DNA from: Planctomicrobium sp.
GTDB taxonomy: Bacteria; Planctomycetota; Planctomycetia; Planctomycetales; Planctomycetaceae
DNA length: 35,848 nucleotides
Direction: 5' to 3'
NCBI GenBank assembly: GCA_030626405.1
Contig: DAOUPA010000008.1
Span: 1 to 35,848 of the forward strand
Shown here: positions 1-35,848 of the stretch, in pieces
Position numbering within the stretch: position 1 is the first letter of the stretch
Layout of the letters: every line of letters starts with the position of its first letter
Translations under genes and position numbers: made by a program
Notes under the pieces: generated by a model
The model's input: only the letters and a program-made list of their open reading frames with translations
The model's database searches: none
What the model was told of the DNA's origin: nothing

Positions 1-344
1 TAGATAAACAAAACTTGATCTCGTCACTCAATTGGACAGGTCAGGGGCTGTACGATATTGCAAATGATCGCTTAAAAGCGTGTGCCGAACTCAGCGAAGA
101 GAAGCCCGGCATCCGCGACCTCTTCGCTGAGTCAGTGACCGAGCAAGAACTCATTTCCGTCTTCGATCGGCTTCGCGCACCGCGACATTTGTTCAAGTTT
201 CTCTACCGGTTACTCGTCGACCATTGCTCAAAATATACAGAAGATTCTCCAGAATGGAAAATCCAGCGTGAGACAATGCAGTCCACTCTCGCCCTGTTCA
301 TGAAAGACCTGGAAGTCTACGACCAAAAACTCGGAACCGGGTGA
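1..344 (+). CDS. 3' end of an unidentified gene (partial, cut by the window edge)
   Basis: The reading frame is open from the first complete codon at base 3 to the TGA at 342-344, so this is the C-terminal part of a longer protein whose start lies outside the window. A TTG at 15 could be read as a start, but nothing like a ribosome binding site precedes it and the frame stays open upstream. The visible ~114 residues are hydrophilic and probably helical, with basic/aromatic segments ([18 protein letters not shown]) and no membrane helix or catalytic motif. The general look resembles the helical C-terminal end of a P-loop ATPase-type protein, but that is only an impression and no function is assigned. 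Confidence 0.55.
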
Positions 345-493
345 GAAGTGAAGACGATTGATGGAAAATTTGGAATGGAGAGTGCTTCAACCCCAAGAGT
401 AGCTCAGCCTATTTTGACTAGCTCGCGTAGCTGCAAGAAGTCTTCCCATGTACGTCAAACTGAATCAGATGCTTGAAAACAAGTAGACTCGCC

Positions 494-913
494 ATGCCAT
501 GGATCCAGAAGCAGATTTCGTTGCCGAGTTATCCGCGCGGGTTTCATATTGTGACTCGGCATGTTGTGGAGGCTTTGCCAGAATTGGATGAGACCAGTGT
601 TGGGTTGCTGCATGTCTTCATCAAGCATACATCGGCGTCGTTAACGATCAATGAAAATGCCGATCCAGATGTGCTGGTTGATATGGAATCTTCGGTGAAC
701 GCCATCGTGCCGGAGAACTTCCCTTATGTGCATACCTGCGAGGGACCAGATGATATGCCGGCGCACGTGAAGGCATCGATGATGGGAAGTTCGGTGAGTA
801 TTCCGATCTCGAACGGGAGGCTCAACCTCGGCACCTGGCAAGGGGTCTACTTGTGCGAACACCGTAATCATGGCGGATCACGAAAACTGGTGCTGACGAT
901 TCAGGGGGAATGA
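494..913 (+). CDS. YjbQ/UPF0047 family protein (secondary thiamine-phosphate synthase-like)
   Basis: The 139-aa product matches the YjbQ family almost end to end. It has the RGFH segment near the N-terminus, the HTSASLTINENADPDV block, the EGPDDMPAHVKASMMG block and the GTWQGVYLCEHRNHGGSRK block near the C-terminus. The conserved His and Glu/Asp residues of these blocks form the putative active site of the trimeric family. E. coli YjbQ has weak thiamine-phosphate synthase activity, but the physiological role of the family is unsettled. The ATG at 494 (MPWIQKQISL) matches the usual family start. A TTG at 473 in the same frame would add seven residues and is less likely. The gene seems to stand alone, with ~150 bp of non-coding sequence before it. 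Confidence 0.9.
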   Translation: MPWIQKQISLPSYPRGFHIVTRHVVEALPELDETSVGLLHVFIKHTSASLTINENADPDVLVDMESSVNAIVPENFPYVHTCEGPDDMPAHVKASMMGSSVSIPISNGRLNLGTWQGVYLCEHRNHGGSRKLVLTIQGE

Positions 914-1048
914 TGCGCGGCCTCATAGTCGAAACAAAAAGCACTAGTGGACCGTCAGCACGAAATTTCAGGGATGAGATAGTTGAAACGAGCGACAACG
1001 GAGCGGATTACGAAGAATCCACCTCTCAATTTGAGGCCTGACAAGGCA

Positions 1049-2821
1049 CTAGGTGGAATCCTTTGTCGGGGGTATTGAGGGTTCAGGCCACTGAAACCAC
1101 CTCTTAAAGACTCCCCCCTTCCAAGCACTCGTAATGACTCCGATATGGAGCAAAACGAGGCCAATCAGGAATTGTCGCAGGCCGTGCCAGCGGACTTGCT
1201 GATTGAGATAACGCCCTCCTTCAGTAAAGGCACTCCCATAGGCACACGCAGAGAGAAACGCCACCACCGCCAAGAATCCCTGTTTGGGATGAACGTAATT
1301 CAGCAGGACTGCAATGACAGTCATCACTAGAAGGTAGCTCGTCGAAAACAATGGTGGCCGAATTCCCAAGTATGAGTGCAGCGTCATTCGAGCACCTGCA
1401 ATGATGAAAAATAAAACCAGCAGAACTTTGAATTCCTGCATTGTCTCATCTTGAAACCAGATGCTCAGCACAACGACTGCCAGAACAAACAAGTGAATCT
1501 GTATTTCGAGGACGGAGAATTCCCAACCGGCGAGTACGTTCGTCGTCCCAAATCCCAACGACAACCATGCTGCTGCCTCGATCAGAAACCGTGAGTTTTT
1601 GCGTTGAACTCCAACGAAACTGAGAAAAACTGCCGCCGCAGTGATCCATATCAAATTGACGTCCCCGGCCGTCTGCCAATCAACAGTCGCTGGAGTAATG
1701 CGGCTCAGCAGGAGCAGTGTGGTGACCAGACACCGCCGCGAAAATGGCAACCCGCGCCACCAGCTCATTGAATAAAACATCAGGCAAGCCAGCGTTGCCA
1801 ACCAGACAGGTGAGCCGAAGAGTTGGGTATATTCAAGATAGAACCCTGCGAATGCCAGATTCGCCTGCCAGGGATGAACACTGAGTCCAACGCAAAGCAT
1901 CGGTAAAGAGAGAGCTGCGGTTTGAATGAACCAGTGACGATGGACCAGGGCTCCTTCGACCAGCAACCACGCCAGTCCCAGAAGCATCGGAGCGAGAAGG
2001 TATCCTCCGAAAATACTCCCCATCCGCTCGTAGGCATCGATTCCGGAAAGCTCCAGAGCAGGATCGAAAGAGATTGTCAGCAGGTAAAGCCGAAATCCGA
2101 GGCAAGCCCAGACGATCACGAACAGCGACCACGGATGATATGGCCAAATCCACGGGCAGCCTTTGAATTCCACACGCTCTCGCGATGTTCGAATCGCAGG
2201 GATCAGAGTCAACATAGACAGGCCTGCGAACATGCTCACTCCGTAGATCGCCCAGCGCGTGAGCGATCCATTCTCCGAATCTCCGACGCTCATCGGAATG
2301 AAGGCGGCGAGCATGGCGAGACTGAGCTGCAAGAAAAACGGAATGCGATAAATGAGCGGCAGGCGGATTCGCAGAAAGCGAATAATAAACTCGGCGATCA
2401 GAAGAGCACCAGCAGTGATCCCCAGCAGACCCAGGATCGCGCCAGTCTGCTTCATCGAAAGAGCTTGATCGAAGCTGAGCGAGAGTTCCAGCATTAATAG
2501 GACAAGCGTGAGGAAAATTGACCGCGCGTCGTCCCAGACTTTCCAGAAGTGAACAATCCCCATCCCTATGATCGCGAGAAGAAGGAGGTACCCACCAATC
2601 AGTGAAAGTAAAATCGGCAGCGGCAGTCCATCGTTGATGGAAAGACCAGTGCTATGAATCACAAAGGCGGCACTCAAAAGGTAAAACGGATTCGCCGTCG
2701 AAAGCCGCTTGAGGATCGGATTCCGTTTCGGCTCACTGACTTGCGTTGAGTCTGGTGCTGCCGAGATCACTTCAACATCGTCGACATACGGATCTTCATC
2801 GCTGGAATGAGATTGATTCAT
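1049..2821 (-). CDS. Large multi-pass inner-membrane protein of unknown function
   Basis: The 590-aa product has an acidic, Ser-rich cytosolic-type N-terminus (residues 1-40, NQSHSSDEDPYVDDVEVIS) followed by about fourteen hydrophobic segments that run almost to the C-terminus. Helices are joined by short Arg/Trp-rich loops. I recognise no catalytic motif, transporter signature or exosortase triad. The ATG at 2821 is preferred over an upstream in-frame start at 2878 because a purine-rich GGTGAGGG lies just upstream and the longer form adds a low-complexity stretch. It is convergent with yjbQ. Long membrane proteins of this kind with no named family are common in planctomycetes. Being a gene is well supported by length and consistent hydrophobic periodicity; its function is open. 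Confidence 0.8.
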   Translation of the reverse strand: MNQSHSSDEDPYVDDVEVISAAPDSTQVSEPKRNPILKRLSTANPFYLLSAAFVIHSTGLSINDGLPLPILLSLIGGYLLLLAIIGMGIVHFWKVWDDARSIFLTLVLLMLELSLSFDQALSMKQTGAILGLLGITAGALLIAEFIIRFLRIRLPLIYRIPFFLQLSLAMLAAFIPMSVGDSENGSLTRWAIYGVSMFAGLSMLTLIPAIRTSRERVEFKGCPWIWPYHPWSLFVIVWACLGFRLYLLTISFDPALELSGIDAYERMGSIFGGYLLAPMLLGLAWLLVEGALVHRHWFIQTAALSLPMLCVGLSVHPWQANLAFAGFYLEYTQLFGSPVWLATLACLMFYSMSWWRGLPFSRRCLVTTLLLLSRITPATVDWQTAGDVNLIWITAAAVFLSFVGVQRKNSRFLIEAAAWLSLGFGTTNVLAGWEFSVLEIQIHLFVLAVVVLSIWFQDETMQEFKVLLVLFFIIAGARMTLHSYLGIRPPLFSTSYLLVMTVIAVLLNYVHPKQGFLAVVAFLSACAYGSAFTEGGRYLNQQVRWHGLRQFLIGLVLLHIGVITSAWKGGVFKRWFQWPEPSIPPTKDST

Positions 2822-3128
2822 CGCAACCCTCACCAATTCAATTGTCCAACAAGTCTGTTTCGTCCACGAACGGAACAACAGGATGTGTGCTCTTTGTTAC
2901 GTTGAGTTGCCTCCGCTCGTTGGTTCTAATTCACAGGACAGAAAAAATCGTGAGACTCGTATTTTCTGCCATGAAAATTTGAACCTTGATGTGTCACCGT
3001 CCGTTCGCTTGAATGTTCTTGCGACGACCCTACTGAAATTTTCTCCGTGCCTCTGTGTCTCCGTGGTGAGTCACAGATTTCAGTTCACAGTCAACAATTC
3101 AGAACCAAGCAACTAAAAAGGAAACGTT
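2822..3128. other. Intergenic region between two divergent membrane-protein genes
   Basis: About 300 bp with no convincing gene. It must hold the promoters for the minus-strand 590-aa membrane protein and the plus-strand 163-aa membrane protein. Its right part carries one copy of the CTCTGTGTCTCCGTGG-type repeat (about 3040-3068) that recurs near 32780 and 32954. Confidence 0.6.
3040..3068 (+). repeat. Interspersed repeat, CTCCGTGCCTCTGTGTCTCCGTGG type, copy 1
   Basis: The stretch reads TTTTCTCCGTGCCTC followed by TGTGTCTCCGTGGTGA. The same string recurs at 32954-32985 in the same orientation, and a diverged inverted copy lies at 32778-32810. All three are intergenic. The element is short and codes for nothing. 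Confidence 0.7.
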
Positions 3129-3620
3129 TTGGCCGGTCAAAATCTTTCACCAGTTCCGAACCGCAACAAGCGTTTCATTCTGCTGGCAGTCCTTTCGATC
3201 CTGGCATTGATCGTCGGTCGGCACTGGGGCGAGAGGATCGGACTGGTGCTTGCGCTGCCTGTCATCATCGGCACGTACCGGCGATTCCGCGTCAGTCCAG
3301 GCTTGCTCAAACAGCGTTGGACGATTGCGTTTATTGATCGAGAACCAATCACCTTTAAACTCAAGCGTTACTCACGCATTGAAGTCAAATATGCGACACA
3401 AACCAACGTTGGAGAGATGATGATGTTCGGATTCATCGCCATCATTTTCGGCTGGGTACTCGATACGTTCTTTCCATGGATCGGTGGCACGTACCAGATT
3501 TGGCTCACGCGCGGGATCGACGAACAGGTTCTCGCCTGGCAGGGTAATTCTCAATTACACTACGAAAAAAACCTCGCGACGCTGGTTTCCTCCACCGGCC
3601 TGGAAGTCATGGTTCGATAA
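3129..3620 (+). CDS. Small membrane protein, unknown function
   Basis: The 163-aa product starts at a TTG with a good AAAAAGGAAA purine tract just upstream. Residues ~15-50 hold two closely spaced hydrophobic segments around GRHWGERIG. A soluble stretch with basic and aromatic residues follows (TFKLKRYSRIEVKYAT), then a hydrophobic segment at ~97-120 (MMMFGFIAIIFGWVLDTFFPWIGG) and a soluble tail. The arrangement recalls membrane-anchored PH-like/YdbT-type small proteins, but no motif proves it. The gene is followed by the exported TPR-thioredoxin gene 126 bp downstream in the same orientation, so co-transcription is possible. Confidence 0.7.
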   Translation: MAGQNLSPVPNRNKRFILLAVLSILALIVGRHWGERIGLVLALPVIIGTYRRFRVSPGLLKQRWTIAFIDREPITFKLKRYSRIEVKYATQTNVGEMMMFGFIAIIFGWVLDTFFPWIGGTYQIWLTRGIDEQVLAWQGNSQLHYEKNLATLVSSTGLEVMVR

Positions 3621-3746
3621 TTGCACTTTTTTCTTAGTACAATATGCACCTAAGCCGCAGAATCGCACCCTGATCCTTGACATGCCCGTCGCGCCAGTGC
3701 AAGCTGTTTGTCTCTGAATTCTCTCTTCCCGCCTAAGGTACCTGCG

Positions 3747-6104
3747 ATGCGAAGTCTGCAAGCTCTCCTCTTACTTCTTTTCTCACTCGCACTCATTTCA
3801 CCAGCAATGGCTGAAGACGAGCCTGTCTCTGCTGCTGATGCCGAAGTCCTCGCCGGGCATTCCTATCATGGTGACAGCTTCAACGAGGGGCCGCGTCAGG
3901 CGGCGTACTTAATGAAGGGTATGGGGAACGTTCATTTTTCGGCGACTTGTAAGACGGAAGAAGTTCAGAAATTCGTCGATCAGGGAATCGGTCAGTTGTA
4001 CGGGTTCTGGTACTTCGAGTCCGAGCGATCTTTTCGTCAGGCAGCCGCACTCGATCCTGAATGTGCCATCGCGTATTGGGGCATGGCGATGTCGACTCGA
4101 AATAATTCCAAGCGGGCACAAGGTTTCATTGAAGAAGCCGTCAAGCGGAAAGAGAAAGTGACCGAGCGGGAGCGAATGTATATTGACTCACTCGCGAAAT
4201 ACCTCAAAAAGAAAGAGACGAAGAAGGGAGAAAAAGTCGACCGTACGAAACAGAAGGAAGCAGAGAAGAAACGCCGCCAGGCTCTCGTGAAGGCCTATGA
4301 AGAAATTCTCCACAAGTATCCAGAGGACATCGAAGCGAAAGCGTTCCTCGGACTCGCTCTGTATGAGAACAAGTCCAAGGGAATTCCGATCAGTAGTTAT
4401 TATGCCGTCGACGCGCTCTTCAAATCGATCTTGGCAGAGAACCCACTGCACCCGTGCCATCACTTCATCATCCATCTCTGGGACTACGAAGAACCAGAAA
4501 ATGCCGTCGCATCGGCAGCGCTATGCGGAACGAGTGAACCTGCGATTGCACATATGTGGCACATGCCAGGGCATACCTATTCACGTTTGAAGAGATACCA
4601 AGACGCCGTCTGGCAACAGGAAGCATCTGCGCGAACCGATCATGCCTACATGATGCGAGATCGCGTGCTGCCGGATCAGATTCACAATTTCGCACATAAC
4701 AACGAATGGCTGATTCGTAATCTCATTTTCATCGGTCGCGCGCACGATGCTCTCGATCTTGCAAAGAATATGATCGATCTACCGCGTCATCCGAAATACA
4801 ACACGTTGAAGAAAAGAGGCAGCACGAATTACGGTCGTATGCGGTGTATGCAAACCTTGTCGACATTCCAGATGTGGGACGAAGTCCTGAATCTCTCGGA
4901 GACGATCTATCTCGAACCGACAGATTCGAAACCAGAGCAACTCAAACGCAAGGTCCTTGTTGCAAAAGCTTCTTTCCATTCTGGGAACGTCCTTCATGGC
5001 TGTGAGTTACTGACACAAATTAAAAATGATCTCACAAAATTAGAAACAGAACGAGACGAAGCGACTCAAAAAGCGATTGCAAAAGCCAAAGAGGAAAAGA
5101 AAAACGAGAAAGATCGGAAATCCGCTGGCGAGCGTGCGAAACGAGACTTCAGCACGAAGATAAGAGCTTTAGAAACCGCTGTGAATGAACTGGAAGGACA
5201 TCTTCATTACGCACACAAAGCGTACGCAGACGCTGCCGCTTCGTTCGCGAAAGTTTCTTCTTTCGACAAAGGCTGGCTGGCGATGGTTCAGCAACTTGCT
5301 GGCGATAATAAAAAAGCGATTGAGACAGTCAACAAGCATGTATCAAGCCACAAAAGTGAAACGGTTCCGTTGGCCTGGAAAGTCTCCGTTCTCTGGAATG
5401 CCGACAAGAAAGACGATGCAAAGGAAGCCTTCACTGAGTTGCGAAAGATTTCCGAAACAGTCGATCTCGATGTGCCAGTCTTCCAAATGCTCAAGCCGAT
5501 TGTTCTGGAACTAGGATTCACAGCCGACTGGCGGCAACCGAGAGAGGAATCGAAAGACTTCGGAGAACGTCCGAATTTGCACGAACTTGGCCCGTTCCGT
5601 TGGTCTCCCAGCGCGGCTCCTTCATTCGCATTACAAGACCACAAAGAAGAAATCCGCACACTCTCCGAGTATGCTGGGAAAAACGTCGTCGTCATCTTCT
5701 ATCTCGGACATGGCTGTTTGCACTGCGCCGAACAACTCAAAGCGTTTGCACCGATGACCAAAAAGTTTGAGGAAGCTGGCCTCTCCTTAATCGCCATCAG
5801 CACCGACGGACAAGAGGACCTCAAGATTTCTCACGAGAACTACGGCGACGAAGAATTCCCGTTCCCACTGGTTGCAAACTCTGATCTCAACGTCTTCAAA
5901 GACTACCGTTGCTACGACGACTTCGAAAAACAGCCGCTGCACGGAACGTTTCTCATCGACGCAACCGGTCAAATTCGCTGGCAAGACATCAGCTACGAAC
6001 CCTTTATGGAACCAGAGTTCGTCTTGAAAGAGTCAAAGCGACTTCTGGCACAACCCGGGAAAGCCTCCAACACCGGTCAGCAAAATGTAACAACATCACC
6101 ATAG
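3747..6104 (+). CDS. Exported TPR protein with C-terminal thioredoxin/AhpC-TSA domain
   Basis: The 785-aa product starts at ATG 3747 behind TAAGGTA and opens with a clear Sec signal peptide (MRSLQALLLLLFSLALISPAMA, cleavage after AMA). Residues ~30-580 look like helical TPR-type repeats, including FESERSFRQAAALDPECAIAYWG and a His-rich block (HPCHHFIIHLWDYEE, HMWHMPGHTY). Very basic coiled-coil inserts sit near residues 140-180 and 430-475. From about residue 622 the protein becomes a peroxiredoxin/TlpA-like domain (SFALQDHKEEIRTLSEYAGK) with a CLHC motif at Cys657 and Cys660 and a FPLVANSDLNVFKDY segment. This suggests a periplasmic thiol-disulfide or peroxide-related role, with the TPR part binding a partner. 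The substrate is unknown. An upstream in-frame TTG at 3708 would precede the signal peptide and is rejected. Confidence 0.88.
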   Translation: MRSLQALLLLLFSLALISPAMAEDEPVSAADAEVLAGHSYHGDSFNEGPRQAAYLMKGMGNVHFSATCKTEEVQKFVDQGIGQLYGFWYFESERSFRQAAALDPECAIAYWGMAMSTRNNSKRAQGFIEEAVKRKEKVTERERMYIDSLAKYLKKKETKKGEKVDRTKQKEAEKKRRQALVKAYEEILHKYPEDIEAKAFLGLALYENKSKGIPISSYYAVDALFKSILAENPLHPCHHFIIHLWDYEEPENAVASAALCGTSEPAIAHMWHMPGHTYSRLKRYQDAVWQQEASARTDHAYMMRDRVLPDQIHNFAHNNEWLIRNLIFIGRAHDALDLAKNMIDLPRHPKYNTLKKRGSTNYGRMRCMQTLSTFQMWDEVLNLSETIYLEPTDSKPEQLKRKVLVAKASFHSGNVLHGCELLTQIKNDLTKLETERDEATQKAIAKAKEEKKNEKDRKSAGERAKRDFSTKIRALETAVNELEGHLHYAHKAYADAAASFAKVSSFDKGWLAMVQQLAGDNKKAIETVNKHVSSHKSETVPLAWKVSVLWNADKKDDAKEAFTELRKISETVDLDVPVFQMLKPIVLELGFTADWRQPREESKDFGERPNLHELGPFRWSPSAAPSFALQDHKEEIRTLSEYAGKNVVVIFYLGHGCLHCAEQLKAFAPMTKKFEEAGLSLIAISTDGQEDLKISHENYGDEEFPFPLVANSDLNVFKDYRCYDDFEKQPLHGTFLIDATGQIRWQDISYEPFMEPEFVLKESKRLLAQPGKASNTGQQNVTTSP

Positions 6105-6235
6105 ACGAAATCAGCAGACTCCAACCGGTAAACGCGCGGGTGGCCCCGAAAGATTTTTCTTTCGGGGCGGCGCAGCTGTAGGAGGGGAGGGTGGCATGTT
6201 CGAGATTTCGCTGGAATCATTCTACAGTGCAATGT

Positions 6236-6275
6236 GTGCCATGCCCATGTCGCGTCAGCAGCATGGGCATGGCAC
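6236..6275. repeat. Palindromic repeat, GTGCCATGCCCATG type (hairpin, copy 1)
   Basis: GTGCCATGCCCATG at 6236-6249 pairs perfectly with CATGGGCATGGCAC at 6262-6275 across a 12-nt loop. A diverged relative lies at 26584-26618. It has no T-run on either side, so a simple Rho-independent terminator is less likely than an interspersed REP-like element. Confidence 0.7.
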
Positions 6276-6322
6276 CGACTGTTGTCTTTTGCACCTCCCA
6301 CCTCAGTCAAACTTATCAGTGA

Positions 6323-6389
6323 AGTAGGGCCGGTTCCACCGGCCGATGGCAAGTTCAGCGCTTAATGGCTGGTAGAACCGGCCCTACTT
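6323..6389. repeat. REP-like palindromic element, copy 1 (AGTAGGGCCGGTTC family)
   Basis: The left arm AGTAGGGCCGGTTCCACC (from 6323) pairs with the right arm GGTAGAACCGGCCCTACT (ending 6388) with one mismatch in 18. A ~30-nt centre (GGCCGATGGCAAGTTCAGCG and following) separates them. A near-identical copy lies at 16523-16588. The element ends two bases outside the TAG stop of ftsH and would form a long hairpin in its 3' untranslated region. Confidence 0.85.
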
Positions 6390-6390
6390 T

Positions 6391-8406
6391 CTACTCCGAC
6401 TCGTTTTCGCTCTGCTCAGTATCAGTCGAACCGTCCTCATCAAGACTCTTCCTTGGTCCCATGATTTCTTCGAGCTGCTCTTTATCAACAACCTCGTTCT
6501 CCATGAGTGCGGTAACAAGTTCCTCAAGGATTTCTCGATTTTCTTCAAGTGTCCTGATTGCCAGATCCTGGGCTTCAAGCAGCACGACTCGCATTTCCTC
6601 ATCGATCAGGAATGCGGTTTGTTCGCTGTATTTACGAGCTTCATGTATTTCCTTGCCCAGGAACGGTTGCTCTTCGTTATCGCGGTAGGCAACGGGGCCG
6701 ATTTTTTCGCTCATTCCCCAGGTACTCACCATGCGACGGGCAATTTGTGACGAGCGTTTTAAGTCGCTTTCTGCACCAGCGGAATACTCATCAAAGATGA
6801 GCTTCTCTGCGGTGCGACCACCGAGCATCATCGCCAATTGTTGTCGGAGCCGAGTTTCGCCCATGTGGAATCGTTCTTCTTCTGGAACGAATTGAGTCAC
6901 CCCTAAAGCGCGACCACGTGGAACGATGGTCACTTTATGCACAGGGTCCACTTCCGGAAGCATCCAACCGATGATCGCATGCCCTGCTTCGTGGTAAGCT
7001 GTCATTCGGCGCTCTTTTTTGTTCATGATATCTTCGCGTGGCACGCCCATCATGATTTTGTCGCGGGCGGAATCGAAATCATCCATTTCGACCGCATCTT
7101 TTCCTTCACGAACTGCGTGCAATGCTGCTTCGTTAATCAGGTTGCGAAGTTCAGCTCCAGAGAAACCAATCGTACCATTCGCGACTTCCTTAAGGGCGAC
7201 CCCTTCGGCAAGTTTCACCTTCCGGGCGTGAACTTTGAGAATTCCGAGTCGACCTTCGCGGCTCGGACGATCGATCGCGACGTGGCGGTCAAAGCGACCT
7301 GGTCGCAGAAGTGCCGGGTCGAGAACATCTGGTCGGTTCGTTGCGGCGATGACAATCACCGCAGCCGATGACTCGAAGCCGTCCATCTCACTGAGGATTT
7401 GATTGAGTGTTTGCTCACGCTCGTCGTGACCACCTCCGACTCCTGCTCCTCGAACGCGACCGACAGCATCAATTTCGTCGATGAACAAAATGCAGGGAGC
7501 ATTTTCTTTCGCAGTGCGGAACATATCGCGCACGCGACTGGCTCCGACGCCGACGAACATTTGAATGAACTCGGAACCATTGATACTGTAAAACGGAACG
7601 CCTGCTTCCCCAGCAACAGCACGCGCAACCAATGTTTTACCGGTTCCAGGAGGCCCCATCAGCAGAACCCCTTTCGGCATCTCCGCACCGAGGCGTTGGA
7701 ACTTCGCTGGTTCTTTGAGAAACTCAACGACTTCTTGAAGTTCCTTTTTGGCATGGTCCATGCCCGCGACGTCATCAAATGTTGTCTGAGCATCACTCGG
7801 TTGAAAACGTTTTGCCTGACTCTTTACAAAGTTGCCAAACATTCCACCGGAACCCATGGGGTCTGAGGAACGACGCATCGCGAAAAAGAGAAATCCGACG
7901 AGTAGAATCAGAGGCAACAGGTAGAGCATCGACTGCATCAGCAGAATCGACATGTCTTCGTTCGTCGATCCATACTCGACGACACCGTTTTCTTCGAGAC
8001 GACGTAACAGGGATTCGTTTTCCTGATGAGGAACATTCGTCACGAACAAGTCCGCAATTTTCGGAGCTTTCACCTCTTTCGATTTCTCTGTGACACCTGT
8101 GTTGAGCTCTTTAACCATCGCTTCCATTGCGGTTTTGGTTTTTTCAACATCCTTCCACTCTCCGAGCAGTTTCAGCCCTTTGAGAGACGCAATTTTTACG
8201 TTCCCATCTTCGAGCTGAGTCAGAAAGAAGGAATATCCGACTTCGGTGCGGTTCGCATTATTGATTGCCTGCCATCCCCACATAGCGAGTATGAGGAATA
8301 ACAGAATCAGCAAATAGTACGGCATGCTGCTACGTTTCTGCGTGGCAGTTTTGTCCTGATTCGCGGTTCCGTCAGTCGATTCGTTCCGTTCCGGAGAATC
8401 CGTCAT
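6391..8406 (-). CDS. ftsH: ATP-dependent zinc metalloprotease FtsH
   Basis: The 671-aa product is a complete FtsH, the membrane-anchored hexameric AAA+ protease that degrades misfolded membrane proteins and some regulators. A short hydrophilic N-terminus precedes the first membrane helix (residues ~29-48). An extracytoplasmic domain follows, and the second helix is at ~153-177. The AAA module has Walker A GPPGTGKT (251-258), Walker [10 protein letters not shown] (305-313), the [11 protein letters not shown] pore-side segment and the second region of homology ([20 protein letters not shown]). The peptidase domain has the zinc motif HEAGH (472-476) and a downstream Asp ligand in SAGAESDL. All key residues are present. 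The start is ATG 8406, and the C-terminal tail is acidic and Ser-rich. It is transcribed divergently from the capsid-like cluster. Confidence 0.97.
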
Positions 8407-8765
8407 AAGTTAACTCTGATCCGAGATGTCAAATGTGTCTGCCTGAGAGCGAGATGAGACGCCTCAGTGACGGGCAACCCTACACAACAAAGGCATTTCT
8501 GGCAATTGCGGCGAACTCTAGAGCCTTGTCAGACCTTAAAATGGGATTGTGAATCTGAAGAAACCGCTCCGTTGTCGCCCCTGTCGGGTTTCTCAACATT
8601 CAAAATCAGGTGTTGAGGTCACGCTAGATTTTAGCCCACGAAGCGTTTTGACCACCCCTCGCAAGAATTTCTTTTTGCAACATCGCCGCGAAATGTTTCT
8701 CGAACTGGCGCAACCATCCCGAATTGGTTTGAAACCCTTCAATTCTCACAATTTGGCAAGGCACG
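8407..8765. other. Divergent promoter region between ftsH and the capsid-like cluster
   Basis: The 359 bp should carry the promoters of both flanking transcription units. I see a TTGACC at 8648-8653 that could serve as a -35 element for the plus strand, but no convincing -10 at the right spacing, and no clear sigma-54 -24/-12 element. An in-frame reading at 8549-8827 overlaps the protease gene in another frame and looks spurious. There is no strong hairpin. Confidence 0.5.
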
Positions 8766-9632
8766 ATGGATTCAATCACTCTCACCGAACGCTGCCAGGA
8801 CTGGAATCAGAATCTTTCGGTCGATGAAGACAACCGGCTCGTTAAGAATGTCGCTCTGAGCGGGGGACAGTCGCGAAACGGCTACACTTACTCGGAATCG
8901 GCTCTCCAGGAGGCAGTCCACCTCTACGAAGGAAAGCCGGTCTTTCTCGACCATGCTCGAGACCGGACCCGTCCTCAGGATCGCAGCACTCGTGATCTTG
9001 TCGGTTCTGTGACTCATGCGATTTTCAGCGAAGGCAGAATTCGCGGCGACATTCAGGTGCTCGACACCGAATCAGGGCAGATGTTCCTCAAACTTCTCGA
9101 AGTGGAGTCTCCCGGCATCGGCATGTCTCATGTCGTCAAGGCGAGACGATCTGCCGATGGAAAACTTGTTGAGCAAATTGCCGACGTCATCTCCGTCGAT
9201 GTCGTCGTCAACCCGGCGACCACCTCGACGTTTCGTGAGTCAATCGACGCGGAGGCTCAACAACCGAATGAACAGACTGAGGTGATGCAATGCCTTGACG
9301 AACAGGTGCTGCAACTCGAAAGCGAACGCGATCAGCTACTCAGTGAAAATCTGGAACTGAAGGCGCGCGTCGAATCTTTTCAACGGAAAGATCAGGTCAG
9401 CAGTCTCATCGCTGAATCCAATCTTCCAGATCAAGCAGTCACCGACTTCTTTGTGAAACAGCTTGAATCTGCCAGCGATCACAAGACTCGACGGCAAATG
9501 ATTCAAGACCGACTCCACATCGTTTCCGTCAATGGCGAACGTCAGCCTGCTATTCAAAGCCAGGAACGCACGCCTCTCTCAGAGTCGATCCAGAATGACG
9601 ACCACTTCGTGCAAGCCATCTGCCGAAAGTAA
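8766..9632 (+). CDS. Prohead-protease/scaffold-like protein (phage capsid maturation type)
   Basis: The 288-aa product reads as a phage prohead protease joined to a scaffold. The protease-like part is residues ~20-160. It has His63 in GKPVFLDHARDR, Ser121 in SPGIGMSHVVKA and Asp145 in ISVDVVVNPATTSTF. The order and spacing fit the His-Ser-acidic arrangement of HK97/U35-type and XkdF-like maturation proteases. The motif assignment is my reading and not a search result. Residues ~170-210 form a coiled coil rich in Gln, Leu and Glu, as expected for a scaffolding segment, and the rest is a helical tail. In phages such proteins cleave scaffold and capsid N-termini during head assembly. The two following genes look like cement and major capsid proteins, which strongly supports the call. 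No terminase or portal gene precedes it: the next gene upstream is ftsH on the other strand. Confidence 0.75.
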   Translation: MDSITLTERCQDWNQNLSVDEDNRLVKNVALSGGQSRNGYTYSESALQEAVHLYEGKPVFLDHARDRTRPQDRSTRDLVGSVTHAIFSEGRIRGDIQVLDTESGQMFLKLLEVESPGIGMSHVVKARRSADGKLVEQIADVISVDVVVNPATTSTFRESIDAEAQQPNEQTEVMQCLDEQVLQLESERDQLLSENLELKARVESFQRKDQVSSLIAESNLPDQAVTDFFVKQLESASDHKTRRQMIQDRLHIVSVNGERQPAIQSQERTPLSESIQNDDHFVQAICRK

Positions 9633-9646
9633 GAGACGACGGAAAT

Positions 9647-9717
9647 GGGGAATAGAAAATGGAGGAATGGAGATAAAACCTGGCCCACATCCTCCATTCC
9701 TCAATTCTCCATTCCCC
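9647..9717. repeat. Long imperfect hairpin between protease-like and cement-like genes
   Basis: GGGGAATAGAAAATGG (from 9647, continuing to 9672) pairs with a 26-nt right arm at 9692-9717 (CTCCATTCCTCAATTC and onward). Twenty-three of 26 positions match, with a 19-nt loop. It begins 14 bases after the protease-like stop codon. No T-run follows directly. It could be an attenuator, an RNA-stability element or an interspersed repeat. Confidence 0.75.
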
Positions 9718-9797
9718 TGCTCCTTCGCACTCCATCGAATCACAAATTACAGAATGGTCAATTCACCCTTCACCCCATTGCTTAAGAGTCGAACATT

Positions 9798-10274
9798 ATG
9801 AACAAACTTCGTTTTCGCTCAGGACAAGTCCAACTGCGAAAAGTCCGCGTCGATGCCAACTCAACAATCGAAGCGGGCGATCTCGTCTGGATGGACGGCA
9901 CCATCGCCAAGTCGGCAACGGATTTCGTCTGGAACACCGATCTCGCAACGACGCAGTCTGACTTCGCCGCCAAATTCCTGGGCATTGCTCACCAACCTTC
10001 AGGAGCCGGTGACTCGCTGCCGATCTCCGTCGACATCAGCCCTGACAGTGTGTACGAATTTGATTGCAGTCCCACGAACTACGAATTGGGACAGCCATTG
10101 GGCTCTGACGAAAATCTGGCGAGCCTGATGAACCAGCAACTCGAACCGGCACTCGCAGCCAATGCCATTGCCCGTGCTGCGGAATTCTCCAACGGCACCG
10201 TCTCAACAATTCGAGTGACGTTGACTTCTGCATATTCAACCTCCAGCGCGAACACCAACGCCAGTCTGGGGTAG
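9798..10274 (+). CDS. Capsid decoration/cement-like protein
   Basis: The 158-aa product is small, beta-rich and lacks Cys in its core apart from one. It opens with RFRSGQVQLRKVRVDANSTI, then EAGDLVWMDG, and later DFAAKFLGIAHQPSG and SVDISPDSVYEFDC. The pattern of an early 'source of value' beta segment, a GDLVW turn and an FLGIA strand followed by a G-E-F/Y-EF strand resembles phage head-decoration or DUF2190-like cement proteins. That is family resemblance by eye. A Ser/Thr-rich C-terminus (SAYSTSSANTNASLG) follows. It sits between a prohead-protease-like and a major-capsid-like gene, which is the usual place for a decoration protein in tailed-phage head modules. The start is ATG 9798 with a modest AAGAG upstream. 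Confidence 0.65.
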   Translation: MNKLRFRSGQVQLRKVRVDANSTIEAGDLVWMDGTIAKSATDFVWNTDLATTQSDFAAKFLGIAHQPSGAGDSLPISVDISPDSVYEFDCSPTNYELGQPLGSDENLASLMNQQLEPALAANAIARAAEFSNGTVSTIRVTLTSAYSTSSANTNASLG

Positions 10275-10340
10275 GCCACGACGTCTTTTCTCTCGCATAC
10301 TTCTTTCCAAACGAACTTTTCCAGAATAGATGAGGTCTCA

Positions 10341-11561
10341 ATGTACGGAACTCCAATCAAGACCCTGATTGAATCGCACGGTGCCGCTGGCTTTTATCAC
10401 AAAGTCGTGGAACTGTTGAACGAAAAGAAACTGACTCCTGATGACTTTTCCTATCGAGAACTTGCCGACGCCTGTGGTGTTCTCTCGCAATTACGATCGC
10501 TTCAGGAATCGAGTCAGTCGCTCGATGTCGCACTCAGTTCACCCAAGGCTCTGAACCATCTCCTACAGGAATCAAACCCAGGCGTCAGCAGCCATTTATT
10601 CCAGGTCGTCACTGGTGAACTGATCGGTCGAAAAGTGATCGATGGTTACGATGACGACTCCGGTTTCATCGGTGATCAACTTGTTACTGTCATCCCGAAC
10701 AGCTTGCGAAACACTCGTATCGCAGGCTTTCGCGCTCTGGCAGGACCGACTGAAGTTGAGGAAGGTCATTCTTATGAAGAATCGACTTTCGAAGAGAAGT
10801 TCGTCACTTCGCAAGAGTCTAAGCAAGGACGTATTCTCAGCATTAACGAAGAACTCATTGCCTTTGACCAGACGGGCGAAATCAACCGCCGGGCGATGGC
10901 TCTGGGGTATTACCTGCGTCAGGAAAGGGAACGAACAATCGTTCGCGCTGTGACTGATGCCGATGCTGGCGCTGGAAAACACGTTTACCGACCTTCTGGA
11001 AGTGGAGAGTCTCTCTACGCAACAGATGGCTCGAACCGTAACTATGTCGGCAGTTCGAATACGACATCGCCGGACTTTGCAGCACCGATTCCACTTGCTG
11101 ACTGGACGGACGTCGAAGAAGTTTTGAACTATCGAGCGACGGAAGTCAAAGACGACCGCATTGATGGTGACCAGCGCCCGATTGTTGTGCCGGCAAAACA
11201 GATCCTCGTTCCAGAAGCACTTCGAGGAACTGCCCGAAGTATCGTCAACTCAACGGAAATCAACGTCACGACCGCGGATGGTGAAACACGTTTCGCGAAT
11301 CCGGTTCACAACATGATGAACGTTCTCAGTTCGCCATTCATTGATGAACAAGGATCGGCTGCGAAAACGGATTGGTATGTCGGTGACTTCCAGCGTCAGT
11401 TCATCTGGACAGAAATCTGGCCGGTTCAAACCTTTCTGCAAAAGTCAGAAAGCTCCGCAGCGTTCGACCGCGATGTCGTCTTGAGAGTCAAAGCCCGCTA
11501 CTACGGTGGTATGAGTGCCGTCGACACGGCGTTCGTCACCAAGGTCAGTGGAGCCGCTTAA
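10341..11561 (+). CDS. Major capsid protein-like (HK97-fold type) protein
   Basis: The 406-aa product starts at ATG 10341 behind a good GAGG six bases away. Residues ~1-110 are helical, in the position of a delta or N-terminal arm domain. A capsid-core-like region follows with LFQVVTGELIGRKVIDGYDD, an E-loop-like stretch (EVEEGHSYEESTFEEKFVTS), a long spine-helix candidate (ALGYYLRQERERTIVRAVTD) and a Gly/Ser-rich segment (~225-245). Next come KQILVPEALRGTARSI and ANPVHNMMNVLSSPFID, and the C-terminus ends with VVLRVKARYYGGMSAVDTAFVTKV. The conserved layout of a value-lookup strand, a proline 'P-domain' stretch and a final R-V-R-x-x-x-G strand is typical of HK97-type major capsid proteins. 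Base use looks like that of neighbouring genes, which suggests an old resident. It closes the three-gene capsid cluster. Confidence 0.75.
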   Translation: MYGTPIKTLIESHGAAGFYHKVVELLNEKKLTPDDFSYRELADACGVLSQLRSLQESSQSLDVALSSPKALNHLLQESNPGVSSHLFQVVTGELIGRKVIDGYDDDSGFIGDQLVTVIPNSLRNTRIAGFRALAGPTEVEEGHSYEESTFEEKFVTSQESKQGRILSINEELIAFDQTGEINRRAMALGYYLRQERERTIVRAVTDADAGAGKHVYRPSGSGESLYATDGSNRNYVGSSNTTSPDFAAPIPLADWTDVEEVLNYRATEVKDDRIDGDQRPIVVPAKQILVPEALRGTARSIVNSTEINVTTADGETRFANPVHNMMNVLSSPFIDEQGSAAKTDWYVGDFQRQFIWTEIWPVQTFLQKSESSAAFDRDVVLRVKARYYGGMSAVDTAFVTKVSGAA

Positions 11562-11721
11562 ACGTCATCTTTGTTCGAGAGTCGCAAATTCAGGTTTTTG
11601 AATCTGCTGACGTTCACTCCCCGCCATCCTGGGTGCCACTTCTTTGCAAGCAGCGAGATTCACGGTCACGTGATTCAACACTGCGAGCAAGTCCCGCAGC
11701 TCTCTCCCAATGCTGCCGGAC

Positions 11722-11747
11722 CTGTGATTGATTCACGTCAATCACAG
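11722..11747 (+). terminator. Putative terminator hairpin of the capsid-like cluster
   Basis: CTGTGATTGA (11722-11731) and TCAATCACAG (11738-11747) form a perfect 10-bp stem with a six-base loop. TGCC and GGCA flank it and could extend pairing. A T-rich stretch (ATTCTTTTTA) begins about 12 bases after the stem, further than in a canonical terminator. It lies ~160 bp after the capsid-like stop codon. Confidence 0.45.
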
Positions 11748-11796
11748 TGGCACTCGGGATTCTTTTTACGTTCGCTGTTCATTTGAAACGAACGAT

Positions 11797-11860
11797 GTCG
11801 GGTCCGCTGTGCGGACCGAAGACGGACTCTCTATTCAACGGTCCGCAGAGCGGACCCGAC
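11797..11860. repeat. Nested palindrome built from four GGTCCGC/GCGGACC units
   Basis: The left 22-nt arm (GTCGGGTCCGCTGTGCGGAC and 2 more bases) pairs with the right arm at 11839-11860 with one mismatch. Each arm is itself a hairpin (GGTCCGC-TGT-GCGGACC). The region can fold as one long stem or as two short ones. A 20-nt spacer separates the arms. Confidence 0.8.
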
Positions 11861-12033
11861 TTGGTTGCTCTCAAAGAGAAAGTAGGGTGGGTGAAGTTCG
11901 TCAATGACCGGTCATGGTGGGTTACACAAGCAAGTGTGAGCATCCGTGACCCGTTCATCAACAATACAATCAAGAACGTAACCAACCGATTGACCAACGA
12001 CTTGCTGCACTCACACTACGATTGATTTTTGCT

Positions 12034-13431
12034 CTAGAAAATCTGAGCGTGATTTTCGTAAGTGATGTCGTACTTTTTCATCTTCTTGTAGAGCGTCGTT
12101 CTATTGATGCCGAGCAGGCGAGCCGTTTCTTGTCGGTTCCAGCCATTTTGTTCGAGAGCATCCAGAATGATCTGCCGCTCCGGATTGGCAAGTGCAGATT
12201 TCAAGTTTGCGTTTCCTGCCAGACGGTTGATTGACATTGCTGATTCGACGGGATCACGCCGCAATTGTTCCGGAAGGTCATGAGAAGTAATCGTTTCGCT
12301 TTTCGAAAGCACGATAGCTCGCTCAACGATATTGACCAGTTCCCGGACATTTCCTGGCCAGTTGTAACGTTGAAGTGCCTGCATCGCTTGTTCGTCAAAA
12401 CCACGGACTTTCTTCCCGGTTTGCGAGTTGAACTCTTCAATGAAATGTTCCAGCAGCAGCGGAATGTCCCCGAGTCTCTCTCGCAGTGGCGGTTGTGTAA
12501 TCGAGATGACATTGATTCGGTAATACAAATCTTGGCGGAAGCTTCCATCTTGAACACGTGCTTCCAGATCATCGTTTGTTGCGAGAACCAAACGGACATC
12601 AACCTTGTGTGTTTTGCTGCCGCCGACGGCTTCGAATTCACGGTCTTGCAAGACGCGGAGAAGCTTCACTTGCAGGCTTGGTGAGGCTGTTCCGATTTCG
12701 TCAAGAAACAACGTGCCACCGTCGGCTTGGAGAAACTTCCCTTCTTTGTCGTGTGTGGCTCCGGTGAACGCACCTTGTACGTGACCGAACAATTCGCTTT
12801 CGAGAAGACTATCTGGCAGTGCTCCACAGGCGACCTCCACGAACGGTTTGTCTTTTCGGGAACTCATCTGATGAATCGCACGGGCGGTCATCGTTTTCCC
12901 AGTTCCGTTTTCACCGAGAATCAAAACTGTCGTTCGGGTGTCGGAGACGCTTTCGATCAAGTCGAACATCTTCGCCATTTTGTAATCGCGACCAATGATG
13001 TTTGAGATGCCGTGCTTTTCGTTAAGTTGCTTCTTTAATTTTTTGTTTTCTTCGACAATCTTCCGTTGCCCTAAGGCACGTTGGATCGAGAAATTCAGTT
13101 CGTCATCAATGACCGGTTTCGTAAGATAATCGAATGCTCCGAGACGAATTGCCTCGACGGCACTTTCGATAGTCCCGTATCCCGTTAACAGGATGACGGA
13201 CGTCTCTGGCTTGTTTTCAACAACCCATTCAAGAAGCTGAAAACCGTCTTGGTCAGGAAGATTGACATCGCATATTACAATCTGAAAATTGTATTCTTTG
13301 ATGCGATCTAAAGCTGCACGACACGTCATGGCCGTCTCGGTTCGATGACCGAGACTGCGGAGGTAGTCTGCCATGGCTTCGCAGATGTGACGGTCATCGT
13401 CAACAACAAGAAGGGAGCCTTGAGTGCTCAT
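12034..13431 (-). CDS. Sigma-54-dependent two-component response regulator (NtrC/AtoC family)
   Basis: The 465-aa product has all three domains of an NtrC-class activator. The receiver (residues 1-120) carries the acidic pocket DDD at 11-13, phospho-acceptor Asp55 in ICDVNLPD, Thr83 and Lys105. The AAA+ domain has Walker A GENGTGKT (173-180), the sigma-54-contacting GAFTGA loop (220-225), Walker B TLFLDEIG (240-247) and an arginine-rich sensor region. A Fis-type helix-turn-helix closes it ([20 protein letters not shown]). It should activate sigma-54 promoters when phosphorylated. No histidine kinase gene is adjacent, so it is an orphan regulator here. It faces the capsid-like cluster tail to tail and does not share an operon with it. 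The ATG at 13431 sits behind GAGAGA. Confidence 0.95.
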
Positions 13432-13911
13432 CGAAAATCTCTCTGTTCATCATGGATCGGACGAGCGATTGACTGTCACCAGGCAGTCGCATCGTTTTTC
13501 GGGCAATCGACAGTACAGAGTCAGGGAATTCTGTACTTACAAATATTCGCAAAGGCGAAGCATTTGACATCTCCTCCACGCCATAGCAGGAATACGTTCA
13601 TTGCGGAGAAACTGACACAGAGCCAGACTCAACCAGCAATTGGTTCGTACACATTGCATCTGAAGTGAAGGAAACTCAACTCGACCTTGAGCTGAATGGA
13701 CAACACTGTCGAATCACAAATTGCGTGATTTCTTTTCGAAACTGAGGGGGCAGCCTCTAAAAGTGCTTCTGTTCGCCGGGAGCCATGTTGTTTTGAGGGT
13801 ACGAGAATCTACGTCACAGGTTGCAATGCGGCAACATTTTTCTAATTTTAGTGTCGACGGAATGCGACATCGATCAGTGGCATCTACGCAACATCATGAT
13901 TCAACAACAGT
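13432..13911. other. Gene-free region between two minus-strand genes
   Basis: The 480 bp between the response regulator and the TrhO-RluA fusion carry no supported ORF. A plus-strand frame at 13721-13978 overlaps the fusion gene and has no codon logic. The region probably holds the promoter of the response regulator near its left end. I see no strong hairpin or clear sigma-54 site. Confidence 0.5.
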
Positions 13912-15750
13912 TTACGACAACTCCGCCCATGCAGGAGGCGGTGTAAAGAATTTGACAAGTTCCCGAGATTGCGGGTGAGTCAGCGAAAGTTCCAGAGCAT
14001 GCAGGCACATAGGCTCGCCAATTTCACGAGTTTGTGTATCGCCAAGTTGACGTTCCGGCAGATAGAGTGGGTCGCCAACAACAGGAAAACCAAGGTGCCA
14101 TAAATGGACGCGAATTTGATTCGTCCGTCCGGTTTTCGGAACAACACGCAGCAACGTTGTCCCGTCGGCAAACGTTTGGAGTCGTTCAAACTGAGTTTCC
14201 GCGCTGAGTCCGTCTTCTTCATCGATCACTCGACCACCACGCTCGACGGCATCGCGGCTGATGCGTGCCTGACAAACCTGAGTTTCCCATTCAACGGTCC
14301 CTTGCACGCGCGCCAGATAGACTTTTCCGACCGTTTCGTTCTTGAACTGTGGTTGCAGCTCATGTGAGATCGCCCGTGACTTACAAAAGACGACAATACC
14401 TGTCGTGTTTGCATCGAGACGATGGGCAGGACGTAGTCGCAACGGGTGATAGACTTTGTTCATAATCCACTGCAACGAATTACGATTGAATCGCCCGCTC
14501 GGGTGGGTTGGAAGTGGAGCCGGCTTGTTAACGACAACGAGTGCGTCATCTTCGTGAAGGATCGTGATATTTGCGTTCACATCCGGTTCGGTCGTTGCCG
14601 GTTCAAGATGCGCGAACTGATACCCGGCTCGAACGATTCGATCTGCGGCAACCGGTTTTCCATTGCGGCGAATGTGACCTTTCTCGCACTCCGATTTCCA
14701 ATGATCTTCTCCCAAATGCGGGTGCCGACCGACCAGAAATTCCAGCAAAGTCATTTGGTCAAATTTCTCCAGGACATTCAGTGGACGAACATTATCGTAA
14801 GGAGCACTCCCCGGCAGCGGAGTAGTCACAGCCTTGAGTTTTCCATCTCGTTTCTGCTGTAGCTGCCGCTGTTTTTCTTCCGGGGTTTCGTGGCAGTGAG
14901 GACACGCATGAGGAGGGTCGTAGAACTCCGATTTCTGATCTTCTACGGTCAATGGCTCGAGACATGCGTAGCACTGCGTCGTATCGGTTTCATTCAAATT
15001 TGAGTCAAGCGCAACGCGCTTGTCGAAGACAAAGCATTCGCCGTCGTAGTGGTCGCCACCGCACTCTTCGAAATATTTGAGGATTCCTCCTTCGAGTTGA
15101 TAGATGTCGCGAAACCCGGCCTGTTCCATAAATGGTCCCGCTTTTTCGCAACGGATTCCTCCCGTACAAAAGGTAACAACCGGAAGGTCTTTGGTCTCTT
15201 CAGGCAATCTTTCGACGGCCTCTGGAAAGTCGCGAAAGTGGTCGACACCTATCGGAACAGCGTTTTTAAATGTGCCGACGCGAACCTCGTAATCATTGCG
15301 TGTATCAAGTAGCAATACTTCCTTTCCGGAGTCCAACCATTCCTTGAGTTGTTTCGCAGGGAGCCTTTTCGACGTGTATTCAAGCGGATTAATACCCTCA
15401 ACACCGAAGGAGATGATCTCTTCCTTGATCTTGACCAGCATACGCTCAAACGGCTGCTCTTCACTCAAGCTTTCTTTCACTTCCAGATCTTCGAACGCAG
15501 CATCCTCGCGCAAAAAAATCAGCAATTCATTGATGGTCTCTCGCGTCCCAGCAATAAACATGTTGATCCCTTCAGGTGTCAGCAGGATCGTTCCTTTCAA
15601 TTGCAAGTGAATGCACACAGAGCGTAGTTCCTCGCGCCGACGTTTGAGATCGTCAAGTACGACAAACTGATACGCTGCGATATTGACGAAGGGTTTTTCA
15701 CCAAAGGTTGATCGCACAGATTCTAAAGGTTGTGAAACGTCGGTAGTCAC
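13912..15750 (-). CDS. TrhO (rhodanese-type tRNA uridine hydroxylase) fused to RluA-family pseudouridine synthase
   Basis: The 612-aa product joins two RNA-modifying enzymes. Residues ~1-310 match TrhO/YceA. This part has LTPEGINMFIAG, then the rhodanese domain (VLLLDTRNDYEVRVGTF) with the catalytic-loop Cys195 in FCTGGIRCEKAG, then LEGGILKYFEECGG. Two Cys-x2-Cys pairs follow (CYAC, CPHC), which could bind zinc. Residues ~330-385 look S4-like (GHIRRNGKPVAADRIVRAGY). The rest is an RluA catalytic domain with the RPAHRLDANTTGIV motif (catalytic Asp446) and GRTNQIRVHLWHLGFPVVGD. TrhO makes 5-hydroxyuridine in the tRNA anticodon loop; RluA enzymes make pseudouridine in tRNA or rRNA. GTG 15750 is preferred because GGAAG lies seven bases upstream; a longer GTG start at 15801 is possible. 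It is divergent from the nitroreductase gene. Confidence 0.9.
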   Translation of the reverse strand: MTTDVSQPLESVRSTFGEKPFVNIAAYQFVVLDDLKRRREELRSVCIHLQLKGTILLTPEGINMFIAGTRETINELLIFLREDAAFEDLEVKESLSEEQPFERMLVKIKEEIISFGVEGINPLEYTSKRLPAKQLKEWLDSGKEVLLLDTRNDYEVRVGTFKNAVPIGVDHFRDFPEAVERLPEETKDLPVVTFCTGGIRCEKAGPFMEQAGFRDIYQLEGGILKYFEECGGDHYDGECFVFDKRVALDSNLNETDTTQCYACLEPLTVEDQKSEFYDPPHACPHCHETPEEKQRQLQQKRDGKLKAVTTPLPGSAPYDNVRPLNVLEKFDQMTLLEFLVGRHPHLGEDHWKSECEKGHIRRNGKPVAADRIVRAGYQFAHLEPATTEPDVNANITILHEDDALVVVNKPAPLPTHPSGRFNRNSLQWIMNKVYHPLRLRPAHRLDANTTGIVVFCKSRAISHELQPQFKNETVGKVYLARVQGTVEWETQVCQARISRDAVERGGRVIDEEDGLSAETQFERLQTFADGTTLLRVVPKTGRTNQIRVHLWHLGFPVVGDPLYLPERQLGDTQTREIGEPMCLHALELSLTHPQSRELVKFFTPPPAWAELS

Positions 15751-15914
15751 GGGAAGTCTTCCTACAATCGAAAATTCAGTATTTGAGTGGGCACTATGCA
15801 CCGATACTGTTCAGAGTGTACCAATATTCGCTCGAACGCTAAATTCTCAAGCTGGCATTCGGTCAAAGACTCTATAATCGAAGAACGGTTCCAACAAGAA
15901 GTGAGAATGACGAT

Positions 15915-16517
15915 ATGGCATCTTTACCCAATCCGCTTGAATCGCGCACCTCAGATCACACAATCGAAGAATTGTTCCTGAAACGCTGGTCACCGCGAGC
16001 GATGAACGGTGAAACTGTTGCTGCTGCGGCGGTCAACAGTCTGTTCGAAGCGGCTCGCTGGGCACCTTCAACGTATAACGAACAGGAATGGCGATTTCTT
16101 TATTCTCACAAGGAGTCTGAGTACTGGTCAACATTCTTCGATTTGTTAGTCGATGCGAATCAATCCTGGTGCAAGAACGCTGGCGTTCTGATTGTCGTTT
16201 TGTCCAGAACCACGTTTTCAAGAAACGGCAAGCCCAACCCGACGCACGAATTCGATACCGGACTGGCAACACAGAATTTAATGCTGCAAGCCGCAGCCAT
16301 GGGGTTGGTTTCACACGCCATGGCTGGGTTTGACCGAGGGCAGTCAAAACGATCTTTGAATGTCCCAGATGGTTTCGAGCCACACTGCATGCTCGCCATT
16401 GGGCACCGCGGAGATCCCACAGAACTCCCTGAAAACTATCAGGGAATGGAGACACCCTCCGGTCGAAAACAGATCGCAGAAATCGCCCGCGAAGGGACAT
16501 TCTCATTTGACGAATGA
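15915..16517 (+). CDS. Nitroreductase family protein
   Basis: The 200-aa product fits the FMN-binding nitroreductase fold at typical size. The N-terminal FLKRWSPRAMNGETV block supplies the R-x-S-x-R-type FMN phosphate contacts. Next come FEAARWAPSTYNEQEWRFLY, then FDTGLATQNLMLQAAAMGLVSHAMAGFD, the conserved mid-domain helix, and HCMLAIGHRGDPTELPE, the usual closing strand with the G-x-G/D-P tail. The family reduces nitroaromatics, quinones and related compounds with NAD(P)H; the substrate here is unknown. The start at ATG 15915 follows AAGTGAG. A REP-like element begins six bases after its stop codon. Confidence 0.9.
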   Translation: MASLPNPLESRTSDHTIEELFLKRWSPRAMNGETVAAAAVNSLFEAARWAPSTYNEQEWRFLYSHKESEYWSTFFDLLVDANQSWCKNAGVLIVVLSRTTFSRNGKPNPTHEFDTGLATQNLMLQAAAMGLVSHAMAGFDRGQSKRSLNVPDGFEPHCMLAIGHRGDPTELPENYQGMETPSGRKQIAEIAREGTFSFDE

Positions 16518-16522
16518 GCGAT

Positions 16523-16588
16523 AGTAGGGCCGGTTCCACCGGCCGATGGCGACTTGAGCGCCCAATGACCGGTAGAACCGGTTCTATC
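16523..16588. repeat. REP-like palindromic element, copy 2 (AGTAGGGCCGGTTC family)
   Basis: This element opens with AGTAGGGCCGGTTCCACC and continues GGCCGATGGC, exactly as the copy at 6323. The centre differs slightly (GACTTGAGCGCCCAATGACC), and the right arm is GGTAGAACCGGTTCTAT. As in copy 1, it directly abuts the 3' end of a gene, here the nitroreductase. The right arm is more diverged than in copy 1. Confidence 0.85.
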
Positions 16589-16605
16589 TGAAGTGTTACC
16601 GAAGA

Positions 16606-16803
16606 TCAACGTTCGTATTCGACCACAATCAAGACGTCCGAACCGCTCATGCGGTCTTGTCCTTTGCTTGCCGATTCTTGGGGTGCGATATTTCCGGTAA
16701 TCTTGTGAACGGTCACCTTATTATCTTGAATCCACCCATTTACATCTTCCTCGAGAGTGGAAAGATCCCTTTCCACACCTTTGAATAGTTTCACTTGTCG
16801 CAT
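16606..16803 (-). CDS. Small conserved-looking protein, 65 aa, unknown function
   Basis: The product runs MRQVKLFKGVERDLSTLEED, then VNGWIQDNKVTVHKITGNIA, and ends in VLIVVEYER. It starts at ATG 16803 with AGGA upstream, and the codon pattern is like its neighbours. The alternation of a beta strand (VKLFKG), a helix (STLEEDVNGWIQDN), a beta strand (KVTVHKITGNI) and a C-terminal strand (DVLIVVEYE) suggests a small alpha/beta fold. No catalytic residue or domain name can be given. A strong terminator at 16841-16876 separates it from the oxidoreductase upstream, so it must have its own promoter in the short gap. Confidence 0.7.
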   Translation of the reverse strand: MRQVKLFKGVERDLSTLEEDVNGWIQDNKVTVHKITGNIAPQESASKGQDRMSGSDVLIVVEYER

Positions 16804-16840
16804 AGATTGATCCTGATTGGAATGTTTAAGATTTAATGAA

Positions 16841-16876
16841 AACAGGCCGACGTCGAATCGTCAACGTCGGCCTGTT
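16841..16876 (-). terminator. Rho-independent terminator of the Gfo/Idh/MocA gene
   Basis: AACAGGCCGACGT (16841-16853) and ACGTCGGCCTGTT (16864-16876) form a perfect 13-bp GC-rich stem with a 10-nt loop. On the minus strand the stem is followed by TTTTCATTAAAT. It lies 22 bp beyond the oxidoreductase stop codon. It may also act on the plus strand, where TTCTTTTCC follows. Confidence 0.85.
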
Positions 16877-16897
16877 GTTCTTTTCCACTTTCAACTT

Positions 16898-18238
16898 TTA
16901 GCTCTTGAAGACATCCGTGACACCTGGAACAGGAACAGGATAGCGTCCTTCTGAATCAGGAACTGTTGGTGGTTTCAGATCCCAGGAAAGGTCTTCCGGG
17001 TTCGGGACTATTTTCGGTCCATCGCTGAGTGCTTTCGCCATGGCAATTTCTTTTCCGGAGTAAGTTGCCATGCGACCGAGGATCGATGTCATGGTACTCA
17101 TCGCTCCATATTCGGCTTCACTGTATTCATCTCCATTTCGAATCGCGGCAAACAGGTCGTTGTGTTCGACCTGATAAGGATTGCTTGTATCCCCCTTGAA
17201 TTGCTCAACATTGCTACTTTTTGACCATTCGATTTTGCAACCTCGTGGATTGCTACTGAGATGCACGGTTCCATTTGTACCGTGTGCATGCTCAGTGACG
17301 GAGTTCCAGCAACCGCGAATGTGGCGACATTCGCTGAACATCACAGTCCCGTCGTCGTAGGTAAATTGCACAGCATGATGGTCAAAGATTTCGCCGTACT
17401 TTGGGTCGGTGCGAACTTCGCGACCGCCCATGCCAATCGCGCTGACAGGGAACTTCTGCATAATCCAGTTGCCAACATCGAGATTGTGAATGTGCTGTTC
17501 GGTAATGTGATCTCCGCACAGCCAATTGTAGTAGTACCAGTTCCGCATCTGGTACTCCATTTCCGTTTTCACTTCGTCACGGGTCTTGCGAGGATCCCAA
17601 ACTCCACCACCGTTCCAGTAAACGCGAAGGGCGCGGATGTCACCAACTTGACCATCATGAATACGACCGATGAGATCCTGGTAACAGGCTTGGTGATGCC
17701 GTTGCAGGCCGACACCAATTTTCAGTTTCTTCTCTTTGGCAACTTTGGCTGACTCAAGAACCTGGCGAATACCGGCGGCATCCGTTGCGACAGGTTTTTC
17801 CATGAAGATGTGAATGCCTTTGTTCACGGCATACTCAAACATCATCGGGCGAAAACCAGGAGGGGTCGCCAGGATGACAAGATCAATACCGCTGTCGATG
17901 ACTTTCTTGAATGCATCAAAGCCAACAAACATGTTCTCTTGAGCAACGTTGATATGGGCGGAATCATCTTTCGCAACCGCCTTTTCGAGGTTCGTGAGTG
18001 ATCGATCCATCTGATCCTGAAACGCATCGCCCATCGCGACCAGTTCAACATTTCCAGGAGACTTCAAAGCTTGAGACGCAGCACCTGTTCCGCGACCACC
18101 ACAGCCAATGAGACCAATTCGGATGACTTCATCCCCACCAGCAAATGCTTTTGCTGAAACACTCGACAGCAAACCTGTTCCCAGTGCTGCTACTGCGGAT
18201 GTTGTTTTGATGAAATCACGACGGGATGTTTCCGACAT
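16898..18238 (-). CDS. Tat-exported Gfo/Idh/MocA family oxidoreductase
   Basis: The 446-aa product has a twin-arginine signal (SRRDFIKTTSAVAALGTGLL) followed by a Rossmann fold with the IRIGLIGCGGRGTGAASQAL dinucleotide motif. It keeps the family EKPVATDAAGIRQVL segment (Glu-Lys-Pro, with the catalytic-site Lys). The C-terminal domain has WNGGGVWDPRKT, then HITEQHIHNLDVGNWIM with the family His residues, and HLSSNPRGCKIEW. Such proteins are abundant in planctomycetes and act on sugars or sugar-like substrates in the periplasm with bound NAD(P). The specific substrate is unknown. ATG 18238 follows an excellent AGGAGAAG and is preferred over in-frame starts up to 18355. A strong terminator follows the gene. 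Confidence 0.93.
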   Translation of the reverse strand: MSETSRRDFIKTTSAVAALGTGLLSSVSAKAFAGGDEVIRIGLIGCGGRGTGAASQALKSPGNVELVAMGDAFQDQMDRSLTNLEKAVAKDDSAHINVAQENMFVGFDAFKKVIDSGIDLVILATPPGFRPMMFEYAVNKGIHIFMEKPVATDAAGIRQVLESAKVAKEKKLKIGVGLQRHHQACYQDLIGRIHDGQVGDIRALRVYWNGGGVWDPRKTRDEVKTEMEYQMRNWYYYNWLCGDHITEQHIHNLDVGNWIMQKFPVSAIGMGGREVRTDPKYGEIFDHHAVQFTYDDGTVMFSECRHIRGCWNSVTEHAHGTNGTVHLSSNPRGCKIEWSKSSNVEQFKGDTSNPYQVEHNDLFAAIRNGDEYSEAEYGAMSTMTSILGRMATYSGKEIAMAKALSDGPKIVPNPEDLSWDLKPPTVPDSEGRYPVPVPGVTDVFKS

Positions 18239-18422
18239 ATCTTCTCCTATAAAATGGATTGAAAAGTTGATGTTATTACTGATGAAATGAGAGGGACTAC
18301 CGACGCACAAATCGTCACGCAGACACCTTAACGTGAACAGCAAAGTCCTCGCCAACAGTATGATTGCAGAATCGCGCCAAAAAAACAGCCATCAGCAAAC
18401 GTTGACGTGTCAGTACCGCGAA

Positions 18423-19517
18423 TCAACTCAGGATTTCTTCAATTTCAGAATTGGCGAGAAAATTCATAACGAGGGGTTGCGAACCATCTTCCTGCCCTTG
18501 TTGCCATGTGGTGAACAATCCTTCAGTCGTCGTCAAGACATCAACGTAGCGGCTGCACCCCGTCCCGAAAGGACTGAGAAACATCGGCGCAAACTGTGAA
18601 ATTCTCTGAATTGCCGACAAATCTCCGTCTGCGAAGTAAGCAAGACCACCGAGTTCTTCGCACGAGTACCCACGCGGTCGAGTGACAGCAGTCTGGTGTT
18701 GCTGAAGGTCTCGCACACATTCTCCACCATCATAAAAAACAAGCGTCGCATCCGTCTCTTCGAAGGCTCCGACCATAGGAACGTCGACCAGACATGTTCC
18801 CCGCGTCATCGCGACATCCCAGGATGGCCCGCGAGAAAAGAAATCGTAAACGGCACCTTCTTGCCTCGCATCATCAATGAAACCGGTGTTCGAGCTTGAC
18901 CAACTGAACGGGTGCGTGCAGAAGAAAACCGTCGCGCCGCCCGGCTGACTTTCATACAGAAACGGGTCTTTGATGTGCAGATTGTTCGGATCAGCTTCTG
19001 ACCAGAACGGCTCTACTTTTGACTGCTTGAGTTGACCAATCTCTTTTGCCGCGAGACGGTCAATGCTCCAGACACCAGTTCCCGGTTTGAGATAACTCTC
19101 GAAGCCAGCCGGATAGCCGACATTGTCTTTCTCAGTCGAAACATAGAGTTCGACTCCATCACCGGACCAACGCATTGCACTTCCTTCGATGGAAAGGACT
19201 GGGCTGTCCTTCAGATCGAGATCTGACTTGCTCCAACTCGCCACTTTCTCAAACGACTCTCCGCGATCCTCAGACTTGAAGATCGCCAGTTCGAGACCAC
19301 GTTCGCCGGCACCGATACCTGTTCGAGAATCACCAAAATTGCGATAACGACCAACAACGTACAAGTCGCCATCAATCGACTCGATCATGTTCCCCCCACC
19401 AAACCAGAACCCCGTCGAGTTCTCCTGCGGAGACACAATCACTTTGGCCTCCTCTTGATTAACAAGAGCGTGTCCGAGTTGTGAGAGTTTACCAATCAAA
19501 TCGTCGCTGAGAGACAA
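18423..19517 (-). CDS. Beta-propeller protein, exo-alpha-sialidase/GH43-like
   Basis: The 364-aa product has no signal peptide. It shows the repeated strand pattern of a five- or six-bladed propeller and an Asp-box-like element, AIFKSEDRGESFEKVASWSK (S-x-D-x-G-x-x-F/W). It also has GNMIESIDGDLYVVGRYRNF near the N-terminus and NLHIKDPFLYES, where Asp lies in a typical acidic catalytic position of glycoside hydrolase propellers. Planctomycete genomes commonly name similar proteins exo-alpha-sialidase or glycosyl hydrolase family 43-like. The sugar substrate cannot be read from the sequence. The start is TTG 19517 with AAGGA upstream; no nearby in-frame ATG fits better. It lies 184 bp upstream of the oxidoreductase on the same strand and may be linked to it in sugar handling. 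Confidence 0.75.
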   Translation of the reverse strand: MSLSDDLIGKLSQLGHALVNQEEAKVIVSPQENSTGFWFGGGNMIESIDGDLYVVGRYRNFGDSRTGIGAGERGLELAIFKSEDRGESFEKVASWSKSDLDLKDSPVLSIEGSAMRWSGDGVELYVSTEKDNVGYPAGFESYLKPGTGVWSIDRLAAKEIGQLKQSKVEPFWSEADPNNLHIKDPFLYESQPGGATVFFCTHPFSWSSSNTGFIDDARQEGAVYDFFSRGPSWDVAMTRGTCLVDVPMVGAFEETDATLVFYDGGECVRDLQQHQTAVTRPRGYSCEELGGLAYFADGDLSAIQRISQFAPMFLSPFGTGCSRYVDVLTTTEGLFTTWQQGQEDGSQPLVMNFLANSEIEEILS

Positions 19518-19598
19518 TGCTGTATCCTTAATGTGTAACCGTTCTCGGTTGCTATGAATGTAATGCGAATCGCAAATAACATGGTAAAACCGTGTTCC

Positions 19599-19629
19599 GC
19601 TAGAGCAGAAAAGACCGACCTGCTCTAGC
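19599..19629. repeat. Perfect 10-bp hairpin in the divergent promoter region
   Basis: GCTAGAGCAG (19599-19608) and CTGCTCTAGC (19620-19629) pair perfectly around an 11-nt loop. It lies between the divergent propeller gene and the phosphoesterase gene, and may be a regulatory hairpin or an operator. Confidence 0.55.
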
Positions 19630-19793
19630 TGTGAGAGACGACTTCAAAAGATCATGACAGACATGAGAGTTGTTCGCAAATGTGTCGATGTTCCATAAAG
19701 CAGAAACGAAGGTTCTGTTGAGTCTTCCGTCGGCAGACATGGTTAAATCAAATGATACCGAACCTGAACTCCGGAAGGACTGTCCCATACAAT

Positions 19794-20606
19794 ATGAGAA
19801 TTGTTGACTTTCCTTCCGCACCAATGACTGAATTCCTTTACCTGAATGCCGGAAGAGGGGCTGGTGCGTTTTATCAAGATCGGCTTCCGATCCACCATAC
19901 ACAAGTGAATCAGCTTCCAGAAGGACTCGACGCCGTGATCGTGGCGGCTGACCTTCAGGGACGGGAGCGATTTCAGGAAGCAAATGGAGGACCGTTGCGA
20001 CTGCTCGGAGAAGTGGTTCCCCAGCGTCTGATCGATGAGATTTTTCCAGAACTCGGCCTCACTGATCCATTCCGAGTTGCAGCATTTCTTGCTGGGGACT
20101 TCTACACAGTTCCCGCTCTCGACAAGCGAGGCGGGACTGGGGATGTGAGTTCCGTTTGGAAGGCGTTTGGAGAAAACTTTGCCTGGGTCGCAGGTGTGGC
20201 TGGTAATCACGATACGTTTGGCGAGAACCGCGACGCCAGTCCTCGATTCCCGGGGCATCTTCACTATCTTGATGGAGACACGATCGAACTCTGTGGAATT
20301 CGTCTGGGAGGAATCAGTGGGATCATCGGCAACTCATCCAGACACCAGCGGCGAAGCGAGGATGATTATCTGTTCACGTTAGAACTTCTTCTGGAAGAAA
20401 ATTGTGACGTGCTGCTCATGCACGATGGGCCGGAAGGTCTTGAGCCAAGTCAACGTGGCTCGCTAGGAATTCGAACGCTTCTCGAAGAAAGCCAAGATGC
20501 TCTCGTCATCCGTGGGCACTCTCATTGGGACGATCCATTCATTCAGTTCAACAATGGACTTCAGGTTCTGAATGTTGATGCTCGCATCGTTGTTCTGACG
20601 GAATAG
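19794..20606 (+). CDS. Calcineurin-like metallophosphoesterase
   Basis: The 270-aa product carries the metallophosphoesterase signature in order. It has ADLQG (~52-56, with Asp), GDF at ~101-103, GNHDTF at 137-142, MHDGPEG (His at ~210) and GHSH at 241-244. All dimetal-binding and catalytic residues are present, with the first motif as D-x-Q in place of D-x-H. The fold belongs to cytosolic phosphohydrolases that act on nucleotides, nucleic acids or phosphoproteins, and the substrate is unknown. ATG 19794 (MRIVDF) is chosen as the start; ATG 19752 and ATG 19824 are alternatives, and the upstream GGAAGGA is rather far from 19794. It is convergent with the exporter operon. Confidence 0.85.
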   Translation: MRIVDFPSAPMTEFLYLNAGRGAGAFYQDRLPIHHTQVNQLPEGLDAVIVAADLQGRERFQEANGGPLRLLGEVVPQRLIDEIFPELGLTDPFRVAAFLAGDFYTVPALDKRGGTGDVSSVWKAFGENFAWVAGVAGNHDTFGENRDASPRFPGHLHYLDGDTIELCGIRLGGISGIIGNSSRHQRRSEDDYLFTLELLLEENCDVLLMHDGPEGLEPSQRGSLGIRTLLEESQDALVIRGHSHWDDPFIQFNNGLQVLNVDARIVVLTE

Positions 20607-20692
20607 AACATTCTTATGCCTGCACCTCTCTCAAAGAATCTCATCCTCGCATGGAACACTTCACTTGACGAGACGGAATTCTCAAAAATAAA

Positions 20693-21421
20693 TCAAACGC
20701 TGCTCTCCGCATGCTGAATTTTTCTTTGCATGAGGCCGTCTTCCATTTCATAAATCGTATCGAAGATGTCGAGGGCGCGGTGGTCGTGGGTGACGACGAT
20801 GACGCCGGCGCCTTGCTCGTGAGCGACTTGCGCGAACAGTTCCATCACTTGTCGACCACGCGAGCTGTCCAGAGCCGCAGTCGGTTCGTCGGCGAGAATC
20901 ACACTTGGTCGATTCGCCAAAGCGCGGGCGACGGCGACTCGCTGTTGCTGTCCGCCTGAGAGCATTGACGGTAAGTTGTCGGCGCGGTCTGCAACGCCGA
21001 GATAGTCGAGTAACTCCATCGCTCGCTTGCGACCTGCACGCGGAGTTTCTCCGTTGAGTTCGAGCGCGATCTGAACATTCTCCACGGCGGTCAAAAAGGG
21101 GATGAGATTCGACTTCTGGAAAATGAACCCAATGTGGTGGCGGCGGAAGGACCGAAGATTCGTATATGCCTCCCCACCATCGAGCGTTAATTGTCCACCG
21201 ATGAATACCTTTCCTGAAGTCGGCGGATTGATGAGACCGACCGCCGCGAGAAACGTCGATTTCCCTGATCCGCTCGGGCCGAGCAGGGCGACAACTTCAC
21301 CGTTGTGAACCTGCATCGACGCATCTTTCATCGCAACAACTTCCGTGTTGCCGCTGCCGTAGATTTTCGTCAAGCCTAGCGTCTCAATGGCAAGGTCGTT
21401 CTTTGTTTCTTTCTTGCTCAT
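20693..21421 (-). CDS. ABC transporter ATP-binding protein (DevA/MacB/LolD type)
   Basis: The 242-aa product is a complete nucleotide-binding domain. It has Walker [10 protein letters not shown] (48-56), a Q-loop in [18 protein letters not shown], signature [14 protein letters not shown] (from 154), Walker B VILADEP (174-180), D-loop and the switch His in VVTHDHR. The N-terminal [18 protein letters not shown] and the lipoprotein/exporter-type Q-loop place it in the MacB/LolD/DevA branch. It should energise a MacB-type membrane permease for export. It is the last gene of a three-gene minus-strand operon; its ATG overlaps the permease stop (ATGA at 21418-21421), so translation is likely coupled. 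Confidence 0.95.
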
Positions 21422-22629
21422 GCCAGAGCCTCATTCGGCGAAACGTTCATCGCCTTCCAAATTCCCAGGAGGCTTGAAACGACCGAAATCAGCAGCACGA
21501 TGCCTGCCAGTTGAAGTAAATCGGTTTGCGTGAGGATCACTCGACGCGGGAACATCGGGAACACTTTTTGACCGATGGTGTAAGCGATGCAATACCCCAG
21601 AACGCCCAGCACCAAAGCCTGCTGCATGATGAGTCCCAAGATCACCCGGTTCGGTGCGCCGATGAGTTTCAGCAGGGCGATGGAGTGAATCTTGTCGAGA
21701 GTCATCGTGTAGAGAATCAGAGCCATAATGATCGCAGCGATGACGGTGAGCAGAACCCGGAAGAGTCCGATCTGTCGACGAACCTTTTCGACCATCCCTT
21801 TTAAGAGAAGTTGGCGTTGCCCTTCCTTTGTGTAGACGGAAACATCACCCCAGCCGGAAATAATGTTGACAACCTGATCCAGATCAGTCCCAGAGGCGAG
21901 CGTGACTAAAACCGCACTCAGTTGAGGCCGCGCGATCGCTGGGAGATCGCCGGATGGCTTGGCAGCTTGATCGAGAAGCGTTGGTTGCTTCAAAACAAGT
22001 TCACTGACTTCGCCGCGTCCCTCGCGGGCTGCCCGCTCCAGTCGTATTGATTCACCTGGCGTGTCGAATTGAATTGCAAGTGCATCCGGGAGAGTCACAA
22101 ACGCAAGGCCATCGCCGTTTAAGCTTAGCATCCCTTTGGTGATACCGACGGCTGTGTAAGTTTCTTTTCCGAGCTTGATCGTCTCACCAAGATGGATTCC
22201 GAGCGATTCATCGACGATCATTTCGAAGTGATTTTGCGTCAGCAGACGGCCTGCGATGAGTGTGACCCATTCCCCTTTATCCGTCGGCCAACTCAGCCCG
22301 AGCACTGCAATCCGTAGTTGTTTGCCTCTGTTTTCTCTTTGAATCGTGTAGTAAGCGAACTCCCTGGAGGCTTGAACGCCGGGAACCGCCAACACTCGGT
22401 GGACGAGGTTCGGTTGCACGCGGGAGACCTCAGCGAACGGGCCTTTTGTGTTGCGTTGAACAATCCACAAATCGGCACCGACTCGGTCCACGAGAATTGT
22501 TGCGTCCTCGACGATACCGCGATAGATCCCCCCCATCCCCATCACGACCATCAGCAGCATCCCCACGCCCAAAGTCGTGAGGGCGAAGCGTCCGAAGTTA
22601 TGCTGAATGTCTTTTGCAGCGAGATTCAC
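21418..22629 (-). CDS. ABC transporter permease (FtsX/MacB, DevC type)
   Basis: The 403-aa product has the FtsX-like layout: one N-terminal membrane helix (residues ~13-35, ALTTLGVGMLLMVVMGMGGI), a large extracytoplasmic domain and three C-terminal helices. The external domain (MacB periplasmic-core-like) includes DRVGADLWIVQRNTKGPF and ILVTLASGTDLDQVVNIISG-like strands. The tail ends in IGQKVFPMFPRRVILTQTDL and [21 protein letters not shown], the usual family ending. It is the membrane channel partner of the ATPase encoded next and the adaptor encoded before it, overlapping both by four bases. Confidence 0.93.
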   Translation of the reverse strand: MNLAAKDIQHNFGRFALTTLGVGMLLMVVMGMGGIYRGIVEDATILVDRVGADLWIVQRNTKGPFAEVSRVQPNLVHRVLAVPGVQASREFAYYTIQRENRGKQLRIAVLGLSWPTDKGEWVTLIAGRLLTQNHFEMIVDESLGIHLGETIKLGKETYTAVGITKGMLSLNGDGLAFVTLPDALAIQFDTPGESIRLERAAREGRGEVSELVLKQPTLLDQAAKPSGDLPAIARPQLSAVLVTLASGTDLDQVVNIISGWGDVSVYTKEGQRQLLLKGMVEKVRRQIGLFRVLLTVIAAIIMALILYTMTLDKIHSIALLKLIGAPNRVILGLIMQQALVLGVLGYCIAYTIGQKVFPMFPRRVILTQTDLLQLAGIVLLISVVSSLLGIWKAMNVSPNEALA

Positions 22630-23795
22630 GGCGTCACGATCCTTTGTCCATCTCTGAGGCTGTTTTTTGGACTGGTCGGCAGGATAACCGTTTCTCCTGG
22701 CTTCAAGCCTTCGATAACTTCCATCTCGTCACGGCTGCGCAGTCCGAGGGTGAGCGGCTTCCATTTCGCCTGACCATCCTGATTGACAAAAATACCGGGG
22801 GCATCGCTACTTCCTGAAACATATTTCGCCGGCAAAATCACAACCGCTGCCTTCCGATCCGTTTCGATGTAAACTTCCGCACGCTGTCCAACGGCCCAGT
22901 TCTGTGGAAGTTCGTGGACGAGCACATCGACAATGAATTCACGCGTTTCACGATCCGCTTCGCGACCCAGACGAACGACGTTGCCGAGGATGGATCGATC
23001 CGGTTCTGAACGAAACACGACTCGCGCAGGCTGTTCTTCTTTCAACTTTGCCATCTCGGTTTCGTCGACCCACGCGCTGATCCAAAGTATATCGGTCGCT
23101 ATCAACGTCAGAATCGAACTTCCAGGGACGACAACATCGCCCGGCTCCCGTTGGCGTCGAATGATCAGGCCATCGAACGGAGCCTTCACGACAGTGTCGG
23201 TCAATCTCGCTCGTTGGTACTCCAAGGTTTTCTCGGCAGCAATCAATGCCTTCTGTCCTTCGGTGATGGCAGCATCGGCTCGGGTCAGACCAGCATCCGC
23301 AATCGCGAGACCTTCCGTTGAGTTTTCGAGTTCTTCTTCTGTTGTCGCACTGCTCTTTACGAGTATCTGGACGCGGTCGAAATGAGATTTGGCTCGGCGG
23401 GCGACTGCGACTGCGCGAGCCTTGTCTGATTTTAAACGCTCGATTGCTACGACGGCGACATCCCGACCGGCTTCGGCAATCGCAACTTGCTGTCTGAGTT
23501 CTTCGTCGTCAAGTCGCAGGAGCAACTGCCCCTCCTGCACTGTATCTCCCTGATCCACGAGTACTTCGGAAATTCGACCGGAGATTTTGGAACTGACCGT
23601 CGCCTTCACGTGAGCTTCCAGAGTTCCGGTTCCCATCACCTCGGCAACAATTTCGCCCTGTTCAACTTGATGCTGAGTTACAGAAACTGGCGCAAAGCGA
23701 ACTCGATAGACAACGCCACCGACAATCGCCGCAACGACAACAATTTTTAAAATCCGCCAAATCCAACGTCTCGACATTTCCCTCGGTTTCTCCAT
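22626..23795 (-). CDS. HlyD/RND-type periplasmic adaptor protein (DevB type)
   Basis: The 389-aa product starts with a single membrane anchor (residues ~11-30, RILKIVVVAAIVGGVVYRV). A lipoyl-like domain follows (VEQGEIVAEVMGTGTLEAHV, then DQGDTVQEGQLLLRLDDEEL), with a helical hairpin of ~100 residues (EIAEAGRDVAVVAIERLKSD-like coiled coil). The second lipoyl half is ARLTDTVVKAPFDGLIIRRQ, and a beta-barrel and membrane-proximal domain close it. This is the membrane-fusion subunit that links an inner-membrane exporter to the outer membrane. It is first in the operon, followed by permease and ATPase in the cyanobacterial devBCA order. The start ATG at 23795 follows the minus-strand CTAATGGAG sequence. 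The exported substrate is unknown. Confidence 0.93.
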   Translation of the reverse strand: MEKPREMSRRWIWRILKIVVVAAIVGGVVYRVRFAPVSVTQHQVEQGEIVAEVMGTGTLEAHVKATVSSKISGRISEVLVDQGDTVQEGQLLLRLDDEELRQQVAIAEAGRDVAVVAIERLKSDKARAVAVARRAKSHFDRVQILVKSSATTEEELENSTEGLAIADAGLTRADAAITEGQKALIAAEKTLEYQRARLTDTVVKAPFDGLIIRRQREPGDVVVPGSSILTLIATDILWISAWVDETEMAKLKEEQPARVVFRSEPDRSILGNVVRLGREADRETREFIVDVLVHELPQNWAVGQRAEVYIETDRKAAVVILPAKYVSGSSDAPGIFVNQDGQAKWKPLTLGLRSRDEMEVIEGLKPGETVILPTSPKNSLRDGQRIVTP

Positions 23796-23926
23796 TAGCC
23801 TATGTTGAGATTAACACTTACAGCATGTCCACATCTGCGAAATCATAAATACCAAGCAAATTGTCCGAAAGACAACCTCCAGTCATCAGTTTTAGAGCCT
23901 GTTCGTGAATTGATCTTCGCCCCTCA

Positions 23927-23955
23927 CTCTGTCCCCTCAGGGAGAGGGGACAGAG
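23927..23955. repeat. Hairpin upstream of the exporter operon
   Basis: CTCTGTCCCCT (23927-23937) pairs perfectly with AGGGGACAGAG (23945-23955) across a 7-nt loop. It lies in the gap between the exporter adaptor start and the exported small protein. It is followed on the right by GTTGCCGCAATGCGGCAGC, itself a small palindrome. Its location ~130 bp upstream of the adaptor makes regulation or a mobile repeat both possible. Confidence 0.65.
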
Positions 23956-24033
23956 GTTGCCGCAATGCGGCAGCGATACGAATTTTCAAACACGCTCTTA
24001 AATGCACAGAGTCACCGATGAGAGTCTGCATGA

Positions 24034-24633
24034 TTAACCTGAATTGGGAACAGGATGGTTCTTGCGAACTTCCAATTGTCCATTCTTGACGAACAGACTG
24101 ACGACTCGTGCGTGTGCCTGAATCAATTTAACGGTGTAGGGATCATTCGATGTCTCGATGACGTGAACTCCTTTCGGGGTTGCAGTCAGTTCCATCATTG
24201 AGACTTTCTTCGCATTACGGAAGAGCGCGGCAAACAAAGGGTCGCGGAGATGGATCGGGCGTACTTGCTCGACTCGCTGTTTCATAGACTGAACATGTTG
24301 AACAAGCACGGTCCGAAGTTGTGGGTTGTCCGTTTCAGTTAAGGTCTCAACGCCATTCGGTAACATTTTGATTTGTCTTCGAATTTGACTCCGACCATTC
24401 AAGAGAGCGCGGATTAAAGATTGGTCCGCCTTCATACTTGGGTCCGACGCACCCATTCCTCTTTGACCACGATAAATCCCTCCACGCCCCTTTCCACCTC
24501 GCCCCGGCGGTCCAGCTAGTGCCTCTCGTTTCATCAGACTGGAAAATCCCACGACTCCAATGATCAACGACGCAATGAACGAACGTCGACCGGAATTGAC
24601 AGGCTGTTCTTTCTGTTTTGCTGTTGTGTTCAT
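24034..24633 (-). CDS. Small exported protein with Arg-Arg signal, unknown function
   Basis: The 199-aa product starts at ATG 24633 behind AGAGGATGAAG and has an export signal (NSGRRSFIASLIIGVVGFSS) with a Tat-like Arg pair. A Gly/Arg-rich linker follows (GPPGRGGKGRGGIYRGQRG). The conserved-looking C-terminal domain (~100 residues) contains HVQSMKQRVEQVRPIHLRDP, then LFAALFRNAKKVSMMELTAT and VHVIETSNDPYTVKLIQAHA. Small exported planctomycete proteins of this type have no settled function; repeated His/Met and the compact size hint at metal or haem handling, but that is speculation. A perfect palindromic operator and a TTGACA promoter element lie upstream. An in-frame TTG at 24744 is rejected as start because it sits inside the -35 element. 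Confidence 0.75.
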   Translation of the reverse strand: MNTTAKQKEQPVNSGRRSFIASLIIGVVGFSSLMKREALAGPPGRGGKGRGGIYRGQRGMGASDPSMKADQSLIRALLNGRSQIRRQIKMLPNGVETLTETDNPQLRTVLVQHVQSMKQRVEQVRPIHLRDPLFAALFRNAKKVSMMELTATPKGVHVIETSNDPYTVKLIQAHARVVSLFVKNGQLEVRKNHPVPNSG

Positions 24634-24744
24634 GGCTTCATCCTCTTGCCCTGCTAGTAAGTCACTCTCCAAGCACTCCGCGGCCGACTCGATTTGAAAA
24701 AGCGTGGTCAGGCTCGTCTTAAGTACCTTAACCTCACCTGTCAA

Positions 24745-24768
24745 TAATATCGAGATGTCTCGATATTA
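24745..24768. promoter_or_regulatory. Perfect palindromic operator in a divergent promoter region
   Basis: TAATATCGAGA (24745-24755) and its exact complement TCTCGATATTA (24758-24768) are separated by TG. On the minus strand a TTGACA (-35) abuts it at 24744-24739 and TAAGAC lies 17 bp further on. On the plus strand a TAATAT (-10) at 24780-24785 would place its -35 inside the palindrome. The form is that of a dimeric regulator site, such as an ArsR- or MarR-family operator. The family is not determined. Confidence 0.7.
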
Positions 24769-24939
24769 CAATACAATTTTAATATAGAAAGGTATTTCGA
24801 ACGATGAGTTGTTCCACAGCGGCTAAAAAAGACTGGCATACGCCAACAATAAAGGGGCTCAGGCGAAATGAATTTGCGTTGCCTCGCAGCGACCAAGCAA
24901 TCGTCGATAAGCAAAGTCTGCCCTGGCGGTGTTCCTGTT

Positions 24940-26466
24940 TTATTCCTCTCGGTTCACTCCTCGACTCTCCGCATTGTTGTTGGCAGCCTTCGCTTCTTTG
25001 AGAGTATGACGCTGCTGGTCGGTATAGAAATCTGTTGTGAGGGATTTGCGTTTTTCGCCTGAGAGTCCTTCCAGCAATTTGAGCAATGCGTCCACGATTT
25101 CAGGTTCGGCGTTGACTTCTAGACCAGCAGTGCGGGAGGGCCATGTGGTGTAACCGCCGAGGTAGTGTTGCTCCGGAGGCGGGATATAACCTGCGGCTCC
25201 ATTGGAGAGTGAGATATTAAACGTCGCCCGGAAAGGAGACTGGGCTTTCAACTTCAATCCGGTAATTCCATAGACCTCATTCGGAAGCGTGGTGATGGCA
25301 AGATCGCCGAAGCGAATTGCTTGAAGAACCAATTCTACGGACTGGTTTTGATCGAGCCATTCCGCTTGTTCGGCATAGACCTCTGGAGTGTTTTTCGGAC
25401 GCGCTCCTGCTCTGGCTTTGTTGAGTTTCGCAGCCCAGGCAAGTCTGCTTTTGCTTGGAAGTCGGCGCTGGACGAGCAATTTTGATTCAACCATGTCAAC
25501 TGTGATTTTTTCTTTGTATTCAATCTCCTGGTAAACCTTGTGAGCAATCTCCGCCAGTTTCGTGGAATATTCTTTCATGTCGGGATACTTCGAAGGTCCT
25601 GCGTAATTTTGCCAACCAGAATCGCCGCTGGTCCCCTGTGACATGGCGACCAGCATGTCGTCACTGTTCTTGTTTTTAGACACAATTGTTTCTGCCAGGG
25701 TATCGCTGAAGATTCCGAAATAATCAGCGGAGAAGCCGCCTGGTTTGTAACGGAAGTAGTGCATCGAGAAATTCGCCAGCAACGCAATCGGTCGGTCCCC
25801 ATCCAGTGATCGGAAGCTCAATAACGACAGTTCATCGTCAACCGGACCGGAAGGATGATCGGCTCCGCTCAGCGTCGCACGGGTTGTCATCTCTCCAAAC
25901 GGATCACGTTGATACTTGTCCGCTGTCCGAACCCAGCGTCGGCAGTGTGTGAAGTCCGGGACATTGATCCTCTTCCAGCCAACCTTGGCGGGCTCCAGTT
26001 TTGCATGTGCCTGTTCGATACCTTCAGCAATTATTGCAGCCAGCGATTTCGCGTAGTCTTCATCGGCTCGCAGCCCAAGAGCAAAGTTCATAACGCTCGG
26101 TGCCGCATGAGTGTGCGTCGCTGAGATGAGAATCCGATCCACCGGAATCCCGGTTTTCTCATGCGCCAACTTCTTCGCCTTATCACAAACACTGCGCGGA
26201 ATCATGTTGGAATCGACAATCGCAATCGCCAGTGTGATCTCGTCATTCGCAACGACAATGCTTCGTGTTGAAAGCGGATCGAGAACTTTGTCATACCACA
26301 ACTCGACCATCGTCCCCCCACAAATCGAAGGAAACTTCACCGGCGTGACATCGACTTGCGACGCCCCGACTTTGAGCGAAGAAGTCTCCTGAGCCAACAC
26401 AGAAACTCCTGCATTGCTCACGCAAATACTCAGGACAAAAACAGCGAGATATCGAGAGGGACTCAT
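24940..26466 (-). CDS. Exported neutral/alkaline ceramidase-like hydrolase
   Basis: The 508-aa product has a Sec signal peptide (LAVFVLSICVSNAGVSVLAQ, cleavage near AQ) and the N-terminal domain of the neutral/alkaline non-lysosomal ceramidase family. Landmarks are GASQVDVTPVKFPSICGG at the start, AIVDSNMIPRSV, ISATHTHAAPSVMNF, the zinc-ligand His-x-His, and SMHYFRYK. The MSQGTSGDSGWQNY segment occupies the position of the catalytic-loop G-x-x-G-D motif. Planctomycetes carry many such paralogues, and most have unproven substrates, so ceramide cleavage is not certain. It lacks a clear C-terminal immunoglobulin-like domain, and the ~440-residue core after the signal looks complete. The start is ATG 26466. 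A short plus-strand reading frame overlaps its 3' end. Confidence 0.85.
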   Translation of the reverse strand: MSPSRYLAVFVLSICVSNAGVSVLAQETSSLKVGASQVDVTPVKFPSICGGTMVELWYDKVLDPLSTRSIVVANDEITLAIAIVDSNMIPRSVCDKAKKLAHEKTGIPVDRILISATHTHAAPSVMNFALGLRADEDYAKSLAAIIAEGIEQAHAKLEPAKVGWKRINVPDFTHCRRWVRTADKYQRDPFGEMTTRATLSGADHPSGPVDDELSLLSFRSLDGDRPIALLANFSMHYFRYKPGGFSADYFGIFSDTLAETIVSKNKNSDDMLVAMSQGTSGDSGWQNYAGPSKYPDMKEYSTKLAEIAHKVYQEIEYKEKITVDMVESKLLVQRRLPSKSRLAWAAKLNKARAGARPKNTPEVYAEQAEWLDQNQSVELVLQAIRFGDLAITTLPNEVYGITGLKLKAQSPFRATFNISLSNGAAGYIPPPEQHYLGGYTTWPSRTAGLEVNAEPEIVDALLKLLEGLSGEKRKSLTTDFYTDQQRHTLKEAKAANNNAESRGVNREE

Positions 26467-26930
26467 TCAGGAGCTTTCATTAGAGTGGTCAGCGAAGTTG
26501 ATCAGATCTTCATTGTTACTGTGAATAGCGAATTGTTCCATGGACAGGATGTTATGCTTGGAGTAATGAAGACAGAAAACACAGTGCCATTCCCACATCG
26601 CAAAGCAAGATGGGCATGAGAGCGTTACTACCGTTGAATGCCTCGAGTGAGCGGTCGTGGTGTTTCCAATGACACCTCACTCTGCATCACGTCACACTTC
26701 ACGAAGGAGGTGAAGCTGCAAACGCCTCCATCTCCCGCAACTCGTCGATTGCGTGGCTCCCGATTTTTCTCATCTTGTCCACTGAAATGAATCACTCGTC
26801 AGTTCCGTAATTCGCCTCAAATGATTCTCCTACGGAATCTTGAAAGACCAACATTAAAGACAACACAACGCAGAACGTGTATCGTTCACTTCGCTGTTTT
26901 TCGAAACTCTTTGGTAAGCGAGACTTCAAA
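26467..26930. other. Divergent intergenic region, gene-free
   Basis: The 464 bp between the ceramidase-like and PhoD-like genes hold their promoters and a degenerate copy of the GTGCCATGCCCATG-type repeat at 26584-26618. No other structure stands out, and there is no credible ORF in it. Confidence 0.55.
26584..26618. repeat. Palindromic repeat, GTGCCATGCCCATG type (degenerate copy 2)
   Basis: GTGCCATTCCCA (26584-26595) and TGGGCATG (26611-26618) pair at 7 of 8 central positions, in the same order as the perfect hairpin at 6236-6275. It reads as a decayed copy of that element. Confidence 0.45.
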
Positions 26931-27968
26931 ATGCGACAAGTATTCAAACTCACCGTAGTAGTTCTTCTCTACTGCTTCACATCACCGGCGATGTCAGAGG
27001 ATGCGCTGGAGACAATTTTATTTGGGTCATGCATTAAACAAGATCGTCCCATGCCACTTCTCAGGCAGATGGCAAACGAAAAAGCGGATGCGGTCATCTT
27101 CCTGGGAGATAACATCTACGCCGACACGAGCGACATGGAAGTGATGAGAAACAAATACGCCCGCTTGAGAAACGACCCTGATTTTCAGTCCCTCCTCATG
27201 GCGTCTCCGATCTATGCCACCTGGGATGACCATGACTACGGCATCAACGATGGTGGAGCCGACTACCCGCAACGCAAGCTGGCTCAAAAAGAGTATCTGG
27301 ACTTCTGGCAAGTCTCAGTCGATTCGCTTCGTCGAAAACAGGCAGGCGTCTACGACGCAGTCATTCTCGGTCCAGTCGGAAAACGCGTGCAGATCATTCT
27401 GCTCGACACGCGATATTTCCGTTCACCTCTCAAGAAAAGTGAAGAGCGTCGAGTCGGTGGTCCGTACATTCCGGATCATGATCCACAAAAAACGATGCTC
27501 GGTGAGGCACAATGGAAATGGCTCAAAAAGCAACTTCAGCAACCAGCGGAGATTCGCATTCTGGCGTCGAGCATTCAACTCCTCGCCTCCGATGCTGGTC
27601 AGGAGACATGGTCGAACCTTCCGCGCGAACGAAAACGGTTGCTGTCACTGATTCAATCCACCAACGCCAACGGACTCTTCATCATCAGTGGTGATCGACA
27701 TTGGTCGGAGTATTCGAAAGTCGAGAAAGACCTCGAATATCCGATCTATGATTTCACTTCGAGTAGTTTCAACCAAATTCACCCACGTGGTACACCGACG
27801 GAAAATCGATTCCGTGCGAACTCCAAAACCTACCACAAGGAAAACTACGGCCTCATCAATATCGATTGGAACAAATCAGATCCAGTGATTCAGATTGAGA
27901 TCCGTGACTCCAGCGGTGAGTTGCAAATCGAACAAGCCTTGAAACTATCTGAATTGCAGTCGAACTGA
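26931..27968 (+). CDS. Exported PhoD-like alkaline phosphatase family protein
   Basis: The 345-aa product has a Sec signal (FKLTVVVLLYCFTSPAMS) and the PhoD metallophosphatase core. It shows the FGSCIKQ start strand, VIFLGDNIYADTSD (metal-binding Asp), YATWDDHDYGINDGGAD (Asp-Asp-His-Asp metal cluster), LLDTRYFRSPL, an internal QLLASDAGQ segment and ISGDRHWSEYSK (His of the active site). The size is short for PhoD, as it lacks the N-terminal Ig-like domain, which fits the compact variants frequent in planctomycetes. The likely activity is phosphomonoesterase or phosphodiesterase in the periplasm. ATG 26931 is preferred over GTG 26877 because the signal peptide starts there. It is convergent with the acetyltransferase gene, 23 bp apart. 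Confidence 0.88.
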   Translation: MRQVFKLTVVVLLYCFTSPAMSEDALETILFGSCIKQDRPMPLLRQMANEKADAVIFLGDNIYADTSDMEVMRNKYARLRNDPDFQSLLMASPIYATWDDHDYGINDGGADYPQRKLAQKEYLDFWQVSVDSLRRKQAGVYDAVILGPVGKRVQIILLDTRYFRSPLKKSEERRVGGPYIPDHDPQKTMLGEAQWKWLKKQLQQPAEIRILASSIQLLASDAGQETWSNLPRERKRLLSLIQSTNANGLFIISGDRHWSEYSKVEKDLEYPIYDFTSSSFNQIHPRGTPTENRFRANSKTYHKENYGLINIDWNKSDPVIQIEIRDSSGELQIEQALKLSELQSN

Positions 27969-27991
27969 GCTTTCCCAGAACGAGACTTGGA

Positions 27992-28525
27992 TCACACTGA
28001 AAACTGCGGGCAGTATTTGACCACCCCTCCTGCAACTGGTTGCAACTCATCCAGAATGCAGACGCGGAACGCTCCTTCAGGAATCCCTGGGAATTCGCAG
28101 CGCAAGCCAACGTCGGATGCGTCCTGGAAACCCCGTTTGGCGTAGAATGCAGGATCTCCAAGAACGACAATCAGCGTCGCACCAAGGTCCGTCGCTCGTG
28201 CAATCGCAGCTTGAATTAACTGCGAACCGATTCCTTTCCCTTGATGATCTGGAAGAACCGAAACCGGAGCAAGTCCCAACCCGATTGAAGAGTTGATGCC
28301 GGACTCAGTTGTTAACGAAACTGGTGAAAGCAAGACGTGCCCGACGACCTCCCCGTCAATTTCAGCAACAAACGATAAAATGTTGACGTTGTCTTCACGC
28401 AACTGCTCAATGATGCCCGCTTCCCCGTTGTCTCCATATTTGCTTGAAGCAAAAGCAGCGGTGGTCACTTCACGAATTGACAAAACATCTGCTGAAGTTT
28501 CTTCACGGATAACTGCCATGGACAT
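27992..28525 (-). CDS. GNAT family N-acetyltransferase
   Basis: The 177-aa product shows the GNAT fold: a first strand (VIREETSADVLSIREVTTAA), then FVAEIDGEVVGHVLLSPVSL, the coenzyme A-binding motif LPDHQGKGIGSQLIQAAIAR (Q/R-x-x-G-x-G/A), and the C-terminal LGDPAFYAKRGFQDASD segment. The overall pattern resembles the YhbS-type group. Acceptor substrate unknown. The start is placed at ATG 28525 (MSMAVIREE); a longer ATG at 28546 and a shorter ATG at 28519 are alternatives. AGAGAG precedes 28525. Confidence 0.9.
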   Translation of the reverse strand: MSMAVIREETSADVLSIREVTTAAFASSKYGDNGEAGIIEQLREDNVNILSFVAEIDGEVVGHVLLSPVSLTTESGINSSIGLGLAPVSVLPDHQGKGIGSQLIQAAIARATDLGATLIVVLGDPAFYAKRGFQDASDVGLRCEFPGIPEGAFRVCILDELQPVAGGVVKYCPQFSV

Positions 28526-28617
28526 AGGGAACTCTCTGTGTAACACGAACGGAAAGGTAGAAACGAGAGAAGCCTAACCCACACGCGATCAGAGAGGAAG
28601 AAGGGGCATGAGACCTT

Positions 28618-28857
28618 CTATTCCTTAACCGTAATCTCGTTCGTCACACTTTTCACACCAGGAACTTTAATTGCAATCGTCTGAGCGATTTGCTTGAGGT
28701 AATACGACCGCAGCCTTCCGCTAAGCGTGACGCGGTCGTCACTTTCGACGGTACAATCAACTCCGTCGAGCTGGCGATAACTTAACTTCGCTAGAGAATG
28801 TTTGACACGTGAAACAAGATCATTGGTCGACAATTGAGAATTAGATGCAGCAATCAT
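28618..28857 (-). CDS. BON domain protein, small
   Basis: The 79-aa product is a single BON domain. It has LVSRVKHSLAKLSYRQLDGV, the strand VDCTVESDDRVTLSGRLRSY, and then KQIAQTIAIKVPGVKSVTNE with the terminal V-K-x-V-x-N-E/I-x-V signature. BON domains bind phospholipid or membrane surfaces in envelope stress and osmoregulation proteins. There is no signal peptide, so it is likely cytosolic or exported by another route. ATG 28857 has a very good GGAGGAG upstream. It follows the acetyltransferase gene's promoter side on the same strand with a 92-bp gap. Confidence 0.85.
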   Translation of the reverse strand: MIAASNSQLSTNDLVSRVKHSLAKLSYRQLDGVDCTVESDDRVTLSGRLRSYYLKQIAQTIAIKVPGVKSVTNEITVKE

Positions 28858-29330
28858 TGGAACTCCTCCATTGGTTTCAAATTCAGATCACAACAGAACC
28901 CGCGAGTGACCTGTTGCTGAACAAATTGACTCAAGAGCATACGTCGTACCAACACGCGGTAGAAAATAATCACTTACGGTGTTTTCCCGTCATCCCACTC
29001 TGAAATCTATGATATTTCTCACAGTTCCCTGCGATTGTCACTTTTTCAGAGAATTCAATGAGCTTAATTTCGAAGTACGGCTGAGAGGACGATAGGCAAT
29101 TCTGTTGTATTCTTGGGCAAAATCGCCCATTGATTTTGTGCTTATTGTCACGCTCTTGAAGTTGCTACAAGAAATTCGACTCGTCGGAACAGTCGACAAT
29201 GAGCCGTTGAGTTGTTGAGAATACGTAATCGAATCGTTCAAGAACTCTGACTCCAATTTCTATCTTCCCCAAATTCTCAGATACCACTGGACATTCTCTC
29301 ATCTCTCTTGCTCGAAGAAAAACATTCGCC
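28858..29330. other. Divergent intergenic region between BON and msrB genes
   Basis: The 473 bp carry the promoters of both genes and nothing recognisable beyond that. A minus-strand reading frame at 29038-29256 (72 aa, Ser-rich) has no ribosome binding site or family look and was not accepted. Confidence 0.5.
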
Positions 29331-29747
29331 ATGACAGAAAAAATCTCACACACAGAAGAGGAATGGAAGCAGCAGCTTTCGCCTGAGCAGTATTACGTTC
29401 TACGCTGCAAAGGGACCGAACGTCCATTTACCAACGAGTTCGATGAACAGTTCGCAGCAGGTTTCTATTCGTGTGCCGCCTGCGGGCAAGAACTCTTTGA
29501 GTCGCAAACAAAGTTCAACTCCGGTTGTGGCTGGCCTGCGTTCTACGCCGCCAAGGCAGAAGACCGAGTCACTCTCACCTCCGATGAAACACACGGTATG
29601 AAGCGCGTCGAAGTGACATGCTCCCGCTGCGATTCCCACCTCGGCCACATCTTCAACGACGCCCCCACAACCCCGACCGGTCAACGATATTGTATTAACT
29701 CTGTCTCGTTGAAGTTTACACTGATTGAGAGTCCAGAGGATGAATGA
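29331..29747 (+). CDS. msrB: Peptide-methionine (R)-S-oxide reductase MsrB
   Basis: The 138-aa product is a typical zinc MsrB, which reduces the R-sulfoxide of methionine in proteins. The four zinc Cys are present as CAAC (48, 51) and CSRC (97, 100). The catalytic Cys121 lies in RYCINSVSLKF. The SGCGWPAF block (64-71) contributes the resolving Cys66 and active-site Trp. The His-x-x-H-x-F loop LGHIFNDAP is intact. ATG 29331 is the start. It is a single gene with a hairpin element after it; the neighbours share no obvious function. Confidence 0.95.
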   Translation: MTEKISHTEEEWKQQLSPEQYYVLRCKGTERPFTNEFDEQFAAGFYSCAACGQELFESQTKFNSGCGWPAFYAAKAEDRVTLTSDETHGMKRVEVTCSRCDSHLGHIFNDAPTTPTGQRYCINSVSLKFTLIESPEDE

Positions 29748-29775
29748 TGGCGGCGACGAAGCCATACTGCCCGAT

Positions 29776-29820
29776 GCTATCGCCTTCGGCTCAAAGGAAA
29801 AATGAGCCGACGGTGCTAGC
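29776..29820. repeat. Imperfect palindrome between msrB and the duplicated-domain gene
   Basis: GCTATCGCCTTCGGCTCA (29776-29793) pairs with TGAGCCGACGGTGCTAGC (29803-29820) at 15 of 18 positions around a 9-nt AAGGAAAAA loop. It overlaps a 78-aa reading frame at 29744-29980 that lacks other support. Confidence 0.6.
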
Positions 29821-29985
29821 CGCCGGAAGAGCAACAGATTCGATTTCTGCCTGTGAAACGACGAGAGCAGTTCTCATGGAATTTCAATTTGTCACAAAAT
29901 TCGGGGAGATTTTGGACTCAGCCCTCGTTTATGATGAAAGCTCTGTGCTGTTAAACGCCTTGTTTCGAAATCGGGATTGAATGTT

Positions 29986-31689
29986 ATGTCGTATGCGTCT
30001 CTCGATAGAGTCACTACACGGTTCCTGCTCATACTGAGTCTTGTTTCCTGCCTGAACTCTAGTCTCACAGCACAAGAGGCAAAACCAGAGTCTCCCAAGG
30101 TGCCGGTCATTCCAGAGGAGCCGAAAACGGTCGACCCGGCAACACTGGTTCATCCCAAACTGGGGCAGAAAGCGACCGTTGAATTCAAAGAAGCATCGCT
30201 TGCTGAATTGGGCGTGTGGCTCGAAAAAGAAACCGTTCTGCCGGTCGTCTTTGATACAGCAGAGCTTAAGAACGAAGGGATTTCGCTCAATGACGAATAC
30301 TCCGACCGACTCAATGATGCACCGATTTATTTTTTGCTGAACCGCCTGGAATCGTTCGCGTTAGGTTGGGAGGTTCGGGATGAAGTGATTCGAATCACGA
30401 CTGAAATCGCTCTCCAGGAACAGTTAGGAACCAAAACGTACACCGTCGGTGATATGCTCGACGATGGATTTGATGGGGATGCTATAATTGAAGCAATCCA
30501 GGATGTCACCAGCGGTCCCTGGATGGATATCGATCAGGCCGGGGGAGACATTCAACTTTTGGGCGACGTCCTCTTCGTCAGGCAGACGAACGGAGTCCAC
30601 ATGGAGATCGCTGGACTTCTAAATGCCTTGAGAAAACATGGTCGTGAAACTTTCACTCTCGCACCGCCTGTCCATCTGCAAATCCGGGAACGTCTCCAAG
30701 ACAAGATCTCGGTGAAATTCGAAAAAGAATCGTTATTTCGTGTTGCTTCTGTTCTTTCGGAGCAAACAGGTTTGGACGTTCGATTAGACCTGTCTGAACT
30801 CAGCAACGAAGGTATCAGTCGCCGTGATACCGTTTCCCTGGTTCTGCTTGACCGAAAACTACAGACCGTACTCGAATTGCTCTTTTCGAAAATGGGGCTG
30901 ACGACGGTAACCGACAATGGCGTCCTCTTGGTCACAACGGAAATCAAAGCCTCCGAACTTTTACAAGCAGCGGTCTATGATGTCCGTGATCTTTGCCGTG
31001 ATGAGTCCGAAGCAGATGCTCTGATCAGCGCCATGCTGGAACAAACTTCCGGTCCCTGGTTCAATATCGACTCTGAAGGGGGAACAATTCTTTCCCCCAA
31101 ACCAGGCATTATGGTCGTCCGTCAAACAGAGGATGTTTTGACAGAAGTGCGGACTCTTCTCGAACGATATCGTGAAGCATTGAGAAACTCGAAACCACGT
31201 ATTCGTGGAGATCAAGTCAACGACGAAGAAGTGATCACGCATTTCTATAAAGTTGATACCGAAATCGCCAAGAGCTTGTCAGCGGGGCTTTGGGATTTGA
31301 TCCCCGACTCCAAAGAAGACAAGAAAGCCGAAGACGCAAAAGACCTCGGCAAGATTCAGATATTTCCTTCTCGTTCAGTTGTTCGCGACGCAAAGGGGAA
31401 TGTGGTTGTTGGAGGCAAGCAGTCGAGCGCAACCGTGATGGTCGTCCCGCAAGCGACGATGATTATCACTCACCGCCGAAGGAAACATAAAGAAATTCAA
31501 GAAGTGATCAGTCGGATCGAAAATGGGGACTTACCCCTCTTCTCTGCGGACGGAACTCCGATCGATTACACGCCTTACGGGGGAGGAGGTGGTTACGGCG
31601 GTGGCGGAATGCAGGGAGGCCAACGGAAAGGCGGCCAACAAGGTGGCGGTTTCGGCGGCGGGTTCTTCTCTGTCCCGCAGAAGAAGTAA
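29986..31689 (+). CDS. Exported protein with tandem secretin-N/STN-like repeats
   Basis: The 567-aa product has a Sec signal (FLLILSLVSCLNSSLTAQ), a Pro-rich linker and two homologous ~170-residue repeats. Repeat 1 (~60-230) and repeat 2 (~245-410) share GISLND/GISRRD, IRITTEIA/LLVTTEIK, YTVGDMLDD/YDVRDLCRD, TSGPWMDID/TSGPWFNID and VLFVRQTNG/IMVVRQTED in the same order. The strands and helices suggest STN or secretin N-domain-like folds, which bind partners in type II secretion or TonB systems. A further domain holds a THRRRKHKEIQEVISRIENG helix, and the C-terminus is Gly-rich (YGGGGGYGGGG, QQGGGFGGGFF). No secretin beta-barrel is present, so it is not itself a secretin. ATG 29986 is the preferred start; TTG 29977 is possible. 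A terminator hairpin follows. Confidence 0.8.
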   Translation: MSYASLDRVTTRFLLILSLVSCLNSSLTAQEAKPESPKVPVIPEEPKTVDPATLVHPKLGQKATVEFKEASLAELGVWLEKETVLPVVFDTAELKNEGISLNDEYSDRLNDAPIYFLLNRLESFALGWEVRDEVIRITTEIALQEQLGTKTYTVGDMLDDGFDGDAIIEAIQDVTSGPWMDIDQAGGDIQLLGDVLFVRQTNGVHMEIAGLLNALRKHGRETFTLAPPVHLQIRERLQDKISVKFEKESLFRVASVLSEQTGLDVRLDLSELSNEGISRRDTVSLVLLDRKLQTVLELLFSKMGLTTVTDNGVLLVTTEIKASELLQAAVYDVRDLCRDESEADALISAMLEQTSGPWFNIDSEGGTILSPKPGIMVVRQTEDVLTEVRTLLERYREALRNSKPRIRGDQVNDEEVITHFYKVDTEIAKSLSAGLWDLIPDSKEDKKAEDAKDLGKIQIFPSRSVVRDAKGNVVVGGKQSSATVMVVPQATMIITHRRRKHKEIQEVISRIENGDLPLFSADGTPIDYTPYGGGGGYGGGGMQGGQRKGGQQGGGFGGGFFSVPQKK

Positions 31690-31727
31690 GTTTGAAGTCT
31701 CTTAAAAGAACCTTTCAGATGTACGTT

Positions 31728-31754
31728 TTGCCGCACACTTCCGGTGTGCGGCAA
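31728..31754 (+). terminator. Rho-independent terminator after the tandem-repeat protein gene
   Basis: TTGCCGCACAC (31728-31738) and GTGTGCGGCAA (31744-31754) form a perfect 11-bp stem with a 5-nt loop, followed by TTTGTTC. It begins 39 bp after the stop codon, so it likely separates this gene from argB. Confidence 0.75.
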
Positions 31755-31845
31755 TTTGTTCTCTGCACAGATCGCGGTTCTCCTTCACTCAACACTAGAC
31801 CCTGGCCTCTGGACCAAATATCATCGCCGTTTTTCAGTTTTCGGG

Positions 31846-32736
31846 ATGGGACTCTCCCCTGTGGATGAAGCAATTACCAAGGTCAAAGTGCTCGTCGAGG
31901 CACTTGAGTGGATTCGAAAGTTTCGCGACCGGTACATCGTCGTGAAACTCGGTGGAAGTGCACTGGACGAGCCGGAAGCGGTCCGCCGCTGTCTGGCGGA
32001 TGTCGTCTTTATGGAAGCGGTCGGAATGCGACCAATTCTGATCCATGGAGGTGGCAAGTCGATCAGTCGTGGTATGGCGAAAGCAGGAATTGAGCCGCGA
32101 TTCGTTCAGGGACGCCGCTACACCGACGAAAAAACATTGAAGATCGCGACGCAAGTTCTCAGCGAAGAGATCTGCGATTCGCTCGTTGACCAAATTAAAA
32201 CGCTCGGCGGTCGCTCCGTCGGACTGCATTTGAATACTGAAAACGTCCTGCTGGCAGAGCAGTTACAGCTTCAAGATGAAAATGGCGAACCTGTCGACCT
32301 GGGGCGTGTCGGGTACGTGACCGGCATACGTGATGAGCTTTTGCACGCGACGTGTCGTGGCGGCGTGATTCCGGTTCTTCCCTCCATTGCTCTAGATACA
32401 GATGGTCAGCCACTCAATGTTAATGCGGACACAGCTGCGGCAGCAGTCGCCAAGCTTCTCGATGCTGAAAAGCTCGTCTTTCTCAGCGACGTTCCAGGGA
32501 TCTTTCTCGACAAAGATGATCCGTCGACGCTTGTCCCGCACTTGACCGTCCGCCGCTGCCGAGAATTGATCGCCGACGGCACCATCGCAACCGGCATGGT
32601 TCCGAAAGTTGAAGCAGCCCTGGAAGCCCTCGAAGTCGGCGTTGGCAAAATCCACATCATCGACGCCAACATCTCGCACTCATTGCTCCTCGAAATCTAC
32701 TCCAACAAAGGCATCGGCACCGAAATCGTGCCGTAA
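31846..32736 (+). CDS. argB: Acetylglutamate kinase ArgB
   Basis: The 296-aa product is a complete acetylglutamate kinase, which phosphorylates N-acetylglutamate in the second step of arginine biosynthesis. The nucleotide-binding VVKLGGSAL lies at 32-40, the glycine-rich substrate segment [14 protein letters not shown] follows, and [20 protein letters not shown] and [14 protein letters not shown] form the second half. [20 protein letters not shown] carries the C-terminal Lys. ATG 31846 ([10 protein letters not shown]) is the natural start. In-frame upstream sequence to 31744 starts inside the preceding terminator and lacks a ribosome site. argD follows 330 bp downstream in the same direction. 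Confidence 0.95.
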
Positions 32737-32777
32737 TTCCCAGGTCTTCCTTCTTTTTCATGAGAAAGCAGGATGAT

Positions 32778-32810
32778 TTACCACGGAGGCAGGGAGACAC
32801 AGAGAAAGAA
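32778..32810 (-). repeat. Interspersed repeat, CTCTGTGTCTCC type, inverted diverged copy
   Basis: TTACCACGGAGGCAGGGAGA and the following CACAGAGAAAG form the reverse complement of a CTCTGTGTCTCC-type element with several differences. It faces the copy at 32954-32985, enclosing ~140 bp. The pair could be the ends of a small non-autonomous element or two independent repeats. Confidence 0.55.
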
Positions 32811-32953
32811 AATAGAATAAAATCCCGTGCTCTTGTTAGAAGTTTTCGTAGGTAATAAAAGAAGGAAAACTCATGGAGTCTTCCATTCCATAGACAAGTC
32901 ACTGTCTCAAAAAACACTTTGAATCTGGGAATCAGTAACGAAACACTTTCCAT

Positions 32954-32985
32954 TTTTCTCCGTGCCTCTGTGTCTCCGTGGTGAA
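32954..32985 (+). repeat. Interspersed repeat, CTCCGTGCCTCTGTGTCTCC type, copy 2
   Basis: TTTTCTCCGTGCCTCTGTGT and the following CTCCGTGGTGAATT match the copy at 3040-3068 over 27 or more bases without a difference. It lies between argB and argD. Confidence 0.7.
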
Positions 32986-33066
32986 TTCATTGATCACCCA
33001 TTAAATTTCCACGATGAAGCGAATTGCTTTCCCTGGCCCCTAGTCCCTCAACCCTAGCCCCTCTCC

Positions 33067-34278
33067 ATGTCCAACGCCACACGATCCAGTCAAGACACCA
33101 TCTCCCTGTTCGACAAGTACGTCATCCCGAATTACGGGCGATACCCGATTAGTCTGGTTCGCGGCGAAGGGAGCCACGTTTTCGATGCGGAAGGGAAAGA
33201 ATATCTCGACCTGTTCCCTGGTTGGGGATGCAACATTCTCGGGTATTCACCGCAGCGAGTGATTGAAGCGGTCCAGGAACAAGTCGCGAAACTGATTCAC
33301 GTGCCGAACACATGGTACACGGAACCGCAAGGAGAGTTTGCCGAAGCGCTCTGCACGCGGTCGTTCGGCAAAGCGTTCTTCTGCAACAGCGGCGCCGAAG
33401 CGATTGAAGGGGCGATCAAGCTCGCAAGGCTGCACACGGCGAAAGAGAAGTACAAAATCATCACGTTCGAAAACGGTTTTCACGGACGAACTTACGGAGC
33501 GGTCACCGCGACGGCTCAACCGAAATACCATGAAGGCATTGGCCCGATGGTCGCAGGCTTTACCTACGCTCCGCACAACGATCTAGAAGCCGTTCGACAA
33601 CTTGTCGATAACGAAACCGCCGCAATTCTCATTGAACCAGTTCAAGGAGAAGGTGGTGTCAACACTCCAGCAGACGGCTTCCTGCAAGGTCTGCGAGAGA
33701 TTTGCGATGAGAACGATATGGTTCTGATCTTCGATGAAGTCCAGACCGGCATGGGGCGAACCGGGGAATGGTTCGCGTATCAAACATTCGGAGTGCAGCC
33801 GGATATTATGACGATGGCAAAAGGCATCGCCGCCGGAATTGCCTGTGGTGCAATCATTGCGAAAGACGAAGTCGCCCCGTCTCTGCGACCAGGCATGCAC
33901 GCCAGCACTTTCGGCGGAAACCCGATTGCCATGGTCGCTGGTCTGGCGACCGTCGAGACGATTGAAGCCGAGAACCTGCTTGAGAACTGCCAGCAGATGT
34001 CGAGCCGCTTCGAAGACTTCTTCACTCAGCTTAAAGAGGAACTCCCAATCATCGAAGAAGTCCGAGTCTGCGGCGCAATGATCGGTGTTGACCTGAGCAT
34101 CAACGCGATGCCAGCGGTTCAAAAAGCAATGGACCGCGGCCTCCTCCTCAACGCCACCCACGACACCGTCGTCCGCCTGCTCCCAGCCCTGAACGTTACT
34201 GAAGAAGACGTCACTCAAGGCTGCCAAGTCATCGCCGAAGTCCTAAGAGAAATGGCGGATGAGGTGAATTCGAATTAA
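33067..34278 (+). CDS. argD: Acetylornithine aminotransferase ArgD
   Basis: The 403-aa product is a class III aminotransferase that converts N-acetylglutamate semialdehyde to N-acetylornithine. [18 protein letters not shown] (from ~104) is the phosphate-cup segment. [19 protein letters not shown] follows, and [18 protein letters not shown] with [13 protein letters not shown] (Asp223) contacts the cofactor. The cofactor Lys is Lys252 in [20 protein letters not shown]. Size and motif order match ArgD or the ornithine branch; the argB neighbour favours ArgD. ATG 33067 follows a CT-rich, AG-poor leader, so initiation may rely on the unstructured 5' region. A 9-bp hairpin follows the gene. Confidence 0.95.
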
Positions 34279-34620
34279 AAAACACCAAGTCCCGTGTGCC
34301 ACTGCTGGCTTGCCCAGCAGTGAAGTTTAACCAGAAGGTGATTTTGTCGAAGACTGCCGGAGGTCAATCAGCACTAAACCTCCGTCCCCCACGTCTCACA
34401 GAGTACATGGCACCCAATTTATGATGAAAACCAAAGATTGAATCGGCTCAACCTGTCAACGAATCCCCAATTCAATCTGAGCACCCGGCATGAATGACGG
34501 TCGATTTCCATGCTTTACAGACTCGATTAATCAGCGACAATCTAGAGATCACCTCTCGTGATTAAAAAACATCAAAAGCATTAAGACGTTCGCTTCTGTC
34601 GGAATAACCAAGCCGCTCGT
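34279..34620. other. Intergenic region after argD, mostly gene-free
   Basis: The 342 bp contain a GTGCCACTGCTGG-type hairpin (34300-34322) near argD and a weaker AGATTGAAT/ATTCAATCT inverted pair (34435-34443 and 34470-34478). Neither a protein gene nor an RNA gene is recognised there. Confidence 0.55.
34300..34322 (+). terminator. Hairpin 3' of argD, possible terminator or repeat
   Basis: CACTGCTGG (34300-34308) and CCAGCAGTG (34314-34322) form a perfect 9-bp stem with a 5-nt loop 22 bp after the argD stop. No long T-run follows (AAGTTTAACC), so it may be a repeat or a stability element rather than a classic terminator. Confidence 0.5.
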
Positions 34621-34776
34621 ATGACGAAACCACTTTGTGACCTGACGAAAAAGATTAAAAACGACCCGCAAGCGTTTGCGATTTATGTCCGGAATGCGAC
34701 TCATATTTGCAAGGACTGCGGGAGAGCGGCGAACGATAAAAATCGGCTGTGCGAACCAGTAAAACTGAAAGACTGA
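34621..34776 (+). CDS. Small Cys-rich protein, 51 aa, overlapping the DUF1559 gene start
   Basis: A complete 51-codon frame starts ATG ACG AAA CCA and ends TGA at 34774-34776. The product reads [20 protein letters not shown], then [20 protein letters not shown] and [11 protein letters not shown]. It has four Cys, two of them in CKDC with another in LCEP, like a small zinc-binding finger. The CGRAANDK-type tail looks like that of a conserved small bacterial protein, but the family name and function are not known to me. The stop overlaps the ATG of the DUF1559 gene as TGATG, so translational coupling is likely. No strong ribosome binding site precedes its ATG. It is too short for usual gene callers. 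Confidence 0.72.
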
Positions 34777-35798
34777 TGACGACAACATCTCAATCGAAGC
34801 ACCATCGGGGCTTCACGCTGATTGAACTTCTGGTCGTGATTGCGATTATTGCGATCCTTGTTGCCTTGCTGTTACCGGCTGTGCAGCAGGCGCGGGAAGC
34901 GGCTCGGCGCACGCAGTGTAAGAATCATCTCAAACAAATTGCGCTGGCGATTCATAACTATGTTGATGTTGCCACGGTTCTGCCACCAAGTGCTTGTATT
35001 GATACGGAGATCACGGCGACTGGCAATAATGGGTCGTGGGGAGTGCATGGTCGGATTTTGCCATTCCTTGATCAGGCGAATTTGTACAATTCCGTCGACT
35101 TGACGATCGCCTGGGATTTTCAACAGGCGATTGATGGTTTGAAGATACCAATCTACGCTTGTCCAAGTGATCCGCGCAGCGATGAATCTCGAAACCCCGG
35201 CAAAGGACGTCCGGTGCTGTACCCGACAACTTATGGCTTCAACTTTGGAACGTGGTTTGTCTTCGATCCGATCACTGGAAGAGGTGGTGACGGAGCGTTC
35301 TATCCGAATGCGAAACTGCGTATGGCAGCCTTTACCGATGGAACCAGCAACACGTTGCTGGTTGCGGAAGTGAAAGCCTGGACTCCGTATCGCCGCAACG
35401 GTGGGCCATCAACGACCACTGCTCCTTCAAGTGTGACTGAGGCAGAAGTCATTGTCGCCAGTGGTGTGCAATTTAAGAATACCGGGCATACCGAATGGCC
35501 TGATGGTCGCGTGCATCATCATGGCTTCACGACAACAATGCCACCGAACAGTCAGGTCAGTTGCAGTGATGGCTCGAATATCTTTGACGAGTGCGACTAC
35601 AACTCCTGGCAGGAAGGGAAGAACGGCGTCAATGGAAGCCCCAGCTACGCGATCATCACGTCTCGCAGCTACCACGATGGCCTCGTCAACGTCGGTCTGG
35701 CGGATGGCTCAATCCGTTCGATTTCCGAGAGTCTCGACAAAGGAGTCTGGCGAGCATTGGGAACCCGCAACGGTGGCGAAGTGATCGGACAGTTCTAA
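34776..35798 (+). CDS. DUF1559 domain prepilin-like protein
   Basis: The 340-aa product opens with [20 protein letters not shown], the type IV prepilin-like signal with cleavage before Phe, a Glu at position 5 of the mature form and a hydrophobic helix. The helix continues into [20 protein letters not shown]. The family body has [11 protein letters not shown], a W-G-V-H-G-R-I-L-P strand, [14 protein letters not shown] and [19 protein letters not shown]. It ends in [20 protein letters not shown], the H-x9-DG motif that defines the C-terminus of the family. These are abundant in planctomycetes, are thought to be exported or assembled at the envelope, and have no known biochemical role. ATG 34776 overlaps the stop of the upstream 51-aa gene. 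Confidence 0.95.
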
Positions 35799-35848
35799 AA
35801 CGTTTTTCAAAGATGTCTTAGAGAGAAAACGGTTTGCCGTACACTCAA

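Follow-up and report, generated by a model that had tools for sequence, protein, structure and literature searches.

Three consecutive genes in the window, by which is meant the whole stretch of 35,848 nucleotides analysed here, encode the prohead protease, the cement protein and the major capsid protein (MCP) of a tailed-phage head, and we consider them likely to be the capsid piece of an endogenised, vertically inherited and co-regulated phage-derived particle that is a candidate for an independently arisen gene transfer agent (GTA). That they belong to a co-regulated domesticated particle of some use is highly probable, and this particle probably carries the bacterium's own DNA between cells.

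The genes are intact open reading frames that lie between ftsH and the gene of a response regulator (Table 1), as the preliminary description of this DNA had it, and, also in agreement with it, their G+C content is that of their neighbours. No tRNA and no integrase was found in the window, and a functional prophage was ruled out since ten other proteins of the window showed no phage domain when scanned with Pfam and the loci discussed below are scattered. Structure prediction and profile searches had been named as checks on the assignment of the 406-aa protein as a capsid, and both confirm it. A match to Pfam PF25209 (Phage_capsid_4) covers most of the protein (E=9.7e-20), and its AlphaFold model (pLDDT 82) matches HK97-fold shells, including HK97 (1ohg), the RcGTA capsid (6tb9), many phages and encapsulins (VIA Z 12-14), with the capsid of EcCI2 also among the fold matches. 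Foldseek places encapsulins and phage capsids equally high for this model, so that the use of the capsid is not decided by the fold alone. The RVKA motif to which attention had been drawn is present at residues 382-385, although it stands about 20 residues before the end of the protein and does not form its C-terminus as had been supposed. No relative of the MCP was found among 50,697 phage records, PDB profile searches with the MCP and with the protease returned nothing useful, and a profile made from 40 capsids retrieved no PDB sequence at E<=1, though the PDB includes RcGTA capsids. Membership of the RcGTA-like family (Rhodogtaviriformidae) was rejected, the capsid being similar to that of RcGTA in fold only, with no sequence homology found by this profile.

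The model of the cement protein (pLDDT 91) matches capsid-stabilising or turret proteins, its best PDB matches being portal-capsid interface chains of HFTV1 and capsid proteins of Sf11, Pam3 and TW1, with lambda gpD matched weakly, and the protein is conserved within the class. The protease matches phrog_29592 (E=7.6e-12) and, weakly, a head maturation protease. Its His-Ser-Asp pattern (H63, S121, D145), noticed from the sequence at the outset, does not vary among 24 homologues, the most distant of which are about 25% identical. The naming of the three genes as a head-morphogenesis trio was thus correct.

Table 1. Features of the window and locations of the other particle genes in the same genome assembly.
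Feature	Position	Strand	Remarks
ftsH	6391-8406	minus	flanks trio
Promoter-like element, GCGCAACC-N14-TTGAAACCC	8708-8737	+	58 nt upstream of protease start
Prohead (head maturation) protease	8766-9632	+	288 aa; coiled-coil scaffold-like C-terminus
Stable hairpin between protease and cement genes	9633-9797		z -4.0; no repeat copies elsewhere, genome-wide
Capsid-stabilising (cement/decoration) protein	9798-10274	+	158 aa
HK97-fold MCP	10341-11561	+	406 aa
NtrC-type sigma-54 response regulator gene	12034-13431	minus	flanks trio
Piece A: HTH protein, ParB-like, ABC/GNAT, TerL	contig C330 (TerL)		
Piece B: portal	contig C402		
Piece C: protease, cement, MCP	the window		
Piece D: connectors, tail tube, tape measure, tail hub, MptE-like protein	contig C341 (tail)		
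Piece E: glycosyltransferase	contig C172		

The trio had been described as a stand-alone capsid module without terminase, portal or tail. This has to be abandoned, as these genes occupy other fixed loci of the same genome behind the same promoter-like element, and a stand-alone capsid or compartment was ruled out by the presence of portal, TerL and tail genes at these loci. TerL, portal, tail and glycosyltransferase were found as strong matches elsewhere in the window's own genus (Thalassoglobus), in which the particle genes are split over five chromosomal places (pieces A to E), and the set of head, packaging, connector and tail genes in the window's genome is complete. In the closed genome of a relative (G004) the MCP lies at 0.11 Mb, TerL at 3.51 Mb, the portal at 3.69 Mb, the tail at 3.71 Mb, about 15 kb from the portal, and the glycosyltransferase at 6.10 Mb; the window's genome is an assembly of 787 contigs and dispersal on the megabase scale is proven in closed relatives only. 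The neighbours of the pieces are ordinary host genes (ubiE, mraZ, transporters), as ftsH is for the trio. Conservation of the trio's place beside ftsH and the response regulator had been proposed as a further check, and both neighbours are kept across the genus, while mraZ is kept beside the portal in four species, ubiE beside TerL in three and permease genes beside the tail piece in two. The breakpoints are identical among the genus members examined and also in the sister genus (g11).

Family searches support the assignments of the portal, TerL, tape measure, glycosyltransferase and neck protein, and weakly that of the MptE-like protein. In six TerL sequences from five genera an RGHSKT resembling a P-loop, a CDE resembling Walker B and acidic residues like those of nucleases are invariant, save for an S/A exchange in the P-loop; their identification as ATPase-like and nuclease-like motifs follows what is generally known of terminases. 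Among the matches listed, TerL and the portal have only assorted phage matches, at about 25% identity or less. The tail-hub protein, encoded on contig C341 of the window's genome (L138, 9391-11334) and with homologues elsewhere (e.g. L040, 3053-4552), carries a long Ser-rich C-terminal tail. Given this tail and the occurrence of a glycosyltransferase and an MptE-like protein in the putative regulon, the protein may be an O-glycosylated tail fibre. Neither a lysis gene nor an activator nor a sure TerS was identified for the particle, and the HTH protein that heads piece A has been considered as a candidate small terminase or regulator.

Evidence that the pieces may be expressed together came from alignment of their upstream regions, which revealed the sequence GCGCAAC before each. 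All five pieces carry an element of the general form GCGCAACC-N13-15-TTGAAAC (GCGCAAC-N13-15-TTGAAAC) 58-74 nt upstream, GCGCAAC being placed in the window's genome at -58 for the trio, -60 for the tail piece, -64 for the HTH-TerL piece, -65 for the portal and -74 for the glycosyltransferase; at the last two sites the second half is degenerate. Apart from GCGCAAC, no 7-mer occurs in the 120 nt upstream of every one of the five lead genes of this genome, and of 20,000 random sets of five upstream regions not one had a 7-mer in common. Of 17 strict matches in the loci scanned, 15 stand no more than 150 nt upstream of a particle gene, and these come from at least five genera. When a matrix was trained on other genera only, the site at 8708 ranked first among the 140,530 positions of the loci of the window's genome, followed by the one before the tail piece, and in the three other members of the genus the protease and portal sites held the top two ranks. 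The glycosyltransferase was found first through the motif, in two species, and was then seen to match the contiguous cluster's own glycosyltransferase family (E ~1e-74), which may be counted as an independent success of the motif. As strict matches were in most genomes not enriched genome-wide over a reversed control, the argument from the motif rests on position. The spacing and position suggest a promoter of the extracytoplasmic-sigma type, through which the five pieces would form one regulon. A paralogue of the HTH protein of piece A, perhaps a regulator, lies downstream of a match to the same motif on contig 34 of another genome (G001; L246, 1637-1963). In a further genome (G006; L038) there are five near-identical copies of a GCGCAACAAA...GATGAC element, at 614, 1221, 5293, 6950 and 7508, of which four lie 111-134 nt before particle genes (ParB-like, portal, p139 and protease); this appears to be a lineage-specific version of the promoter-like element.

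Evolutionary distances of the particle genes were found to follow those of rpoB, with Mantel r of 0.72 for the MCP, 0.77 for the portal and 0.82 for TerL, and of 0.48-0.54 (p<0.001) for the same three when one genome per genus was used, a comparison in which the tail-hub gene did not track rpoB (p=0.46). The MCP, portal and TerL trees have respectively 5, 8 and 6 of 13 splits in common with the rpoB tree, where 2,000 label shuffles gave at most 3, and there is no conflict with it between strongly supported splits. The capsid has a median identity of 72% where rpoB has 76%. Pairwise dN/dS, for which several other pairs were saturated in dS, was 0.03 for the MCP, 0.03-0.06 for TerL, 0.05-0.08 for the portal, 0.11-0.12 for the tail and, against G004, 0.19 for the protease. 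As judged from these comparisons the MCP, portal and TerL are vertically inherited, co-diversify with the host and are under strong purifying selection. The suggestion in the preliminary description that the capsid was domesticated and maintained by selection is borne out, and one of the uses on its list, a transfer particle, agrees with the GTA reading; as a whole its interpretation is partly supported.

A GTA has been defined by six criteria, namely proteins derived from caudoviricetes that form tailed-phage-like particles, a fully endogenised genome that often occupies several loci, a head too small for that full genome, mostly vertical inheritance with co-diversification with the host, packaging of mostly random host DNA and delivery of the DNA to other cells (PMC9662315). 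In the present case the phage-derived proteins, known from genes alone, are the MCP, cement, protease, portal, TerL, neck protein and tape measure, and the set is fully endogenised at five places with conserved neighbours. Inheritance is mostly vertical for the MCP, portal and TerL and not clearly so for the tail hub. The pieces in G004, spanning 0.11-6.10 Mb, are too far apart for one head, and self-packaging would in practice be excluded by this distance. A motor, portal, protease, capsid and short tail that have long been kept in a scattered, non-mobile form are what a GTA leads one to expect. We propose that a dedicated sigma factor or activator would switch on the regulon in few cells or under some stress, so that all five pieces would be switched on together through the shared GCGCAAC-N13-15-TTGAAAC promoter. 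The prohead would then be built round the portal by the protease and capsid protein, and TerL would fill it with any host DNA that it encounters, since the genes of the particle itself lie far apart on the chromosome. A short siphovirus-type tail, predicted from the 286-aa tape measure to be about 40 nm long, would be added, and the finished particle would, after release, deliver host DNA to kin. A tailed, domesticated particle with a packaging motor could also be put to another use, such as the killing of competitors, delivery of a payload or feeding of kin, and this would account for the keeping of the whole particle, while the Ser-rich C-terminus of the tail hub and the glycosyltransferase would fit surface targeting. 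The strong constraint on TerL and portal implies, however, that DNA packaging matters, and no toxin gene was recognised in the pieces, so that such a use is unlikely.

In other genera of the family the particle genes form one contiguous cluster, TerL-portal-protease-cement-MCP-connector-tail, in which TerL is preceded by the HTH protein, ParB-like and ABC/GNAT genes and the MCP is followed by connectors, the tail tube, a tape-measure protein that is short (called at 207-291 aa across loci, with 227 aa in L040), tail proteins, the MptE-like protein and glycosyltransferases. A packaging and tail module beside orthologues of the trio had been expected to mark an ordinary recent prophage remnant. 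The module is there, but the set co-diversifies with its hosts, and a recent prophage was ruled out by synteny, trees and dN/dS. Relatives of the MCP were found in 30 of 59 related genomes, with 60-91% identity across the family and 70-91% in most of its members, and some family genomes have no set or only remnants of it (e.g. G027). A decayed copy in that genome (L152, 4900-11200), in which the last 23 capsid residues stand alone beside surviving tail genes, is a case of loss. A few in-frame stops occur in the particle genes of relatives. Across the class, MCP relatives were present in 123 of 397 genomes, nearly always in single copy, and related head modules occur in many families. In one of these (f11) 27 of 28 good genomes have the capsid, in most cases as one copy and with an identity of 72-85% to the query, with TerL, portal, protease, cement and MCP contiguous and no adjoining tail gene of the window family's kind. 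At one locus of this family (L201, 4000-18000) a small-terminase-like gene, TerL, portal, protease, cement, MCP and a laminin-G protein adjoin efp, and no tail genes are recognisable there. The capsid tree divides deeply into two lineages, one of f1/f8 and one of all the others, with a long branch between them, and one or two domestications are therefore both possible. A second, distant capsid (~30%) with a portal-like gene beside it, in T. neptunius (G001; L049, 9240-14222), is probably an unrelated prophage in the same genome.

These two deep lineages would also suit host-restricted phages or satellites that insert repeatedly and are vertical in appearance only, as would a phage-like metagenomic contig that has a 46% identical MCP together with cement, protease, tail, nucleotide-metabolism and methylase genes. 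Scattered pieces with conserved neighbours cannot, however, be one mobile element, the trees follow the host and the capsid is single-copy in nearly all genomes; repeated insertion is already contradicted for the window's genus and is quite improbable overall. An ordinary decaying prophage that has kept only its shell genes would be consistent with the clear phage origin of the head genes, the in-frame stops and the loss and remnants seen in relatives (G027). We regard it as very improbable, as the trio is intact at one place in the window's genus with an MCP dN/dS of 0.03, the capsid is almost as conserved as rpoB and the rest of the particle is maintained elsewhere with conserved motifs; this conservation already contradicts decay. 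A protein compartment without DNA, in which the capsid would be used as in encapsulins, is scarcely credible even though encapsulins are among the best fold matches and the trio stands alone within the window, given that a separate prohead protease with its triad and a cement protein adjoin the MCP, that the same upstream element stands before the portal, TerL and tail genes and that the trio includes no cargo gene.

To the broader account we would give even chances, namely that this is an ancient and vertically inherited GTA of the Planctomycetia, independent in origin of all known ones, whose core head-tail cluster was dissolved in Thalassoglobus and its sister genus with the parts joined by a promoter code, and of which a tail-less version, meaning head-and-packaging genes without tail genes of the window family's kind, is near-universal elsewhere, that is, in other families. 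If the GTA reading is true, a conserved GTA-like particle would provide a gene-exchange route for slow-growing planctomycetes with large genomes and would show to what extent a domesticated virus can be dispersed through a host genome and yet stay together as a regulon. This reading is directly testable, since genome-sequenced Thalassoglobus strains are in culture. Zavarzinella presumably belongs to a different order from the window's organism. The TerL of a Zavarzinella prophage is noted to be near the RcGTA TerLs (PMC7947584). GTAs have been named from Alphaproteobacteria, Brachyspira, Desulfovibrio and Methanococcus, with no mention of planctomycetes (PMC9662315, PMC11841831), and full-text literature searches, with preprints and most subscription papers outside their coverage, gave no published GTA in Planctomycetota.

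Among known systems, encapsulins share the HK97 fold, but they are without packaging, protease and tail genes and would be expected to have a dedicated cargo, which the trio does not encode. Capsid-forming satellites (cf-PICI) likewise have their own capsid and packaging genes, and the EcCI2 capsid resembles that of the window in fold; they are mobile and compact, whereas the planctomycete loci are fixed and scattered and no integrase accompanies the trio. The nearest phage-like relative is the IMG/VR contig mentioned above (L035; UViG_3300042476_000355), with homologues of the protease, cement, MCP, tube and tail, although the nucleotide kinase, DNA methylase and YfbR-like genes that adjoin them are as in an ordinary phage. 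The type I GTAs of Alphaproteobacteria (Rhodogtaviriformidae), with RcGTA, are also made up of vertically inherited siphovirus-type head, packaging and tail genes, have an HK97-fold capsid (6tb9) among the structural matches of the window MCP and are not confined to a single locus, R. capsulatus having five (PMC9662315). They belong to a different phylum, and the profile of the window capsid finds no solved relative by sequence; moreover RcGTA keeps a 17-gene cluster (PMC7947584), whereas in the window's genus the core head-tail cluster itself is broken up. BaGTA of Bartonella and the GTA of Brachyspira resemble the planctomycete set as independent domestications of tailed phages, though in other hosts, and the genes of BhGTA are likely to be dispersed as well (PMC9662315), like those described here.
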